Shown here: positions 1 through 64,000 of the stretch, one piece after another
How the letters are laid out: each line of letters starts with the position of its first letter
How positions within the stretch are numbered: the first letter of the stretch is position 1
Assembly: GCA_001778375.1 (NCBI GenBank)
Contig: MFGV01000001.1
Location: 1-64,000 of the forward strand
Reading direction: 5' to 3'
DNA: 64,000 nucleotides
Origin: Candidatus Firestonebacteria bacterium RIFOXYD2_FULL_39_29
Lineage (GTDB): Bacteria; Oederibacteriota; D2-FULL-39-29
The notes under the pieces: model-generated
Seen by the model: the letters and a program-made list of their open reading frames with translations, nothing else
Told to the model about the DNA's origin: nothing
The model's database searches: none
Made by a program: the position numbers and the translations under genes

Positions 1-1
1 T

Positions 2-49
2 GAAATTGAAATGTGGTACAGACCTTTAATAAAAAAAGGCTTTAAATAA
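2..49 (+). CDS. 3' end of an unidentified plus-strand gene (partial)
   Basis: An open frame enters from the left edge and ends at a TAA at 47-49. It reads EIEMWYRPLIKKGFK, a basic, aromatic tail typical of a real C-terminus rather than random sequence. Only 15 residues are visible, so no family can be assigned. If real, it converges with the minus-strand MerR gene, and the hairpin-rich stretch between them would separate the two transcripts. Confidence 0.4.
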   Translation, partial: EIEMWYRPLIKKGFK

Positions 50-248
50 GGGAAATGAGTCTAAATATGCCTAATTCAGCGGAACTTGGGTTAGATATGG
101 ATTAAAGAAGTCGCAAAGGGAAATAAAGCAGGCCTGCGGAATAAAGGACAGAAGCGACTTTTAATTTGAGGACCGGTTTTCCGGCGAGGTCTCGCTGTTT
201 CACAGCGGACGCCCCGATATCACATCAACTACATACAGAAAATATATA
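50..248. other. Convergent intergenic region with four consecutive hairpins
   Basis: No gene is visible in these 199 bases, but there is dense dyad symmetry. Hairpin A pairs TCTAA (60-64) with TTAGA (91-95), with inner TTC/GAA. Hairpin B pairs AAGTCGC (108-114) with GCGACTT (154-160) and encloses the perfect palindrome GCAGGCCTGC (128-137). Hairpin C is CCGG-TTTT-CCGG (173-184). Hairpin D is CGCTG-TTTCA-CAGCG (193-207). GGCG (183-186) can also pair with CGCC (210-213). This could be a structured small RNA, a bidirectional terminator region or a decayed mobile element. It is not a tRNA, and I match it to no known RNA family. Confidence 0.5.
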
Positions 249-617
249 TTACTCCATTGTCTTCTTTAAGTCACTAAGCTTTTTTTTGAGTTTATCAATT
301 GTCTCTACAAGTTCAAGTTCTTTAAAATTAATCTCCATTTGAACTTCGTTTTTCCTCAAATCCTTTAGTTTCTTTTTTGCACCATCTATCGTAAATCCTT
401 CGTTATACAGTAAGCGCTGGATTAATAATACCATTTCTATATCTTTTTTTCTATAGGCACGTTGTCCGCCAATGCTTCTTACCGGTCTTAGAATTTTGAA
501 TTGCTTTTCCCAATACCTGAGAATATATGACTTAACTTTGGTAATATCACTTACCTCTCGTATTGTAAAAAATAACTTATCCGGAATCTGTATTTCTTGA
601 GCAGGATTATTTTCCAT
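249..617 (-). CDS. MerR-family transcriptional regulator
   Basis: The protein has 122 residues. Residues ~14-85 form a MerR winged helix-turn-helix: [20 protein letters not shown] is followed by the wing [15 protein letters not shown] and the helix [20 protein letters not shown]. The C-terminus is a short charged coiled coil, suited to dimerisation. No effector domain or metal-binding cysteines follow, as in the small HTH-only MerR proteins often found beside HU/IHF genes. The ATG at 617 lies inside the end of the HU gene (11-bp overlap), so the two are translationally coupled. Its target cannot be read from the sequence. Confidence 0.85.
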
Positions 618-894
618 TTTCTATCCTTTTTTTGAGTATTTCACTCGGTTTAAAAGCAGGAGAATTCCTCTCAGGAACAACAATTTTCTCGCCTGTCTTT
701 GGATTCCTGCAGACTCTTTCTTTTCTTGTTCTTATAATAAACGTTCCAAAACCGCTGATTTGAACCTTGTCTCCATTCTTTAAGGAATCAACAATACAGT
801 CAATAAAGGATTGAACCGCAACTTTAGCTACATTGCCGTTTACACCAAGATCTACTACTTTTTTGACCAGATTATTTTTCGTAACTGTTTCCAT
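607..894 (-). CDS. HU/IHF-family DNA-binding protein
   Basis: At 95 residues it is the normal size for HU/IHF. It shows the N-terminal helical dimerisation part ([15 protein letters not shown]), the [13 protein letters not shown] strand and the DNA-binding arm [21 protein letters not shown], with the conserved proline of the arm tip replaced by the VPERNSPAF context usual in HU/IHF. It bends and compacts DNA as a dimer. It follows gpsA by 9 bp and overlaps the MerR gene, so it lies late in the gpsA-plsY-pgsA operon. HU cannot be distinguished from IHF-alpha by eye. Confidence 0.92.
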
Positions 895-903
895 TTTATC
901 CCC

Positions 904-1911
904 TTAGAAATTTTCTTCTTTTTTCAGCTTTCTTTGCATAAGATTATTAACGGCTGTTTTTGGATTATTCCGGTTAAAAAGCACGCCATAAGTCTCAGCC
1001 ACTATCGGCATATCTACTTTTTCCTTCTTAGCAAGCCTGAAAACAGCTGCCGATGTAGTTACACCTTCCGCTACCATATCCATAGACTTTAATATTTTTG
1101 AAAGCTTTTCTCCCCGCCCAATTCGCTCTCCAACACTGCGATTTCTGCTATGCGGACTCATACAGGTAACTATAAGATCTCCAAAACCGGCCAAACCGTT
1201 TAAAGTTTCGGATTTTGCACCAAGCTTAAGAGCTAATCTTTTCATCTCAGCCATTCCCCTGGTCAGTAAAGCTGCTTTCGTATTATCTCCCAATTCCATT
1301 CCATCAAGAATGCCTTTGGAAAGGGCAATAACGTTCTTTAATGCACCGCCAAGCTCAACCCCTATCACATCCCTGCTGGTATAGACTCTGAAATATTTAT
1401 TTGAAAATAAAGTTTGGAAATAAGATGCAATTTTTGCGTCCTTTGAAGCGACTATCACGGCTGTAGGCATCTTTCGACCAACTTCTTCCGCATGACTGGG
1501 ACCTGACAATACAGCCAGTTTTATTTTTTTACCTAACTTTTTTTTAATTATCTCAGACATTCTCTCCAATGTTTTAGTATCAATACCTTTAACTACACTC
1601 AAAACAACAACATCATTTCTGATTTTCTCGTTTTTTAACTTATCCAAAACACTTCTTACAAATTTTGATGGTATTGCAATTACAATAGCTTTCGCTTCTT
1701 TTACCGCATCAGAAAGCGAAGCTGTAATCTTTATACCCTCAGGAATTTTAATTCCCGGTAAAAATTTTGTATTAATTCTTTTCTTGTTTAAATATTTTGC
1801 ATAGGGCTTTAAATATTCATAAATAGTAACATTCTGACCATTTTCATTAAGTACCAATGCCAATGCTGTGCCCCAGCCTCCGGCACCTATAATTGCAACT
1901 TTTTCTGCCAT
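904..1911 (-). CDS. gpsA: Glycerol-3-phosphate dehydrogenase [NAD(P)+]
   Basis: GpsA reduces dihydroxyacetone phosphate to sn-glycerol-3-phosphate in the cytoplasm, supplying the backbone of phospholipids. The 335-residue protein begins with the nucleotide-binding IIGAGGWGTALALVL. It carries the VLSGPSHAEEV segment and the catalytic-lysine region GGALKNVIALSKGILDGM, followed by NGLAGFGDLIVTC. Length and motif order are normal for the family. It overlaps plsY by 25 bp and sits with plsY and a CDP-alcohol phosphatidyltransferase, so three successive steps of phospholipid synthesis are co-transcribed. Confidence 0.97.
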   Translation of the reverse strand: MAEKVAIIGAGGWGTALALVLNENGQNVTIYEYLKPYAKYLNKKRINTKFLPGIKIPEGIKITASLSDAVKEAKAIVIAIPSKFVRSVLDKLKNEKIRNDVVVLSVVKGIDTKTLERMSEIIKKKLGKKIKLAVLSGPSHAEEVGRKMPTAVIVASKDAKIASYFQTLFSNKYFRVYTSRDVIGVELGGALKNVIALSKGILDGMELGDNTKAALLTRGMAEMKRLALKLGAKSETLNGLAGFGDLIVTCMSPHSRNRSVGERIGRGEKLSKILKSMDMVAEGVTTSAAVFRLAKKEKVDMPIVAETYGVLFNRNNPKTAVNNLMQRKLKKEENF

Positions 1912-2555
1912 ATCTTATTCTCCGTCCCTTTATATAATCTTTTTATATTTGGAAGATGCCTGATTATTATCATTACACAAGCCAGAACACCGAATAACTG
2001 AAGAGGCAAAGATTCTCCGGAAAAAAACATTGTTACCGGAAAAATAATGGAGCCAATAATGGAACCTACAGAAACATATCTCGTCAGAAACACTAATATC
2101 GCAAAAGCTGAAAAGGCTACTATTGCTTCTATCGGTGCAAGAGCCAAAGCAACTCCTATACTTGTTGCTACACCTTTTCCGCCTTTGAACTTTAGAAAAA
2201 ACGACCAGTTGTGACCGACTATTGCCGCTAAACCGCAGAGTATTGAAGCACTGATCAGTATTGGCAGAAATCTGGAAGTATCTCCTGTAAAAGCAGCAGC
2301 TGCTGCAGTAATTCCGAACAATCCGGGAATAAAGACTACGCATAGAAATCCTTTAAGAGCATCCAGAAGCAAGACAGATACACCCGGAAAAGTTCCGAAA
2401 GTTCTCATAATATTTGTCGCGCCTATATTCTTACTTCCCAATTCTCTGATATCTTTTTTATAAAACAATTTCCCGATTAAAAGACCAAAAGGAATTGATC
2501 CGATCATATACGAAAGCAAAACAGCACCGGTTATTTGAAATAATATTTTATCCAA
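1887..2555 (-). CDS. plsY: Acyl-phosphate:glycerol-3-phosphate acyltransferase
   Basis: PlsY transfers the acyl group of acyl phosphate to glycerol-3-phosphate, the first acylation in phospholipid synthesis. The 222-residue membrane protein has about five or six hydrophobic segments and the family motifs GSIPFGLLIGKL, GSKNIGATNIMRTFG and GHNWSFFLKFKGGKGVATS. The start is a TTG at 2555, supported by an AAGGGG ribosome-binding site about ten bases upstream and by the expected short leader before the first membrane helix. It overlaps the end of pgsA and the start of gpsA. It is about 20 residues longer than Bacillus PlsY. Confidence 0.95.
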   Translation of the reverse strand: MDKILFQITGAVLLSYMIGSIPFGLLIGKLFYKKDIRELGSKNIGATNIMRTFGTFPGVSVLLLDALKGFLCVVFIPGLFGITAAAAAFTGDTSRFLPILISASILCGLAAIVGHNWSFFLKFKGGKGVATSIGVALALAPIEAIVAFSAFAILVFLTRYVSVGSIIGSIIFPVTMFFSGESLPLQLFGVLACVMIIIRHLPNIKRLYKGTENKIWQKKLQL

Positions 2556-3081
2556 ATTTTTTAATCCCCTTTATACTGTAATCTACGAGAGAAATTGTAC
2601 ACAATAATACGGTAATATACATGTAAATTTCTATTTCCAGATTGTAATTAAAAGCAAAAACTGCATTAAGCAACAAAAGCATAACAGAAGTACTTTCAAA
2701 AAAATTGGTAATTTTTCCGAAAATACTGGGTTCTACTTTTATATTTGAAGTAATCATATACATTAATATCCAGCCAATAATAAGCAAAACATCCCTGCTG
2801 ATTATTACTATCGCAATCCAATCCGGAATGTAGTTATTAAGCGCAAAAAGAATAAAAGCCGTATCAATAAGTAATTTATCAGCCAGGGGATCCAGCATAG
2901 CTCCCAGTAAACTCCGGGATTTCGAAAGCCTGGCGACAACACCGTCTATGACGTCAGTAATAATTGCCAAGAAAAATATTAAGGTCGCAATAGGCAGGCT
3001 CTTTCTGAAAAAAATAATAAATATAGGAACACCTATAATGCGCAACACCGTGAGAAAATTAGGGACTGTCAAAGTTCTCAT
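2548..3081 (-). CDS. pgsA: CDP-alcohol phosphatidyltransferase (probable PGP synthase)
   Basis: The 177-residue integral membrane enzyme contains the complete CDP-alcohol phosphotransferase signature D-x2-DG-x2-AR-x8-G-x3-D-x3-D, seen here as DVIDGVVARLSKSRSLLG followed by AMLDPLADK. The family exchanges CMP of CDP-diacylglycerol for an alcohol. The NFLTVLRIIGVPIFI start and small size fit phosphatidylglycerophosphate synthase, and the neighbours gpsA and plsY support this. The substrate is nevertheless inferred. The ATG overlaps the stop of the upstream GGDEF gene as ATGA, implying coupled translation. Confidence 0.87.
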   Translation of the reverse strand: MRTLTVPNFLTVLRIIGVPIFIIFFRKSLPIATLIFFLAIITDVIDGVVARLSKSRSLLGAMLDPLADKLLIDTAFILFALNNYIPDWIAIVIISRDVLLIIGWILMYMITSNIKVEPSIFGKITNFFESTSVMLLLLNAVFAFNYNLEIEIYMYITVLLCTISLVDYSIKGIKKFG

Positions 3082-4334
3082 ACTTTCACAACCTTGTTTT
3101 TGCCGCTTTTCTTTGCGGTATAAAGCCGGTTATCAGCAATATCAATAAGATCCCTCGGTCCATTATTTTTACCGGACAAAGAAGAAATACCCAGACTTAT
3201 GGTCAGGTTCTTTGTGCGTGATTTTTTCTTATATTCAAATTCATATTTTTCTACATTTTTCCGGAGTTCCTCAGCCAATTCAAATGCTTCATCCTTGTTT
3301 TTTCCTGGCAGGATTATTGCGAATTCTTCTCCTCCGTATCTTGCAGAACAAGCACTTTCTTCAAGCGTAGAATGTACAAGTGTTCCTATAGCTCTTAAAA
3401 TACTATCGCCTTCCAGGTGTCCAAAGGTATCGTTATAATATTTAAAATCATCTATATCAAAATATATCAAAGATAATGATTTGCCGTTTTCTTTTGCTTT
3501 TTTATATTCTTCTCTCAATTTTTCTTGAAAATATCTGTGATTATACAAACCCGTCAATTCATCAGAGAAGGACAGACGTTCAATTCTCTCGTAAAATCTT
3601 GCATTTTGAATAGCGATAGCCGATTGATTTGCGAAAATTTCAAGCAAAGTAAGATCTTCCGCAGAAATTGCAGCTTTAGTGAACCCGTCTGCGACAACTA
3701 CCAGTACACCAAGTACATTATTTCTTACGATCAACGGTATTGTGGCAAATTCTTTAAGGTTTAATAATTCAATCAAATGTTGTTCGCATCTGTGATCATT
3801 TTTCGCATCTTTTATTATAAAAGGTTTTTTCTCTATCGCAGTCCTTGAGATTATTCCGGTTGTTTCATCTAAATTAAAAAACTGCTGACGAAGAACTTCG
3901 TTTAAAACCCCCATTCCTATTTCTCCGCGTAAAACCGTTTTTTGTTTTTCTTCTACTGTCAGGAATATAAAAGCCCTCTCATATTTAAGTTCGCGGGTAA
4001 GATTATGCAAAATCATATCGAGTACATTTTCCAGATTCATAGTACTTCTTAAAGCTTCGGTAACCCTGTTAATTTCTTTAAACTCGTTGTACATATGTTG
4101 AAGCCCTCTAATCTGCCAATAATTGCTTACATCGTTCCTTACGAAAAAAAAGACAAAAAGAATAAAAATTCCGTATTTCAGATAAAGATCATTAATTTCT
4201 TCGAAGTCAAGAAAAACAAAGGCAGCAAGAAGAAGCAGAATTAAAAGAGTTGATGTCCTGACCAGCCAGGGCATCAATCTGAGACGATTCTCAGTGATAA
4301 ACGTATTTACAAATTTGTTAATTTGACTTATCAT
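3078..4334 (-). CDS. Membrane GAF-GGDEF diguanylate cyclase
   Basis: The 418-residue protein has two hydrophobic segments near residues 20-65, a GAF domain (~95-245) and a C-terminal GGDEF domain (~255-418). The active-site motif is an intact RYGGEEF, and the substrate loop FDIDDFKYYNDTFGH is also intact, so it should make cyclic di-GMP from two GTP. No RxxD inhibitory site precedes the motif at the usual five-residue distance. It overlaps the upstream HD-GYP gene by 17 bp, pairing a synthase with a hydrolase in one transcript. The GAF ligand is unknown. Confidence 0.92.
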   Translation of the reverse strand: MISQINKFVNTFITENRLRLMPWLVRTSTLLILLLLAAFVFLDFEEINDLYLKYGIFILFVFFFVRNDVSNYWQIRGLQHMYNEFKEINRVTEALRSTMNLENVLDMILHNLTRELKYERAFIFLTVEEKQKTVLRGEIGMGVLNEVLRQQFFNLDETTGIISRTAIEKKPFIIKDAKNDHRCEQHLIELLNLKEFATIPLIVRNNVLGVLVVVADGFTKAAISAEDLTLLEIFANQSAIAIQNARFYERIERLSFSDELTGLYNHRYFQEKLREEYKKAKENGKSLSLIYFDIDDFKYYNDTFGHLEGDSILRAIGTLVHSTLEESACSARYGGEEFAIILPGKNKDEAFELAEELRKNVEKYEFEYKKKSRTKNLTISLGISSLSGKNNGPRDLIDIADNRLYTAKKSGKNKVVKV

Positions 4335-6426
4335 TCTTTCTCTTTGTCATAATTTTCACAAAAACATCCACTATTGAAGGATCAAATTGCGTATACTTAT
4401 TGCCTTCCAATTCACGTATGGCTTTTTCATGGCTCATAGCCTTTCTGTAGGGTCTGTCTGAAGTCATTGCTTCAAAGGAATCAACAACAGTTATGATTCT
4501 TGAAAGTATTGGAATATCTTCTTTTTTTAACCCGTCAGGATACCCGCCTCCTCCGTACATTTCATGATGGTGCGCAATGATTTTTGCGACATCTTTAAAT
4601 TCTTCTATATTCGCAAGAATATTTGATCCAATAACCGGATGTTTTTTAATGACTTCATACTCTTCTTTAGTCAATTTCTCGGGTTTTTTTAGAATATTGT
4701 CGCTTATTGCGATTTTACCTATATCATGAAGAATTGCGCTGTATTGAAGAAGTTCCATTTCATTTTCTTTTAGTCCCATTTCTAATGCAATATCCGTCGC
4801 ATACCTTAAAACCTCTTCTGAATGACCTTTAGTATAGTTATCCTTTTCATCAAGAGCTGTGGCAAAAGATTTAATAACATTCAGGTACATTTCTTTCCAA
4901 TTTTTAAATAACCTGGTATTTTCTATTGCAATAGCAGTATGGGAAGTAAAAATCAACATTAACTTCCGGTCGTTACCGGAAAATTCACGTTTATGCCTGA
5001 AAAACAGAGTTAAAATACCGATGACTTTGTTTTTCGCTAAAAGCGGAATACAAACAAGAGACTTAATCCCCTCAGCTATTAATGGAGTTGACATTTCATA
5101 TTTACTGTTTTCCAAATCTTCAATAACCATTATTTGATGTGTTTCTACAACTTCACCTTCACTGGTTGTAAATACTTTAAGATGTTGACCGTCCATGCAT
5201 TTTGACGACAAGCCATAAGATATACAAAGTTCAAGTTCCTGGGTTTTTTCATTAAGCAGTCTTAAAGTTGAACCTTTTGCATCCATCATTTCACAAACAG
5301 ATTTTGATATGAGATTTAAAACATCATCAAGCTTTAACGTTGATAAAATCACGTTTCCAATATAGGATATTGCAGAGAGTTCATTAATAATAGTCGCCGT
5401 GTTCTCATTCATCTTTGCGCGTTCAACTATTATTGAAGCCTTTTCTATAAGATTAGAATAATGGGACAATTCCCTTTCCGTAATATTATCTTTATATACA
5501 ACAATACAACCAAAAACCTCATTATTAGTTTTAAGCGGGAAACCGATTCTACCGGTAATTCTTACAAATTTTCCGGAAGTAAAGACATTGTCGACAACTT
5601 CCTGATTTTCTTTCAGCAAATTAGATTCTCTCTTTATTTTAAAGCCACACACTGCTTTTACGGCACATTCATTTGTTCTGGCTGATTTCATAAATATTAC
5701 CGCACTTTCAGATTTAGAGATACTTACAAACCTGTTAATCAGTACCTCTAAAACCTCTTCCGTGGTTAAAGAAAGTAAACCAATCTCAGTAATAGCATTT
5801 ATACCCAGCAATTCCTCTTTGTAGGCCTTCTCCTGATCAATGAGCTTTTTATTCTCAATAACAATAGATATCTGCGAAGCAAATATTTTCATGTATTTTT
5901 TTTCTGCTTCTAAAAACAGCCGGGGATCTTCAAGACTTAAAAACAAGAGAGCTCCGGTAACTTTACCTTTTATTAATACCGGTATAATTACCCCTGTTTT
6001 CACGAGAATTACATTCGCCGGAGATTTTATTTCCACCTGTTTTCCTGCTTTTGTATCCTCCCAGAACTTTTGTAATTTTATTGTATTTAATGTAACTTCT
6101 TTAACCCATTTAATAAAATCTTCATTTCCGGTAATAACAGAAATATCATCATCTTTTTCGAAAAGAAAAATGCCAACGGCAACATTTTTAATAATTTTCC
6201 CGGCTTCAATTGTTATGACATTAAGAATATCCTTGGGGGCATTAGAGGAAGTTATCAATTCACTACTTCTATTAATTATTTTAAACTGATCAAATAAATT
6301 CTGTACCTGCCCTAAAAGTGAACTACTCTCATTTTTAAGTTTTAAAAAAAGCCAGCTAATAGATAAAACAAGAAGCAAAATTGATATAAACAATAATACA
6401 TCTATAACTGGGACATTCAAATGCAT
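4318..6426 (-). CDS. Multi-GAF HD-GYP cyclic-di-GMP phosphodiesterase
   Basis: This 702-residue protein has one N-terminal membrane helix (~7-27) and three GAF-like sensory regions (about 55-195, 205-335 and 350-505). A C-terminal HD-GYP domain begins near residue 515. The metal and substrate residues are intact: ATALDEKDNYTKGHSEEV, HDIGKIAIS, HHEMYGGGGYPDGL and DSFEAMTSDRPYRKA. HD-GYP enzymes hydrolyse cyclic di-GMP. It is the first gene of the operon, followed with a 17-bp overlap by the GAF-GGDEF gene, so synthesis and breakdown are probably tuned together. The GAF signals cannot be identified. Confidence 0.92.
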   Translation of the reverse strand: MHLNVPVIDVLLFISILLLVLSISWLFLKLKNESSSLLGQVQNLFDQFKIINRSSELITSSNAPKDILNVITIEAGKIIKNVAVGIFLFEKDDDISVITGNEDFIKWVKEVTLNTIKLQKFWEDTKAGKQVEIKSPANVILVKTGVIIPVLIKGKVTGALLFLSLEDPRLFLEAEKKYMKIFASQISIVIENKKLIDQEKAYKEELLGINAITEIGLLSLTTEEVLEVLINRFVSISKSESAVIFMKSARTNECAVKAVCGFKIKRESNLLKENQEVVDNVFTSGKFVRITGRIGFPLKTNNEVFGCIVVYKDNITERELSHYSNLIEKASIIVERAKMNENTATIINELSAISYIGNVILSTLKLDDVLNLISKSVCEMMDAKGSTLRLLNEKTQELELCISYGLSSKCMDGQHLKVFTTSEGEVVETHQIMVIEDLENSKYEMSTPLIAEGIKSLVCIPLLAKNKVIGILTLFFRHKREFSGNDRKLMLIFTSHTAIAIENTRLFKNWKEMYLNVIKSFATALDEKDNYTKGHSEEVLRYATDIALEMGLKENEMELLQYSAILHDIGKIAISDNILKKPEKLTKEEYEVIKKHPVIGSNILANIEEFKDVAKIIAHHHEMYGGGGYPDGLKKEDIPILSRIITVVDSFEAMTSDRPYRKAMSHEKAIRELEGNKYTQFDPSIVDVFVKIMTKRKNDKSN

Positions 6427-6470
6427 TTTATATCCTTCTTTAAGTTAGATATAATTAGCTTAGCAAAGTA

Positions 6471-7547
6471 TTAGCTTTTTGTCAATAACTCATTTGATAT
6501 GAGAGATATTTTTGATAGGAGTGTTGAAATTCCCATAGATTCTTTGGCTGAGACAAATACAGCATCAGGATAGTCATTCTTTAAGCGTAGAATTCTGGAT
6601 TTTTGAGTCATATCTATTTTATTTAACACTGTCAAAATAGGTTTATTTAGGACGTTTAACTCGCGAAGCTCCCTGTATACAGCTTCAATTTGAATGTCAA
6701 GATCTAATCTGCCGGCATCTAAAATCATAATTATGATATCAGAATATTCAATCTCTTCAAGAGTTGCCCTGAATGATGTCACCAGTTCAGACGGTAAGCT
6801 TCTGATAAATCCAACAGTATCAGTCAACAGAATACTGACTTTAGATGAAAGGTACAGTTTTCTGGTTGTCGGGTCCAGTGTTGAAAACAGCTTATTTTCA
6901 GCAAGAACATTAGATTTTGTCAACAAGTTAAGCAAAGTTGATTTTCCGGAGTTAGTGTAACCTACGAGAGTCGCATTCAGAAACCCCTTGGCTTTTCGTC
7001 CCTCTCTCATTATTTTTCGATGAGCCCTTACATCATCAAGCTTTCCTTTTAAAAATTCTATGCGGCTCCGTATATTACGCTTATCAACTTCCAGCTTTGT
7101 CTCACCCGGCCCCCTCGTTCCAATACCTCCACCCATCTGAGAAAGCTCTATTCCTTTTCCTGATAACCGCGGCAATAAATAGATAAGCTGAGCTAATTCT
7201 ACCTGCAGCTTTCCCTCCGTTGTCCTTGCATGTCTTGCAAAAATATCAAGAATAAGAGTACACCTGTCTATTATTTTTCTTTTAATAGACTCTTCCAAAT
7301 TACGCTGCTGATTTGGCTTTAAATTATTATTAAATATTATAACATCCGCGCCTATTTCTCGGCTTCTTTGGCGAATTTCATCAACTTTTCCCTTTCCAAT
7401 AAAATAAGTCGCATCAGGAATACTTCTATTTTGAATTACTGTCTCAAGAATCTCCACTGAAGCGGTATTCGCAAGCAGTTCTGTTTCTTTATAAGAATCT
7501 GCCCCTTCGGTAGAAATTCCGCAAAGTACTCCTTTTTCTATAGGCAT
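6471..7547 (-). CDS. hflX: GTPase HflX
   Basis: HflX is a ribosome-associated GTPase that splits or rescues stalled 70S ribosomes, especially under heat stress. The 358-residue protein has the N-terminal HflX domain ending in the conserved [15 protein letters not shown], then the G domain with P-loop [15 protein letters not shown], switch [12 protein letters not shown] and the NKID specificity motif (LNKIDM). The C-terminal extension is short. Its ATG at 7547 overlaps the end of miaA by 10 bp; miaA-hflX adjacency is common in bacteria, though here hfq is absent. Confidence 0.96.
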
Positions 7548-8494
7548 TTTTTTTCCTTTATTTTAGAGATAATGTATCTTAATAATATATCTATATCTTC
7601 TTTAGCATCAACCCAGTTAACCCTTGGATCTTTTTTAAACCACGTAATCTGCCGCTTTGCATAGTGCCTGGTATTCATTTTTGTTAAATATACAGCTTTT
7701 TCAAAAGTGATAAGCCCCTTAAGATGATCTGCAAATTGCCGGTAACCAAGACCATTTAACTGAGAAATTTCGAACCCATACTTATCAACTATAGTTTTCA
7801 CTTCATTCAAAAGTCCCGCACTCAGCATTTTATCAACTCTATCATTTATTCTGGAATAAAGCTCTTTTCTTTCAAGATTCAGCCCGATGAGAACCGTACT
7901 TCCGATATCTAAAGGAATTGCAGACTTCGCAATTTCCTTTCTGGATTTATTTGTAACTCTAAACAACTCAAGCGCTCTTATTATCCTCATCTCATCATTA
8001 AAGTGAATATGTTTTGCAGAATCAGGATCTGATTTGACTAACTCTTCATAGAGGAATTTAAGTCCTTTTGTTTTTATTTCATCAATTATACTCTGCCTGA
8101 CTCCCTTAAAAGAACCTTCCACCTTCAAAAGGCCGTCTAATACAGCTCTAACATACAAACCCGAACCGCCAACCAATATAGGAAAACGACCTTTACTAAC
8201 AACTTCTTTTATGGACTGCCTTGCCATAGTTGAATAATCGAATGCATTTAACTCTGTTTTAGGAGATATAGTACCAATAAGATGGTGTTTAACCGTTTTT
8301 AATTGCCGCTCATCAGGTTTTGCAGATCCAATATCAAACTCCTTGTAAATCTGCAATGAATCAGCGGAAATAATTTCTCCTTCCAGCTCCTTTGCCAGCC
8401 TGAGAGAGATGTCCGTCTTACCTGAAGCGGTCGGCCCAAGGATTACAAGAAGAGAGGCATTTTTAAGTTCTTTTGAATTTTTTATCAAGCTCAT
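7538..8494 (-). CDS. miaA: tRNA dimethylallyltransferase
   Basis: MiaA adds a dimethylallyl group to N6 of A37 in tRNAs reading UNN codons. Diagnostic segments are the P-loop [49 protein letters not shown] and the tRNA-binding [17 protein letters not shown] directly precedes an ATG at 8494; I chose the ATG, giving 318 residues, close to the family norm. The gene begins inside the last codons of mutL and overlaps hflX, so mutL-miaA-hflX form one coupled unit. Confidence 0.96.
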
Positions 8495-10181
8495 CAAAGG
8501 TTATCTTAATTATCCCCGGTCTACCGTGAGGACAATATGGCAGGTCGCATTCAATAAAGTTATTTATTAATATAAGCATTAACTCATAGCTTAAAGAATC
8601 TCCCGCCCTCACAGCCGAATGACAAGCTAATGTCTTAACTATTAAATCTGCTTTGTCACTGATAGAGCTAGAGTTACGATTATCTTCTTCAAGCTGTTCA
8701 ATAACTTCAATTAATACTCTTTCAGAATCCTTTCCTGCAAGAAATTCAGGGACTCCGTTAATCATAAAAGTATCTTTCCCGATAGCCTCAACATCGAAAC
8801 CAAATGTCTTAAAAGTTTTTATATTATCATTAAGTATTTTAACTTGCTTGTATTTTAAACTAACACTTATTGACGTAAGTAACTGCTGGGATCCGCAAGA
8901 TTGTTTTTTGTCTTTCAACTTCTCATAAAGCACTTTTTCATGCGCAACATGTTGATCAATTATGTATACAGCTTCTTCGTCAGCAGCTATGATATACATG
9001 CTTTTTGCCTGATAAATCGGTTTTAGACGGTATTTTTTTTCATCTTGAAGAACCTCCTGAACAAAAGAGGCTCTATTTTCAAAAGCGGCAGGTATTGACT
9101 CTAATCGCGAATTATTATTATCACCGGAATAACTGCCAATATTCTTAATAGTTCCGCTTTGAGATGCTCCCTCAAGCGTAATTGCCGGGACCGGTTTCCC
9201 GCTTATCAGAGATTCTTTTATTGCACTTTCCACTGCATTATGAACCAGGGCACCGTTGGAAAATTTGACCTCTTTTTTTGTCGGGTGTACATTCACATCT
9301 ATAAGTCCCGGATTAATTTTGATATCCAGAACCGCCAACGGATATTTTCCAAAAGGTATTAGATTCCCATAACCGGAGACTATTGCGTGGTTTATTGTTT
9401 TATCACTTATCAAGCGGCCATTCACAAAAGTATAAATATAGTTTCTACTGCTTTTTAATTCCTGGGGAGAGGATATAAAACCGTCTATCTTTACTCCGGA
9501 CTGCTCACACTTCACAGGAAGCAGACATTTTACCGTGTTCTCTCCAAACAACTGATAAAGCCGTTCTCTCATCGTCTTAACTTGTTCAACGAAAAGCAAT
9601 TCTCTTCCATCCGATTTTAATTCAAAACAAACCGCATAATTATATATTGCCAGTATATGTATAATATCATTTATATACCCGGTCTCAGTCTCTACACTCT
9701 TCAAAAATTTCAACCGGGCCGGTACATTGTAAAAAAGCTCATTAACGCAAATAAGAGTGCCGCTTGAAGCCTTAGCTACAATAATTTCCTTATTTTTTCC
9801 GTTAACTGACAACTTATATGCATTTTTTGATTTTTTGTAACAACTTGTTACTTCAAGTTTAGAAACAGCAGCTATTGAGGATAGCGCTTCGCCTCTAAAA
9901 CCAAGAGTATTAATATTATAAATATCTTCCAATTCTTTAATTTTACTGGTAGTATGCCTGTCTGTACAAATCTTTAAATCTTCCGGTTCCATACCTATAC
10001 CGTCATCTTTTACCTTTATAAGCTTTTTGCCTCCCTGTCTGATTTCTACAGAAATTCGCCCGGATTTGGCATCTAAGGAATTTTCCAGAAGTTCTTTAAT
10101 TACAGAAGCCGGTCTCTCAATGACTTCTCCGGCGGAAATCTTTTTAACAAGTTCTTCAGGAAGAATTCGAATATGACTCAT
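8463..10181 (-). CDS. mutL: DNA mismatch repair protein MutL
   Basis: The 572-residue protein has an N-terminal GHKL ATPase, with ISAGEVIERPASVIKELLEN, DDGIGM and GFRGEALSSIAAV, plus a C-terminal dimerisation/endonuclease domain. The metal-site motifs of nicking MutL proteins are present: DQHVAHEKVLYE (a variant of DQHAx2Ex4E), ACHSAVRAGD and CPHGRP. This predicts a MutH-independent, nicking mismatch-repair system as in most bacteria. It follows gatA by one base pair and overlaps miaA. No mutS is in the window. Confidence 0.96.
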   Translation of the reverse strand: MSHIRILPEELVKKISAGEVIERPASVIKELLENSLDAKSGRISVEIRQGGKKLIKVKDDGIGMEPEDLKICTDRHTTSKIKELEDIYNINTLGFRGEALSSIAAVSKLEVTSCYKKSKNAYKLSVNGKNKEIIVAKASSGTLICVNELFYNVPARLKFLKSVETETGYINDIIHILAIYNYAVCFELKSDGRELLFVEQVKTMRERLYQLFGENTVKCLLPVKCEQSGVKIDGFISSPQELKSSRNYIYTFVNGRLISDKTINHAIVSGYGNLIPFGKYPLAVLDIKINPGLIDVNVHPTKKEVKFSNGALVHNAVESAIKESLISGKPVPAITLEGASQSGTIKNIGSYSGDNNNSRLESIPAAFENRASFVQEVLQDEKKYRLKPIYQAKSMYIIAADEEAVYIIDQHVAHEKVLYEKLKDKKQSCGSQQLLTSISVSLKYKQVKILNDNIKTFKTFGFDVEAIGKDTFMINGVPEFLAGKDSERVLIEVIEQLEEDNRNSSSISDKADLIVKTLACHSAVRAGDSLSYELMLILINNFIECDLPYCPHGRPGIIKITFDELDKKFKRT

Positions 10182-10182
10182 A

Positions 10183-11655
10183 TCAAAATATCCCTTGTTT
10201 CTTTGACGTTACTTTTTTGCTCGCTTGCTCAAAAGCATGAGCAAGACTTAAAAGCTCACCTTCCATAAAAGGTTTACCAATAAGCTGAAGGCCTATAGGA
10301 AGGTTGTCCTTAGAAATACCGCAAGGAATAGAAATCCCGGGAATCCCCGCCAGATTGGCAGAAATTGTAAATATATCAGAAAGATACATTTGAATAGGAT
10401 CCGAGACTTTCTCTCCAAGTTTAAATGCCGGAGTCGGCGCCGTCGGCGTGAGCACACAGTCATACTTTTCAAATACCTTATCAAAATCTCTTTTAATCAA
10501 AGTCCTAACTTTTTGCGCTTTCAAATAATAGGCATCATAATAACCGGCGCTTAGAACATATGTACCAAGCATTATTCGTCTCTTAACTTCATTTCCAAAA
10601 CCGGAAGCTCTCGTAGTTGTAAACATCTCTCCCAGTGTTTTTGCCTCTTTATTTCGATAGCCGTAATGAACACCGTCATATCTCGCAAGATTTGAGCTGG
10701 CTTCCGCTGTGGCTATAACATAATAAGCCGCCAGGCAATACTCCGTATGCGGTAAACTTACCTCTCCAAATTCAGCACCAAGTTTTCTATAGGTTTCTAT
10801 TGATTCATTTACTGCCTTCGAAACATCTTCAGACAAACCGCCTTTTCCAAAATATTCTTTGGGCAGTGCAATTTTCATGCCTTTAATACTTTTATTCAAA
10901 TATTTCGAATACACAGGAACTTCTTTATTAATAGAGGTGGAATCTTTTTTATCATAGCCCGCAATTATTTCAAGTAAAGCGGCATTATCTTCCACATCAG
11001 AAGTAATCGGACCTATTTGATCAAGAGAAGAAGCAAAAGCTATCAATCCGTACCTTGAGACCCTTCCATAAGTAGGCTTTAAACCGACAACGCCGCAACA
11101 AGATGCAGGTTGACGAATGGAACCTCCGGTATCTGAGCCAAGAGATAATGGTGAAAGTCCGGCGGAAACAGCCACCGCTGAGCCCCCTGAAGAACCTCCC
11201 GGTATTCTTGAGTCATCCCACGGATTTAAAGATGGTCCATAAATAGAATTTTCAGTAGAAGATCCCATGGCAAATTCATCCATATTACACTTGCCAAGTA
11301 TAGGCATTCCGGCATTTTTTAATTTCTCAACAATAGTTGCATCATAAGGCGAGATAAAATTATTCAATATCTTCGAACAGCAGGTAACTTTTGTCCCTTC
11401 ACTGCACATATTGTCCTTTAGAGCTACAGGAACTCCAAACAACGGAGAACAAATACTTACGCCAGCGGAAAGTTTTTTATCATTATCTTCCGCAGTTTTT
11501 AAAGCACTTTCAAATTCTTCGGATACAAATGCATTTAACTTTGGATTAAGCTTTTTAATCCTTTCTATAAATGCTGCTGTTACCTCTTTTGAAGAGACTT
11601 TTTTTGATCTTATTAATTCTGCAAGTTCATGGGCTTTCATTTCTGTAAAATTCAT
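10183..11655 (-). CDS. gatA: Aspartyl/glutamyl-tRNA(Asn/Gln) amidotransferase subunit A
   Basis: GatA is the glutaminase/amidase subunit that releases ammonia to amidate Glu-tRNA(Gln) or Asp-tRNA(Asn). Its 490 residues include the amidase signature [20 protein letters not shown] and the [13 protein letters not shown] segment, giving the Ser-cisSer pair, with the triad lysine in VPVALKDNM. Length is normal for the family. gatC lies 4 bp upstream in the same operon; gatB is not in the window and must be elsewhere. The presence of GatCA implies indirect charging of Gln-tRNA and/or Asn-tRNA. Confidence 0.97.
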
Positions 11656-11659
11656 TTTC

Positions 11660-11944
11660 TCACTCCATCATCTTTGGAATCTTATAATGTCCCAACTCTT
11701 TCTCCGGAGCATTTGATAGCGCCTTTTCCCGGCTAAAAGAAGGTTTGAGCTCATCTTCCCTCATTACGTTTGTAACAGGGATAACGCTTGAAGTAGGTTC
11801 TATACCGTCAGTATTCACCTCTTTAAGTTTATCAACAAATTCTATCATGCCTTCTAATTGAAGAGCAAACTTGTCCAGATCTTTCTCTTCAAATTTCAAA
11901 TGTGAAAGTTTCGCCACATGAAGAACATCTTTTTTTGAAATCAT
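11660..11944 (-). CDS. gatC: Aspartyl/glutamyl-tRNA amidotransferase subunit C
   Basis: This 94-residue protein begins [19 protein letters not shown], the typical GatC helix, and ends with the conserved [20 protein letters not shown] stretch that wraps around GatA. GatC stabilises the GatA-GatB complex. Its ATG overlaps the stop of the DUF1537 kinase gene as ATGA, and gatA follows after four bases. Confidence 0.95.
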
Positions 11945-13113
11945 TGCAGCTCCTTTAGTCTTTTAAAAATAGTAATTAGAGCATTTTTATCTCCATAACC
12001 TCCGGGTTTTGTCACAACATATAAATTTATCTCCGGACTGTAGGTCAAAGGTATCCCGGATAAAATACTTCCTGTTATTTCTGTAAAATTAATATTAAGC
12101 GCTTTAAAAATATTCTCAGCAGTAGCCCCTCCGGACAAAACCAATTTTCCATATCCTCTTTCTTTAAACAATTTGACTGCCTCTTTGGCAAATTTCCCGT
12201 CTATACGTTTCCCTTCTGCTTTATCATACACAGCTTTACTTGTTTTTTTTACCGAAAAAATAACAGTTCTCTGTTTTGTCATGCGTCTATTTGACGGATC
12301 AAATTTTTCTTTTCCCATATAATCTTTAAACAGACTCAGCTGTTCATGCGTGATTTTTTTCATACTTCCTATAAAAAAAGCCTGACCGGCTTCAATATTA
12401 ATCTCCGGCTTGAACTTTTTTCTCTTCTTTTTTTTCAACAAATACTTAACAAGAGCCGAGGCCCCCGCTATTACTCTGAAACCCTTCAAACTTTTAGATA
12501 TTATTTCAAGATCCGTGTTTGAAATACAGTCAAAAACAAAAATAACAGTTTTTTTACCGTTATACTCAACCTGCTTTTCTATAAAACTAAGTACAGCCTC
12601 TGAACCTTTTCTTATTATATCTATCTCTACAAGTACCGGACAGTATTTTGACTGGTTCTTTAATAATTCAATTATATTAGAAGTTAAAACCGGATTCAAG
12701 GCATCTAAAGCAAATTCAGTATTTTCTATGACATCGGAGTCAAGAAATAACCTCCCATAAACACTGCAGCGCTTCAAAGCAGGCAAAGCGGTAACAAACG
12801 CAGCCTTATTAGTTCTCAATGCATCTACACACCCGTCTATCTCTTGTCCGATATTTCCGCGCAGAGTTGAGTCAGTTTTTTTATATATTAAATCATATTC
12901 AGAAAGTGAAAGAACCATTTTTTTAACTTTTGCATAAGCTTTTTTCCCGTTCAACAATCTTGTTGAACTGTTATAAACCGGAACATCCACAAGCTTTCCC
13001 TGTTTAAGACCTGTTGAATTCAAAGAACAGCAGGTATATCCCTGCAGAAACACCTGTGAACCGGCATCATTCGCACCGGTTAAATCATCTGCAATTACCG
13101 CTATCTTTTTCAT
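11941..13113 (-). CDS. Four-carbon acid sugar kinase family protein (DUF1537)
   Basis: The 390-residue protein has the two-domain DUF1537 layout. The N-terminal part carries VIADDLTGANDAGSQV and the substrate-site KKTDSTLRGNIGQEI. The C-terminal nucleotide-binding part carries LVLSGGATAENIF and the terminal TKPGGYGDKNALI. Characterised relatives phosphorylate four-carbon acid sugars such as D-threonate, L-threonate or D-erythronate. The exact substrate cannot be read here, since no DUF1537-associated dehydrogenase or aldolase adjoins it. It sits between a YabE-like cell-wall gene and gatC with ATGA overlaps, an odd location for a catabolic kinase. Confidence 0.85.
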   Translation of the reverse strand: MKKIAVIADDLTGANDAGSQVFLQGYTCCSLNSTGLKQGKLVDVPVYNSSTRLLNGKKAYAKVKKMVLSLSEYDLIYKKTDSTLRGNIGQEIDGCVDALRTNKAAFVTALPALKRCSVYGRLFLDSDVIENTEFALDALNPVLTSNIIELLKNQSKYCPVLVEIDIIRKGSEAVLSFIEKQVEYNGKKTVIFVFDCISNTDLEIISKSLKGFRVIAGASALVKYLLKKKKRKKFKPEINIEAGQAFFIGSMKKITHEQLSLFKDYMGKEKFDPSNRRMTKQRTVIFSVKKTSKAVYDKAEGKRIDGKFAKEAVKLFKERGYGKLVLSGGATAENIFKALNINFTEITGSILSGIPLTYSPEINLYVVTKPGGYGDKNALITIFKRLKELQ

Positions 13114-13919
13114 TTTAGGACATAAGTTTTTACATACTTCGGATTATAAGTACTTGAATCTTTATATTCATCAAAGCAAAGATCTATCTTATTACCTTTT
13201 ATGCTCCCGCCGGTATCAGCAGCAATACAATACCCATAATTCTCAACATATAACTTTGTTCCAAGAGGTATAAGTTTAGGATCCACTGCACATACACCAT
13301 AACCTGCTTTCATGCCGTTCGCAGTTAAACCATCAGCGTAGGGACCACAATCTTCAGGTCCGGGATAGTACCCTGTAGCAAGAAGACTATAGACCTTGAC
13401 AACAGTCATTTTTTTGGTCATCATGTACATTCTTTTTGCTTTTGTTGTACCCTGTATAACAACTCTGTTTACCGGTTTTTTTTGATTAGAAATATTAAAT
13501 ACCTTGCGCCAAACTTCTTTATTATCATGATATCTCACTTTTACTTCTTTTTCAAGAAAGCCATCAATACCATTTTGAAGATCTACTATTTCATTAATAT
13601 TAAGGTTTTTATCCCAGATCCTGACAGTTTCTGCTTTTACTATTTCTGTAACTGTAATATTTGCTTCTTTAACTCTTTGAATCTTTATCATCATCCCGTC
13701 TGTCACAAGTGTATTTAAACTCGGAGAAACAATATCCTGAATTTCCAGGGAAAGTTTTTTTTCCTTTAACACATCGTAAACCGTACAGTTTTTAACATCC
13801 GCTTCCACTATCTTACCGTCTACAAGAATTTTTACATTACCTTTGAATGGATTGAAATACACGCTTCCGGTCAAAAGAGTTACAATAAGAAAACCTGCGA
13901 TAATAATAATATTTTTCAT
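13110..13919 (-). CDS. YabE-like protein with DUF348, G5 and 3D domains
   Basis: The 269-residue protein has an N-terminal membrane anchor or signal (IIIIAGFLIVTLLTGSVYF). A ubiquitin-like DUF348 repeat (VKILVDGKIVEADVKNCTVY) and a G5 domain (~100-165) follow. The C-terminal 3D domain contains LLATGYYPGPEDCGPYADG, VDPKLIPLGTKLYVEN and AADTGGSIKGNKIDLCF, with the three conserved aspartates. 3D domains resemble MltA/Rpf lytic transglycosylases and act on peptidoglycan outside the cytoplasm. It follows the TatD gene, exactly as yabE follows yabD in Bacillus. Confidence 0.88.
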   Translation of the reverse strand: MKNIIIIAGFLIVTLLTGSVYFNPFKGNVKILVDGKIVEADVKNCTVYDVLKEKKLSLEIQDIVSPSLNTLVTDGMMIKIQRVKEANITVTEIVKAETVRIWDKNLNINEIVDLQNGIDGFLEKEVKVRYHDNKEVWRKVFNISNQKKPVNRVVIQGTTKAKRMYMMTKKMTVVKVYSLLATGYYPGPEDCGPYADGLTANGMKAGYGVCAVDPKLIPLGTKLYVENYGYCIAADTGGSIKGNKIDLCFDEYKDSSTYNPKYVKTYVLK

Positions 13920-13922
13920 TAC

Positions 13923-15293
13923 TTATCCTACCTTTCCAAATTGCCTTATTTTAAATTTTACTTTTAGTTCTTCTTCCGCCACTTTTCTGCAAGCTTCAAT
14001 ATCCGTCCCCGGAACTGTAACCACACTTGCGATTACTTCCGGTATATATTTTTTTGCCTCTTTTATAAATTCTTTCACACCGGAATAAGCAGCTTCCTTA
14101 AATTGTGATGAACACAGTTTTTGATAGCCTACAGAGTCCGGCGCATTCAGACTAACCGAAATTGCGTCTACAAAACCCGTTAATTCAGGTAAAACATTTC
14201 TCCTGTGAATAAGATTACCCTGACCGTTAGTATCAATCCTTATTCTGGCGCCTTTTGATTTTAGTCTTAAAGCTATCTCCTTTAAAACTTCAAACCTGAT
14301 CATAGGTTCTCCAAAACCGCAGAAAACTACTTCTTTATATTTTGAAACATCTCCTGCTGCTTCTATTATTTCTCCGGCTGTCGGCTCACGGTCAATTGCT
14401 AAATCATGTCCCTTTACCAGCGTACTTTCATTTCTAGCGCAAAAACTGCAATGGTTGGAGCATCTATTGGTCAAATTTATATACAAAGAACCATTTATCT
14501 CATAAACTATCTTACCTCTTTGTTTTACTCCCAATTTAAACAAATAACCTGCATTTAACTCAGACCAATTTGAAACACTTTCAAAAGTAATGCCTTTAAT
14601 CCCGGCAACTTTCTCTGCAGTTTCTTTTAAAAACGCAGGTTCATTTCTCTGCCCTCTTTTTGATTGAGGGGCCAAATAAGGACAATCAGTTTCTAAAAGC
14701 AAACGACTTAACGGTATTTCTTTAACAGCCTCTCTCAAAACCGCAGCACTCGGATAGGTCACAGCCCCGCCAACGGCAATATAAAAACCAAATTTAAGAA
14801 ACTCGTCAAGAAGCATTCTGTCTCCTGTAAAACAATGGAGTACTCCTCCGGCTTCCTGTCCGTTTTCTTCTTTTATTATTCTTATCGTGTCAAGACTGGC
14901 GTCTCTGCTGTGTATAACCAGAGGAAGACATTGATTCCGGGCGATACCAATAAGCCGTCTGAAAACCTTATGTTGATCCTCTTTTGAACAGGTGTTTCTA
15001 AAATAGTCAAGTCCTGTTTCCCCTATACCCACAACTTTCTTATTTGAAGCATTTGTTTTTATATAGTCATAGGCTGTTTCGTCCACTTCCGCACAGTAAT
15101 GCGGGTGAAGCCCTAACGTACAATATATATTATCATATTCTGCTGCTATTTTTAAGGAATTTTTGTTTCCTTCAACATCCGTGCCTATATTAATAATATA
15201 CTTTAAGCCCGCAATTTTTGCATTTTCAATTACTCTCGCTCTATCATCCGAATACTTATCATCTTCCAAATGGGCATGAGAATCAACCAGCAT
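13923..15293 (-). CDS. TatD-family hydrolase fused to a radical SAM domain
   Basis: Residues ~1-255 are a TatD metal-dependent deoxyribonuclease/hydrolase with the metal ligands in DSHAHL, GIGETGLDYF, VIHSRDA, LHCFTG and LLETDCPYLAP. From about residue 270 a radical SAM domain begins, with the cluster motif CSNHCSFC (Cx3Cx2C) and the SAM-binding CGFGEP. The two partners are usually separate neighbouring genes (TatD-associated radical SAM protein); here they form one 456-residue chain. The ATG at 15293 overlaps metG. The radical reaction is unknown; TatD may process DNA ends or act as a quality-control nuclease. Confidence 0.9.
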   Translation of the reverse strand: MLVDSHAHLEDDKYSDDRARVIENAKIAGLKYIINIGTDVEGNKNSLKIAAEYDNIYCTLGLHPHYCAEVDETAYDYIKTNASNKKVVGIGETGLDYFRNTCSKEDQHKVFRRLIGIARNQCLPLVIHSRDASLDTIRIIKEENGQEAGGVLHCFTGDRMLLDEFLKFGFYIAVGGAVTYPSAAVLREAVKEIPLSRLLLETDCPYLAPQSKRGQRNEPAFLKETAEKVAGIKGITFESVSNWSELNAGYLFKLGVKQRGKIVYEINGSLYINLTNRCSNHCSFCARNESTLVKGHDLAIDREPTAGEIIEAAGDVSKYKEVVFCGFGEPMIRFEVLKEIALRLKSKGARIRIDTNGQGNLIHRRNVLPELTGFVDAISVSLNAPDSVGYQKLCSSQFKEAAYSGVKEFIKEAKKYIPEVIASVVTVPGTDIEACRKVAEEELKVKFKIRQFGKVG

Positions 15294-16821
15294 TTTCTTT
15301 TTCCTTTTTTTCTTTTGGAAATAGAACAGGTCCTTTTACTAATAATGTCCCGGATTTTAAATATCCGAATTCCATGATTTTCTTATGGTCACTATTAATA
15401 TGCCCGGCTCCCAGACCCAGTTGATTTAATATTTTCACGGAGGTTTCCGGCATAAAAGGATAAACAAGAAGAGAGATAATCCTTATCCCTTCCAACAAAT
15501 AGTATAACACACATTTTAACCGTTCCGGGTCGTCAGCCTTTGCAAGTTTCCATGGAGCAGTCTTCTCAATATATTGATTTAACAGGCGTATAAAAACCCA
15601 GGTGTTCTGAAGAGCTCCTGAAAAATCTATTTCTTCCATTGATTTATTCACCGCAGTTATTGCACATAAGGCAGCGTCCTCTATTTCTTTTTCAGCAGCA
15701 GATGCAGAACTATACGCAGGCACCTTATTCTCGGAATATTTTTCGCACATTACAATTGCCCTGCTTACCAGATTACCAAGATCATTTGCAAGTTCATTAT
15801 CACGCCTTCTAAGTAATCCTTCAGATGAAAAATCTCCGTCCTGCCCAAAAGTAGTTTCCGCAAAAAGAAAATATCTTGCAGCATCTACCCCTGCAATCGC
15901 GACAAGCTCATCTACATTTATGACTTTCCCTCTTGATTTTGAAATTTTTTCTTTATTAAAAGTCCACCAACCGTGCGCAAAAATACTTTTAGGCGGCTCC
16001 AGTTCACCGGCCATTAACATCGCCGGCCAGATTATCGAATGGAACCAGAGTATATCTTTTCCCACCAAATGGACATCGACCGGCCAGTATCTTTCATATT
16101 TTTCTGACGGATAATCTACCCCCGTAATATAATTCGTAAGCGCATCAAACCATACATAGGTGATATGATTTTTATCAAAAGGCAGCTCAATCCCCCACTT
16201 AAAACTCTTTCTGGAAATAGAAAGATCCTGAAGACCTTCCTTAAGCCGGAACAATATTTCATTTCTCCTGGATTCCGGCATTACAAACTTCTTATTCTTA
16301 TAAAAAAGTTCCAATAATCTATCTCTATATGCCGAAAGCTTAAAGAAGTAACTTTCTTCCTTTAATAATTCAACTTTTGTTTTATGCACAGGACAATAAC
16401 CGTCAATTAAATCCTTTTCAAGAAAATAAGCTTCACAGCCGGTACAGTAAAGCCCTTCATATATTCCCTTGTATATGCCGCCTTTCTGATATACCTTAAG
16501 AAGCAGATCTGATACAACTTTTTTATGCTGTTCTTCCGTAGTACGTATAAATCTCGAATAATCAATATTTAATATTTTCCAGGCAGCTTTATATTTAGGA
16601 ATCAGAGAATCAACAAATTCCCTAGGTGTTTTATTATTATTTAAAGCAGCGTCTTCAATTTTCTTTCCATGCTCATCAGTTCCTGTAAGAAAAAATACAT
16701 CTTCCCCTAAAAATTTATGCCATCTTGAAAGAATATCCGCTGCAAGTGTTGTATAAGCATGTCCTATATGAGGAACATCATTAGGATAATATATCGGTGT
16801 CGTTACATAATATTTCTTCAC
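15283..16821 (-). CDS. metG: Methionyl-tRNA synthetase
   Basis: This class I aminoacyl-tRNA synthetase of 512 residues contains HIGH as PHIGHAYT, KMSKS as EKISKSRGKV, and a zinc knuckle whose ligands appear as CTGCEAYF and GYCPVHKT. It has the MetS/Bacillus-like catalytic architecture but lacks the C-terminal tRNA-binding (OB/Arc1p) domain. The GTG start at 16821 overlaps the ricT stop (GTGA). It charges tRNA(Met) and initiator tRNA, and is translated next to a TatD gene as in Firmicutes. Confidence 0.97.
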   Translation of the reverse strand: MKKYYVTTPIYYPNDVPHIGHAYTTLAADILSRWHKFLGEDVFFLTGTDEHGKKIEDAALNNNKTPREFVDSLIPKYKAAWKILNIDYSRFIRTTEEQHKKVVSDLLLKVYQKGGIYKGIYEGLYCTGCEAYFLEKDLIDGYCPVHKTKVELLKEESYFFKLSAYRDRLLELFYKNKKFVMPESRRNEILFRLKEGLQDLSISRKSFKWGIELPFDKNHITYVWFDALTNYITGVDYPSEKYERYWPVDVHLVGKDILWFHSIIWPAMLMAGELEPPKSIFAHGWWTFNKEKISKSRGKVINVDELVAIAGVDAARYFLFAETTFGQDGDFSSEGLLRRRDNELANDLGNLVSRAIVMCEKYSENKVPAYSSASAAEKEIEDAALCAITAVNKSMEEIDFSGALQNTWVFIRLLNQYIEKTAPWKLAKADDPERLKCVLYYLLEGIRIISLLVYPFMPETSVKILNQLGLGAGHINSDHKKIMEFGYLKSGTLLVKGPVLFPKEKKEKENAG

Positions 16822-18005
16822 TTTTTTTCTCCGGACACTTCAGCAGCAGAGAAAACCTTAATATCAGGATTCACAAGACCCGTTGGCTTCGGCAGTTCAC
16901 TTCCAACACCGGTCTTGTTACCGGCATTATTTTGTCTGTGCTGCTGGCTATTATACCAGCTCTTTTGCCCTTGATTATTTTGTCTGCCCGGCTCTTTATC
17001 TTTATTCTGAGCATTACGATTATTCCCATGCTGCTGTTTTCTGTTATTCTGCCAATCTCTGGAAGCATTATTAGCATTTTGAGTCTTAATTGCTGCTTTT
17101 GTCTGAGGTTCTGAAAGTTTTACATCTTTAGTTTCCTGTATTTTATTTGTATTTGCAAGCGCAGCTTCTTTAACAGAATCATATTGACCCTGCTCATAAG
17201 CAAGACAACACATCAACCTTCCGCACATACCGGATATTTTTGTTTGATTAAGAGGTAAATGCTGTTCTTTTGCCATTTTTATTGTAACCGGAATAAAGTC
17301 CTTAAGAAAAGAAACACAACACAACTCTCTTCCACAACAACCGTAGCCTCCAAGCATCTTTGCTTCATCACGAACACCAATTTGCCGCATCTCTATTCTG
17401 GCTTTGAGGAGATATGCAAGATCTTTGACCAACTCCCTGAAATCCATCCTTTTTTCCGCAGTGAAATAGAATACTATCTTGGAACGGTCCAGGGAAAAAT
17501 CAGCCTCTACAAGTTTCATTTCCAGACTTTTCTCCTCAATTTTCTGCTGGCAGGATTTATAAGCATCTTTCTCCTTCTGAATGTTCTCATAATAATGCTT
17601 TATATCCTCCTGCGAAGCAACTCTTAGAATCTTCATTAAACCGTCTATTTTACCGTCCGTTATAAGTTTTGGCAATTTAACGACTTGTCCAAACTGAGGC
17701 CCGTCCTCTGAATCTACTACACAGTTAGCCCCTTCTTTTATACTCCCGTTATATGAAAAGCAATTAAACAGTTTACATCTGTCTCTGAATCTTACATGAA
17801 TCTGAAAAACCGGAGAAGCGGAAGAAACTGCAGAAGCTGTTGGAGCTGCAGGAGCAACAGGAACTGCTGGAGCTGCAGCATGAGGACAACCGCTGCCATC
17901 AGCACAAGAGCAAACGTGTCCCGGATTAGAAGAACCTTCGTTTACCTGAGACTTTCTTTCCTGATTTTCACCGGGATTTGATTGCTTATTTATTGTTTCA
18001 TCCAT
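16818..18005 (-). CDS. ricT: RicT/YaaT (PSP1-domain) protein with long low-complexity tails
   Basis: The central ~65-285 region is a PSP1 domain with the conserved cysteines of RicT: YGCCGRELCCVSFLKDF and MCGRLMCCLAYE. In Bacillus, RicT (YaaT) forms a complex with YlbF and YmcA that carries iron-sulfur clusters and directs RNase Y processing. RNase Y is encoded nearby here. Unusually, an Ala/Pro/Val-rich N-terminal arm bears CSCADGSGCPH (C32, C34, C40, H42), and the C-terminal ~90 residues are rich in Asn and Gln. The total is 395 residues against about 275 in Bacillus. Confidence 0.9.
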   Translation of the reverse strand: MDETINKQSNPGENQERKSQVNEGSSNPGHVCSCADGSGCPHAAAPAVPVAPAAPTASAVSSASPVFQIHVRFRDRCKLFNCFSYNGSIKEGANCVVDSEDGPQFGQVVKLPKLITDGKIDGLMKILRVASQEDIKHYYENIQKEKDAYKSCQQKIEEKSLEMKLVEADFSLDRSKIVFYFTAEKRMDFRELVKDLAYLLKARIEMRQIGVRDEAKMLGGYGCCGRELCCVSFLKDFIPVTIKMAKEQHLPLNQTKISGMCGRLMCCLAYEQGQYDSVKEAALANTNKIQETKDVKLSEPQTKAAIKTQNANNASRDWQNNRKQQHGNNRNAQNKDKEPGRQNNQGQKSWYNSQQHRQNNAGNKTGVGSELPKPTGLVNPDIKVFSAAEVSGEKK

Positions 18006-18981
18006 TTCTTATATCCCCTTTAACCAAAATACTGTTAATGACCAGATCCTGATTCATACTTAGATTTCTGGATATCAGGCTTCTTGAGCCATCCAGATCC
18101 CTGATAATATTTGAAATACTTTCCAACGGAAGAAGAGCGGAATATTTTTTAATCATATTTTCTTTATCAGAATTAAATATCAAACCTTTCCCAATCTTCA
18201 TTTTAAAAACATCATAAAAGAAACTTTCAAGAATATCCGTGGTCATAATAGAAAATTTCTCAAATTTATTCTTTATCGTTTTAATTTCAAAGAGTTGTTT
18301 GGCTGAATAATAAGATTCCAACATCCGGAATATTATTTCTCTTAACTCAAGGTTCTTTTCCTCTATCAGCTCCAATGCTCTTGCCGCACTACCTTCAGAT
18401 GCCCTTGCCGCATATTCAATTATGCTTTCTTTGGCATTACTTTTAAAAATCAATATATCTCTCACTTGCTCCAAAGTCAGACCTCCGAATTTTATCACCT
18501 GACATCTTGACTTTATAGTCGGTAAAATAAAATACGGATTTGCTGCAATCAAAATAAACACTCTTTTCCCAGCCGGCTCTTCTATGGTTTTCAAAAGCAT
18601 CGGAACAGCATCCTTTGTAAGTCTTTCCGCATTGTTTATTATTATGAATTTATATTTATTAAAGTAAGAAGACAAGCTCTGATCTTCCAGTAAAGTTTTA
18701 ATCTGGAGTTTCTTTATAGTAGCGCCGTCCTGTTCCACTACCGCAATATCAGGATTTAAATATTTTGATTGTTTTTCACAGGAATCACAGCCGGAACATG
18801 ACCGGAAAGCTTCGAAATCAGGATGTTCGCAATTAACCAGCCTGGCGAACTCCACAGCCAATGCTTTTTTTCCCACCCCTTCTTTTCCGAGAAAAAGATA
18901 GGCATGCGCCATTCTATTATTGACAAAAGAAGACGCAAGTATTTTTTTCTGATTATCATGACCTGTAATGTTTTCCAGCAT
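17998..18981 (-). CDS. holB: DNA polymerase III subunit delta'
   Basis: The 327-residue clamp-loader protein has an AAA+ fold with LFLGKEGVGKKALAVEF at the P-loop position, a zinc-binding CSGCDSCEKQ and the SRC motif in IKSRCQVI. Delta' acts with delta and tau/gamma to load the sliding clamp. The order tmk-holB-ricT matches Bacillus. It overlaps ricT by 8 bp and follows tmk by 26 bp. Confidence 0.93.
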   Translation of the reverse strand: MLENITGHDNQKKILASSFVNNRMAHAYLFLGKEGVGKKALAVEFARLVNCEHPDFEAFRSCSGCDSCEKQSKYLNPDIAVVEQDGATIKKLQIKTLLEDQSLSSYFNKYKFIIINNAERLTKDAVPMLLKTIEEPAGKRVFILIAANPYFILPTIKSRCQVIKFGGLTLEQVRDILIFKSNAKESIIEYAARASEGSAARALELIEEKNLELREIIFRMLESYYSAKQLFEIKTIKNKFEKFSIMTTDILESFFYDVFKMKIGKGLIFNSDKENMIKKYSALLPLESISNIIRDLDGSRSLISRNLSMNQDLVINSILVKGDIRNG

Positions 18982-19007
18982 AGATGTCCCGTTAATCTGT
19001 AAAGCAA

Positions 19008-19655
19008 TTATACCCGGCTTTTGTTTTTAAACGCCCCGGTTTTTAATTTCTTATCAGCATATAAGAATACTTGCTCTGATATTTTTTCTATTGTCTGAGT
19101 CCCGCAAATAATTTTTATTCTATTTGGCTCTCTCTTCGCGATAGAAATGTAGCCTTTACGAACTTTATTATGAAAAGATGATTTTTCCAATTCCAGCCTG
19201 TCTTTACTTCCCGATCTTTTGCATGCTCTTTTTAATCCCAGTCCGACATCAATATCCATATAAAAAGTAAGATCAGGTTTTAATCCCGAAGCAGCAAAAT
19301 CATTCATACTTTTTATCAATTGTTTTGAAATACCTCTGGCATACCCCTGATAAGCCATCGTTGAATCTGAAAATCTGTCACAAATTACAGCTTTACCGCT
19401 TTCTAAAGCAGGTTTGATTTTATCTTTTACATGTTGAGCCCGGCTTGCAAGGTAAAGAAGTAATTCTGCCGCCGCCGACATTTTTTTATTCTTTGGATCA
19501 AGCAGGAGTTCTCTGATCTTTTCTGCAAGCTCCGACCCTCCCGGCTCTCTTGTTTTAACTACAGAAATACCGAGAGATTTAAGGTGACACTCGAGCAAGT
19601 CAATCTGTGTAGTTTTCCCGCTGCCCTCAGGACCCTCAAATGTAATAAAAATCAT
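19008..19655 (-). CDS. tmk: Thymidylate kinase
   Basis: Tmk phosphorylates dTMP to dTDP with ATP. The 215-residue protein has the P-loop FEGPEGSGKTTQIDLL, the TREPGGSELAEKIRELLL loop and the CDRFSDSTMAYQGYARG substrate segment, all diagnostic. Length is normal. It is followed by holB, and lies 12 bp downstream of ymdB in a single transcription unit. Confidence 0.96.
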   Translation of the reverse strand: MIFITFEGPEGSGKTTQIDLLECHLKSLGISVVKTREPGGSELAEKIRELLLDPKNKKMSAAAELLLYLASRAQHVKDKIKPALESGKAVICDRFSDSTMAYQGYARGISKQLIKSMNDFAASGLKPDLTFYMDIDVGLGLKRACKRSGSKDRLELEKSSFHNKVRKGYISIAKREPNRIKIICGTQTIEKISEQVFLYADKKLKTGAFKNKSRV

Positions 19656-19667
19656 CTAATATACTCC

Positions 19668-20456
19668 CTAACCCCTTAGATACTTTCTGCAAATCCTGGT
19701 AATGCTGACCGCTCTTCCGGAATTATCATCTATTTCCACAAAAACACCGTTAACATTAATATTTTTAGTTTCAACCTCAAATCTTACCGGAATGTCATAG
19801 AGGAATCTTTGCAGTGCTATTTCTTTCTTCATCCCGATTACAGAATCGGCAGAACCGCACATACCTGTGTCGGTAATAAAAGCTGTCCCATCCGGAAGTA
19901 TTCTTTCATCTGCAGTTTGAACATGTGTATGTGTCCCAAAAACTGCGGAGACCTCACCATCAAGGTAACAAGCAAGCGCATTTTTTTCTGAAGTAATTTC
20001 GGCATGGAAATCAATAATAATTATATTTGTTTCAGCTTTAAGTATTTTAATAGCCTCTTTTGCGGTTCGAAAAGGACAATCAATGTTAGAAAGATAAACC
20101 CTTCCTTCAAGATTTAAAACTCCAACTTTCAGACCATTTGCAGCCGTATACACCTTAAAACCTATTCCGGCAACCCCCGGAGGGTAATTTGCAGGCCGGA
20201 GTAACCTCGGTTCTTTGTCTATTATCTGCATTACTTCTTTTTTATCCCAAATATGGTTACCGGAGGTGATTACATCAATTTCAAATGAGAACAGGTCTTC
20301 TAAGATCTTTGGTGTAATTCCAAAACCATGCGCAGAGTTTTCACCATTAGCAATTACAAAATCAGGTTTAAACTCACGCCGAAGATCAGGAAGCAACACC
20401 TTTATTGCATCTCTTCCCGGTTCTCCTATTATATCTCCAAAAAACAGGATTTTCAT
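19668..20456 (-). CDS. ymdB: YmdB-family metallophosphoesterase
   Basis: The 262-residue protein has the calcineurin-like metal sites of the YmdB family: FFGDIIGEPGRDAI, NGENSAHGFGI, GNHIWDKKE, DFHAEITSEKNA and GTHTHVQTAD. Bacillus YmdB is a cyclic-nucleotide phosphodiesterase acting on 2',3'-cAMP/cGMP and affects biofilm and motility switching. It is downstream of rny, the usual neighbour, with a 90-bp spacer holding the small palindrome CGCCTTAGGCGG. Substrate specificity here is inferred from the family. Confidence 0.93.
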   Translation of the reverse strand: MKILFFGDIIGEPGRDAIKVLLPDLRREFKPDFVIANGENSAHGFGITPKILEDLFSFEIDVITSGNHIWDKKEVMQIIDKEPRLLRPANYPPGVAGIGFKVYTAANGLKVGVLNLEGRVYLSNIDCPFRTAKEAIKILKAETNIIIIDFHAEITSEKNALACYLDGEVSAVFGTHTHVQTADERILPDGTAFITDTGMCGSADSVIGMKKEIALQRFLYDIPVRFEVETKNINVNGVFVEIDDNSGRAVSITRICRKYLRG

Positions 20457-20546
20457 TTAATCCCTTCCATTTGTTTTATCTGCTATTTTATCTGTGATAT
20501 CTCATTCATATCTGTGCCATCAGTCTCTACGCCTTAGGCGGAGGAC

Positions 20547-22118
20547 TTACTTAGCATATTCAGAAGCACGCATTTCCCTGATAACCGTAACTTTAACCTG
20601 TCCCGGATATTCCACTTCTTCTTCTATACGTTTAGCTATATCTTTTGCGATCTGAAGTGCTTGAGAATCATTAATTTCAGTATGTTCTACCATAATCCTG
20701 ATCTCTCTTCCTGCTTGAATCGCAAATGATTTTTTTACCCCGGTAAATGATTCGGCAATATTCTCCAGCTTTTCAAGACGCTTAATATATGTTTCTAAAG
20801 ATTCACGCCTTGCCCCGGGTCTTGCTCCTGAAATTGAGTCGGCAGCCTGAACAATTATCGCATCTATTGTTCTTAATTGATCGTCTCCATGATGGTCTCC
20901 AACAGCGGAAATAACTCTGGGACTTTCTTTGTATTTTTTTACCAGATCGGCACCTATTTGAGGATGTGTACCTTCAATCTCATGGTCAACAGCTTTACCG
21001 ATATCGTGTAACAACCCCGCGCGTTTAAACATTACAGTATCAAGACCTAATTCACCGGCAAGCATACCTGCCATATTAGCAACTTCTATCGAGTGCTGTA
21101 AAATATTCTGTCCGTAGCTGGTTCTATATTTTAAGCGGCCTATCAATCTTACCAATTCAGGGTGAATACCGGAAAGGCCCATGTCCAAAACCGTTCTCTC
21201 TCCGGTCTCTTTGATTTTTTCTTCTACTTCACTTTTAACTCTTTCTACAACTTCTTCTATTCTTGTAGGATGAATTCTTCCGTCAGATATCAAACGCTCT
21301 AAAGATATCCTGGCTATCTCCCGGCGTACCATGTCAAAACCGGACAAAACGACAGCTTCAGGAGTGTCATCAACTATAACGTCTATCCCTGTAGCTGCCT
21401 CAAGCGCCCTAATATTACGCCCTTCTCTTCCGATAACACGGCCTTTCATTTCCTCATTTGGAAGAGGAACAACCGAAACAGTTGATTCTACTGTATGATC
21501 AATTGAACAACGCTGTATAGCAAGAGAAATAATCTTCTTTGCTTTCTTTTCAGCTTCTTCTTTTGCTTCATCTTCAATACGCTTAATTATAGCGGCCGCA
21601 TCATGATGAGCCTGTTTTTCCAACATCTCAAGAAGCATTTTTTTCGCACTTTCTGTAGTTAATCCTGATATCTTTTCAAGTTTTACCCGCTCATCCTCAA
21701 TCATTTTGTTTAACTTATCGTCTTTATCCTTTAATATTTTATCTTTTTGAATAAGCTCATTCTCTCTGGTCTTATACTCTTTTTCCTTCTGATCTAATAG
21801 ATCTACTTTTTTATCAACATGTTCTTCCCTCTGAACCAGTCGTTTTTCAAGGTTTTGAATTTCAACGCGTCTTTCCTTGGTTTCCGACTCAAACTGCTGC
21901 TTTGCCTTATACAGCTCTTCTTTAGCTTCAATAATAGCTTCTTTCTTCTTTGCCTCCACTTGTTTTTCGGCGTCAGTCAACAACTTTTTTGCAACTTGTT
22001 CAGCCGATGCAATCTTGTCTTCTGACGTTTTTTTCCGTATCATCCAGCCAATAACAATACCTAATACAGCCATTACTGCACTACTAAACACTATAATCAA
22101 TATTGTAGTAATATTCAT
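20547..22118 (-). CDS. rny: Ribonuclease Y
   Basis: RNase Y is the membrane-anchored endonuclease that starts mRNA decay in many bacteria lacking RNase E. The 523-residue protein has an N-terminal transmembrane helix (~3-25), a long charged coiled coil (~30-200), a KH domain ([20 protein letters not shown]) and an HD domain ([18 protein letters not shown]). Length and order are typical. The ATG at 22118 has a strong AGGAGG site. It is preceded by a 54-residue gene behind a consensus promoter that probably drives both. RicT, its known modulator in Bacillus, is encoded downstream. Confidence 0.97.
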
Positions 22119-22187
22119 GTAGGTTTCCTCCTCATTTGAAAAATAAGAACGCTTTGAAAGGTTTGTATTAGGTATTAATAGGAAAGA

Positions 22188-22352
22188 TTATTTCGAATAG
22201 GTTAAATTCTGTCCGCTTTTCCTGAACAAACAAAGCTTTTTATTTTTAGCAGATGCTAAAAAGACAGAATTTCTATAAACAAAAACAGAATTCTCTTCTG
22301 ATTTGTAAATTTTATCCAATTCTAAAAACCCTATGAAATAAAACATTCCCAT
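22188..22352 (-). CDS. Unrecognised 54-residue protein upstream of rny
   Basis: An ATG at 22352 preceded by AGGTAAGG opens a 54-codon frame ending at TAA 22188-22190. The product begins MGMFYFIGFLELDKIYKSEE and ends SGQNLTYSK. It has an aromatic start and a basic C-terminal half (AKNKKLCLFRKSGQ) and no recognisable family. A sigma-70 promoter with perfect -35 and -10 hexamers lies 25 bp upstream, and rny starts 69 bp downstream, so it is probably co-transcribed with rny. It could be a leader peptide or small regulator. A structured leader that is only accidentally open is the main alternative. Confidence 0.55.
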   Translation of the reverse strand: MGMFYFIGFLELDKIYKSEENSVFVYRNSVFLASAKNKKLCLFRKSGQNLTYSK

Positions 22353-22376
22353 ATACACCTTACCTTTACTTATAAT

Positions 22377-22405
22377 ATTATATTATATAAATCCTGATTT
22401 GTCAA
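22377..22405 (-). promoter_or_regulatory. Consensus sigma-70 promoter for the small ORF and rny
   Basis: On the minus strand the -35 TTGACA (22400-22405) and the -10 TATAAT (22377-22382) are both perfect matches, separated by exactly 17 bp of AT-rich sequence. It points at the 54-codon gene and rny. Such a perfect match predicts strong constitutive transcription by the housekeeping sigma factor. Confidence 0.8.
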
Positions 22406-22421
22406 CCTAGTTTTCAGTTAA

Positions 22422-24317
22422 CTAATGCTGCACAGGGATAATAACACCTCTCATTATTACTCTTTGTGCAAAACCAAAGATAAATAAAGTAGGTATAGCT
22501 GATACTACAAGAGCGGCCATTAGTAAAGACGGAGATGCCCAAATCTGCATTTCATACAACCATACCATAATAGTCCACATACTTGGGTCCTGACACACAA
22601 GTAAAGCAAACATAAAGGCCGTATAAGCTCCCACAAATGCTCCCAGTGCCAGATATGCAAGTATAGGCTTAGCCAATGGCAGTGTAATATCCCAGAATAT
22701 TTTCATCTCACCTGCTCCATCCATCTGAGCGGCTTCATAGAATTCCTTGGGCAAGCTGTCAAAGAATCCCTTGAGAATAAATATACTATAACCACTCGCC
22801 AGTCCCGGCAATACCAAAGCCCAATATGTATTTAACATATGCAGTTTCTTTAGCATTAAAAAATTAGGTATCATTGCCACTTCTGCAGGAAAAGCCATTG
22901 TTGCAAGCAAAAATATCAAAACCTTGTTACTATATGACAGGCTGAACCTTGAAAGCGCATATGCGCACATCGGATTAACCGTGAGTGTTGTGAATATTAT
23001 AATAAAGCAAAAGATAGCAGTATTAATCACAGCTCTTCCATGCAGAAGAATGTACTCAGATACTTCCTTATAATTTCTGGTAATAAAGTTCATTCTGATT
23101 TTTCCGGGATTTTCCTTCAAATCAAACCAATCGTTCAATTCACAAGGAATTCTAATTTCTTCGAAAGTTTTATACGAAGATGTATACACTTTATTATAAT
23201 CACTAATATTTTTGTACTTCTTCTCCGCAAATTCCCTGAATTTTAATTCACTTGTTTGTATTTTGATATATGATGCAGGAAATGCTGTTTCTTTATCTTT
23301 TATCATCTCCAATATATCAGGGAATATCTTATTATTTACCTCATTTTCATAGTTATCTTTTATTCTTAACTCCTTGAAAGATTTGTATCCTCCCTTAGGA
23401 TTAGACGGAAAATATATAATATTAAGTTTCTCAATTTTCTTGTATTTTTTTTCTAAATATCTGCGATATATCGAATCAGTTCTTTCATCAAGTTTGAAAT
23501 AGATCAAAGGTACTCTTGATTTTGCGAAATACTCCCAATCTTCCTTTATTTTTGTACCTGCTATCGTACCTGAGAATAGTATCTCACTGAACTTTTTATA
23601 GTTTGACTTGTATTTTTCATTAAAAAAAGAAATATTATTATATTTACGTATTAAATATAGCTGAAAATTACCTTCTATTAAAACAGGATACAGATAATTA
23701 TTTGGCAGCTGACTCTTAAATTCCAAATACTCCTTGACCAATAAACTGTCTTCATATTTAAAACCCCTATCATCAAGTCTTTCAAAAGGGCTTCTCAACC
23801 TGGTAAAATCTTCATTTTCCATAGCATATTTTTTATTTACTATTTTAATATCCTTGTATTTATTTTCAATATATTCTCGATAAAGACGTTCCGCCCTTCC
23901 GGTGGCAGAACCTACGACGCGAAACCCCATTGCTTTGTATTGAGCAGGTAATTCTGTCATGTATTCTTCCCAATCAGATCTTACTTTTCGAACATCTATT
24001 CCTGAATATTTCGGAATTTTAACATCTTGAAACCTGAGATAATATTCCGATGCTCTGTGGTTAAACAAGTCAAGACTCGGATTCGTGGCGGTATATTTAT
24101 CTGAAACATACTTTTTAAATAAATACTCTTCATTGTAAAAATATTTTGGTATAACACGATATTCCATATAATCAACTTCATTTGTTGTCGATCCCGCCAA
24201 CATAAGCAAAAACGGATAAACCATGGTAATACCGCCTAAAATTAAAAATAAGTATAAAAGAGCAAAAATAAAAATCGTTTTTGGACTCTTTCTGCCCACT
24301 GAATCTATTAAAGGCAT
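22422..24317 (-). CDS. Sugar ABC transporter permease (MalG type) with a large repeated insert
   Basis: The C-terminal ~425-631 region is a MalG-like permease with the EAA loop EFYEAAQMDGAGEMKIFWDI. The N-terminal helix (~15-40) is also MalG-like. Between them lie about 380 extra, probably extracytoplasmic residues with at least four copies of a motif approximating FxxKYKxIxxxNxxYxxxYKxFxEI, near residues 145-185, 220-262, 284-322 and 358-400, some followed by DW. Ordinary MalG proteins have about 280 residues. The motif recalls segments in GH42-like enzymes; that link is a guess. It follows the binding-protein/permease fusion by 15 bp. No ATPase gene is nearby. Confidence 0.85.
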   Translation of the reverse strand: MPLIDSVGRKSPKTIFIFALLYLFLILGGITMVYPFLLMLAGSTTNEVDYMEYRVIPKYFYNEEYLFKKYVSDKYTATNPSLDLFNHRASEYYLRFQDVKIPKYSGIDVRKVRSDWEEYMTELPAQYKAMGFRVVGSATGRAERLYREYIENKYKDIKIVNKKYAMENEDFTRLRSPFERLDDRGFKYEDSLLVKEYLEFKSQLPNNYLYPVLIEGNFQLYLIRKYNNISFFNEKYKSNYKKFSEILFSGTIAGTKIKEDWEYFAKSRVPLIYFKLDERTDSIYRRYLEKKYKKIEKLNIIYFPSNPKGGYKSFKELRIKDNYENEVNNKIFPDILEMIKDKETAFPASYIKIQTSELKFREFAEKKYKNISDYNKVYTSSYKTFEEIRIPCELNDWFDLKENPGKIRMNFITRNYKEVSEYILLHGRAVINTAIFCFIIIFTTLTVNPMCAYALSRFSLSYSNKVLIFLLATMAFPAEVAMIPNFLMLKKLHMLNTYWALVLPGLASGYSIFILKGFFDSLPKEFYEAAQMDGAGEMKIFWDITLPLAKPILAYLALGAFVGAYTAFMFALLVCQDPSMWTIMVWLYEMQIWASPSLLMAALVVSAIPTLFIFGFAQRVIMRGVIIPVQH

Positions 24318-24332
24318 TTTAAACCCTCCAGC

Positions 24333-26741
24333 CTATAGTTTATTTACAGTCGTAAATCTGACATCGCGCAATATCCGTAATTGCAGTACAGTAAAGCCTA
24401 CCAAAAAGCTTCCCAAAACCCAGGCAATAGCTGTCGCATATCCAAACCTGAGATATACATAAGCATTATAAAATATCTCAAGACCTATAACATGCGTAGC
24501 ATTTGCAGGGCCTCCGCCTGTCATTACTAAAATATTTGAAGTTGCATTAAAAGCTCCTATGAATGCACCCACAAAATTTATTATAAGCAGCATACTCAAA
24601 GTAGGGTATGTAACATGCCTTAATTTACCCCATATCCCGGCTCCGTCTATGGATGAAGATTCATACAATTCTTCGGGAACATTTTTTAATGCTGCAAGAT
24701 AAAAAACACTTCCCGCTCCTACCCCACCCCAGATACCGGGAATGATAATGCAGAGCATCGCAAGTTTTGAGTCAAAAAGCCACATCTGACCCGGAAGATT
24801 AACAGCAGCAAGAAGTTTGTTGAATAAACCTGCCTGACTAGGCTCGTAAAACTGTTTCCAAAGGAGAAGGACTATTATGCCGCTAGTTACAGTCGGAAGG
24901 TAAAATATCATTCTGAAAAACAAAGAACCCCTTGGTATCTCATTAAATATCAAAGCCAGTATTATTGGAGCAAAAAAACCAAGTGCTAATGTCAGAACAA
25001 CGTAAAAAACAGTATTCACTACTGATTGCCAGAAAATAGGCTGCCAAAATAATTGAATGAAATTACCAAGACCTATCCATTCACTGTTTCCGACTATTTT
25101 ATAATTCTGAAAGGCCATCAGCAAACCGCTGCCAACAGGAAAGTATGACCACATCAGTACAGTAATTACAGCAATACCCATAAAAAGCCAGGCAAACATA
25201 TGATTTCTGAAACTTGTCTTCTGATAATTCACAGCATTTGGTTTTGACATTTCCTTAAATATTCTAAACGCCCTGATTCCAAAATAGGAAAAAACAACAG
25301 CAATTACGAAAAGAACAATCCAGACTTTGGCAGTCCTGTTTTTCCGTTCCTTCTCTTCCAGTTTCCCAAGCAATTGCTCATTAGTATGCTTTTCAGCTAT
25401 TGCCAGTTCTGCTGCAATATCAACATTCGGATTACTCTGAATTTTATCAAGTACTACCGAAAGCTCACTATAAATCATATCACAGTTTTTGCCATAAGGC
25501 TCGGGATGTGCGTATTTAAATGCTTCTTCGTTTACTTTTATCCATTGTGGATTGGCATCTTCAAGTAAATCACTATAACCAAAACTCTTAAGATATTTTG
25601 GATTCAAAAACCTGCCCAAACCTTCTTCAACCAATATTCCTGTACTGATTCTTTTTGGTTCTTCACTGCTCATATATTTAAGATATCTTACAGCAGCATC
25701 AAAAACCCGGGGATCTTTAACCTGAGAATTCACTCCAAGCATATCCTGGTTAAACTCTCCGCCTCCTTTACCTGTCGGACCAACAGGTAAAGGTGCAATT
25801 TCATACAATTCCGTATTTGCGCCCGGAGGAAAGAGTTTCTGTTCATCAATATAGTTAAAGCTCATTCCTATTCTGCCTTCAGACATAGCTCTGGTAATTT
25901 CCGTAGAAGAACCTCTAAAAACAACACCCTTATACTTTTTACCGTTTTTTATAAACTCTTCATGGAAAAGTCGCTGATAGAATTTTAATGCCATAATAGT
26001 TTCTTTACTGTTATATACAGCCTGCCACTCGCCTTTTTCATTTTTAGCAACAATGTCACCGCCGGCCTGATAAATAAAATTAAAGAAATGCCAACCGGCT
26101 TCAACTCCCGTAGGTCCCGCATACCCATAGATACCTTTATCAGGGTCATACATTTTTTTTGAATACTCTATAAACTCTTCCCAGTTCTTTGGCGGCTTCT
26201 TTGGATCAAGTCCGGCTTTTGCAAAAACATCTTTTCGATATTGCATTGCCATTATCAGTGGAGCTCCAATTGGAATAAGATATAAATGCTCTTTCCCGTC
26301 AGGAGGACCTTTTTGCATTATAGCCGGCATTATTTTAGGATGGAATTTACTAATCTCTTCATTTGAAAAATACCCGTCCAAAGGCAAATATAACCCTTGA
26401 TCAATATAAGTCGTACTTTTCCTTAAATAACTCAGCATAACATCAGGAGCGGTTCCGCCGGCTAAGGCCATGCTTACAGAATCAGCAGAATCCATACCCG
26501 CCATAGCAATACCTGCAGCCGCTTTTAATTCAAGATCAGGATTTAACTCAAGAAACCTTTCATATACCTGTCTCTCAGCACGCATGTATGCCGATCTAAC
26601 ATCTTTTCTTGGAATACGCCATATTTTAAGTACTACTTTATCGTTACTTTTATTATTTTCCGCAAGAATAATACCAGGTAATGTTATTATTGCCGCGAGA
26701 ATATAAATAAAAAACTTTACATATATAACTTGCTTTTTCAC
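24333..26741 (-). CDS. Fused sugar-binding protein and ABC permease (MalE-MalF type)
   Basis: This 802-residue protein starts with a signal sequence (YVKFFIYILAAIITLPGIILA). An extracellular solute-binding domain follows at ~32-450, with GGTAPDVMLSYLRKS, VFAKAGLDPKKPPKNWEEF and SEGRIGMSFNY. After a helix near 465-490 comes a MalF-like permease (~505-800) with the EAA loop ELYESSSIDGAGIWGKLRHV. Binding protein and permease are normally separate, so the receptor is tethered to its channel. The GTG start is supported by AGGAGG. The partner permease follows, while the ATPase must be encoded elsewhere. The substrate is probably a sugar. Confidence 0.88.
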   Translation of the reverse strand: MKKQVIYVKFFIYILAAIITLPGIILAENNKSNDKVVLKIWRIPRKDVRSAYMRAERQVYERFLELNPDLELKAAAGIAMAGMDSADSVSMALAGGTAPDVMLSYLRKSTTYIDQGLYLPLDGYFSNEEISKFHPKIMPAIMQKGPPDGKEHLYLIPIGAPLIMAMQYRKDVFAKAGLDPKKPPKNWEEFIEYSKKMYDPDKGIYGYAGPTGVEAGWHFFNFIYQAGGDIVAKNEKGEWQAVYNSKETIMALKFYQRLFHEEFIKNGKKYKGVVFRGSSTEITRAMSEGRIGMSFNYIDEQKLFPPGANTELYEIAPLPVGPTGKGGGEFNQDMLGVNSQVKDPRVFDAAVRYLKYMSSEEPKRISTGILVEEGLGRFLNPKYLKSFGYSDLLEDANPQWIKVNEEAFKYAHPEPYGKNCDMIYSELSVVLDKIQSNPNVDIAAELAIAEKHTNEQLLGKLEEKERKNRTAKVWIVLFVIAVVFSYFGIRAFRIFKEMSKPNAVNYQKTSFRNHMFAWLFMGIAVITVLMWSYFPVGSGLLMAFQNYKIVGNSEWIGLGNFIQLFWQPIFWQSVVNTVFYVVLTLALGFFAPIILALIFNEIPRGSLFFRMIFYLPTVTSGIIVLLLWKQFYEPSQAGLFNKLLAAVNLPGQMWLFDSKLAMLCIIIPGIWGGVGAGSVFYLAALKNVPEELYESSSIDGAGIWGKLRHVTYPTLSMLLIINFVGAFIGAFNATSNILVMTGGGPANATHVIGLEIFYNAYVYLRFGYATAIAWVLGSFLVGFTVLQLRILRDVRFTTVNKL

Positions 26742-26770
26742 TAAACCTCCTAAATTTAATTAATTATTAT

Positions 26771-26799
26771 ATTATACACTTAAAATTCATTACAATCAA
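26771..26799 (-). promoter_or_regulatory. Promoter of the ABC transporter operon
   Basis: The minus strand shows -35 TTGATT (26794-26799), a 17-bp spacer and -10 TATAAT (26771-26776), ending about 29 bp before the GTG start with AGGAGG in between. It is a good sigma-70 match and the only one in the gap. Confidence 0.65.
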
Positions 26800-26841
26800 T
26801 ATAACGTCTGATTTCTTCAAAGAAGTGAACAACAGATTAAA

Positions 26842-27438
26842 TTACAGACATGACTTAAATGCTCTTTTTTCCGTTATTATAATATCCAATCTCTGGTCAT
26901 TCTTTTCATTCGGAATACTTTTAAGCAGTTGAAAATTAAAAGCAAGTCCGACCTTAATTGCCTTCATTTTTTTTAAAAAACGGTCATAAAAACCGCCGCC
27001 ATATCCAAGCCTATTTCCATCGCAATCAAAACCAACAACCGGAACAATGATTATATCCATATTACGACCGCGAAATAGCCCCTTACATCCTTTCTTTGGC
27101 TCAAGAATGCCATATTTAGACCTCTCAAGACTGTCGGGAAATTCCCTTATCCTGACTACACTTAGCCGTCTATTCTTAATGTCAGCTAGAGGTACAAATA
27201 TTTCTTTTTTTATTTTTAACGCTTTACTTATCATTCTATGCGTAAACACCTCATTATTAAAAGACACATAAAACATTACTTTTTTGGCTTTTTTGAATTC
27301 AGGAAGAGAGAAGAGTTTTTTCATTATTACCTTGCTTTTACAGTTGATAACTGAGGGTTTTTGAAGCGATCTTATTTTCTTAAGCTTTTGTCTCAGCCTC
27401 TTTTTTATCAGAGACTTACCAAGGCTAATTTTTCTCAT
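26842..27438 (-). CDS. 5-formyltetrahydrofolate cyclo-ligase
   Basis: This enzyme converts 5-formyl-THF to 5,10-methenyl-THF using ATP, returning folate to one-carbon metabolism. The family signature GYGGGFYDRFL with the preceding VPVVGFDCDGNRL is present, as is the N-terminal basic helix. The open frame can extend to a TTG at 27459, but the ATG at 27438 has an AAAGG site seven bases upstream and fits the family length (198 residues), so I chose it. It overlaps the end of the FlbD-like gene. Its place in a folate/one-carbon neighbourhood fits its role. Confidence 0.93.
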   Translation of the reverse strand: MRKISLGKSLIKKRLRQKLKKIRSLQKPSVINCKSKVIMKKLFSLPEFKKAKKVMFYVSFNNEVFTHRMISKALKIKKEIFVPLADIKNRRLSVVRIREFPDSLERSKYGILEPKKGCKGLFRGRNMDIIIVPVVGFDCDGNRLGYGGGFYDRFLKKMKAIKVGLAFNFQLLKSIPNEKNDQRLDIIITEKRAFKSCL

Positions 27439-27613
27439 AAATTGCCTTTTTATACTCAATTATTGCCTTCTGCAAACTTTCCAGAGAATCACTCACTACT
27501 ATCTTATTGCCATTTGTCAGATGAATGATAGTATCACCATGATGCTCAACTATTTCTATCAGGTCAACATTTACCAGGATCTCAGCTCCGTTAATTCTCT
27601 TAAGTTTTATCAT
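27425..27613 (-). CDS. FlbD-family small protein
   Basis: The 62-residue protein begins MIKLKRINGAEILVNVDLIE and continues with HHGDTIIHLTNGNKIVVSDS, the pattern of FlbD (a small protein usually encoded in flagellar operons between hook and motor genes). No flagellar gene is nearby. It sits between nuoA and the 5-formyl-THF cyclo-ligase gene, overlapping the latter by 14 bp, so here it may serve another role or be a displaced flagellar gene. Confidence 0.75.
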   Translation of the reverse strand: MIKLKRINGAEILVNVDLIEIVEHHGDTIIHLTNGNKIVVSDSLESLQKAIIEYKKAIYEKN

Positions 27614-27639
27614 TTATCTTCCTAATATTTCAGATTATC

Positions 27640-27996
27640 TTACTCCCACTGCAAATATCCTTTTTTCCAGGCATACACGAGACCCAGGATTAAAATACCA
27701 AGGAATAAGGTCATTTCTATAAACGCAAATAATCCAAGCTCCTTAAAAACTACAGCCCAGGGATAAAGGAATATTACTTCCACATCAAAAATAACAAAAA
27801 GTATTGCAAAAAAATAATATCTCATGTTAAACTGAATCCAAGCTCCGCCAACAGGTTCCTCACCGCATTCATAAGTAGTTTCTTTCTCGTAGCCGGGCTT
27901 TGAATCCCTGACCAGGAATGCAGTCACCAGACCTCCGACAGTAAAACCCAGAGCTATAACAAAAAATATAAAAACTGCAAGATATTCATTTATCAT
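27640..27996 (-). CDS. nuoA: NADH-quinone oxidoreductase subunit A
   Basis: At 118 residues with three transmembrane helices it has the full NuoA signature: [34 protein letters not shown] and PWAVVF. NuoA is a small membrane subunit of respiratory complex I beside the quinone channel. Normally it is followed by nuoB, C and D; here none is present. Its ATG overlaps the metF stop (ATGA), so it is translationally coupled to a methylene-THF reductase gene. The rest of complex I may lie elsewhere, or this may be a relict or recruited subunit. Confidence 0.92.
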
Positions 27997-28889
27997 AAGT
28001 CTTTTTCCGCCTTAACTCCCGATAGTTCAAGAATTTTTGGGACTTTATCATCCCAGCCTAAAGGCATCAAATGTACACCCTGGCAGTAAGGCTTTAAATC
28101 TTTTATTAATCTTGCAGATATTTCAATACCTGTTTGACCTGACTTGGTCTTTTCTTTATCTTTCTTTAATTCTTCGATTAAATTGTCCGGGACATGAATG
28201 CCTGCTACATTCTCATTCATAAACTTTGCCATTCCGGCACCTTTAAGCACAACGATTCCGACATAAACAGGCACCCCAAACTGCTTTACTCTTTTCATGA
28301 ACTTTTCAAACTTATCAACTTCATACACTGCCTGAGTCTGAAAGAATTCAATACCAGCATTTATTTTCTTCTCCATTTTAAAGAGCTGAGGATCCAGAGG
28401 CTCCGCGCACGGAGATACAACTGCACCTTTACAAAACCTGGGGGGTTCGCCTTCCAAAGCATTCCCTGCCAGATCCTTGCCTTCTTCCAGTTGTTTTACC
28501 ATATAAGCTAAGGACACCGAATCCAGATCAAATACGGGCTTTGCATCTTTATGATCACCTAAAGTAGTATGATCTCCCGTGAGGAGTAACAGGTTTTCTA
28601 TTCCAAACAAAGCAGCGCTGAGAATATCTGATTGCAAAGCTAAACGGTTCCTGTCTCTGCAGGTAACCTGAAATACCGGCTCAATGCCTTTTTCTTTTAG
28701 AGCTTTACACATAGCCAATCCGCCAAGTCGCATGACTGAAGATTGATTATCCGTAACATTAATTGCATGAACATAAGGCCAAACAACTCCGGCCTCATGA
28801 AGAGCTTTCTCTATATGAAAACCCTTAGGCGGTCCAAGTTCAGAGGTAACAACAAACCTCCCCATTTTTGTGATTTCAGTAAATCTCAT
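27993..28889 (-). CDS. metF: Methylenetetrahydrofolate reductase catalytic subunit (MetF)
   Basis: MetF reduces 5,10-methylene-THF to 5-methyl-THF using a bound flavin. The 298-residue protein shows the TIM-barrel features [49 protein letters not shown] and [16 protein letters not shown]. The frame runs back to a TTG at 28904, but the ATG at 28889 has AAGGAGG four bases upstream and is preferred. Two MetV-domain genes and an RnfC domain lie upstream in the same direction, pointing to an anaerobic MetFV-RnfC2-type enzyme rather than a stand-alone NADH-dependent MetF. Confidence 0.94.
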
Positions 28890-28934
28890 AAAGCCTCCTT
28901 CCAAATAATAATTACTAAGTACTAATGGCTAATG

Positions 28935-29053
28935 CAGACTGTGTCGCAATTACATTTTCGATCTGACGTACCACAATAGGTTGTAGTTGCTCGATTCATC
29001 GAGCGTACCTATTGCGCCTGATGAATCAGGCAACTACATTGCGACACAGTCTG
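28935..29053. repeat. 119-bp element with 16-bp terminal inverted repeats and nested palindromes
   Basis: The ends CAGACTGTGTCGCAAT (28935-28950) and ATTGCGACACAGTCTG (29038-29053) are perfect reverse complements. Inside lie two hairpins, GCTCGATTCATCGAGC (28989-29004) and GCCTGATGAATCAGGC (29016-29031). There are also two interleaved arm pairs: CAATAGGT (28974-28981) with ACCTATTG (29007-29014), and TGTAGTTGC (28982-28990) with GCAACTACA (29030-29038). AATTACTAA occurs just outside on both sides (28910-28918, 29054-29062). It resembles a MITE or REP-like palindromic unit. It carries no gene and lies in the metV-metF gap. Confidence 0.75.
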
Positions 29054-29150
29054 AATTACTAATTAATGAACGCCAACCATAAACCGTTGGCGATTATATT
29101 TATAACTTATTTTCTTTTAAACATTTAACGGATGCTTTTGTCCGTTTACC

Positions 29151-29184
29151 TCAAATTGTCAATTGTAAATCGTAATTCGTAAAT
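29151..29184. repeat. Degenerate short-period intergenic repeat
   Basis: Read on the minus strand the segment runs as AATTTACG, AATTACGA, TTTACAAT, TGACAATT, a decayed 7-8 bp tandem repeat of the TTACGAA type. Similar sequence recurs near 43721-43747 and 63725-63800. It lies in the 299-bp gap between the MetV gene and metF, which otherwise holds the palindromic element. Confidence 0.5.
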
Positions 29185-29188
29185 TTCT

Positions 29189-29803
29189 TTACTGACTTTT
29201 CTTGTAATCGCGGATACTGATCATTTCTTTTAAATTTTTGTCACTTTCATTTATAGCCAACATCCTGTTAAATATTCTTTCCCAGCCGCATTCTTTATTT
29301 TTTGAAACTTCGCACTTTCCATTTTTCGCTCCGCCGCATTGACCATTTAAAAGTCCCTTGGAGCATGCTGTTACAGGACATATCCCGACAGTATATCCCA
29401 ACATGCATTCTCCGCACTGCTCGCAATCGCAAGAAGAAGGTGTAAATCCTGAGAAACCCGGGACATAAAATGTGTCACAACCGGAAAGAACTACTTTATC
29501 AGGAAGCAGACCGGCAAAAGTCTGAACACCTACTCCGCAGGAAAATATAACTACCGATACTGCCGCTGTAATTTCATTTTTATGAATGTCTAATCTCTTT
29601 CTTGTATACTCTTCATTGCACAAGTAGTCCAATTTTATCTCGCCGGATATATTCAATTTGGCAGCTTTTAGCTCTTCCTTGAGCGTTTCATATTCTTTTT
29701 CCGCAAAATGAACTTCTTTACAGCCAAAACAAGCGATCAATAATATTTCACCTTTAAGAAAAGGCAGAATTTCTTCTTTCTTTTTAACTTGAGTGATCAA
29801 CAT
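29189..29803 (-). CDS. MetV-like methylene-THF reductase zinc/Fe-S subunit
   Basis: The 204-residue protein matches the methylene-THF reductase C-terminal (MetV) domain. It has an N-terminal part with LLIACFGCKEVHFAEKEYE and SCGVGVQTFAGLLPDKVV, then the cysteine-rich CEQCGECMLGYTVGICPV and GLLNGQCGGAKNGKCEVSK. In acetogens MetV partners MetF and passes electrons from an RnfC-like NADH-oxidising subunit. Here it is downstream of, and overlaps by one base, a longer gene that itself holds a MetV domain fused to RnfC, so there are two MetV copies. Cofactor content is inferred. Confidence 0.88.
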   Translation of the reverse strand: MLITQVKKKEEILPFLKGEILLIACFGCKEVHFAEKEYETLKEELKAAKLNISGEIKLDYLCNEEYTRKRLDIHKNEITAAVSVVIFSCGVGVQTFAGLLPDKVVLSGCDTFYVPGFSGFTPSSCDCEQCGECMLGYTVGICPVTACSKGLLNGQCGGAKNGKCEVSKNKECGWERIFNRMLAINESDKNLKEMISIRDYKKSQ

Positions 29804-31785
29804 TACTTTTTTATCTCCCGCAGCATTTTCTTTGACTTTTTAAATATTTCGACCATATGTGATTTAGAAGAACAAATCTCCTCGCAGCAACCGCACTCGA
29901 TGCAATTCATTATGCCTTCTTTTTCTATTTTAACCCAATTTTCAGCTTTGGCATAGAAAACAAGTTTATGCGGTTTCAGCTCCATCGGGCAAACATTAAC
30001 GCATCTGCCGCATTTAATACAAGGTTCTTCCGTCAGATCATCTTTCTTTTGAACTACCGCAATACCGTTTGTACCTTTAATTACTGGCACTTCATAATCA
30101 TTTTGAGTAAAGCCCATTACGGCTCCGCCCATTTTAAGTTCGAATTTTTCAGGTACTTTTATACCGCAGACCTTGATTATATCAGATACAAGCATTCCTA
30201 TAGGTACTTCATAGTTCCCGGGTTTAGAAACACCTTCACCTGCTACTGTAACTACTCTGCTGACAAGCGGCATTCCTGAATATATTGAATCGTATACAGC
30301 ACAAGCCGTTCCAATATTATTTACTATTACACCGACATCCAAAGGAAGACCGCCAAGAGGAACTTCCCGTCCCAAAATCCTTTTTATAAGCATTCTCTCT
30401 GCGCCTTCAGGATATTTAGTTTTTACCGAAACTATTTCAACAGATGTTTCTGCTTTACACTTTTCTTTAAGAGCTTCCAGCGCTTCAGGTTTATTATCCT
30501 CTACAGCAATAATTCCTTTTTTAACACCTGCAGCTTTCATAAGCAGCTTAAATCCCATGAGGACTTTCCCGGGTCTCTCAACCATCAATCTAAAATCAGC
30601 ATTAAGCAGAGGTTCGCATTCACAGCCATTCAACAAAATAGTGTCCACGGGTTTGTTTGAGCTCAATTTTATATGCGAGGGGAACTGCGCCCCTCCCATC
30701 CCGACAATACCGGCATTTTTTATTGCAGAAATTATACTTTCTTTCGAGCAGCTCTCAAGAGTCCCTTTTGGAATAATAGAAGGATCCTGTTCGTTTTTCA
30801 TGTCATTTTTTATGCCAATTGTTAAAACGTCAAAAGGAAGCAAAGGATGTTTTCGCGGTTCCACAAAAATAACTTCTCCTGAGACACCGGAATGAACAAA
30901 AGCTGTAACCATCGCTTTTGAATCGCCTATTTTCTGTCCGACTTTAACTCTATCACCTATTTTTACAAATGGTTCACATATTACGCCGGCATGCTGCTGA
31001 AGAGGGATATAAACATATTCGGGAGGAGATATCTTCTCAATGGCTATTTTTGCGGTAAGTTCTTTTCTTTCCTCAGGATATATTCCGCCGTAGAAACCTT
31101 CATTTCTCTTTGCCTGTATGAATTTGACATAGGAATCAACAAAGTCTGCACTGTTTTTATTATAATTTCGCAGTTTTGGCAACTGTTCAATAAATATATT
31201 TTGACGATTTTGACAGGCTAAACGATTATAAATATTTTCCCAGGCACAATCTTTTTCTTTTGATACTTCACACTTGCCTTTTTTTGCACCGCCGCAGGGC
31301 CCGTTAATTAATCCCTTACTGCAATCCACAACAGGGCATATGCCTCCGGTAACACTGAGATAACACTCCCCGCAGGCACCGCATTTTTCCACACCTAAGG
31401 TAATCCCGTGAAAGCCGCCTTGAAAGACGGAATCACAAACAGTCAACACAGGAATATTTAGCTGTCCGGCAACGGTTTGAACACCTACCCCGCAAGAGAT
31501 AACAGCAACTGCATCCGCATTATTAATATCCTGCATTACATTTTTTAATAACTTACCGGTAAGATATTCATTACAGAGGAAATCCATGTGCATAAATCCT
31601 ACCGTGGTTTTTCCGGATTCATTGAGGAGTTTATTTAACTCAGCAGTTTCTGGTTCAACATCCAGGGCAAATTCATTAAAGCATTTATTACAAGAGATGA
31701 TATAAATTCTTTCTTGTCCTGCAAGTATCTCCAGTATCTCTTCTTTACTCTTTAGCTTGTATTTCGTGTAATCAGTTTTTTGCAT
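29803..31785 (-). CDS. MetV-RnfC fusion protein (probable NADH-oxidising methylene-THF reductase subunit)
   Basis: Residues ~1-200 are a MetV domain, with FLCNEYLTGK, SCGVGVQTVAGQLN, CGACGECYLSVTGGICPV and GLINGPCGGAKKGKCEVSK. The rest, ~245-660, is RnfC-like: the N-terminal barrel region (FVKIGDRVKVGQKIGDSK), GIVGMGGAQFPSHIK, LLNGCECEPLLNADFRLM, and two ferredoxin-like 4Fe-4S motifs CIKCGRCVNVCP and CIECGCCEEIC. The open frame starts at a TTG at 31815 inside the upstream gene; the ATG at 31785, two bases past its stop, is more likely (660 residues). RnfC2 in Acetobacterium is a separate protein. The fusion suggests NADH oxidation and MetV in one chain. Confidence 0.9.
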   Translation of the reverse strand: MQKTDYTKYKLKSKEEILEILAGQERIYIISCNKCFNEFALDVEPETAELNKLLNESGKTTVGFMHMDFLCNEYLTGKLLKNVMQDINNADAVAVISCGVGVQTVAGQLNIPVLTVCDSVFQGGFHGITLGVEKCGACGECYLSVTGGICPVVDCSKGLINGPCGGAKKGKCEVSKEKDCAWENIYNRLACQNRQNIFIEQLPKLRNYNKNSADFVDSYVKFIQAKRNEGFYGGIYPEERKELTAKIAIEKISPPEYVYIPLQQHAGVICEPFVKIGDRVKVGQKIGDSKAMVTAFVHSGVSGEVIFVEPRKHPLLPFDVLTIGIKNDMKNEQDPSIIPKGTLESCSKESIISAIKNAGIVGMGGAQFPSHIKLSSNKPVDTILLNGCECEPLLNADFRLMVERPGKVLMGFKLLMKAAGVKKGIIAVEDNKPEALEALKEKCKAETSVEIVSVKTKYPEGAERMLIKRILGREVPLGGLPLDVGVIVNNIGTACAVYDSIYSGMPLVSRVVTVAGEGVSKPGNYEVPIGMLVSDIIKVCGIKVPEKFELKMGGAVMGFTQNDYEVPVIKGTNGIAVVQKKDDLTEEPCIKCGRCVNVCPMELKPHKLVFYAKAENWVKIEKEGIMNCIECGCCEEICSSKSHMVEIFKKSKKMLREIKK

Positions 31786-31786
31786 A

Positions 31787-33061
31787 TTAAGAGTATTTTT
31801 TGTATTCCGAATCAAGCTTAAACCTGACTTTCGGATCCTTTCCGTATTCTATTACCGCAGGCTTTCCCCCGTTCATAATAGAGAGCCTGCCGGCCTCCAT
31901 CACCAGTTCATTATAATAACTGTTAGCCGGAGTGGCAACTACACCTTCTTTATCTATTTTCATGATTATATTTTTCTTTTCTTCTGTACTCTTCCCCTCT
32001 TCCACCCTTAGAGCAGATAAAATATTAGCTTCTATTGATCTATAGCCATACCCTACCGGCTCATAACCTTCCCCTCCGTGATAAACCATCTGAAAGTATT
32101 CAGGATTGGTCTCATAATAAAATTTATCATCAGGATCATTTCCCTTCGTCAGTACGGAATGTTTAACCCCTCTGAACTGGTCAGAGTGGGATATCATTCC
32201 GCCCATATCCTTATTTTGTGTATGAAGAACCATTCCCTGGGTATTTCCGCCCGGACCCTGATCAGGATAGCCAAAACCGTTGACCACATTTAAGCAGGCT
32301 CCATTATTCCAGAGCACCCGGCCGTCAGTCCAGAGAAAACCTTCATTACCGTTGGGATACTTATCAGGAATTCCATATACCGAGACTTCTACCGGAAGGA
32401 GCCCGGTAATAAAAGCCACTAAGTCAATATAATGACAGCCTACATAAGAAAAAGCATCGGAATTCTTTAAAGTACACCAATTTTGAAAATTCGAATGTCT
32501 GTAATACCAGGGCTCAATAAGATGCGCCTGCCCTATCCTAAACTCTCCAAACTCACCGTTTTGATACCTGCGCCGGGCTATAAGACCTCTGTCATCAAAC
32601 CTTTTATGATATTCCACGCCAACAAATAAACCTTTTGAAAGAGCTTCTTCTTCTATTTCCTTAGCTTCTTTGTATTTTAATACTAACGGTTTAACACTAC
32701 ATACATGTTGATTGTTTTTTAAGGCTTCTTTTATGACCATATAATGCAGCTGATCCGGCATAGCCACAAAAACAAAATTACCCGGTTTCATTTTTTTTAT
32801 TACATCCTTGAACAGATCAGGATAATTATTTGTAAGATCGCCTTTTTTATAGTCAGGATAAGAATTAAAAGACTGCCCCGGAAAAGACTTACAAAGCATC
32901 CCATTTTCCCCGAGCGCTTTTAAAGGCGCACCATTTAACGCAACTATATCGATATTTCCGACAAGTCCTTTACGCTGAAGCTGATAAATGGAAGGAAGTA
33001 TTTGAACAGCCGTGATCATTCCCCCGCCGACTATGGTTACATCTATTTTACGACTGGACAT
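31787..33061 (-). CDS. Gfo/Idh/MocA-family oxidoreductase
   Basis: The 424-residue protein begins with a Rossmann fold (VTIVGGGMITAVQILPSI). It has VAMPDQLHYMVIKEALKNNQHVCSVKPLV in the family position, with VKP in place of the usual EKP, so the catalytic lysine is kept. The C-terminal part (SYVGCHYIDLVAFITGL) forms the substrate half. Family members oxidise or epimerise sugars and inositols with NAD(P). It precedes the MetV-RnfC gene by one or two bases, an unexpected partner. The substrate is unknown; the nearby sugar genes suggest a carbohydrate or cyclitol. Confidence 0.87.
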   Translation of the reverse strand: MSSRKIDVTIVGGGMITAVQILPSIYQLQRKGLVGNIDIVALNGAPLKALGENGMLCKSFPGQSFNSYPDYKKGDLTNNYPDLFKDVIKKMKPGNFVFVAMPDQLHYMVIKEALKNNQHVCSVKPLVLKYKEAKEIEEEALSKGLFVGVEYHKRFDDRGLIARRRYQNGEFGEFRIGQAHLIEPWYYRHSNFQNWCTLKNSDAFSYVGCHYIDLVAFITGLLPVEVSVYGIPDKYPNGNEGFLWTDGRVLWNNGACLNVVNGFGYPDQGPGGNTQGMVLHTQNKDMGGMISHSDQFRGVKHSVLTKGNDPDDKFYYETNPEYFQMVYHGGEGYEPVGYGYRSIEANILSALRVEEGKSTEEKKNIIMKIDKEGVVATPANSYYNELVMEAGRLSIMNGGKPAVIEYGKDPKVRFKLDSEYKKYS

Positions 33062-33239
33062 ATTATTGCTCCTCTTTGTTATGTATTTTTAGTCATACTG
33101 GGCCATGCATTGGATTTCATTTCTCTAAGCAGATGCCTAAGCATTTTATCCATTTACATTTTTGAAAGCAGATTTTCAATATAACCCGTTTTTCACAATC
33201 AAAAGCAATAATTCATTTTTCTGCCTTCAAAAATATATA

Positions 33240-33266
33240 CTACCCCGCGGTTAAAGCACGGGGTAG
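33240..33266 (-). terminator. Rho-independent terminator after hppA
   Basis: CTACCCCG (33240-33247) and CGGGGTAG (33259-33266) form a perfect 8-bp GC-rich stem about 13 bp past the hppA stop. On the minus strand the stem is followed by TATATATTTTT. It separates hppA from the Gfo/Idh gene. Confidence 0.8.
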
Positions 33267-33279
33267 CTATATTTAAAAC

Positions 33280-35601
33280 TTATTTCTTTTTCGATTTAGA
33301 TTTTTTTCCTGCTGAGGCTACTTCTTTGTTAAGCAGCGAACCGCGCCTGTTTGCAACAAACGCATAACCAAGAGCTGCTAAACATACCAGAGCAATAATA
33401 ACTTTTTTTCCAAAATCTGCATCACTCATGGAAATTACCGCTGCCGGAGCTATAGGAGCCAGAATAATAGCTACAAGATTCATAACTTTAATCATAGGAT
33501 TAATTGCCGGACCTGCTGTATCCTTAAACGGGTCTCCGACTGTATCTCCTATAACTGCTGCTTTATGAGAATCAGTTCCCTTTCCGCCCATAAAACCGTC
33601 TTCAATTTTCTTTTTCGCATTGTCCCAGAGCCCGCCGGTATTAGACATAAACACAGCCAGCAGCTGTCCCATTACAATGGTTCCCACAAGATATCCGCCA
33701 AGAGCGCCGACACCTAAAGTATAAGCAACCAGAACCGGAGTAGCTACCGCAAGAATTCCGGGTCCCACAAGCTCTCTTTGCGCGGCTTCAGTAACAATAG
33801 CAACACAAGGACCGTATTCCGGCAACTCTTTACCTTTCATAATCCCGGGATGCATTTTAAACTGCCTTCTGACTTCCTGAACGACTAAGAAAGCTGCTCT
33901 TCCGACTGCTTTTAACATAAAAGAAGAGAATAACATAGGTACCGCAGCTCCGATCATTAAACCTACAAATATCTCCGGAATATTAATCTGAATACCTGTC
34001 GCTACAAGTTTGGCCTCATCAATGTAAGATCTGAAAAGAGCAGTCGCAGCTATCACCGCTGTCGCTATTGCAAGACCTTTTGTGAGAGCTTTTGTTGTAT
34101 TCCCGATAGCATCCATCCATGCAAGTGTTTCAGAAGCTTTAGTTGCCTTTATCTTTGACATTTCAAATATACCGTGCGCATTGTCAGTGATAGGACCAAA
34201 AGTATCCATGGCAAGTACAAACCCTGTGGTAGCAAGAAGCCCGAGTCCGGAAAGCGCAACACCGAAAGCGGCCATGCCGGGATCACCTTTAAAAATAACT
34301 AAAGAGCTGACAATGGTACCGCAAATCAGAACTATTGCCCATACAGACGATTCCATCCCTTCCGCAAGCCCGTTAAGTATAAGAGTGGCCGGCCCGGTTT
34401 TTGTCGCAATTGCCGTTTCGGTAACTGCTCTCTTATCCGGATGAGTAAATATATTCGTAAGGATAAGAGTGGCTACCGCCAGCAAAATACCTATTGAGGT
34501 AATAAGCGCCAATTTAACCCAAAGCCAGCTGGCTCCGCCGTCATAGAACATTTTATGAGAAAGAGCAAAGAAGCCCATTATCGATAAAGCTGCGGATACA
34601 CAGTAACCTATAATGATCGGTTTCATCGGATCAAAAACTTTTGCTTTATCATTTCCTCTAACAAACCAGGTTCCTATAATTGAAGTAAATACACCTAATG
34701 CTCTTATAAGAAGGGCAAACATGATAAAGGGTAATGCTTTATCCCCTCCTAACGACGCTGCAAGAATAATTGCGGCGACAAGAGTAACTTCATAGGATTC
34801 AAACATATCTGCAGCCATACCGGCACAATCCCCGACGTTATCACCGACATTATCGGCAATAGTTGCGGCATTTCTCGGATCATCTTCCGGAATACCAGCT
34901 TCAACTTTACCGACCAAGTCAGCCCCTACATCAGCCGCTTTAGTATAGATACCGCCGCCGACTCTCATAAAGAGCGCTGCAAGCGAACCGCCAAAACCAA
35001 AACCGATTAAGACTTTCATTGCATCCTGTTTGAACAACACGAAAATAATAGTTGCTCCAAGAAGACCAAAACCAACGGTGAACATTCCTGAAACAGCACC
35101 GGCATCAAAGGAGACTCTTAAACATTTTGAGAAACTTGTCAGGGCTGCGTTTGCAGTACGGACATTGCCTTTCACCGCAAGTTTCATCCCTACAAAGCCT
35201 GCGCCATAGGAGCAAATAACTCCGGCAACAAATGCCACGGCTATACCCCATGAAAGCTCCATTCTTTTTGGATCATCCCTAAAGGTACCATAGTAGTACA
35301 TAGAAAGCAGAGTTACAAAAACAATTAAAACAAATATACCCATTATTTTGCTCTGTTGTTTAAGATACGCCATTGAACCCTGTTCTATGGCATCTGCAAC
35401 GTCCGTCAGGGCTTTCGGACCTGCCGGCTGCCTCATTACTTTTACTACAAGTATTACACCATAAAGCAGTGCAATAAGTGCGGCGCAAAACACATAGAAA
35501 AGCACCCTATTTTCATGCGGCCCGAATTCAGGCAGCACGAGGCTAGCTTCACTTGCGCTCATAACAAGCTGACCAAGTTGTGAGACTATACTTCCTATCA
35601 T
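33280..35601 (-). CDS. hppA: Membrane H+-translocating pyrophosphatase, K+-independent type
   Basis: HppA couples hydrolysis of pyrophosphate to proton pumping across the membrane. The 773-residue, about 16-helix protein has the substrate motifs EAGIPEDDPRNAATIADNVG, DNVGDCAGMAADMFESYEVT and DTVGDPFKDTAGPAINPMI. GNTTKALTKG carries lysine at the position where K+-dependent enzymes have alanine, predicting K+ independence. It has AGGAGG before the ATG, an upstream terminator at 35674-35701 and a downstream one at 33240-33266, so it is probably monocistronic. It lies beside an operon with a PPi-type phosphofructokinase. Confidence 0.95.
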   Translation of the reverse strand: MIGSIVSQLGQLVMSASEASLVLPEFGPHENRVLFYVFCAALIALLYGVILVVKVMRQPAGPKALTDVADAIEQGSMAYLKQQSKIMGIFVLIVFVTLLSMYYYGTFRDDPKRMELSWGIAVAFVAGVICSYGAGFVGMKLAVKGNVRTANAALTSFSKCLRVSFDAGAVSGMFTVGFGLLGATIIFVLFKQDAMKVLIGFGFGGSLAALFMRVGGGIYTKAADVGADLVGKVEAGIPEDDPRNAATIADNVGDNVGDCAGMAADMFESYEVTLVAAIILAASLGGDKALPFIMFALLIRALGVFTSIIGTWFVRGNDKAKVFDPMKPIIIGYCVSAALSIMGFFALSHKMFYDGGASWLWVKLALITSIGILLAVATLILTNIFTHPDKRAVTETAIATKTGPATLILNGLAEGMESSVWAIVLICGTIVSSLVIFKGDPGMAAFGVALSGLGLLATTGFVLAMDTFGPITDNAHGIFEMSKIKATKASETLAWMDAIGNTTKALTKGLAIATAVIAATALFRSYIDEAKLVATGIQINIPEIFVGLMIGAAVPMLFSSFMLKAVGRAAFLVVQEVRRQFKMHPGIMKGKELPEYGPCVAIVTEAAQRELVGPGILAVATPVLVAYTLGVGALGGYLVGTIVMGQLLAVFMSNTGGLWDNAKKKIEDGFMGGKGTDSHKAAVIGDTVGDPFKDTAGPAINPMIKVMNLVAIILAPIAPAAVISMSDADFGKKVIIALVCLAALGYAFVANRRGSLLNKEVASAGKKSKSKKK

Positions 35602-35673
35602 TTTAATTCCTCCTTTTCTTTTTTCCTTAACACAGCCTTGCAGGCAGCATCAGGAAATTTTTATCTCATTTTG

Positions 35674-35701
35674 TAATAACCCGCAATTTTACGGGTTATT
35701 A
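35674..35701 (-). terminator. Rho-independent terminator of the carbohydrate operon
   Basis: TAATAACCCG (35674-35683) and CGGGTTATTA (35692-35701) form a perfect 10-bp stem immediately after the transketolase stop codon. The stem is AT-rich at its foot, and no long T-run follows, so termination may be partial; the arms could also act bidirectionally. Confidence 0.6.
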
Positions 35702-36580
35702 TTAAGCTTCTGCATTTTCAACTTGTTGTTTTGACGGCCCATTTACCACGCAAAGATCTTTTAGAGCTGCTTCGAGTTGTTCGTTGTTTGGAGCAACTCC
35801 GTGCCATTCTACTTTATTTTCCATAAAGCAGACCCCTTTACCTTTTACTGTTTTTGCGATAATTACGGTCGGCTTACCTTTAGTTACTCTAGCTTCTTTA
35901 AACGCCTTCAAATGGGCTTCTATAGAATGTCCGTCTATCTCTATAACATGCCAGTTAAACGCTTTAAATTTTTCAGCAAGCGGCGCCAATCCTTTTACTT
36001 CTTCCACTGTCCCGTCTATTTGTAAATTATTATAATCCACCCAGGCAACAATATTGTCAAGTTTTCTATGCGCCGAAGTCATTATCGCTTCCCAAACAGA
36101 GCCCTCCTGAAGTTCACCGTCCCCCAGAATACAAAACACTCTGGAATCACTTCCGTCAAGTCTGAGCCCTAAAGCCGCACCGTTGGCTGCTCCAAGCCCC
36201 TGCCCCAGGGATCCCGCAGAAATCTCTATACCGGGTGTTTTTGCACTGTGAGGATGTCCTTGAAGAAGGCTGTGAAGTTTTCTAAGCGTTATTAACTCTT
36301 CTTTAGGAAAATATCCAGCTTCTGCAAGTACGGAATAAAGTCCGGGTACAGCATGCCCTTTAGAAAGAAAAACTCTATCCCTCTTTTCCCATTTAGGATT
36401 TTTAGGATCGTGTCTTAGTTCGGCAAAATAAAGTGCCGTAAGAAACTCCACCATTGAAAGAGAACCGCCTGGATGACCCGACCCGGCCGCATTTAAAGCA
36501 ATAAGAATACTCCTTCTTATATTTACCGTGCGTTCTTCAAGTTTTTTTATATCCGGTGTTTCATTTTTACCCTGATACAT
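35702..36580 (-). CDS. Transketolase, N-terminal (TPP-binding) subunit
   Basis: The 292-residue protein matches the N-terminal half of transketolase: SGHPGGSLSMVEFLTALYF, SKGHAVPGLYSVLAEAGYF and the thiamine diphosphate motif from GDGELQEGSVWEAI to DYNNLQIDG. Split transketolases need a second C-terminal subunit, but none is in the window. The operon ends here with a terminator, so the partner must be elsewhere. It is the last gene after aldolase, PFK and an isomerase-like protein, implying sugar-phosphate rearrangement. It could also belong to a related two-subunit TPP enzyme. Confidence 0.9.
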   Translation of the reverse strand: MYQGKNETPDIKKLEERTVNIRRSILIALNAAGSGHPGGSLSMVEFLTALYFAELRHDPKNPKWEKRDRVFLSKGHAVPGLYSVLAEAGYFPKEELITLRKLHSLLQGHPHSAKTPGIEISAGSLGQGLGAANGAALGLRLDGSDSRVFCILGDGELQEGSVWEAIMTSAHRKLDNIVAWVDYNNLQIDGTVEEVKGLAPLAEKFKAFNWHVIEIDGHSIEAHLKAFKEARVTKGKPTVIIAKTVKGKGVCFMENKVEWHGVAPNNEQLEAALKDLCVVNGPSKQQVENAEA

Positions 36581-36589
36581 TATTCCCCC

Positions 36590-37510
36590 TTATACCAAAG
36601 CCCAAGCATTTTTCCAGGCGCGTTTTGCGTTAGCTATTACCGCTTCCGGATCTTCATCTCCCACAGGTTTCACTTCAAAAGAAACAACCGGCGGTTTAGC
36701 ACTTGCCGTATCTTTAAGATAACCAACTTTAAAGAGCGCTTTAATAAACTCTGCCAATGCCTGCACATCATTCTCACTGCCCGGATAACCAAATCTCGGG
36801 TGTACATCACCATAAGCCGGATTTGTTTTATCCTTCATATAGCAATTGCCGACGTGAACATGATTAAGACAACTTTTAACAGTGGATAAAGAATATTCGG
36901 ATTTTTCGTTTAAAAGCGGCAAATGCGAAAGATCAATGGTAAGCCCGAAATTACTGTATGATTTTTTAACTTCTTCCGCTACTTTTACTGATTCTTTGGA
37001 AACACCGATAAGGCATTTTTTATCAATAGTTTCATCAAACGTTTCAAGAGAAAATATTTTATCTTTTGATTTCGCGTAAGCAGATAGTTCTTTTAAAGAT
37101 TCAATCAAAAGTTTTACGGCAACTTCTTTTTTTTCTGCTCCCGGATGAGGACCGGAAAGGACAATAACTTTTTCCGCATTAAAATACACCGCATCATCTA
37201 TAGTTTTCTTTACGTCTTCTATTGCTTTTTTTCTTTCATCAGCATTTTCTGCGTTTAGATTCAGTTTGCCTGCGAGTAACGGCGGTTGGCCGGCCATTAT
37301 AACCCTGATACCGGAAACATCTGTTACCTTCCGGGCTTTTTCCTTTATTTCAATATTTAGAGGCCTTCTGATTTCTACTGCGCCGAAGAACGAGTCAATT
37401 GATATAGTTTTCAAAGTTTCTGCAAAAGGACCGTCACCCTTACCCGTTGCCGGAAAAGCCATTGAATGAATAAGTCCGAGATCTGCATATCCATGCCATA
37501 ATTCTTTCAT
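36590..37510 (-). CDS. Sugar phosphate isomerase/epimerase-like TIM-barrel protein
   Basis: The 306-residue protein has the xylose-isomerase-like TIM-barrel pattern of sugar phosphate isomerases/epimerases: SLETFDETIDKKCLIG, LTIDLSHLPLLN, CLNHVHVGNCYMKD and VVSFEVKPVGDEDPEA supply the Glu, Asp and His ligands typical of the metal site. The substrate cannot be told. It lies between the PFK and transketolase genes with 9-15 bp spacers. It could be an epimerase feeding sugars into the pathway. Confidence 0.8.
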   Translation of the reverse strand: MKELWHGYADLGLIHSMAFPATGKGDGPFAETLKTISIDSFFGAVEIRRPLNIEIKEKARKVTDVSGIRVIMAGQPPLLAGKLNLNAENADERKKAIEDVKKTIDDAVYFNAEKVIVLSGPHPGAEKKEVAVKLLIESLKELSAYAKSKDKIFSLETFDETIDKKCLIGVSKESVKVAEEVKKSYSNFGLTIDLSHLPLLNEKSEYSLSTVKSCLNHVHVGNCYMKDKTNPAYGDVHPRFGYPGSENDVQALAEFIKALFKVGYLKDTASAKPPVVSFEVKPVGDEDPEAVIANAKRAWKNAWALV

Positions 37511-37525
37511 AATTTCCTCCGGTTA

Positions 37526-38740
37526 TTAAAGTTTTTTTGCAATAAAATTCTTTTCAAGCCTTGCATATTCAGGTAATTGTCCGCCGATAAGAGGAGTAAC
37601 ATATTTAATAAACTTACCTGTAATATACATTCCATCAGTACTGATAAAGTCCTGGGGGACTTTACGTTCTTTATTTGCGATGTTATCTAAATCGGAAACT
37701 CCGGTAGAACATTTATACGGATCCTCTGAATCTCTGACAAGCGTTACCATCATACCGCTCTTTCCTTCTATTCCATGCCTTACGGCCATTGTGCCTGAAA
37801 CAAAAGCTTCTTCCTGATCAACTTTAGATTGAGCCATTCCGGATACTCTTTGAATCGTCCCCGGCTTATCGCAGCGGGCTTTTATTTTCATATTTTCAGC
37901 TATGATGGAAACAAGAGTTTCACCTACTCCTCCAAGCTGTTTATGTCCGAACTTATCTGTATCAATAGACCTTTTTGAAGAAGTTAAATACTCTCCTTTT
38001 TCATCTTTCAAGCCCTCACAGCAAGTTATAACCGCGAAGCCGAGTTTTTTATAGACTTTGTCCAGTGTTGAAAGAAATTTATCCTGATTAAAAGGCACTT
38101 CGGGTAAAAGTATAATGTGCGGCGCATCGTTTTCTTTTAGTCTTGCAAGCGCAGTAGAAGCAGTAATCCAGCCGGCGTTCCTGCCCATTGTCTCGATAAC
38201 CTTAATAGTGTCTGAAGTATATATAGCCTCGGTATCAAGACCTGCATCTCTAACAGCCATTGCCAACCATCTTGAAACAGAACCGTATCCCGGGCAATGA
38301 TCAGTCACTGCCAAGTCATTATCAACGGTCTTTGGAAGCCCCATAACTCTGAGTTCATACTTTTTTGAAACGGCAAGCTTATGAACTTTATTTGCCGTAT
38401 CCATCGAATCATTTCCGCCGGCCACGAAAAAGTAGCGGATATTGTGAGCCTCTAGAACCTTCAGAAGTTTTTCAAAGTCATCATCATTTTTAAGCTTATG
38501 TCTGGAAGAACCTAACGCAGAGGAAGGAGTAACACGAAGCAACTCAATATTTCTCTTGGTTTCTTTATTCAAGTCAATCATATTCTCGTTTAGAACACCC
38601 AAAATCCCGTTAATTGAGCCATACATTGCCGTGATTTCTTTATGTTTTGAAGCTTCTTGAATTGCTCCCGAGATACTGCTATTAATGACAGCCGTAGGTC
38701 CGCCGGATTGGGCAAATAACGCATTTCCTTTCAAAGCCAT
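37526..38740 (-). CDS. Pyrophosphate-dependent 6-phosphofructokinase
   Basis: The 404-residue protein belongs to the phosphofructokinase family. It has AQSGGPTAVINSSISG, VAGGNDSMDTANKV and LPKTVDNDLAVTDHCPGYGS, then MGRNAGWITAS. Lysine in PKTVDND (ATP enzymes have PGTIDND) and Asp in GGND (ATP enzymes have GGDG) both indicate pyrophosphate as phosphoryl donor. The GGND variant occurs in one PPi-PFK clade. It could run reversibly between fructose 6-phosphate and 1,6-bisphosphate, and PPi levels may be set by the nearby proton-pumping pyrophosphatase. It is second in the aldolase-led operon. Confidence 0.92.
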   Translation of the reverse strand: MALKGNALFAQSGGPTAVINSSISGAIQEASKHKEITAMYGSINGILGVLNENMIDLNKETKRNIELLRVTPSSALGSSRHKLKNDDDFEKLLKVLEAHNIRYFFVAGGNDSMDTANKVHKLAVSKKYELRVMGLPKTVDNDLAVTDHCPGYGSVSRWLAMAVRDAGLDTEAIYTSDTIKVIETMGRNAGWITASTALARLKENDAPHIILLPEVPFNQDKFLSTLDKVYKKLGFAVITCCEGLKDEKGEYLTSSKRSIDTDKFGHKQLGGVGETLVSIIAENMKIKARCDKPGTIQRVSGMAQSKVDQEEAFVSGTMAVRHGIEGKSGMMVTLVRDSEDPYKCSTGVSDLDNIANKERKVPQDFISTDGMYITGKFIKYVTPLIGGQLPEYARLEKNFIAKKL

Positions 38741-38775
38741 TTAAGGAGCTCCTTCCAAATTTTTAAATCTACAAT

Positions 38776-39810
38776 CTACTTAATAAATTTTGTAAGCACG
38801 TCAATATTAATATCACGGTTCTTCATTAAAAAGTCTACGGCCTGATCTTTAGTAAATGAGTTATGGATAACTTTATTTACTGCAAGTGCTGCCGCAAGAG
38901 GATCTTCTTTGCCGGGAAACAGGATATTTCGGCCCACTAAAGCACCTCTTACATTCTTTCCGGCTTTCATACCTGTTTCAAATTCTGAAATAGTACCTGT
39001 CGGATCGCCTTTTGATTCACCGCCAAGCATAAGAATCGGCAAAGTTGTCGCTCTTACTACTCTTTCATAATTCTCGCCATAAGGTATTTTAAGCCAGAGA
39101 TTTCTGGAAGAATCGCCCATAGCGGAAGCAACGCCGATTATCTTCACCATTTCAGTGAGTGATTTCTGGACTTTAAAACCATCGGAAGTAACAAAAAGCG
39201 GCTCCAGAAAAGTAGGCATTTCATATTTGTTAAGTTCGCTTATCATATTTGCACAATAAAGTACGGTCTTTGCAGAATCATAACTGGTCGTATCAAGGCG
39301 TAACATAGTCTTTGCGCCGTCCATATTCAGCAAGCGGAGAGATTCTGAAGAAAAACAGGTAAACGTATCATCCATCTCAAATTTTGTTCCCGCCAAACCA
39401 CCCCTATTCATAGAGCCAAGCATTACTTTGTCATCCAGGAAGGAAGGTCCGCCGTTCTTCTTGACCAGATAGTTAATTATAAACAGATCTTCTATTACGT
39501 CAGTAGTAGCCATTATTCCGTCAAAATCCGGATGCGTAATAACTCTGAGTACTCTGCCCAGATATTGGTGCCTGTCGGACATAGCAATAGGATCATCGCC
39601 GTTTTTGTTTACCATACGCCCCGGATGATCAGCAGCTAAAATGGTAAGTTTACCATCTTTTGTTATTTTCTTTCTTTTCTTTCTTTCTTTTGCTTCTTTA
39701 AGAATAACCTCAGGGGAATCCACCCTGACATCCGTGATAGCATCAAACATCTTCTTTGTGAAGAATTGGGACAACTTGAACTCATAATTCCCTACTTGAT
39801 AAGCAGCCAT
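38776..39810 (-). CDS. Class I aldolase-like (Cgl0159/DeoC-LacD type) TIM-barrel protein
   Basis: The 344-residue protein has an aldolase TIM-barrel feel, with LTILAADHPGRMVNK, DFDGIMATTDVIEDL, GSMNRGGLAG, MLRLDTTSYDSA, TFLEPLF, LWLKIPYGENYERVV and ILMLGGESKGDP. The lysine of LKIPYG is placed like the Schiff-base lysine of class I aldolases. I believe it is closest to the Cgl0159-like family linked to inositol catabolism, but that is from memory. It leads an operon with PPi-PFK, an isomerase-like protein and transketolase, so a ketose bisphosphate or 2-deoxy-5-keto sugar phosphate is a plausible substrate. Confidence 0.75.
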   Translation of the reverse strand: MAAYQVGNYEFKLSQFFTKKMFDAITDVRVDSPEVILKEAKERKKRKKITKDGKLTILAADHPGRMVNKNGDDPIAMSDRHQYLGRVLRVITHPDFDGIMATTDVIEDLFIINYLVKKNGGPSFLDDKVMLGSMNRGGLAGTKFEMDDTFTCFSSESLRLLNMDGAKTMLRLDTTSYDSAKTVLYCANMISELNKYEMPTFLEPLFVTSDGFKVQKSLTEMVKIIGVASAMGDSSRNLWLKIPYGENYERVVRATTLPILMLGGESKGDPTGTISEFETGMKAGKNVRGALVGRNILFPGKEDPLAAALAVNKVIHNSFTKDQAVDFLMKNRDINIDVLTKFIK

Positions 39811-39854
39811 TTTTATTTCCTCCTATAAAAAAATATATGCAGTTTTTTTATTCA

Positions 39855-39876
39855 ACAATACAACATGTTGTATTGT
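39855..39876. promoter_or_regulatory. Perfect 22-bp palindrome, probable operator of the carbohydrate operon
   Basis: The half-site ACAATACAACA (39855-39865) is followed directly by its exact reverse complement TGTTGTATTGT (39866-39876). It lies 45 bp upstream of the aldolase start and about 25 bp downstream of the expected transcription start. No T-run follows on either strand, so it is unlikely to be a terminator. A perfect 22-bp dyad predicts a dimeric repressor that blocks elongation or initiation. The regulator is not in the window. Confidence 0.7.
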
Positions 39877-39908
39877 CCTTATCTTACAAACACAAAACAA
39901 TTACCGTA

Positions 39909-39938
39909 ATTATAGCATTTATGAATGGATTTTTTCAA
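39909..39938 (-). promoter_or_regulatory. Promoter of the aldolase-PFK-isomerase-transketolase operon
   Basis: The minus strand reads -35 TTGAAA (39933-39938), an 18-bp spacer and an extended -10, TGC followed by TATAAT (39909-39914). Transcription would begin near 39902, so the 22-bp palindrome lies just inside the transcript. Confidence 0.7.
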
Positions 39939-40092
39939 GTGGTTTTATGTCCAAAAGTCAGGTGTATACAGCATATTTTATCTTCCCAATACGGTTAAAA
40001 CTGAAATCTTATACAAGTTTAGATACCGGGACGATCATAAATGTTTTCTTTTGCATTGACTGCTTATTACAACTTCGTTTTATCTATGAATT

Positions 40093-41211
40093 TTAAGGCA
40101 GGAGTTCTTTTATTTTTTCAATAATTTCTTCAGGTTTTATAGAAAGCACACTGCCATCTTCATGTCTCACCCACAAATGTTTTTTGCCTAAAGGATTCCA
40201 CTGCTTCGGATCAGTAGGACCAAAAATAGCTACAGTTTTTGTCCCCACAGCGGCAGCAACATGCAATACACCGGTATCATTACAGACAAATACATCCAAT
40301 AAACTTATCATTGAAGCAAACTGTCTTAATGGGAGTGCATTTTGAATAAATACTTCATTTTTCGCAATCTTTCTGAATATTCCAGCAAGATCTTTTTCTT
40401 TGGGTCCGTGAAATATTATCACTTTTGTCTTAGGAATATCTGTAAAATAATCGCTAATTTCTGCAAATTTTTCTACAGGCCACCGGTTTAATAATACATT
40501 TGCACCAAGATGGATCCCTATAATTGTATTTTCAGATTTGATAATACCGCGTTGTTCCAATCTTTCTCCTGCAGATATTTTCTCTTTTGCGGAGATATGC
40601 ATATAATGCTCTATATTAACAATAGGGATATTCAAATAACTTAAAATGTCAAGATTTCTAATTACCTGATGTTTTATTGCTAACGGATCATAAGGGACCG
40701 GAGTAGTAAGAAAAGCATCGGTATAGCGCTTTTTTCCGAAGTATTCACCATCATAACCGGCTCTTATTTTAGCCCTGCTTAAAAATGCCAGCAGCAAACT
40801 TGTAAAGGAAACAGATGTGCTTCCTGCGATTATGGCAATGTCATATTTGTTTCTCTTAAGAATATTTATGAAAGATAGAATCTTCAAAGGAAAAAAGAAC
40901 TCTTTCTTGCTAAAAACTATTACTTCTTTTATTAGCGGACTATTTATAAATATATCTTTTTCTGAAAGCTGAGGGCGCGCAATAATATCTATTTCGGCAT
41001 CAGGAAAAGCTTTACTCAGGTTTGGGATTATTGCTGTGCTGATAAGAACATCACCCATTGGGTCATGTTGCCTTACTATAAGTATTTTTTTAATTTTACC
41101 AAAATCTATTTCTGCTGGGGAGATATTTATACTTTTTTTAAAAAGTATCTTTACCAGCACACCCTTCAAAACATTCTCAAGATTGTGAAAAAAAAGCCTT
41201 GTCTTGTTCAT
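40093..41211 (-). CDS. Glycosyltransferase family 9 (heptosyltransferase-like)
   Basis: The 372-residue protein has the two-domain GT-B fold of GT9 enzymes. ILIVRQHDPMGDVLISTAII is the N-terminal glycine-rich element; the donor-site region reads IIGIHLGANVLLNRWPVEKF, then VFVCNDTGVLHVAAAVGTKT and VAIFGPTDPKQWNPLG. GT9 enzymes transfer heptose or related sugars to lipopolysaccharide core or similar glycans, suggesting an outer membrane. The exact acceptor is not identifiable. It is directly adjoined by a class I methyltransferase gene that ends one base before its start codon. Confidence 0.9.
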   Translation of the reverse strand: MNKTRLFFHNLENVLKGVLVKILFKKSINISPAEIDFGKIKKILIVRQHDPMGDVLISTAIIPNLSKAFPDAEIDIIARPQLSEKDIFINSPLIKEVIVFSKKEFFFPLKILSFINILKRNKYDIAIIAGSTSVSFTSLLLAFLSRAKIRAGYDGEYFGKKRYTDAFLTTPVPYDPLAIKHQVIRNLDILSYLNIPIVNIEHYMHISAKEKISAGERLEQRGIIKSENTIIGIHLGANVLLNRWPVEKFAEISDYFTDIPKTKVIIFHGPKEKDLAGIFRKIAKNEVFIQNALPLRQFASMISLLDVFVCNDTGVLHVAAAVGTKTVAIFGPTDPKQWNPLGKKHLWVRHEDGSVLSIKPEEIIEKIKELLP

Positions 41212-41712
41212 CTAGTTATTCTTTTTTACGCTTAAGCTAACTTCGACATATAAAGCAGGAAAAATAAAAGCCAGGTACTTTTCCCATCTCCGGGGAAACA
41301 GGTTAGCAAAATAACCAACAAGAATAATATTATATAGATCTGTAAAGTATATTTTATATTTTATTATTTTTACAATACCTCTTTGCTCCAGCCAGACGAA
41401 AGTATTGTAACCGAAATGATATTTATGAGTTAGATCACTGTAGGATAACTGGCTGGAATAGTGCGGCGTAATAATCCTTATTTCTGCGTCCGGCTTGGAT
41501 ATTCTGCAGATCTCTTTTATAAAATCAAACGGCTCCGCAACATGCTCTATTATATGAGAACAGTTTACAAGATCAAACTCATTCTCTTTGAACGGATATG
41601 GTATTTTGTCAAGATCATAAACTATATCAACACAAGGATATTTATGTCTATCGAGGCCTATAGCATCAGGCATTTTATTATTTCCACAACCTAAATCAAG
41701 TATCTTCTTCAT
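41212..41712 (-). CDS. Class I SAM-dependent methyltransferase
   Basis: The 166-residue protein begins MKKILDLGCGNNKMPDAIGL, the SAM-binding motif I. An acidic ribose-binding residue follows in IVYDLDKIPYPF, then motif II-like FDLVNCSHIIEHVAEPF and ISKPDAEIRIITPHY. It is a small family of methyltransferases often found in glycan gene clusters. It is directly followed by a GT9 glycosyltransferase gene with no spacer, so it may methylate a surface glycan or its precursor. The target is unknown. Confidence 0.85.
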   Translation of the reverse strand: MKKILDLGCGNNKMPDAIGLDRHKYPCVDIVYDLDKIPYPFKENEFDLVNCSHIIEHVAEPFDFIKEICRISKPDAEIRIITPHYSSQLSYSDLTHKYHFGYNTFVWLEQRGIVKIIKYKIYFTDLYNIILVGYFANLFPRRWEKYLAFIFPALYVEVSLSVKKNN

Positions 41713-41804
41713 TTTAACCTCTAGGTTTTTAAATTACAAATATTTCTTTTTTTCGCCTTGAAGAATTGAGTCCTTTAAGCTTCCTTTACTAATTTTACTT
41801 GCTT

Positions 41805-42404
41805 TCATAGCCAGGGATTGAAAAGTTCAAATATTCCTTTACGGATAAGCATAACCGCAATTGCTGCCAACAAAATGCTGGCAATCTTTCCTATGGCTTT
41901 CATGCCGTCTTTCCCAAGTATCTTCATAAGCACTTTAGAAAACCTAAACATAAGAGCCGCTATTATCAGATTTACAGCCAGGGCAAGAGAAATTACCGGT
42001 AATCTATATATTCCTTTAAATACTAATAAAGTTGTAAGCACCGCCGGTCCTATCATTAAAGGAATTGCAAGCGGTACTACCGAAAAATCATCTTCAAATT
42101 TCTCCAATTTCTCTTTTTCTTTACTGATGGATCTTATCGAAAATACCAATAAAAGAAGACCTCCTGCTATTTTAAAATCAGACATAGTTATGCCAAGAAA
42201 TTTCAGTATGTATTCGCCGACAAAAACAAAAACAATACCGATTACAAATGCTACAATCACAGAACGTAGAACTATTACTTTCAACCTCTCTTTATCTGCA
42301 TTTTGCGTATAGTAGATAAAAAAAGGAACAGTACCTAAAGCATCGAGAGCTACAAACAGAGGAATAAAAGCCAGTAGAAATTGCGTAAAAAACACATTAA
42401 GCAT
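41805..42404 (-). CDS. MarC-family integral membrane protein
   Basis: The 199-residue protein has six predicted transmembrane helices and the MarC family features FVALDALGTVPFFIYYT, ILKFLGITMSDFKIAGGLLL, VVPLAIPLMIGPAVLTTL and the C-terminal AIGKIASILLAAIAVMLI. MarC proteins are of unsettled function (once linked to antibiotic resistance). The ATG overlaps the coaD stop by 8 bp, so it is co-expressed with CoA synthesis rather than with a drug operon. Confidence 0.9.
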   Translation of the reverse strand: MLNVFFTQFLLAFIPLFVALDALGTVPFFIYYTQNADKERLKVIVLRSVIVAFVIGIVFVFVGEYILKFLGITMSDFKIAGGLLLLVFSIRSISKEKEKLEKFEDDFSVVPLAIPLMIGPAVLTTLLVFKGIYRLPVISLALAVNLIIAALMFRFSKVLMKILGKDGMKAIGKIASILLAAIAVMLIRKGIFELFNPWL

Positions 42405-42882
42405 TTTTCAGTTTTTCCTTCAATCTGTCAACAATAAATGGAGGTACAAACTTGGAGACATCTCCACCTAAAGATGATACTTCCCTGACTATACTTGAAC
42501 TCAAGTAAGTATATTCAACGGACGGCATCATATAGACCATGTCAAGCTGATTATTAAGAGATCTATTAACTAAAGCCATTTGAAATTCATATTCAAAATC
42601 TGCAATAGCGCGAAGACCTCTGATTATAACATTTGCCTTTACTTTCTTTGCGTAGCTCACCAAAAGTCCATCAAACTTATCAACTTTAATATCACCATAT
42701 CCTTTCGTTGCCTGTTTGATCATTTTAACTCTTTCGTCTATAGTGAAAAGAGCTTTTTTATGAGGATTAACAACCACAGCAATAGTGAGATCATCAAACA
42801 GTTTACGGCTTCTTTTTAAAAGATCAAGATGTCCAAAAGTAATAGGATCAAAACTTCCGGGATAGATTGCTTTTGTTTTCAT
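42397..42882 (-). CDS. coaD: Phosphopantetheine adenylyltransferase
   Basis: CoaD adenylylates 4'-phosphopantetheine to dephospho-CoA. The 161-residue protein shows the nucleotidyltransferase motif YPGSFDPITFGHLDLLKRS ((T/H)xGH) and the C-terminal YTYLSSSIVREVSSLGGDVS (ISSSxVRE) motif. Length matches the family. rsmD and recG lie upstream in the same direction, the common bacterial recG-rsmD-coaD order. Confidence 0.97.
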   Translation of the reverse strand: MKTKAIYPGSFDPITFGHLDLLKRSRKLFDDLTIAVVVNPHKKALFTIDERVKMIKQATKGYGDIKVDKFDGLLVSYAKKVKANVIIRGLRAIADFEYEFQMALVNRSLNNQLDMVYMMPSVEYTYLSSSIVREVSSLGGDVSKFVPPFIVDRLKEKLKNA

Positions 42883-42894
42883 TGTTTATCTCCT

Positions 42895-42985
42895 TTAAAA
42901 ACCAGGTGCCTAGTGCCAGGCACAAGGCGATAGGAACAATTAAATATTCTTCTTTTCCAAGAACTAAGTGCCAAGAACCTAGCTT
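42895..42985. repeat. Degenerate intergenic repeats between coaD and rsmD
   Basis: The gap holds variants of a short GGTGCCTAGTGCC motif: CCAGGTGCCTAGTGCCAGGC (42902-42921) and AACTAAGTGCCAAGAACC (42962-42979). Related sequence occurs near 46141-46160, 46633-46646 and 63825-63838. I see no gene here. Confidence 0.5.
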
Positions 42986-43521
42986 TTTCTTTTTAAGAAC
43001 GAAAGTACGGTGTCGCCGTAAAAACGTTCTTTTATAAGATTAAAATTTGTATCCAGTATTTCTTTCTTATGGCGTTTTACGATCACCACACTATTTTCAT
43101 TTAGAATATCACTTGTTTCCAGCTTTTTCAATATGTTTTTAATAAGACCGAGTTCATAAGGCGGATCAAGAAATACCAGAAGAAATTTTTTTCCTTTTTT
43201 AGAAAGAACATCTAAGGCTCTGGAAGCATCAGAGTTAATCACTTCCGCTGAAATAAAGCCTAATATTCTAAGATTTTCCCTGATTAATCCGGCACATTTT
43301 TCATTACTGTCTACAAAAACCGCTTCTCTTGCCCCCCGGCTTAGAGCCTCAATACCAACACTCCCGCTTCCGGCAAATAAATCTAAAAATACTGAATCAC
43401 TTATATCATACTTCAATATTTCAAATAAGGATTGCTTAACCCTGTCACTTATAGGGCGAATAGTAAGATTGTTGTTCATCTTTACTTTTCTGCTTCTTGC
43501 AATACCGCCGATTACTCTCAT
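42979..43521 (-). CDS. rsmD: 16S rRNA (guanine(966)-N(2))-methyltransferase RsmD
   Basis: RsmD methylates G966 of 16S rRNA. It carries RVIGGIARSRKVKM, DRVKQSLFEIL, VFLDLFAGSGSVGIEALSRG (SAM motif I) and the catalytic DPPYELG (NPPY class). The open frame extends to a TTG at 43536, but the ATG at 43521 has GAGGGG six bases upstream and begins the family N-terminus, giving 180 residues. It sits between coaD and recG in the conserved order. Confidence 0.95.
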   Translation of the reverse strand: MRVIGGIARSRKVKMNNNLTIRPISDRVKQSLFEILKYDISDSVFLDLFAGSGSVGIEALSRGAREAVFVDSNEKCAGLIRENLRILGFISAEVINSDASRALDVLSKKGKKFLLVFLDPPYELGLIKNILKKLETSDILNENSVVIVKRHKKEILDTNFNLIKERFYGDTVLSFLKRKS

Positions 43522-43793
43522 GTAAGCCCCTCTCAATTTTTCAACCTATATTTGTTCTTGATTTATATGTATTATTTGTATTTCAGCAGTGATTCCGCTG
43601 ATTACAAAACTACGGGATTCCACTGATACAAGCGATTCCGTTAAAACGTTACACGTTATCATGTTACTAACGTTCTACTTTAATGTGGTATTTAATTTAT
43701 TAATAACTAAATACAATAAACTTCGTACTGTACATCGTACTTTATACTTTTACTTACTGCGCCTCCGAGCATCAGACCCTCTGCGCCTCAGCT
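43522..43793. repeat. rsmD-recG gap with short-period repeats
   Basis: These 272 bases contain no convincing gene. Three related elements stand out: GATTCCGCTGATTA and GATTCCACTGATAC near 43590-43627; CGTACTG-TACATCGTACTTTA near 43723-43744; and CTGCGCCTCCGAGCATC at 43757-43773. The last resembles a sequence at 58353-58369. All look like decayed short tandem or dispersed repeats. Confidence 0.45.
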
Positions 43794-45875
43794 TTAACTG
43801 ATGGTAATCATCTCCAGATCCTTTGAAAATCTTTCTTTAAAAAATACTCCCAGCTTAATATTTTCTTGTTTCTTAAAATCCGGATCCTGTTCTATGATAT
43901 TATGTGCTTCTTCCCTTGCCATTTCAAGGAGCTCCCTGTCTTTTTCCAAATTAATAAGCTTTAGATCTAATTCTCCATGCTGATTAGCTCCGAATAGTTC
44001 GCCGGGTCCCCTGATATCAAGATCCGCTTCAGCAATTTTAAAACCATCATTTATTTGCTCCATTATCCGCATACGTTTAAAAGAATCAGAAGATTGAAGC
44101 CAGCCCGTCATAAGATAACAATAAGATCTTGCAGTACCCCTTCCCACCCGTCCCCTAAGCTGATGAAGCTGAGCCAGCCCAAACCTCTCAGCATGTTCAA
44201 TAAGCATAATTGTGGCATTAGAAACATCAATACCGACTTCTATGACAGTCGTAGAGACCAGAATATTTATTTTCTTCGACTTAAAATCATTCATTACAGC
44301 TTCTTTCTCTTCAGAAGACATCCTGCCATGAATAAGTCCGACCTTATAATCCTTAAATACGATATTCTGCAATTGCAGGGCTTCCTGCTCCGCCGCTTTT
44401 AAAAGAGATTTTGAAGACTCTTCCACCAACGGATATACGATATAAACCTGTTCACCTGCTTTCAACCTTTGAGAGATAAAACCATATACTTCCTGTCTTT
44501 TCTTTTCCGGTTGCCATTTCGTATAGATAGGCTGACGCCCCGGCGGTAACTCATCAATTACAGACAAATCCGTATCCCCATAAAGAGTAAGAACAAGAGC
44601 TCTCGGAAAAGGTGTTGCAGTCATCATAAGCGCATCAGGAAACACCCCCTTTGCTTCAAGTGCCAGGCGTTGAAACACTCCAAATTTATGTCTCTCATCA
44701 ATTACAACAAAACCCAGATTCTTAAAAGCAACATCCTCTTGCAGTAAAGCATGAGTCCCTATCACCAGGGACACCTTTCCGTCGGCTATCGCAGCCAGTG
44801 ACTCTCTCCTTACTTTTGCTGTAATCTTACTTGTTAAAAGTAAAATTGATTTGTCATATCCGGTTAATGAAAATATTTTTTTAAAAGTCGCATAATGCTG
44901 TTCGGCTAATATTTCCGTTGGCGCCATGACCGCTGCCTGATAATTATTTTCCAGAACAGGGATAAGAGCAAGAAGTGCTACAATAGTCTTTCCCGAACCT
45001 ACGTCTCCTTGAAGGAGACGATTCATAGGGGATTTCTTCAGGAGATCCTTTCTGATATCCTCAAGAACTCTTACTTGAGCTCCGGTAAGAGTAAATCCTA
45101 TTTTACTTATTATCTTTTCAATAATTGACGGATTTATGATATAATTTCTGTTCTTTACTTTTTTCCCAAAATATTTCTTCCGTTTTGCCAGAAAAAGCTG
45201 AAGTATCAAAAGTTCATTAAAAACCAGCCGCTGCCGGGCTTTTTCCAAATCGCACAAATTCTTCGGAAAATGAATATTCAGTACAGCTTCTTTTATTATA
45301 TACAGGTCCCGTTTTGATGTTAATTCCGGGGATAATATCTCATGGATATCCACAAGATTATTTTTTATAAGTTCTGCCATTACCTCCCGAAAAAACACAT
45401 TTGTGAGGATTTTCGTAGTCTTATAAAAAGACAGAATTTCCCCTTCTGCTATTGCTTTATTCTCAAATTCTTCAATAAATTCAAAAGAATCATTTGAAGC
45501 AGTGATTTGTTTTCCCCATCTTGTATTCTCAACTGTATCCCAAATTACAACTCTTCTGCCGGCCAGCAAAGCAGGTTTCATATAAGGTCTATTGTACCAA
45601 ATCCAGGTTAGAGTCCCGCCGCTTTCATCTTCTATCAGCACTTTTAGAATATTTCTTCCGGGTTTTCGAAGTTCTTCTAATCCTGAAATTCTACCTTTAA
45701 TAAAATATTTTCCGCCGCTTTCTATGGAAGAAACAGGAGTAATCCTGCTTTTATGAACGTGCCAACGGGGGAAAAAAAACAGAAGGTCTTTAACAGATTT
45801 TACACCTATTCTTTTCAATGATGAGGCTTTTACCGGTCCGACACCTTTTATGTAGCGTAATTCTTCATCTGTCAT
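43794..45875 (-). CDS. recG: ATP-dependent DNA helicase RecG
   Basis: RecG reverses stalled replication forks and migrates Holliday junctions. The 693-residue protein has the N-terminal wedge/OB domain (EELRYIKGVGPVKASSLKRI, a helix-hairpin-like entry), Walker A LLQGDVGSGKTIVALLAL, Walker B as DERHKFGVFQR (family consensus DEQHRFG), the TATPFPRALVLTLYGDTDLS motif III and LVSTTVIEVGIDVSNA and QLRGRVGRG motifs V and VI. The start is an ATG at 45875. It is transcribed divergently from rpmB. Confidence 0.97.
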   Translation of the reverse strand: MTDEELRYIKGVGPVKASSLKRIGVKSVKDLLFFFPRWHVHKSRITPVSSIESGGKYFIKGRISGLEELRKPGRNILKVLIEDESGGTLTWIWYNRPYMKPALLAGRRVVIWDTVENTRWGKQITASNDSFEFIEEFENKAIAEGEILSFYKTTKILTNVFFREVMAELIKNNLVDIHEILSPELTSKRDLYIIKEAVLNIHFPKNLCDLEKARQRLVFNELLILQLFLAKRKKYFGKKVKNRNYIINPSIIEKIISKIGFTLTGAQVRVLEDIRKDLLKKSPMNRLLQGDVGSGKTIVALLALIPVLENNYQAAVMAPTEILAEQHYATFKKIFSLTGYDKSILLLTSKITAKVRRESLAAIADGKVSLVIGTHALLQEDVAFKNLGFVVIDERHKFGVFQRLALEAKGVFPDALMMTATPFPRALVLTLYGDTDLSVIDELPPGRQPIYTKWQPEKKRQEVYGFISQRLKAGEQVYIVYPLVEESSKSLLKAAEQEALQLQNIVFKDYKVGLIHGRMSSEEKEAVMNDFKSKKINILVSTTVIEVGIDVSNATIMLIEHAERFGLAQLHQLRGRVGRGTARSYCYLMTGWLQSSDSFKRMRIMEQINDGFKIAEADLDIRGPGELFGANQHGELDLKLINLEKDRELLEMAREEAHNIIEQDPDFKKQENIKLGVFFKERFSKDLEMITIS

Positions 45876-45884
45876 AGTTTCTTA

Positions 45885-45913
45885 TTGACTTTTTAACCCC
45901 TTTTCAATATAAT
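45885..45913 (+). promoter_or_regulatory. Promoter of rpmB
   Basis: On the plus strand -35 TTGACT (45885-45890) and -10 TATAAT (45908-45913) are separated by 17 bp, ending 60 bp before the rpmB start. It is a near-perfect sigma-70 site for a ribosomal protein gene and lies close to the recG start on the other strand. Confidence 0.75.
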
Positions 45914-45973
45914 CTACATAAGAATATCACAAAAACAGTAGTAATTTCAATTTGTTTTATAGAAGGAGAAAAT

Positions 45974-46129
45974 ATGTCAAAAGTTTGTTCCGTATGCGGC
46001 AAAAAACCATTGGTTATCAACCTGGTATCACATGCCAACAAAAAATGTTTAAGAAAGTCATACCCGAACCTTAGAAAAGTCAAGGGCGAAATGGTTTGCG
46101 CTAAGTGCCTGAAGAGAAAAGCTAGATAA
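45974..46129 (+). CDS. rpmB: 50S ribosomal protein L28
   Basis: A 51-codon plus-strand frame with an AGAAGGAGA ribosome-binding site reads MSKVCSVCGKKPLVINLVSH and ends VKGEMVCAKCLKRKAR. It has the L28 features: N-terminal CxxC, the SHANKKCLRKSYPNL core and a second CxxC (CAKC), giving the zinc-binding version. It is shorter than Escherichia L28 (78 residues) but similar to Firmicutes L28 proteins. It is divergent from recG, the same neighbourhood found in several bacteria. Confidence 0.9.
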   Translation: MSKVCSVCGKKPLVINLVSHANKKCLRKSYPNLRKVKGEMVCAKCLKRKAR

Positions 46130-46233
46130 GAGCAGTTTCTGGGTGATAGGTTCTAGGGGACTGAAAGGACAATAAAAGATCAGACACTGGTTTTAGGTTA
46201 TAAGAAAACATAACTATTTTAGTTTTCCTAGAT
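46130..46233. repeat. Short-repeat spacer between rpmB and the four-helix-bundle gene
   Basis: The gap contains GTGATAGGTTCTAGGGGACT (46143-46162), a variant of a dispersed GGTGCTAGGTTC-like repeat, and a TATAAGAAAACATAACT 17-mer (46199-46215) repeated exactly at 48639-48655. No gene or clear terminator is visible. Confidence 0.4.
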
Positions 46234-46587
46234 TCATTTCCTGTAATTAATAAGACCCCTTGTCATTTTCCCTACGGAAGCACAGTCTTTCTCTATTTGT
46301 TTAAATACGGATTCTTCAAGCAACCCAATCTCAAAAGCTATTTGAAGTTGGGTTTCAAGCTCTGCAAGCGAACCCATTGAAATATAAAAGAATCTTATTG
46401 ATTCCTTACTGCTTTCTCTTCCTTCACCTTCTGCAATATTACTTGCTATACTTACGGATGATCTCTGTAATTGTTCCCTCAATCCGTAATCTTTCGCTAT
46501 TTTTCCTGTTCCAGCTTGTTTGTATATTTTAACAGCCAAATCTTTTGCCTTTTTCCATACTTCTAAATCCTTATAACCTCTCCCCAT
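46234..46587 (-). CDS. Four-helix bundle protein (23S rRNA intervening-sequence protein family)
   Basis: The 117-residue protein matches the S23/four-helix-bundle family: YKDLEVWKKAKDLAVKIY, GLREQLQRSSVSIASNIAEG, GRESSKESIRFFYISMGSLA and ELETQLQIAFEIGLL. The family was named for proteins encoded within 23S rRNA intervening sequences, but most are stand-alone, as here; function is unknown. It forms pentamers of helices in solved relatives. It is followed downstream by the divergent rpmB and preceded by ridA, with separating gaps, so it is probably its own unit. Confidence 0.88.
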   Translation of the reverse strand: MGRGYKDLEVWKKAKDLAVKIYKQAGTGKIAKDYGLREQLQRSSVSIASNIAEGEGRESSKESIRFFYISMGSLAELETQLQIAFEIGLLEESVFKQIEKDCASVGKMTRGLINYRK

Positions 46588-46632
46588 ATTTCACCCCTAA
46601 AACCTGTCTTTAATTTCTTCTTTCCCCAAAAT

Positions 46633-46646
46633 CTAGCACCTGTTCT
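46633..46646. repeat. Dispersed intergenic 14-mer
   Basis: CTAGCACCTGTTCT occurs here and again, identically, at 63825-63838, both between genes. It belongs to the degenerate GGTGCTAGG-type repeat also seen near 42902 and 46141. Confidence 0.45.
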
Positions 46647-46648
46647 TC

Positions 46649-47032
46649 TTATTCCAATGACATAATTGCGTCAATTTCCAAATCCACTCCTTTAGGCAGA
46701 TCAGATATCCCGACTGTTACCCTTGCAGGATAGTTTACAGTGAAATACTTCTCGTAGACCAGATTAACAAATTTAAAATCATTAAGATCCTTTAAATATA
46801 TAGTAGTTTTTACTATCTTATCCATCGAACCACCGGCTGCCTCAGCTACAGATTTTAAACTATCCATTACACGCTTGGTCTGAGCTTCAATACCTCCGGC
46901 AATCTTGATACCGGTTGCAGGATCAAGAGGGATTTGTCCGGAAAAGAATACTAAATTACCAACTTTTACGGCTTGAGAATACGGACCTAACGCTTTTGGA
47001 GCTTTATCTGTACTTATTATCTCTTTTGACAT
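46649..47032 (-). CDS. ridA: RidA family enamine/imine deaminase
   Basis: The 127-residue protein has the RidA signature LGPYSQAVKVGNLVFFSGQI, MDKIVKTTIYLKDLNDFKFV and PARVTVGISDLPKGVDLEID, with the arginine and glutamate of the active site. RidA hydrolyses reactive 2-aminoacrylate and other imines released by PLP enzymes. It stands alone between a histidine kinase gene and a four-helix-bundle gene. Confidence 0.95.
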   Translation of the reverse strand: MSKEIISTDKAPKALGPYSQAVKVGNLVFFSGQIPLDPATGIKIAGGIEAQTKRVMDSLKSVAEAAGGSMDKIVKTTIYLKDLNDFKFVNLVYEKYFTVNYPARVTVGISDLPKGVDLEIDAIMSLE

Positions 47033-47076
47033 ATATACCCTCCACTGTCTTTTTCAGACAATCAGTTATTTTGCTA

Positions 47077-48651
47077 TTATTTCTTACTAAAATCTTGCAG
47101 TATTTTAGCCAGATCTTCTATAGTATAAGGCTTAGCAAGACTGGCATCAAATCCAAAATCTTTTGGTCTTGCCATTATTTCATCATCAGAATAACCGCTT
47201 GAGGCTACAGCTTTCACATTCGGATCCAGTTCCTTCATTCTTTTTACTATATCTTTACCGCCCATTCCTCCGGGAATAGTAAGATCAAGTATTACTATTT
47301 CATATTTGTTTTTTGACGGCAGCGCATTCTTAAATATTTCCAGAGCTTCATCTGACCTCTCAACAGTATTAACTTTATATCCAAGCTCCCCCAGAATATC
47401 CCTAAGTAACTCCAAAATATATATTTCATCATCCATTACAAGTATGTTACCCATACCTGTTTGTTTTTTCAAAAGAATCTCTTCTACTTTCTCTGCTGTT
47501 TTTTCACTGGAAGGAAGATATACATACATCGAAGTACCTTCCTTTATACTTGATTTTGCTTCAATAACACCATTGTGTCTTTTTATAATCGAAAATGCTG
47601 CTGCGAGACCTAACCCACTACCATGCTTTTTTGTAGAAAAAAACGGGTCAAATATCTTTGATATTATCTCAGTGGGGATTCCCGTACCGGTATCTATAAT
47701 AATAATTTCTATGTAATTCTTCCCAAATTCCAACAAAGAAGAATATCCTTCTTTGTTTTTTTCTACGTTAACTGCCTTAACTTTAAGTATACCACCCTTA
47801 GACATTGACTGCCTGGCGTTTAAAACTATATTATAAAACACTTGAGTAATTTGATTTTCATCTATATCGCAATTCTTAAGATTTTCAGCAAAATAAAATA
47901 ATACTTTTATATTTGTCCCGTCAGTCAGAGATTTAACTGTTTTTTTTAGTATTTCTCTGATATCGACAGTCCTCATCTCAGGAGAACCTCCCTTTGAGAA
48001 AGTTAAAAGTTGTTTTGTAAGAACTTTTGCTTTGTCAAAAACAGCAATAGCTTTGACCAGATTATCCTCAACTTTATCTTTCTCATTCAAATGACTCCTT
48101 GCGTTTTCCAAATAACCAAGTATCCCGCTTAATAGATTATTAAATTCATGAGCAATTCCCCCCGCAAGAACACCAAGACTTTCAAGATTTTGAACCTTCC
48201 GGGCATAAATTTCCAGTTCCGCTATTTTTACTTTTTCTTGTTTGTATTTTGTTATATCTCTGGAATGACCTAACACACCGGTAACCTTGCCGGAATCATC
48301 TTTAATGCCAATAATTATCGTGTCCAGCCACAAAGTACCTTTTGAAGTCAAAAAAGGTCTTTCAAGGAATACTTTATTTTCCCCAGTCTCTATTACACTT
48401 TGAATATTACGCATATTTTCAGAGGCAGCTTCCGGCTGAAACAAATCCGTTATTTTTTTCCCTACAACCTCCTCCAAATTTTTATCCAAAAATGAAAGTG
48501 CTTTTTGGTTAGCATATGTACACAAATAATTCAGATTAATTAGATAGATAATATCAGGAGAATTATCAAGGATTGTCTTTAACATTATTTCATTGTTTGT
48601 TTTTTCAGAGTTTATCCGGAATTGTTTTTCATCTTTTCTATAAGAAAACAT
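47077..48651 (-). CDS. PAS sensor hybrid histidine kinase with receiver domain
   Basis: The 524-residue cytoplasmic protein contains a PAS domain (~25-140: ILDNSPDIIYLINLNYLCTY), a HisKA helix with GVLAGGIAHEFNNLLSGILG (phospho-accepting His), an ATPase domain (VFYNIVLNARQSM, IIDTGTGIP, HGSGLGLAAAFSII) and a C-terminal receiver (~400-524) whose acceptor aspartate is in YEIVILDLTIPGGMGG. No membrane segment is present. The cognate output partner is not nearby. The kinase may control a separate phosphotransferase or regulator. Confidence 0.92.
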   Translation of the reverse strand: MFSYRKDEKQFRINSEKTNNEIMLKTILDNSPDIIYLINLNYLCTYANQKALSFLDKNLEEVVGKKITDLFQPEAASENMRNIQSVIETGENKVFLERPFLTSKGTLWLDTIIIGIKDDSGKVTGVLGHSRDITKYKQEKVKIAELEIYARKVQNLESLGVLAGGIAHEFNNLLSGILGYLENARSHLNEKDKVEDNLVKAIAVFDKAKVLTKQLLTFSKGGSPEMRTVDIREILKKTVKSLTDGTNIKVLFYFAENLKNCDIDENQITQVFYNIVLNARQSMSKGGILKVKAVNVEKNKEGYSSLLEFGKNYIEIIIIDTGTGIPTEIISKIFDPFFSTKKHGSGLGLAAAFSIIKRHNGVIEAKSSIKEGTSMYVYLPSSEKTAEKVEEILLKKQTGMGNILVMDDEIYILELLRDILGELGYKVNTVERSDEALEIFKNALPSKNKYEIVILDLTIPGGMGGKDIVKRMKELDPNVKAVASSGYSDDEIMARPKDFGFDASLAKPYTIEDLAKILQDFSKK

Positions 48652-48746
48652 AACTTATGTTCCTCCAGATTTAAAGATGCTGCATTTATCAGTTCTTCGT
48701 ATATTTTTTACAACACAGTAAGAATACATATTTCATTACTTATTAT

Positions 48747-48823
48747 TGGTCGGGGCGACCCGATTTGAACGGGCGACCCTCTGCTCCCAAAGCAGATGCG
48801 CTAGCCACCTGCGCTACGCCCCG
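48747..48823 (-). tRNA. tRNA-Pro (anticodon UGG)
   Basis: The minus strand folds into a cloverleaf of 77 bases. The 5' acceptor arm CGGGGCG (48817-48823) pairs with CGCCCCG near the 3' end. The D arm is GTAGCGCAGGTGGCTAGCGC, the anticodon stem TCTGC/GCAGA flanks the loop TTTGGGA with UGG at positions 34-36, and the T arm contains CCCGTTCAAATCGGG. The discriminator A and an encoded CCA (48747-48749) follow. It lies between the kinase gene and rdgB. Confidence 0.96.
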
Positions 48824-48890
48824 ACGATAATGTTTCATAAAGTATTCAAGGTTAGTATAGGTTCTATAATTTTGCTTTTGCTTTACAAAC

Positions 48891-49493
48891 CTATTTGCGT
48901 ATCTTTATCAATCTTACCAGAACTTTCTTTACTTTGTCCAGCGCTTTTCCTCTGTGACTTATTCTATTTTTAGAAGAAAGTGACATTTCAGAGTAAGTCT
49001 TCTTATAACCCGAAGGAATAAAAATTGAATCATAGCCAAAACCTTTTTTACCATTAATCGCAAATGATATTTTACCTCTGCAGCGCCCTTCAAGAATAAC
49101 AGGTTTTTTCCCTGGAATTTTTATAACTATGACAGTTCGAAAGAGAGCCCCTCTTTTACTTAAAGGAACATTAGACAGTAATTTTAGAAGTTTGATATTA
49201 TTATCCTGATATGAACAGCCTTCACCTGCAAATCTTGCGGAATATACACCCGGAGCGCCTTTTAAATAATCAACCTCCAATCCTGTATCATCGGACAGAG
49301 AAATATGTCCGGTACAGCTGCTTATCTCAGAGGCTTTCTTTACCGCATTCTCTTCCAGGGTATCTTTATTTTCTATTACTTCAGGAAAATTTCTAAAATT
49401 ATCCAAAGTAAGAAACTTTAATCCAAATGTTTTGAGTTTTTTTGAAATCTCTCTTATTTTATTGCGGTTACGCGTTGCAAGAACTATTTCCAA
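48891..49493 (-). CDS. rdgB: XTP/dITP diphosphatase
   Basis: RdgB removes non-canonical purine nucleotides such as ITP, dITP and XTP by pyrophosphohydrolysis. The 200-residue protein has the N-terminal [35 protein letters not shown] and [20 protein letters not shown], all diagnostic. The TTG start at 49493 lies within the end of rph and gives the expected N-terminus (TTG-GAA-ATA-GTT). rph-rdgB adjacency matches Bacillus rph-ysnA. Confidence 0.95.
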
Positions 49494-50206
49494 GGCCCAA
49501 GTACCTTTTTTTGATCTTTAAATATCTCTTTAATACCTTGTTCTGCCAGTTTCATCATGGCACCGACATCCTGCTTCGAAAAAGGATTATTTTCGGCAGT
49601 ACCTTGAATCTCCACAAACTTACCGGAACCGGTCATTACAAAATTCATGTCTACTTCAGCTTTTGAATCCTCTTCATAGCAAAGATCCAGCATCGCTTCA
49701 CCTCTAACAACACCAACACTTATAGCAGCAACATAATCCTTAATAGGATTTTCCTCAAGAATACCTTTTTTATGAAGATATAATAAAGCATCAGCCATCG
49801 CAACAAACGAGCCTGTAATAGCCGCAGTCCTTGTGCCTCCATCAGCCTGAATAACATCGCAGTCCAGCAATATTGTGCGTTTCCCCAGTTTTGTCATATC
49901 CACTACGGCACGGAGAGAACGTCCTATCAAACGCTGAATTTCATGTGTCCTGCCGTCAACCTTTCCTTTTGAACCGTCTCTATTTTTCCTTTCAGGCGTA
50001 GATCTCGGGATCATCCCGTATTCAGCAGTTATCCAGCCTCTATTCTCTGATCTCAAAAAAGGCGGAACTTCATCAAGTATAGTGGCAGTGCAGATGACCT
50101 TGGTAAAACCGCAGGCAATCAACACTGAACCTTCCGGATATTTAATATAATGACGGATTATACGCAATGGTCTTAATTCGTCATTTTTTCTATTATCAAT
50201 TCTCAT
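49484..50206 (-). CDS. rph: Ribonuclease PH
   Basis: RNase PH trims the 3' end of tRNA precursors by phosphorolysis. The 240-residue protein shows [74 protein letters not shown] and [12 protein letters not shown], complete for the family. It is preceded by murI after 3 bp and overlaps rdgB by 10 bp. Confidence 0.97.
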
Positions 50207-50209
50207 TTT

Positions 50210-51010
50210 TCACTCCACTTTAACGAGTTTTACGTTATTAATATTTTTGCCGAGAAAAGAGGAACCAAGTTTTCTGAATTTTTCCGGAGCATCCGTAACA
50301 TAAAAGCTGTAAACCGGACGTTTTGTTGTCTTTCTTAGCATACCTTTTACCGTCAAAGCTTCTTTAACAGACTTAGCAGTTTCTGTTGCAGAATCTATCA
50401 GCTTTACTCCTTTTAAAACCCTGGCCAAGACCGGCTTTAAAAAAGGATAATGAGTGCAGCCCAGGACAAGAGTATCAATATTTTTTTTATTAAATGCCTT
50501 TAAATATTCCCTTGCTGTTAGTTCGGTTATTTTCGAGTTAAACCAGCCTTCCTCAACCAGAGAAACAAATAAAGGGCAGGCTTTTCCCGTTACCTTAAGC
50601 CTGTTATTATGTTTAAGCAGAGCATCTATATACGCTCTGCTTTCTATTGTCGCTTTAGTACCTATTATGCCTATTTTATTGTTTTTAGTAGCTTCTGCCG
50701 CGGCTTTTGCTCCGGATTCGACAACTCCAAGCATTGGAACTAAATAAAATTTTTTAAGAAGCTTTAAACTTAAAGCAGACGCAGTATTGCAGGCAACTAC
50801 CACAAATTTAACATTTTTCTTTAATAAAAATTGAACATTCTCTGTTGATAGTCTGGTTACCGTAGCCTTGGATTTAGAGCCATACGGAAGATGTTTTGTA
50901 TCCCCAAAATAAATAATACTTTCGTTTGGAAGATACTTGCATATTTCTTTAAGTACGGTTACCCCGCCTACTCCAGAGTCAAAGATGCCTATAGGTCTGT
51001 TGTTATTCAA
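50210..51010 (-). CDS. murI: Glutamate racemase
   Basis: MurI makes D-glutamate for peptidoglycan. The 266-residue protein has IGIFDSGVGGVTVLKEI with the active-site aspartate, FVVVACNTASALSLKLL with the first catalytic cysteine and VLGCTHYPFLKPV with the second. The start is a TTG at 51010 with GAGAGG about nine bases upstream, matching the family N-terminus. It overlaps the end of the GerMN gene and precedes rph. Confidence 0.96.
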   Translation of the reverse strand: MNNNRPIGIFDSGVGGVTVLKEICKYLPNESIIYFGDTKHLPYGSKSKATVTRLSTENVQFLLKKNVKFVVVACNTASALSLKLLKKFYLVPMLGVVESGAKAAAEATKNNKIGIIGTKATIESRAYIDALLKHNNRLKVTGKACPLFVSLVEEGWFNSKITELTAREYLKAFNKKNIDTLVLGCTHYPFLKPVLARVLKGVKLIDSATETAKSVKEALTVKGMLRKTTKRPVYSFYVTDAPEKFRKLGSSFLGKNINNVKLVKVE

Positions 51011-51532
51011 GCTTTTTACCTCTCAAAGGCCTGTGAACATCAAGATGACCTCCGATAGTTTTTACTTCCTGCCCCTCTATAAGAATCCTGACACTGGCAA
51101 TTTGGCCGAAATTCTCAAGTATTGTGTTTACAAGCGAATAAATAAGCTGCATTTCCGACGTAGTCCCGCCTTTTGGATTGTCAATAATACTTTTAGTAAA
51201 ATCCAGATAAAGGCAACGATTATCATCAAGATAAACTTCTCGTACCTCCGTCTCTTTTGGCAAGGCACCAAATAGACCTTTTTCTTTTGGTCCTTTAACC
51301 AATTCTACTACACATATTTTTACATCATCAAGTACACTGGTCGCACCCTGTATTTCTCTTTTTTCAGCCTGCAGTTTGCCGTTTTCATTCACGAAAAATA
51401 GTCTAATTACTTTTGGCTGAGCAGCATAGTTAAATAAGGAATCCCGTTTGTGCATAATAAAATATTTTACCGCAAAATATCCACAAATAAGAACGGCAAT
51501 AATGATTATCAATAATAATCCGGAAGGTTTTT

Positions 51533-51536
<4 letters not shown>
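51003..51536 (-). CDS. GerMN-domain membrane protein
   Basis: The 177-residue protein has one N-terminal transmembrane segment (GLLLIIIIAVLICGYFAVKY) and a GerMN/sporulation-lipoprotein-like domain: RLFFVNENGKLQAEKREIQG, CVVELVKGPKEKGLFGALP, REVYLDDNRCLYLDFTKSII, MQLIYSLVNTILENFGQIAS and VRILIEGQEVKTIGGHLD. Such domains are found in Bacillus GerM and in LpqB-like lipoproteins; the function is unsettled. The GTG start overlaps the amidase stop. Next to an amidase and glutamate racemase it is likely tied to the cell wall; it need not imply sporulation. Confidence 0.88.
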
Positions 51537-54339
<2,803 letters not shown>

Positions 54340-54343
<4 letters not shown>

Positions 54344-56229
54344 ATTTTCTTAAGGCCAAGAACATCATATATCTGAACCTTAATTGTCTTTCCCTTTACC
54401 GTCGCAAACCCAAGATCTTTGACAACAATAATATCCTTCACTTTCTCATAGACAGAATGACTGATAATAATCGAAGCATGGTATTCCTTGGTAAGTGATT
54501 CAAGACGCGAGGCAAGGTTAACGGTATCACCGAGCGCAGAGTATTCCATCTTTCTGTCCGTACCCATAAATCCAACTACGGCCTCTCCTGAATTAATACC
54601 GCAGCCAATCTCAAATTGCTCCCGACCCTGGCTCTTCCAAATCTCTCTCAATTCTTTCATCTTTTCCTGCATTTCAATCGCCATTCTGACTGCCAGTTCC
54701 TCATCATTGGGCCTTGCTAAGGGAGCACCAAACTCAACCATAATAGCATCACCTATATATTTATCAACCGTACCGCCATACTTAAAAGCAATACTCGTCA
54801 TTTCTTTAAAATAGAAATTAAGGACTTCAACGACTTCTTCCGGAGCCAGCCTTTCTGCCATAGTAGTAAAGTTTCTAATATCAGAGAAGAATACTACAAG
54901 TTTCTGCTTTCTGCCTCCGACTGTCAGATTATCAAGACCGTTTTTAATTATCTCATCCACTACCTGTCTTGATACAAAGCGCTGAAATGCACCTTTCATC
55001 TTTCTGCTTTTTTGGCCTTCAGTAATAACCCTATAGCCCACATTTACCACATAAGTAAGAATAAGAGCAACAAAAGGCACGGAAATATCCAGCCAATAAT
55101 TTCTGATAAACAAATATAGCACCAGGAAAAAATATGAAATATATACAAGAATAGAAAGAGCGGCACTCAAAAGTGGAGTAAATCTGGAAGTAAAAAATAA
55201 TATTATCGTAACAAATGCCAATAATACAAGATAATTAATCAGTATACCGGATTTTTCAAGATACTCGTTCTTAAGCAGGTCATCAATGGCGTTCGCATGA
55301 ATTTCCACACCGGGCATATTTCCGAGTTCGGTAAAAGGAGAAAGAAATTCATCATGCAAAACAGTGCTCGTAGCTCCTACAAGTACTATTTTGTCTTTAA
55401 AGGTACCTTTAGGAACTTCCCCATTAAGGACTCTATAAAACGAAACCCGTTTGAAAGTTTTAGGTCCCCCCTCAAAATTTATTAACAAAGTATTATCTCC
55501 AGAATTCACCCCTTTTTTATAACCGGTATTACGCCGCATTACATCATCTATAACCTGCTCTTCAGTCTTACCGGTAAACATACTGACAGAAGCAAGCGCA
55601 AAAGAATACACTTTCTGCGCATCTTTATAAAGTATTTTTGAGAGCTCTTTTTTATCATCCAGAAAATCAACAAGAGCAGATTTTCTGACAACTCCGTCAA
55701 TGTCCATTTCAAAAGCTGTATAACCCGTCTTCTTCATAGAATCATTCAGAACTTTTATCGGCAGATTATATCTTTTATAAGGCATTTCCCATGCGCCCTT
55801 AGCATTTTCCACAACAAGTTTGTCATCTGTAAAGGTTGCAACTGAAAGTACATTTCCGGCAGCTTTAGCAGCTTTTGCAAAAAAAAGGTCTTTTTCAGGC
55901 ATAGGACCCGGATTAGCAAATTCAATATCCAAGCCGATAACTTTTGCATTATCCGCTTTTAGTTTTTCAATAATCTTTCCGTATACATCACGCGGCCAGG
56001 GGTAAGTACCAAGTTCTTCAAAACTCTTATCATCAATCGCAACAATAATAACATCATCAATCGGGGCTCTATGCCCTCTCCATGAAAAGAGCATATTATA
56101 GCTGCCGCTCTTTAATGATGGTACAGGATTCTTAAAAACAAAAAAAGTTAAAACTAACAAAACAGCAAAGCCTATCAGCATTGCCGCTAATAGGCCTTTA
56201 TTGTTTTTACGAAACTTAGCTACTACCAT
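54340..56229 (-). CDS. CHASE2 membrane adenylate/guanylate cyclase (class III)
   Basis: The 629-residue protein has an N-terminal helix (~14-34), a periplasmic CHASE2 sensory domain (~40-320), three membrane helices (~325-400) and a C-terminal class III cyclase domain (~440-600). The catalytic set is present: VVFFSDIRNFTTMAERLAPE with a metal aspartate, KYIGDAIMVEFGAPLARPND with the second aspartate, and MEYSALGDTVNLASRLESLT with the transition-state Asn/Arg. Whether ATP or GTP is used cannot be judged by eye. It overlaps a CsgG-like gene by 7 bp upstream and a TPR gene downstream. Confidence 0.92.
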
Positions 56230-57425
56230 TTAACAGTGTATCCTACTTTCACGGAATCTATTCCGTTGATTTGACAGAACATTGCATTTGGATTACGGCC
56301 TTCTGCAGTATGCTTTTTTGGATCAAAAGATAATACCGAATCCAGTAGATTAAGAGCCCAGATTCCTGCTGTTATTTTAATAGCTCCTGAAAATTTCTGA
56401 TAGGATTCATTAGCTATTTGATAACTTTCTTCTATTAGTATTGGATCAGTCCTCATGTTATATTCATCATATTTTTTTGTATAATCTAAATACCCCGATA
56501 TTGACCCTGCAGCAGAAGCAACCCCTGCAATTAGAAATAACCAGCCTTTAAAATCATCTTTATTATAGAATTGCCCCCAGCCGGGAATAATTAAGGATCT
56601 CCATGCCGGATCTATGAAACTCCCGCTGCCGGGACCGCTTGAGCTTTGCATTTGCTGTATAAGCTTTGAAGTATCGGAGTTATTTGTTATTACGGCATCA
56701 CTTACCTTAACTGTATCCCCTTCTTTTACAGACAACTTTCTGTTAAAAAATTTTGCTCTGGAAGCATCCTTTTGTACATCAATAAGCTCAATCTCTCCTA
56801 CATCTTCATACTCTCTCATAATAACCTTACCTGTAGAATCTTTAATCTCTTCTTTTATCCTATTTACCATTAATTTCATTCCTTTAGATACATTATCGGT
56901 AGACCCAAGGTCAACAACTACACTTTCCTGATTCGAAACTCTTACTACTTTTCCTGTAAGAGGCGTCTTTATTGCTATTGAAAAAGCTATTCTCTTCACA
57001 ACATCGGCTAACTTATCTTCGGAATCGCAAGACCCTTTTTCGATAGCTATTGATTCACTCTTTTCTACATCAGTCAGGGTAACAGAAATATTTATACTGT
57101 TACCAAGTTTTGTCAAAGAACCGGTTGCCATGATATTAACGCCAAGTATTTTACCGACTTCAACAGCACACTCACTTGAGGTGCAACCTGTTTGTTGAAA
57201 AGCCTGCTCTTTCAAAACCTTTTCCATGTTTTTCTTATCCACAATTACAAACCTTCCTGTTGAAAAAAGCTCAGCACGCATCATCTCGGAAACCGCCAAC
57301 GCCGTATCCTTTGAAATGTTTGAACTTTCCAGATCATAAACGCCCATTCTTACTCTCTCGCTTGCGTTTGCAGGTAAAATAAATATAGCAAGGCAAATAA
57401 ACAATCCAATTAATAGCTTTTTCAT
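56223..57425 (-). CDS. CsgG-like protein with C-terminal DUF5683-like region
   Basis: The 400-residue protein has a signal peptide (MKKLLIGLFICLAIFILPANAS). A CsgG-like domain (~22-160) follows, with RVRMGVYDLESSNISKDTA, MMRAELFSTGRFVIVDKKN and CTSSECAVEVGKILGVNIMA. The middle region (~165-260) has beta-rich features and an FDTV-like VNRIKEEIKDSTGKVIMREY segment. The C-terminal part, PAWRSLIIPGWGQFYNKDD with two hydrophobic helices, resembles DUF5683. CsgG proteins form outer-membrane pores; relatives act in polysaccharide or curli export. It begins the cyclase operon. Confidence 0.75.
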   Translation of the reverse strand: MKKLLIGLFICLAIFILPANASERVRMGVYDLESSNISKDTALAVSEMMRAELFSTGRFVIVDKKNMEKVLKEQAFQQTGCTSSECAVEVGKILGVNIMATGSLTKLGNSINISVTLTDVEKSESIAIEKGSCDSEDKLADVVKRIAFSIAIKTPLTGKVVRVSNQESVVVDLGSTDNVSKGMKLMVNRIKEEIKDSTGKVIMREYEDVGEIELIDVQKDASRAKFFNRKLSVKEGDTVKVSDAVITNNSDTSKLIQQMQSSSGPGSGSFIDPAWRSLIIPGWGQFYNKDDFKGWLFLIAGVASAAGSISGYLDYTKKYDEYNMRTDPILIEESYQIANESYQKFSGAIKITAGIWALNLLDSVLSFDPKKHTAEGRNPNAMFCQINGIDSVKVGYTVKW

Positions 57426-57524
57426 CTGTTCCTCCTGAACTGCCTATTATCAAAACTACAATAATTATTAAGTAAGGCAGTTATTCGCAAATACCAGCCC
57501 TACCCTCATCTTGTTTTCATTAGT

Positions 57525-57553
57525 ATTTTACACAATCTTTATTGTATTATCAA
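57525..57553 (-). promoter_or_regulatory. Promoter of the CsgG-cyclase-TPR-purA operon
   Basis: On the minus strand -35 TTGATA (57548-57553), a 17-bp spacer and -10 TAAAAT (57525-57530) lie about 100 bp upstream of the CsgG-like start. A second TATAAT with TG extension lies 30 bp further upstream but has a poor -35. The match is reasonable but not unique. Confidence 0.45.
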
Positions 57554-57613
57554 TATATATTATAACAGTTTTCGTATACTTTGCTGTGAAAAATATTACA
57601 TAAATTTGGTAAA

Positions 57614-58183
57614 TTACTCCGAAATTATATCGACGCAAAACACGAAAATATCGGTATTTTCATCCTTCCACGCATCTTTGGGCAGACCGGCTTTTCCGGC
57701 ACAAATATTATTCATAAATTCTTCCAAATTCCAACCTGTCTCTTTGGCAACTTGAGGCAAAAAAACCCCTGAAAAAGAACCCTTTTTTACCAATACCCCG
57801 TGAATACCAAGTTTTATTTCAGATGTATTTTTTATTTTTTTGAGCGGAGATAGCACAGATATTTCAATTATTATCTCTTTTAATTCCGGCAAAGTAACCG
57901 GAACAAATCTCGGGTCATTAAAAGCTGCCTCTTTAGCCATTTCAATTATTGTTTCGAAAAGCGGTTCATCTGAAAACATATTTCCGATACAACCTCGAAG
58001 ATTACCGTCTTTTTTGTGCAAAGTAACAAAAGCACCGGAATGCTGCAGACAATTCTTCCTTTTCTCCTTAAATTCCGGACTTTCTCTATTTTCAAGACAA
58101 TGAGTTATTGTATCACGTGCAAGTTGAAGGAGAATCTTTTTTTCTTCTGCGCTAAATCCTGTCAATGCACTATCTTTTTTCAA
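57614..58183 (-). CDS. AMMECR1-domain protein
   Basis: The protein shows the AMMECR1 core: LTGFSAEEKKILLQLARDTI, HSGAFVTLHKKDGNLRGCIG (conserved RGCIG), SDEPLFETIIEMAKEAAFND and EISVLSPLKKI, with the C-terminal FSGVFLPQVAKETGWNLEEF. It is related to protein A of the AmmeMemoRadiSam set, but MEMO and radical SAM partners are not here. The frame runs back to a GTG at 58291, but that extension crosses the GATGC repeats. A TTG at 58183 with GGAGGAG eight bases upstream is the better start (189 residues). Confidence 0.88.
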   Translation of the reverse strand: MKKDSALTGFSAEEKKILLQLARDTITHCLENRESPEFKEKRKNCLQHSGAFVTLHKKDGNLRGCIGNMFSDEPLFETIIEMAKEAAFNDPRFVPVTLPELKEIIIEISVLSPLKKIKNTSEIKLGIHGVLVKKGSFSGVFLPQVAKETGWNLEEFMNNICAGKAGLPKDAWKDENTDIFVFCVDIISE

Positions 58184-58206
58184 AATAAAAACTCCTCCAA
58201 CCTTTA

Positions 58207-58369
58207 GATGCTCGGATGCGCAGATGCCTGGATGCTCAGCAACCAATTCTGCAATTGCCGCATTCCGTCCTTCCGCCTGGGCGTATTTCACGAAGAATTA
58301 AGGTCTTATATCAAAAACTTCGCTCAACAGCTTTTATGCGTTTGCCAAGCCTCTGCGCATCTAAGCATC
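58207..58369. repeat. GATGC octamer array and inverted copy upstream of the AMMECR1 gene
   Basis: Four copies of GATGC start at 58207, 58215, 58223 and 58231, an exact 8-bp spacing. The first 18 bases (58207-58224) match, in inverted form, 58352-58369 at 16 of 18 positions (TCTGCGCATCTAAGCATC). The block sits between pilT and the AMMECR1 gene. The right arm is also similar (14 of 17) to 43757-43773. I see no gene in 58184-58379. Confidence 0.5.
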
Positions 58370-58379
58370 GTCTCTTTGT

Positions 58380-59477
58380 CTACTTCATTTGTTCTCGAGC
58401 CGAATCCACACTGGAAATAATACCGCTCAATGATAGTTTCAAATCATTTTTACTTGTAGCTTCTGCCAGAGCCATATCAAGCGTAATCAGTCCTTTTTTG
58501 TAAAGCTCCGCAAGAGATTGATCAAAAGTCTGCATACCATATTGGGCAGAACCTTGTTGTATCATAGACTTAATTGAAGAAAGCTTATTTTCTCTTATAA
58601 GTGATTTTATTGTAGGAGTACCCAACATTACTTCTACTGCAGGAACACGCCCTTTTCCGTCCGCCTTTTCAATAAGCCGCATTGAAATAATCGCCGTTAT
58701 TATATTTGCAAGCTGATTACGGATCTGGTTTTGTTGAGAAGCCGGATAAAAATCAATTAACCGGTCTATAGTTTGACTTGCGTCAATTGTGTGTAAAGTC
58801 GAAAGTACCAAGTGTCCTGTCTCACCTGCCGAAATAGCCGCACTAACAGTATCAATATCTCTCATTTCACCTATAAATACAACATCAGGATCCTGTCTTA
58901 ACACATACTTCAAAGCTACATCATAAGAATCAGTATCAATTCCAAGCTCACGCTGGGTTACGCTGCTCATACTGTCAGTATGCATGAATTCTATAGGATC
59001 CTCTATTGTAATTATATGATAGGGCTGATTATCATTTATATATTTAACTAACGAAGCAAGGGTAGTCGATTTTCCACTTCCGGTGGCACCTGTCATAAGA
59101 ATAAGACCTCTGGATTCAAGAGCAACTTTTTTCAAAATTGGCGGCAAAGTAAGCGCATCAAAAGACGGGATATCTTTAGGAATCATCCTAATAATAATTT
59201 CGATAGTACTCTTTTGTCTGAACGCATTTATTCTGTATCTTGCCGAACCTGTGGGAGAGTACGAAAGATCTATCTCGTTAGCTTCAGCGAATTTTACTCT
59301 TTGACGCTGACTCATCATGGCAAAAAGCATTTCTTCTATGTCTGCTTCTGTAAGCAGAGGAAGTTCAACTTGAGTTATTTTTCCGTCAATACGAAGAAGA
59401 GGAGGCCGCCCAACCTTCAAATGAAGGTCTGAGGCTTTTTTTTCCAGCATCTTATTAAGCAGGTCATTAATCAGCAT
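58380..59477 (-). CDS. pilT: Twitching motility ATPase PilT
   Basis: PilT powers retraction of type IV pili. The 365-residue protein has Walker A LMTGATGSGKSTTLASLV, ITIEDPIEFMHTD, Walker B DVVFIGEMRD, His box LVLSTLHTIDASQTIDRLID and the C-terminal TIKSLIRENK (AIRNLIRE class, characteristic of PilT). The frame can start at 59555, but the ATG at 59477 with GGAGGG upstream begins the normal N-terminus (INDLLNKMLEKKASDLHLKV). A divergent gene with an overlapping promoter region lies upstream. The other type IV pilus genes are outside the window. Confidence 0.96.
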   Translation of the reverse strand: MLINDLLNKMLEKKASDLHLKVGRPPLLRIDGKITQVELPLLTEADIEEMLFAMMSQRQRVKFAEANEIDLSYSPTGSARYRINAFRQKSTIEIIIRMIPKDIPSFDALTLPPILKKVALESRGLILMTGATGSGKSTTLASLVKYINDNQPYHIITIEDPIEFMHTDSMSSVTQRELGIDTDSYDVALKYVLRQDPDVVFIGEMRDIDTVSAAISAGETGHLVLSTLHTIDASQTIDRLIDFYPASQQNQIRNQLANIITAIISMRLIEKADGKGRVPAVEVMLGTPTIKSLIRENKLSSIKSMIQQGSAQYGMQTFDQSLAELYKKGLITLDMALAEATSKNDLKLSLSGIISSVDSAREQMK

Positions 59478-59495
59478 AAACCCTCCAATAAATTG

Positions 59496-59525
59496 TTGAC
59501 TAAGTAATTCAAATTTTGTTATATT
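59496..59525 (+). promoter_or_regulatory. Promoter of the plus-strand sensor gene
   Basis: On the plus strand -35 TTGACT (59496-59501), an 18-bp spacer and -10 TATATT (59520-59525) lie about 48 bp before the 59574 start. It overlaps the pilT promoter on the other strand, so transcription in the two directions may compete. Confidence 0.55.
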
Positions 59526-59551
59526 ATAGCACAGAATCGAGTCAGATTCAA
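59523..59551 (-). promoter_or_regulatory. Promoter of pilT
   Basis: On the minus strand -35 TTGAAT (59546-59551), a 17-bp spacer and an extended -10 TGC-TATAAT (-10 hexamer 59523-59528) lead into pilT about 46 bp downstream. It faces the plus-strand sensor promoter across the same 60-bp gap. Confidence 0.65.
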
Positions 59552-59573
59552 TCACAGGTACTTAAGGGGAATA

Positions 59574-60356
59574 ATGAAAACAAGAGCCGGCCTTTTAATG
59601 ATGTGTTGTATTATTTATACAGGAATTACTTTCCTTCTTATCAATCACACTATTGATGGTTTTTTATTATCTGAGTCAAAAAAACGAGAAGATTTGAGAT
59701 TGGAATGGCTTAAAAATGAAATTTCCAGGTACTCTATTTCCGAAGACGATATAATGCTTAATAATTCTTTAGAGAACCTGATAAAACAACCGGAAGTTTT
59801 AAAAATCACTATCAGTCAACAAGGCAGGATAATAGCAGACAGCGATCCTGCAGATATTAATTCAAAATCTTTATTTATCCAGCAGTTAACTCCCGAAGAA
59901 GGAAAAAATAATATATTATTCCGGCAGGAGGACTATAGATTCGGAGGAAAAGAATACAAGCTGACTTTAAAAATAAATAATATTCTTTCAAAAGCTTTAA
60001 TGGATTCTTTAATGATAAACTTAGGCGTCTCTTTTCTTATATTTCTACTGCTGACATTATTTATTATTTCCAGGGGTAAAGACAAGCCGAATATTAACGC
60101 ATCTCCATTAATTCGAAAAGAAAGCTTTTTTTTCTTCAAGGAAGAGGATTTATTAATTTCAAATTCCGCTATTGTTCTTATTCTGTCCGGGGACAATCAG
60201 GTATTAAAAGCCAGCAAAAAAGCTTTTGAGACTTTTGGTTATGATATTAAAGGGAAATATATTACAGAGCTCATGAGTCTCAGCATAATTAAAGAATACT
60301 TTTCAGAAGGAAAAAAACCTCTCACTGCAAATGGAAAAAAATATTTTATACTTTAA
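59574..60356 (+). CDS. Membrane sensor-like protein with PAS-like domain and no output domain
   Basis: The 260-residue protein has an N-terminal transmembrane helix (~7-25), an extracytoplasmic region (~26-143) with VLKITISQQGRIIADSDPAD resembling a Cache-type or kinase sensor, a second helix (~144-166), and a cytoplasmic PAS-like segment (~195-255) with SNSAIVLILSGDNQVLKASK and AFETFGYDIKGKYITELMSL. A histidine-kinase or cyclase domain would be expected next, but the gene stops at 60356. The ATG has AAGGGG upstream. It is divergent from pilT and convergent with a degenerate GGDEF gene. Confidence 0.75.
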   Translation: MKTRAGLLMMCCIIYTGITFLLINHTIDGFLLSESKKREDLRLEWLKNEISRYSISEDDIMLNNSLENLIKQPEVLKITISQQGRIIADSDPADINSKSLFIQQLTPEEGKNNILFRQEDYRFGGKEYKLTLKINNILSKALMDSLMINLGVSFLIFLLLTLFIISRGKDKPNINASPLIRKESFFFFKEEDLLISNSAIVLILSGDNQVLKASKKAFETFGYDIKGKYITELMSLSIIKEYFSEGKKPLTANGKKYFIL

Positions 60357-60408
60357 GCACTGCCTTTTAAAAGTACTCATCTGAAGTCAAACAAAGATAA
60401 ATAAGGCA

Positions 60409-61485
60409 TCAGCCTTTTAGAAGAATCTCAATTTTCTCTTTATCTTCAGGATAACTCAGGACATTAAAGCTCACTATAATTTTTACTTTTTCAGAAGCGC
60501 TTTCCTGTTGAAAGAATAGTTTCCGTTTTTTATACCCCACAACCAAATCATTCTTCTCCACCTGACTTTTTATACGATTTAACACCGTTAAAACTTCCTT
60601 CTGCCCTGTTTTATACAGTAAAACAGCAATAACATTATCATACCTTGCTACAATATCATAGACTCTTGTTCCCTTCTTTATAATTTCCCCGGCAGCACAA
60701 AGTAACGCGATCTTAAGTTTTGACTCTGCAACTTCAGGTTCAATGTTAATCATCACTACTGCAACACCTTCTTTAAACCTTGAAGCCTTATTAAGGAGCT
60801 CCTTCAACCGGGCAAGAAAATACATTTTATTAAAAAAGCCGGTTTCCCTGTCCACTAAATTTCTACTGATATAATAATTTAATTCTGCGTTTTGATCTTT
60901 GGTAGCAAAGCTGTATACAATAGTAGTAATAACAATGCCTCCTGTTACAAAAACGAGAAGGAACAAAGATAGTAAAACAAATTTTGACGAAACGATTTTA
61001 ATATTTGCAATCTTATCATCAATGTCTTTTTGTATTATTACGGCTAAATCGGACATCTCAGAAAAAGCTTCTTTTTCAAGAGAAATCTTAATATTTATCA
61101 TCTTAATGTATTTAGTTTCATCCCTGCCTGACTTTTTAAATCCTTTCGAGATCTCAATATTCTTATTGATGAGTTCTAGAATATTTTTTACCTTCTCCTT
61201 GGCCGGCTCACTCTGCGTCATTTCGAGAATCTTTTTAGCCTTTGCCCCTGCATCCTTAAGTCTTTCAATACCTGTATCTGAGCTCATTCCAGAATTGGTC
61301 ATATAACGGGAAAATTCCATTCTTGCTAAAGCAATATCAGTGAGTACATCCTTGTTAAGCCGGTCAACGACAATGAGAGTATCCTGTATTTTACCTATTT
61401 CGGAATTTAAAACAAAACTATTAGAAAAACCCACAAAAGAAAGAAAAAGCGTAACAACTATAAGAGCTATAAGCCAATTTTTCAT
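60409..61485 (-). CDS. Membrane protein with degenerate GGDEF domain
   Basis: The 358-residue protein has a helix at ~3-25, a helical extracytoplasmic region (~28-165; LKDAGAKAKKILEMTQSEPA, similar to CHASE3/4HB sensors), a second membrane helix (~170-195) and a C-terminal domain with GGDEF-like order: DRETGFFNKMYFLARLKELL. The active-site motif is replaced by RYDNVIAVLLY (normal RYGGDEFAVLL), so cyclase activity is not expected. It may act as a c-di-GMP or protein-binding relay. The ATG at 61485 follows GGAGG and is preferred over the TTG at 61488. Confidence 0.8.
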   Translation of the reverse strand: MKNWLIALIVVTLFLSFVGFSNSFVLNSEIGKIQDTLIVVDRLNKDVLTDIALARMEFSRYMTNSGMSSDTGIERLKDAGAKAKKILEMTQSEPAKEKVKNILELINKNIEISKGFKKSGRDETKYIKMINIKISLEKEAFSEMSDLAVIIQKDIDDKIANIKIVSSKFVLLSLFLLVFVTGGIVITTIVYSFATKDQNAELNYYISRNLVDRETGFFNKMYFLARLKELLNKASRFKEGVAVVMINIEPEVAESKLKIALLCAAGEIIKKGTRVYDIVARYDNVIAVLLYKTGQKEVLTVLNRIKSQVEKNDLVVGYKKRKLFFQQESASEKVKIIVSFNVLSYPEDKEKIEILLKG

Positions 61486-61557
61486 CAAACCTCCGATAAA
61501 TATTAGTCTTTAAAAGTCCATAACGTCTGTAATGTCCATAAAAGTTTCAATCTGGAA

Positions 61558-62724
61558 CTATTTGGTTCCTGATAACATTAATGTTGGATCTACAAGTTTC
61601 CCGGACCTATCCCAAACCGTAAAATGCAGATGAATTCCTGTAGAACGACCTGTACTGCCTGCTTGCGCTATAATATGGCCTTTCTTCACTTTCTGTCCTG
61701 AAACCACATAAAGCTTTGAGTTATGACCGTACAATGTTGTATATCCATTGTCGTGTTTAATCTTTACCATGTAACCAAACCCGCCATATATACCTGAAAA
61801 AACAACTACGCCTGAAGCTACAGCGCATATCTTATCACCGGAAAAAGCCTTAATATCCACGCCATCATGAAAAGATTTTTCACCGGTAAAAGGATCGCTG
61901 CGCACTTTCATTTTAGATGTGTATTTTCTTCCGCCATTGAATATAGGAGGACCAAATAATCTGGCTAGAGCATATTGAGCTTTCATCTCTTCGGTCATAT
62001 CAACAGGTTCAACACCCGGAATATAAATATAATCATCTTTTTTTATCGTTCTTGTCTGACTATAATTATCTTGAAGTTTTTTCTCTGTTATTTCATACAA
62101 TGAAGCTATACTTTTGACAGTTTCTTTATCCTGCGCCTTATGTTTGACCCCTTTTCCCGGAATAAAAACATAGTCGCCCTCTTTTATCCCCTTTGACAGA
62201 TCATTATTATTTTGCAGTTTCTTTTCCGTTACTCCGTAAGACAAAGCAATATTTTCAACGGTTTCTTTCTCTTTTACTTTGTGCAAAACGCCTTTTTCGC
62301 TTATTATAATTATCTCCTGATTTAATTTTAATTTTGTAAGCGATTTCAGATAAGAATTTGCACCGACAATGCTATCTATATTTATATTGAAATGTTTTGC
62401 TAAAAGCCAAAGGTTATCATTTGCTTTCAACCGGTATTTCATTACTCCCAGATGCTTAGCAAGAAGACGCTCAATAACCTCTTCATAATATGGCCCGAGA
62501 TTTCTGGTATAACCTTTTTCTGCCAAATCCTGCAAAGTTTTTTCAGTCTCCTCTGCAGAATAGATAACAGCCAATCTCTTATGTTCAAAACTAACAGGTC
62601 CCTCAATAATACTAAGAATAACAAAGCCTGTCCAAATAAGAAATAGAAAACCCAAAGGAATAACAAAGTATTTATAATTATTCCTTATTATCTCGCCGGT
62701 CTTGCCGGTAAAATCAACCAGCAT
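61558..62724 (-). CDS. LysM repeat and M23 peptidase-domain protein
   Basis: The 388-residue membrane-anchored protein has an N-terminal helix (~18-42), LysM-like repeats (~95-140, ~147-190, ~195-240; for example YRLKANDNLWLLAKHFNINI) and a C-terminal M23 (lysostaphin-type) domain with zinc ligands in FHDGVDIKAFSGD and IHLHFTVWD and the GYTTLYGHNSKLY segment. M23 enzymes cut peptide cross-links in peptidoglycan or activate amidases. It lies after a TIM-barrel isomerase gene (12-bp gap), and a degenerate GGDEF gene follows 70 bp on. Confidence 0.9.
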   Translation of the reverse strand: MLVDFTGKTGEIIRNNYKYFVIPLGFLFLIWTGFVILSIIEGPVSFEHKRLAVIYSAEETEKTLQDLAEKGYTRNLGPYYEEVIERLLAKHLGVMKYRLKANDNLWLLAKHFNINIDSIVGANSYLKSLTKLKLNQEIIIISEKGVLHKVKEKETVENIALSYGVTEKKLQNNNDLSKGIKEGDYVFIPGKGVKHKAQDKETVKSIASLYEITEKKLQDNYSQTRTIKKDDYIYIPGVEPVDMTEEMKAQYALARLFGPPIFNGGRKYTSKMKVRSDPFTGEKSFHDGVDIKAFSGDKICAVASGVVVFSGIYGGFGYMVKIKHDNGYTTLYGHNSKLYVVSGQKVKKGHIIAQAGSTGRSTGIHLHFTVWDRSGKLVDPTLMLSGTK

Positions 62725-62736
62725 CAGAGCCCCTTT

Positions 62737-63699
62737 CTACGCCCACCACAATTTATCAAGCTTTTCTTTAATCACACAATCTTTAAGAAAAGTTACAGCC
62801 TTTTTAAAGCCTTCATCTTTTGACATTAAGGCATCTTCGTGTTCAATAGACATGACATAATTATATCCGTTTGCAATTAACGCACTCACGATACTCTTCC
62901 ATTCGTATTGATCATGACCATATCCGACGGTCCTAAAAAGCCAGGAACGTTCAGCAGCCTTTGACATATCTTTAGTATCTAAAACCCCGTTTAACGCCGT
63001 ATTATGTTCGTCCATCCTGGTATCTTTAGCATGAACGTGGTAAATAACACCCTTAAGCGCTCCTATTGCCAGAACAGGGTCAATCCCCTGCCAATAGAGA
63101 TGGCTGGGGTCAAAATTTGCTCCGATATTATTCCCGCAATTTTTCCTAAGCTTGAGAAGCGTCTCAGGATTATAAACTGCAAAGTTAGGATGCATTTCTA
63201 AGGCTATCTTAATACCATGTATTTTACAGAAATTTGATGCTTTCTTCCAATATGGAATTAATACTTTTTCCCACTGATATGTTAATGCATCAGAATGTTC
63301 ATTAGGCCATCCGTAAGTTATCCAGTTTGGCGTCTTATCACCTTTTACACCGCCCGGTAGTCCGGAAAAACATGCCACAGTTTCTACCCCGAGTTCTTTT
63401 GCAAGCAAAACTGTCTTTTTAAAAGTTTCATCATGCGCTTTCGCTATTTTTCCAATCGGATGTACAGGGTTCCCATGGCAGGAAAGAGTTGATATAATCA
63501 AACCCCTTTTTGTAATTGCCTGTTTAAAGGTCTTAGCTTTGTTTTTATCTTTTAAAAGATCACCGGGATTGCAATGTGAATTCCCGGGATAATTACCGCA
63601 ACCAAGTTCAACCGCTTCAACACCATTTTCAACCAAAACATCCAAAGTCTCTTCAATATTTTTTTCCGAATACAAGACAGTAAACAAACCAATTTTCAT
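62737..63699 (-). CDS. Sugar phosphate isomerase/epimerase-like TIM-barrel protein
   Basis: The 320-residue protein has the xylose-isomerase-like TIM-barrel features IGLFTVLYSEKNIEETLD, EAVELGCGNYPGNSHCN, IKIALEMHPNFAVYNPETLL, NIGANFDPSHLYWQGIDP, VIYHVHAKDTRMDEHNTAL and YVMSIEHEDALM, supplying the Glu-Asp-His-Glu metal ligands. It is related to sugar epimerases and myo-inositol catabolism enzymes. A ribosome-binding GAGG precedes it. The substrate is unknown. Confidence 0.85.
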   Translation of the reverse strand: MKIGLFTVLYSEKNIEETLDVLVENGVEAVELGCGNYPGNSHCNPGDLLKDKNKAKTFKQAITKRGLIISTLSCHGNPVHPIGKIAKAHDETFKKTVLLAKELGVETVACFSGLPGGVKGDKTPNWITYGWPNEHSDALTYQWEKVLIPYWKKASNFCKIHGIKIALEMHPNFAVYNPETLLKLRKNCGNNIGANFDPSHLYWQGIDPVLAIGALKGVIYHVHAKDTRMDEHNTALNGVLDTKDMSKAAERSWLFRTVGYGHDQYEWKSIVSALIANGYNYVMSIEHEDALMSKDEGFKKAVTFLKDCVIKEKLDKLWWA

Positions 63700-63724
63700 G
63701 ACTATTACCTCCTTTTAAAATAAT

Positions 63725-63800
63725 TACAAATGACAAACGACAAAATACAATATATTGAATTATATATAGTTCATTATATTATAATCGTATTTTGTACTTT
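63725..63800. repeat. Degenerate short-period intergenic repeat
   Basis: The stretch contains TACAAATGACAAACGACAAA and ATACAATATATTGAATTATA with inverted relatives (GTATTTTGTACTTTGTG), a 7-8 bp period repeat like those near 29151 and 43721. It lies in the 217-bp gap between the TIM-barrel gene and the terminator. No gene is visible. Confidence 0.4.
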
Positions 63801-63824
63801 GTGCTTACATTCAGATCTCAGGAC

Positions 63825-63838
63825 CTAGCACCTGTTCT
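63825..63838. repeat. Dispersed intergenic 14-mer, second copy
   Basis: CTAGCACCTGTTCT is identical to 46633-46646. The two copies are about 17 kb apart, both between genes. Confidence 0.45.
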
Positions 63839-63846
63839 AATATAAA

Positions 63847-63872
63847 AGCGCGGAGAATACTTACTCCGCGCT
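63847..63872 (-). terminator. Rho-independent terminator of the gene at the right edge
   Basis: AGCGCGGAG (63847-63855) and CTCCGCGCT (63864-63872) form a perfect 9-bp GC-rich stem with an 8-base loop. On the minus strand it is followed by TTTATATT and begins about 45 bases after the stop of the edge gene. The plus strand also has a TTTTA tail, so it may stop transcripts from both sides. Confidence 0.75.
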
Positions 63873-63916
63873 CTATTTTAACATAAAAACCATCTAAGAT
63901 TGCTACTTAAAATTTA

Positions 63917-64000
63917 CTAGTTAACTTCTATTTCTATTCTACTCATAGAAACACCGACAACATTAAGCTTAATATCTTTCAGATTTATTTCAGCTACTTT
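63917..64000 (-). CDS. 3' end of an unidentified gene (partial)
   Basis: A minus-strand frame enters from the right edge and ends with TAG at 63917-63919. The last 27 residues begin KVAEINLKDIKLNVVGVSMS and end RIEIEVN, an alternating hydrophobic pattern typical of beta-strands. A terminator follows at 63847-63872, supporting a real gene end. No family can be assigned from this fragment. Confidence 0.6.
   Translation of the reverse strand, partial: KVAEINLKDIKLNVVGVSMSRIEIEVN

Follow-up and report, generated by a model that had tools for sequence, protein, structure and literature searches.

What does a tandem-repeat domain do in the outer loop of a sugar permease? The question is raised by a gene in a 64,000-nucleotide stretch of Candidatus Firestonebacteria DNA (contig MFGV01000001.1; hereafter the window), whose product is a MalG-like permease with a long insert after its first transmembrane helix. 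CUT1 importers are among the best understood of transport machines, and in this one both elements of the outer face are rebuilt, with a binding protein fused to one permease subunit and a glycosidase-derived repeat arm carried by the other (Table 1). We found no description of a CUT1 importer with such an arm in the literature searched, which lay mostly outside subscription journals.

Table 1. Coordinates of the permease pair and its parts in the window.
Feature	Position	Strand	Residues	Basis or remark
MalG/UgpE-type permease with repeat insert	22422..24317	(-)	631 aa	ORF
TM1	24189..24284	(-)	12-43	AF2 helix; hydropathy 10-45
Insert (predicted extracytoplasmic)	23082..24182	(-)	46-412 (~367 residues)	folds alone, pLDDT 91.6 / pTM 0.89
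Repeat 1	23934..24128	(-)	64-128	repeat HMM and cross-profile test
Repeat 2	23694..23891	(-)	143-208	repeat HMM and cross-profile test
Repeat 3	23499..23666	(-)	218-273	repeat HMM and cross-profile test
Repeat 4	23268..23477	(-)	281-350	repeat HMM and cross-profile test
Repeat 5	23127..23246	(-)	358-397	Pfam scores GH42 here (343-395)
Permease transmembrane core	22425..23081	(-)	413-631	includes BPD_transp_1, 462-625
EAA (coupling helix) motif EAAQMDGAGEMKIFWDITLPL	22674..22736	(-)	528-548	read from sequence
Partner: solute-binding protein fused to MalF/UgpA-type permease	24333..26741	(-)	802 aa	
SBP_bac_1 domain of partner	25656..26570	(-)	58-362	
Tethering TM helix of partner	25254..25337	(-)	469-496	hydropathy
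MalF-type transmembrane core of partner	24360..25205	(-)	513-794	

An earlier note on this DNA had read the gene as a MalG-like permease, and both the reading and the limits it gave were right, on the minus strand. Pfam BPD_transp_1 (PF00528) matches the core with an E-value of 1.7e-15 and 57.6 bits, against a gathering score of 26.4. The product has a TM1 (about residues 10-45), a TM2 (about 422-456), a permease core and an EAA coupling motif, in whose region E528, G534, E537 and P551 are conserved columns; together with a MalF-type partner, a binding protein and a MalK-type ATPase in the same genome, these are the marks of a CUT1-type importer. The nearest NCBIfam models are UgpE and MalG, although the permease misses the equivalog cut-off of both (100.7 vs 297 and 61.5 vs 261). 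Its best solved-structure relatives, by sequence and by fold, are AlgM2, MalG and SugB, and E. coli MalG and MalF are both among the best matches. The loop at the position of the insert is periplasmic and short in E. coli MalG.

The insert, put at about 380 residues in the earlier note, spans some 367 between TM1 and TM2. Positive charge at the N-terminus and the position of the EAA motif identify the cytoplasmic side, and the topology thus places the insert in the P1 loop, where it would be extracytoplasmic, in support of the note's idea of a rebuilt outer face. Five repeats were located within it by an HMM grown from the window protein's own segments. As such a model is circular, the orthologues were used to make one profile per repeat position, and all ten pairs of these profiles aligned with one another (hhalign probability 95.5-98.8%). 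With the window sequence left out of the profiles, 17 of 20 cross-comparisons ranked the other repeats of the window protein ahead of all the 1000 shuffles; the three that fell short were repeat 1 scored by the repeat 2 profile (14 shuffles as high), repeat 1 by repeat 5 (9) and repeat 2 by repeat 3 (1). The cross-profile comparison and the shuffles rule out chance resemblance, and the internal repeats are significant. They had been counted as "at least four", which was correct in kind but understated in number, and the motif of the family is better described by [YF]xx[FYW]Lxx[KR][YF]xxIxxxNxxYGTxYxSFxEVxxP...DWxxFxxxLP.

AlphaFold2 predicted the insert alone with a pLDDT of 91.6 and a pTM of 0.89 (30 sequences), and the whole permease with a pLDDT of 73.7 (13 sequences). 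The confidence of the first prediction rules out a disordered insert. In the predicted structure each unit runs helix, helix, short helical turn, helix and three-residue strand, and the spacing of the units suggests an alpha/beta solenoid. The folded insert, taken over its whole length, has no match with E <= 0.001 in the copy of the PDB that we searched, which makes it a tandem-repeat fold with no solved example there.

At the level of single repeats, relatives are found among glycoside hydrolases, where the earlier note had suggested looking. Pfam Glyco_hydro_42 (PF02449) scores 24.7 bits on the segment around repeat 5, against a cut-off of 21, and GH42 is matched in 28 of 40 relatives (best E 4.7e-20) and GH14 in 8 of 40. 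A single-repeat profile searched against the PDB found residues 158-214 of 6LVW (E 1.6e-7) and 157-213 of 1KWG (E 3e-7), both GH42 enzymes, and the repeat-sized Foldseek matches were to GH14, GH42, GH167 and GH50 enzymes (probability up to 0.97, with E-values of about 1 or above). In GH42 beta-galactosidases and GH14 beta-amylases a helical segment comes after the catalytic acid; judged by these alignments, each repeat represents this segment and has no catalytic or known sugar-contact residues. This kinship explains why domain searches may tag such permeases as beta-galactosidase.

The likeness to the GH42 beta-galactosidases (1KWG, 6LVW) and GH14 beta-amylases (1VEP, 3VOC) covers 50-60 residues, in sequence and predicted fold. 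The enzymes contain the segment once, inside a TIM barrel, whereas the insert strings about 3-7 of them in tandem with no barrel and no catalytic residues: the repeats align to 1KWG 157-213 only, outside the acid/base and nucleophile Glu141 and Glu312. A degenerate GH42 enzyme lodged whole in the permease is thereby ruled out, as the post-acid segment alone recurs, with neither barrel nor acid. The published galactose contacts of 1KWG (Arg102, Asn140, Glu141, Tyr266, Glu312, Trp320, Phe350, Glu360 and His363; PMC7602713) all fall outside 157-213 as well, so descent from this segment alone does not imply sugar binding. In a repeat-profile search of 17 genomes, every listed multi-copy run that could be assigned belonged to the MalG family, and the remaining matches were scattered stretches in other large frames.

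The earlier note had linked the insert to the fused binding protein encoded next to it, and this link proved real and far stronger than a single locus could suggest. We assembled 41 pairs of insert-bearing MalG and binding-protein-MalF chains, and in all 41 the binding protein is fused, whether the two genes are linked (32) or not (9). The two genes adjoin in most loci of the relatives; in many Armatimonadota the insert-bearing MalG stands alone among housekeeping genes and the fused partner is encoded elsewhere in the genome. One 87% complete MAG (G170) yielded no close partner, and two genomes (G091, G176) yielded partial ones. At the plain MalG loci of the same phylum (L169-L172), binding protein and MalF are separate. 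Two further loci (L071, L077) encode binding-protein-MalF fusions whose MalG is without repeats; the fusion can thus exist where the insert does not, so that the insert seems to depend on the fusion and not the reverse.

Among 45 genomes of the window's phylum, MalG carries the insert in the order of the window (families f1 and f2) and in family f4, and the other families have plain MalG. The main holders of the insert are Armatimonadota. It is present in 98 of 201 sampled genomes of Armatimonadota (63 of 121 genera), mostly as one gene per genome in Fimbriimonadaceae. In other lineages it is rare, a 384-genome sample adding no more than three carriers (G311, G464 and G543), and a single-protein scan of genome contigs returned plain Bacillota MalG only. 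An assembly or gene-fusion artefact of one MAG can be ruled out, as genomes of the same order keep the gene and the gene order and complete single-contig genomes (e.g. G175) carry the insert. In a tree built from the transmembrane cores alone, all 54 insert-bearing rows lie on one side of a single branch with a support of 99; thus, in this sample, the insert arose once. The window's order is nested among Armatimonadota rows, a placement that lateral transfer would fit.

The shortest inserts, those of Fimbriimonadaceae, have about 240 residues, or roughly three units; the length is about 300 at L161 and L163 and about 360 in most relatives. The longest array seen is in a 758-aa protein (L253:6259-8535) that adjoins a fused binding-protein-MalF gene and whose insert of about 495 residues has about seven detectable repeats, the first of them weak. 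From these lengths, repeat number changes in units, and Fimbriimonadaceae have probably lost repeats, because the family is nested in the tree. In another genome (G005) a second copy of the gene (L069:7941-9822) is broken within the insert, by a frameshift or a sequencing error, and reads as two overlapping frames. Two repeat-less MalG homologues (L071:8584-10320 and L075:187-1917) have other, apparently unrelated domains at the TM1-TM2 loop, a site that therefore seems to accept inserts repeatedly.

In close pairs, dN/dS was 0.04-0.16 for the insert and 0.01-0.07 for the core, rough values with dS near saturation, and to judge from these ratios the insert is under purifying selection. Between relatives, identity is 23-47% in the insert, 58-78% in the MalG core and 37-66% in the binding protein. 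Insert and binding-protein distances remained correlated once the cores were removed (r 0.21, p 0.004); this weak correlation does not exceed that of insert and MalF (0.24), so the binding protein is not singled out and we do not use the correlation as support.

We propose, with a probability of roughly 0.5, that the insert is a rigid extracytoplasmic repeat arm on the MalG side of a CUT1-type sugar importer and acts as a scaffold for the tethered binding protein. The insert accompanies a binding protein that is fused to the other subunit of the importer, and the arm is thus probably a scaffold for this protein. Composed of five GH42/GH14-type helical repeats in the first extracytoplasmic loop of MalG, the arm would stand on the outer face beside the translocation pore and, itself non-catalytic, would receive, orient or limit the binding protein, which is joined to the MalF-side subunit through the extra transmembrane helix. 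A UgpC-type ATPase, shared and encoded at another locus of the genome, probably supplies the energy, and what the importer takes up is probably a sugar or sugar phosphate. More tentatively, and at somewhat less than even odds, these importers would form a tethered-binding-protein class whose variable-length arm, recruited once from a glycosidase fold and then duplicated, works as an adjustable guide or clamp. The insert evolves faster than the binding protein, however, and its repeats number anywhere from about 3 to 7, both unusual in a surface for precise docking.

The arm could also bind glycans multivalently and, in the manner of starch-binding accessory domains, keep the ends of polysaccharides or oligosaccharides close to the importer. 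Its repeat is related to part of a carbohydrate-active enzyme fold, each repeat has conserved aromatics, the variable copy number (about 3-7) suits multivalent weak binding, and fast evolution could track ligands. However, the galactose-contact residues of GH42 lie outside the equivalent segment, the conserved aromatics (Y/F, W, F) recur at the same places in the helices and may belong to the core, and a single gene per genome in most Fimbriimonadaceae, with housekeeping neighbours, is unlike polysaccharide-utilisation loci. Of the two functions floated in the earlier note, grabbing a polymer is therefore not supported by the GH42 comparison, polymer binding by the arm being possible but weakened, and we consider a glycan-binding surface unlikely; the role in binding a partner protein is favoured.

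That partner need not be the tethered binding protein. An arm that bound the cell wall, an outer-membrane protein or an enzyme would place the importer at a site in the envelope, and faster evolution than that of the binding protein, with a variable repeat number, is as expected for a spacer or reach element; the non-specific signal between insert and binding protein is also consistent with this. Yet the strict link is to the fused binding-protein-MalF chain, and neighbourhoods compared by eye contain no third gene conserved with the pair across lineages, and we regard an envelope anchor as quite improbable. Nor do we put much weight on the insert being a spacer or stabiliser, enlarged by duplication, that makes no specific contact. 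Copy number and sequence vary, and the unrelated inserts at the same site in the L071 and L075 homologues would suit such an origin, but the purifying selection, the retention across many families since a single origin and the confident predicted fold all argue against it.

A scaffold for the tethered binding protein would have a counterpart in the E. coli maltose importer MalFGK2-MalE, which shares the CUT1 permease pair and the EAA motif and in which one permease subunit likewise bears an extracytoplasmic domain close to the binding protein. In E. coli that domain, P2, lies in MalF and is not known to be built of repeats or to be kin to GH42; MalE is free, whereas the binding protein of the window importer is fused and membrane-tethered. 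Papers cited by PMC8134467 describe a part played in binding-protein signalling by P2, the second periplasmic loop of MalF, and the role of the arm would be comparable. The systems that the transmembrane core matches best in sequence and fold, the Sphingomonas alginate importer AlgM1-AlgM2 and mycobacterial LpqY-SugABC, have no repeat arm and an unfused binding protein; the window importer has both arm and fusion. OpuA and GlnPQ are importers with binding domains fused to the permease. They resemble the window importer in this covalent joining but belong to other transporter families and are not known to have a repeat insert; PMC8276074 makes a general statement on ABC transporters fused to binding proteins. 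With about 3, 4, 5 or 7 repeats, the arms offer a natural set for relating the geometry of docking to transport when the binding protein is tethered.

The tested genomes each have one TOBE_2 ATPase. That of the window genome, of UgpC type, is encoded apart from the permeases (L247:652-2744) and is followed by a ROK sugar kinase gene. Neighbours of the permease loci are mostly housekeeping genes that vary between genomes, and they indicate no substrate. In the window's order the locus is syntenic, running MetF - nuoA - SBP-MalF - MalG - rny - ymdB, with a cyclo-ligase gene displaced in the window. The nuoA-like gene (27640-27996 of the window) adjoins MetF and is kept beside the importer in two other genomes (G002 and G005). 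Positions 27993-31815 hold a C1/Rnf electron-transfer cluster of MetF, a DUF5981 protein and a chain in which an N-terminus like that of the DUF5981 protein is fused to RnfC (rnfC, 241-668). Farther off, at 13923-15293, a TatD-like nuclease appears, from its sequence, to be fused to a radical SAM domain.

Follow-up and report, generated by a model that had tools for sequence, protein, structure and literature searches.

A probable type III methylene-THF reductase with a MetV-RnfC fusion in bacteria where no Rnf or acetyl-CoA synthase was found

Here, we analyze a 64,000-nucleotide stretch (the window) of contig MFGV01000001.1 from Candidatus Firestonebacteria bacterium RIFOXYD2_FULL_39_29, in which three genes very probably encode an NADH-dependent methylene-THF reductase of type III (3S), the same kind as that of Acetobacterium woodii. 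We hold this assignment, made from the genes alone by combining published descriptions of A. woodii with the architecture of the locus, with high confidence. Judged by analogy of make-up, the enzyme type is already known from A. woodii, its fused subunit and extra MetV included. Its setting is less ordinary, as a known reductase type occurs in bacteria where the companion machinery sought was not found.

Gene organization of the locus

The original prediction described a MetF, a stand-alone MetV and a MetV-RnfC fusion running in one direction, with no strand given; all three lie on the minus strand, in the order rnfC2-metV-metF. The features are:

31787..33061, minus strand: GFO/IDH/MocA-family oxidoreductase (Pfam, synteny)
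31785 to 29803, minus strand: MetV-RnfC fusion (RnfC2-type subunit), 660 aa (Pfam, NCBIfam, A. woodii RnfC profile, relatives)
29803 to 29189, minus strand: stand-alone MetV, 204 aa (PF12225, synteny, tree)
28923..29065, no strand: MITE-like palindrome in the gap separating metV from metF
28889 to 27993, minus strand: MetF, methylene-THF reductase catalytic subunit, 298 aa (PF02219)
27996 to 27640, minus strand: NuoA (PF00507, synteny)
27425..27613, minus strand: FlbD-like small gene
26842..27459, minus strand: 5-formyl-THF cyclo-ligase (TIGR02727, synteny)

The start of the stand-alone metV shares one base with the stop codon of the fusion, and nuoA, which falls within the span of the original prediction and went unmentioned there, overlaps the metF stop by four bases. 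Synteny shows that the GFO/IDH/MocA gene directly upstream of the fusion is kept as a neighbor in relatives, and that in genomes G003 and G004 the 5-formyl-THF cyclo-ligase is the next called gene past nuoA. The MITE-like element has inverted arms of 28 nt that are 86% complementary, and its 11-base end is present, among the 118 loci examined, in loci of its own genome only.

Domain architecture of the three subunits

Domain assignments bear out the predicted MetF/MetV/MetV-RnfC methylene-THF reductase, which is probably NADH-driven. MetF carries the MTHFR domain PF02219 and shares 63% and 65% identity with the MetF proteins of two Oscillospiraceae MAGs (L004 and L005). The stand-alone MetV, encoded at 29189-29803, has PF12225 at residues 110-200 together with conserved cysteines. 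As anticipated, the fusion joins an N-terminal MetV domain (residues ~1-212, the first 200 being MetV-like) to a C-terminal RnfC (~230-658) that contains an FMN/NADH (51K) domain. Pfam matches in the 660-aa form are PF12225 (117-206), RnfC_N (231-329), Complex1_51K (355-499), SLBB (511-559) and Fer4_10 (586-638), and the two predicted 4Fe-4S motifs of RnfC are found as CxxCxxCxxxC at residues 589-599 and 628-638. The NCBIfam rnfC model scores 467 bits (cut-off 246) over residues 241-668 of a 670-aa form starting at TTG 31815, and a profile search aligns residues 229-657 with RnfC of A. woodii (9eri_C) from the NADH-bound Rnf structure.

An AlphaFold2 model of the fusion, built from 8 sequences, has a mean pLDDT of 65.7, with nearly all of residues 119-245 below 50, and is therefore uninformative on the MetV clusters. 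The 50 PDB matches listed for the fusion are RnfC, NqrA and NuoF-like chains, and sequence and profile searches found no solved MetV structure.

The two MetV copies are old paralogues

Genome-wide, PF12225 exceeds its cut-off only in these two MetV copies, with a third, weaker match below it. The nearly identical cysteine blocks quoted for them in the original prediction are present in the sequence, and 12 cysteines are kept in 9/9 fused rows and in 11-12 of 12 MetV rows. In the trees, which omit G007, nearly identical to G006, and the fused G001 row, whose gene contains an N run, the nine fused MetV domains group in one clade (100/98) and ten stand-alone MetV proteins in another (97/94). Each clade holds both host-order and Oscillospiraceae lineages, the latter being the only relatives from outside the order that were included; a long-branch warning applies to outgroup and RnfC rows. 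The fused and stand-alone MetV are old paralogues common to the host order and Oscillospiraceae, which rules out a recent metV duplication.

Proposed mechanism and fate of the methyl group

Onto the observed domains, order of the genes, conserved cysteines and set of relatives we project the electron route, cofactors and 1:1:1 stoichiometry of the A. woodii enzyme. In the RnfC part, FMN would oxidize NADH and pass electrons through the two 4Fe-4S clusters of RnfC to the fused MetV clusters and on to the stand-alone MetV, from which they would reach the MetF flavin and reduce methylene-THF to methyl-THF.

In the host order this reductase would work without Rnf and without acetyl-CoA synthase, and probably does. 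The nine genomes of the order are drafts, 80-98% complete (four reach 90% or more, with contamination of no more than 5%). RnfD/NqrB (PF03116) matched in 0/9, and no second, stand-alone RnfC was found in any of them, other matches reaching at most 34 bits, while true RnfC proteins in four other genomes score 326-376 bits. With neither RnfD/NqrB nor another RnfC found, we discard the idea that the enzyme docks onto Rnf in this organism. Acetyl-CoA synthase likewise matched in 0/9 by one Pfam model (PF03598), whose controls matched two methanogens only and no bacterial acetogen, in line with the non-acetogen host that had been predicted. Retention of the module across nine drafts in which searches found no Rnf favors a free-standing NADH-oxidizing role, and bears on a question of acetogen energetics, namely whether RnfC2 docks on Rnf, as proposed by Poehlein 2012.

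A methyl-THF:corrinoid methyltransferase match is present in 8/9 genomes, and a corrinoid protein also in 8/9; only those of the window's own genome are named, by NCBIfam for the methyltransferase and as MtgC-like, below curated cut-offs, for the corrinoid protein. No B12-dependent MetH joining pterin and activation domains in one multi-domain protein was found in the nine genomes: Pterin_bind is confined to open frames of 270-317 aa (8/9 genomes, none found in G001) and Met_synt_B12 to frames of 231-245 aa (2/9). Methyl-THF would pass to two separate proteins, a methyl-THF:corrinoid methyltransferase and an MtgC-like corrinoid protein, and we infer that a free-standing NADH:methylene-THF reductase most likely feeds a split corrinoid methyl-transfer path. 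Methionine is the likeliest use of this transfer, at about even odds.

The same genes could be read in the opposite direction, with the reductase mainly oxidizing methyl-THF derived from methylated substrates and formate-THF ligase making ATP. The corrinoid protein and methyltransferase would suit such a path, as would two formate-THF ligase homologues and an FchA homologue that falls below its cut-off. However, inspection by eye and BLAST recognized no methyltransferase gene beside the corrinoid protein in the 7 genomes inspected of 8, and methyl-THF oxidation with NAD is described as endergonic and, in A. woodii, slow (although methylene-THF dehydrogenase stimulates it), leaving mainly reverse operation unlikely.

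Gene linkage to complex I

The genome's only nuoA (PF00507) directly follows metF, an arrangement found in 8/9 order genomes. Elsewhere, nuoD lies 1.7-2.0 kb from the methyl-THF:corrinoid methyltransferase in 7/9 genomes, and nuo genes, methyltransferase and a folC-like gene are consecutive in 5/5 inspected. Together with the failure to find RnfD or a second RnfC, and with a report that MTHFRs, though mostly soluble, are partly found in the membrane fraction, this linkage raises the idea of an energy-conserving coupling by electron transfer, in either direction, between the reductase and a Nuo-type membrane module, complex I taking the place proposed for Rnf in A. woodii. We consider this improbable: the linkage is one of genes alone and was noticed post hoc, the adjacency may be simply inherited because much of the surrounding region is also conserved, and the purified A. 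woodii complex needs no membrane partner to reduce methylene-THF with NADH. Slightly more doubtful still is the fuller scenario of an RnfC2-MetVF reductase tied to a complex I-type module rather than Rnf, in which methyl-THF genes once flanked a single nuo operon (rnfC2-metV-metF-nuoA / nuoBCDHI-methyltransferase-folC). If true, methylene-THF reduction may conserve energy in bacteria without acetyl-CoA synthase.

Conservation of the fusion and subunit stoichiometry

The MetV-RnfC fusion occurs in the same neighborhood in 9/9 genomes of the host order, as the proposed survey of relatives now reveals, and was absent from the 36/36 other genomes searched in the phylum. Relatives within the order carry it at 58-77% identity, as a single uninterrupted match in 8/9 genomes (the G001 stretch has 502 N). 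Two Oscillospiraceae MAGs have fusion, MetV and MetF in identical order, with 48% identity in the fusion; of 17 fusion-matching loci, L012 (a fragment) and L013-L020 (weaker, partial matches) were left out.

Two MetV modules per operon had suggested a new enzyme of altered stoichiometry, on the premise that RnfC2 of A. woodii is unfused. This premise is wrong: Poehlein 2012 gives A. woodii RnfC2 a 220-residue N-terminal extension resembling MetV, and two later papers agree on a MetV-like N-terminal domain with a separate MetV beside it. As a fusion with an extra MetV is the published type III make-up, and both MAGs share it, no other stoichiometry need follow, and an altered one is very improbable. 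An assembly join or frameshift within 29803-31785 is practically ruled out by an open frame and by the fusion and neighborhood shared across the nine order genomes and both MAGs.

Comparison with known systems

The locus shares with A. woodii, as published, its three subunits (RnfC2 with N-terminal MetV, separate MetV, and MetF) and the order rnfC2-metV-metF, which is also that of the relatives. The purified A. woodii complex is reported as 1:1:1 with 2 FMN and 23.5 Fe, said to suit six 4Fe-4S clusters, and A. woodii belongs to group II of the MetFV tree (PMC8515935). As an acetogen, A. woodii has both Rnf and CODH/ACS, whereas acetyl-CoA synthase and RnfD matched in 0/9 genomes here; fhs-fchA-folD lie upstream in A. 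woodii, in contrast to a GFO/IDH gene here, where nuoA lies downstream. Of the two Oscillospiraceae MAGs, L004 has no nuoA beside metF, unlike the present locus, and the examined stretch of L005 ends soon past metF.

Type II MetVF of Clostridium ljungdahlii has MetV and MetF in common with this locus but lacks RnfC2 and does not use NADH. HdrCBA- and MvhD-like genes, as in the type IV / 6S HdrCBA-MvhD-MetVF enzyme of Moorella, also occur in this genome, but on another contig, apart from metVF; they lie near a formate-THF ligase. The X type of Desulfobacterales and Chloroflexi shares nuo-type neighbors, with NuoEFG homologues upstream of metFV (PMC8515935), whereas the present locus includes RnfC2 and encodes the membrane subunit NuoA, downstream of metF.

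Gene layout and reality of the fusion

The gene for the MetV-RnfC fusion lies in a row of seven genes, given here in translation order.

33061-31787, minus strand: GFO/IDH/MocA-family protein
31785-29803, minus strand: MetV-RnfC fusion, 660 aa
29803-29189, minus strand: stand-alone MetV
28889-27993, minus strand: MetF
27996-27640, minus strand: NuoA
27613-27425, minus strand: FlbD-like small gene
27459-26842, minus strand: 5-formyl-THF cyclo-ligase

In the window sequence the fusion gene shares one base with metV, and metF shares four with nuoA; the genes therefore look like one operon. We took ATG 31785 as the start of the fusion rather than the TTG at 31815 of the automatic ORF call; alignments with the relatives' proteins likewise begin there, at the starts of those proteins.

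The fusion, which an assembly join could have mimicked, is real: it recurs in all nine genomes of the order and in two MAGs named Oscillospiraceae, bearing out the original prediction. We searched the fused protein against 59 genomes, comprising nine of the order (the host, two more of its genus, two more of its family and four more of the order), 36 others of the phylum and 14 others of the domain. This survey of related genomes, proposed as a check alongside that prediction, recovered the fusion in 9/9, 0/36 and 0/14, respectively. Within the order the main piece shows 58–77% identity, and the match is single and nearly full-length in eight genomes; in the ninth (G001), whose stretch contains 502 N, it falls into two pieces. 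Among the 14 domain genomes, four encode a separate RnfC without the fusion (G045, G047, G050 and G057) and three a separate MetV without it (G045, G054 and G055). The GFO/IDH, fusion, MetV and MetF genes are consecutive in all eight order relatives, with contig ends truncating some of these rows. In seven, nuoA comes next; the G001 contig stops within metF.

A contig scan with six short peptide patterns, which reaches close relatives only and hence is no census, returned 17 loci. Only the two Oscillospiraceae loci matched the whole fusion, with a fusion-MetV-MetF order identical to that of the window; records of A. woodii or Blautia were absent from the output of this close-range scan.

The metV-metF spacing is 299 bases in the host, versus 9–94 in seven relatives and 178 in G001. 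The extra spacer contains a MITE-like palindromic element with 28-nt arms (28923-29065), whose terminal repeat also occurs near the ends of two other host contigs (C17 and C26), where one would expect a dispersed repeat that interrupts assembly.

The window also encodes two unusually built sugar ABC transporter proteins (24333-26741 and 22422-24317, minus strand). One is an 802-aa chain that joins a solute-binding protein to a permease (SBP_bac_1 plus BPD_transp_1); the other, a permease of 631 aa, has a long N-terminal part touching the GH42 profile. Homologues of one or both lie after or near nuoA in five of the eight relatives' stretches.

Age and integrity of the two MetV copies

In trees that the software flagged for long branches in the outgroup, the fused MetV domains (n=9) form one group (support 100/98) and the stand-alone MetV proteins (n=10) another (97/94), while the RnfC parts (n=9) group together (100/99) apart from 10 RnfC proteins without MetV. 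Since each MetV group includes both Oscillospiraceae and the window's order, the duplication and fusion would either predate the separation of these lineages or have travelled by transfer of the whole operon. Twelve cysteines are all kept in 9/9 fused rows and, in the MetV rows, in 12/12 save for one column (11/12), so neither copy looks degenerate.

Linkage with complex I genes

PF00507 detected a single nuoA in eight of the nine order genomes, always the one after metF, and in G003 and G004 it sits between metF and 5-formyl-THF cyclo-ligase. NuoD lies 1.7–2.0 kb from the methyltransferase on the same contig in 7/9; G008 has the two on separate contigs, and G001 yielded no methyltransferase and, for NuoD, only a hydrogenase-like match. 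The order nuoBCDHI, methyltransferase, folC-like gene held in all five genomes inspected (the host and G002–G005), with the G002 contig starting inside nuoC and its nuoI match partial. Host NuoB and NuoD were confirmed by NCBIfam; nuoC, nuoH, nuoI and folC were named by eye. The host row (contig C11, 7144-13342), with its methyl-THF:corrinoid methyltransferase, is separate from nuoA. Together, these positions suggest that methyl-THF and nuo genes long ago formed one cluster that was split later, but the linkage was spotted post hoc and the neighbouring region is conserved too. The linkage of nuoA to metF and of nuoD to the methyltransferase could also be read as a methylene-THF reductase coupled to complex I; we give this a low probability.

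Elsewhere in the host (contig C15, 4699-11626), an 800-aa fused NuoE-NuoF protein adjoins a 4Fe-4S protein and a PQQ-like beta-propeller protein.

Metabolic setting of the host

Acetyl-CoA synthase (PF03598) was matched in 0/9 order genomes, including 0/4 of those at least 90% complete, and in neither Oscillospiraceae genome (completeness not stated), by a model whose reach was demonstrated by controls in two methanogens only, not for bacterial AcsB. The survey for this enzyme proposed alongside the original prediction thus came back negative for the order, on controls limited to the methanogens. RnfD/NqrB (PF03116) likewise had no match in any of the nine, with controls matched in four genomes including E. 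coli. No second RnfC was found in them: non-fusion, non-MetV matches reached at most 34 bits, and RnfC in four other genomes scored 326–376 bits in the same search. The host encodes a group A6 [FeFe] hydrogenase.

Of two host formate-THF ligase homologues, one, itself under the NCBIfam cut-off, adjoins an FchA homologue, and the other lies near HdrCBA- and MvhD-like genes. The latter locus (contig C75, 8193-17168) also holds a flavoprotein and ferredoxin-like subunits beside the ligase, possibly a soluble electron-bifurcating module.

Met_synt_B12 matched 2/9 order genomes, in short frames, and Pterin_bind 8/9, in short frames only. A strong Pterin_bind match in 5/9 we take to be FolP; a weaker one occurs in 8/9, and NCBIfam names the host's a methyltetrahydrofolate:corrinoid/iron-sulphur protein methyltransferase (338 bits versus a cut-off of 259). 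A stand-alone corrinoid protein, MtgC-like in the host but under curated cut-offs, is present in 8/9 and absent from G002. No methyltransferase adjoining it was recognised by eye and BLAST in seven genomes inspected.

Among open-access papers that mention RnfC2, no title concerned an uncultured phylum having this enzyme. The genes metF, metV and rnfC2 are reported from MAGs of ruminant acetogens (PMC12449052). A deep-sea Chloroflexi genome is described as having a complete pathway and an HdrABC-MvhD-MetVF cluster, together with a second MetF whose nearest counterpart is the A. woodii one (PMC5736913). Open-access titles and abstract openings, with subscription papers outside the scope, gave no report of the enzyme in bacteria without acetyl-CoA synthase, which is weak evidence.

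Comparison with the A. woodii enzyme

The original prediction contrasted the fusion and extra MetV with a separate, unfused RnfC2 in A. woodii. Published RnfC2, however, differs from RnfC1 by a 220-residue, MetV-similar N-terminal extension (Poehlein 2012, PMC3315566), a MetV domain also described in PMC8515935 and PMC8760232, where the enzyme made of RnfC2, MetV and MetF is classed as 3S and type III. The gene order there is rnfC2-metV-metF (PMC10472528), and a 2026 review restates that RnfC2 bears the NADH site (PMC13001107). Compared by description, the window agrees in these points of architecture, and the contrast was therefore mistaken. The 1:1:1 A. woodii complex contains 23.5 Fe and 2 FMN (PMC8760232, citing Bertsch 2015), said there to suit six clusters in MetV and RnfC2. 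Two clusters each in MetV, the fused MetV domain and RnfC would add up to six, and by analogy we infer this number for the window's enzyme too. We conclude that the enzyme type is known and that its host is less expected.
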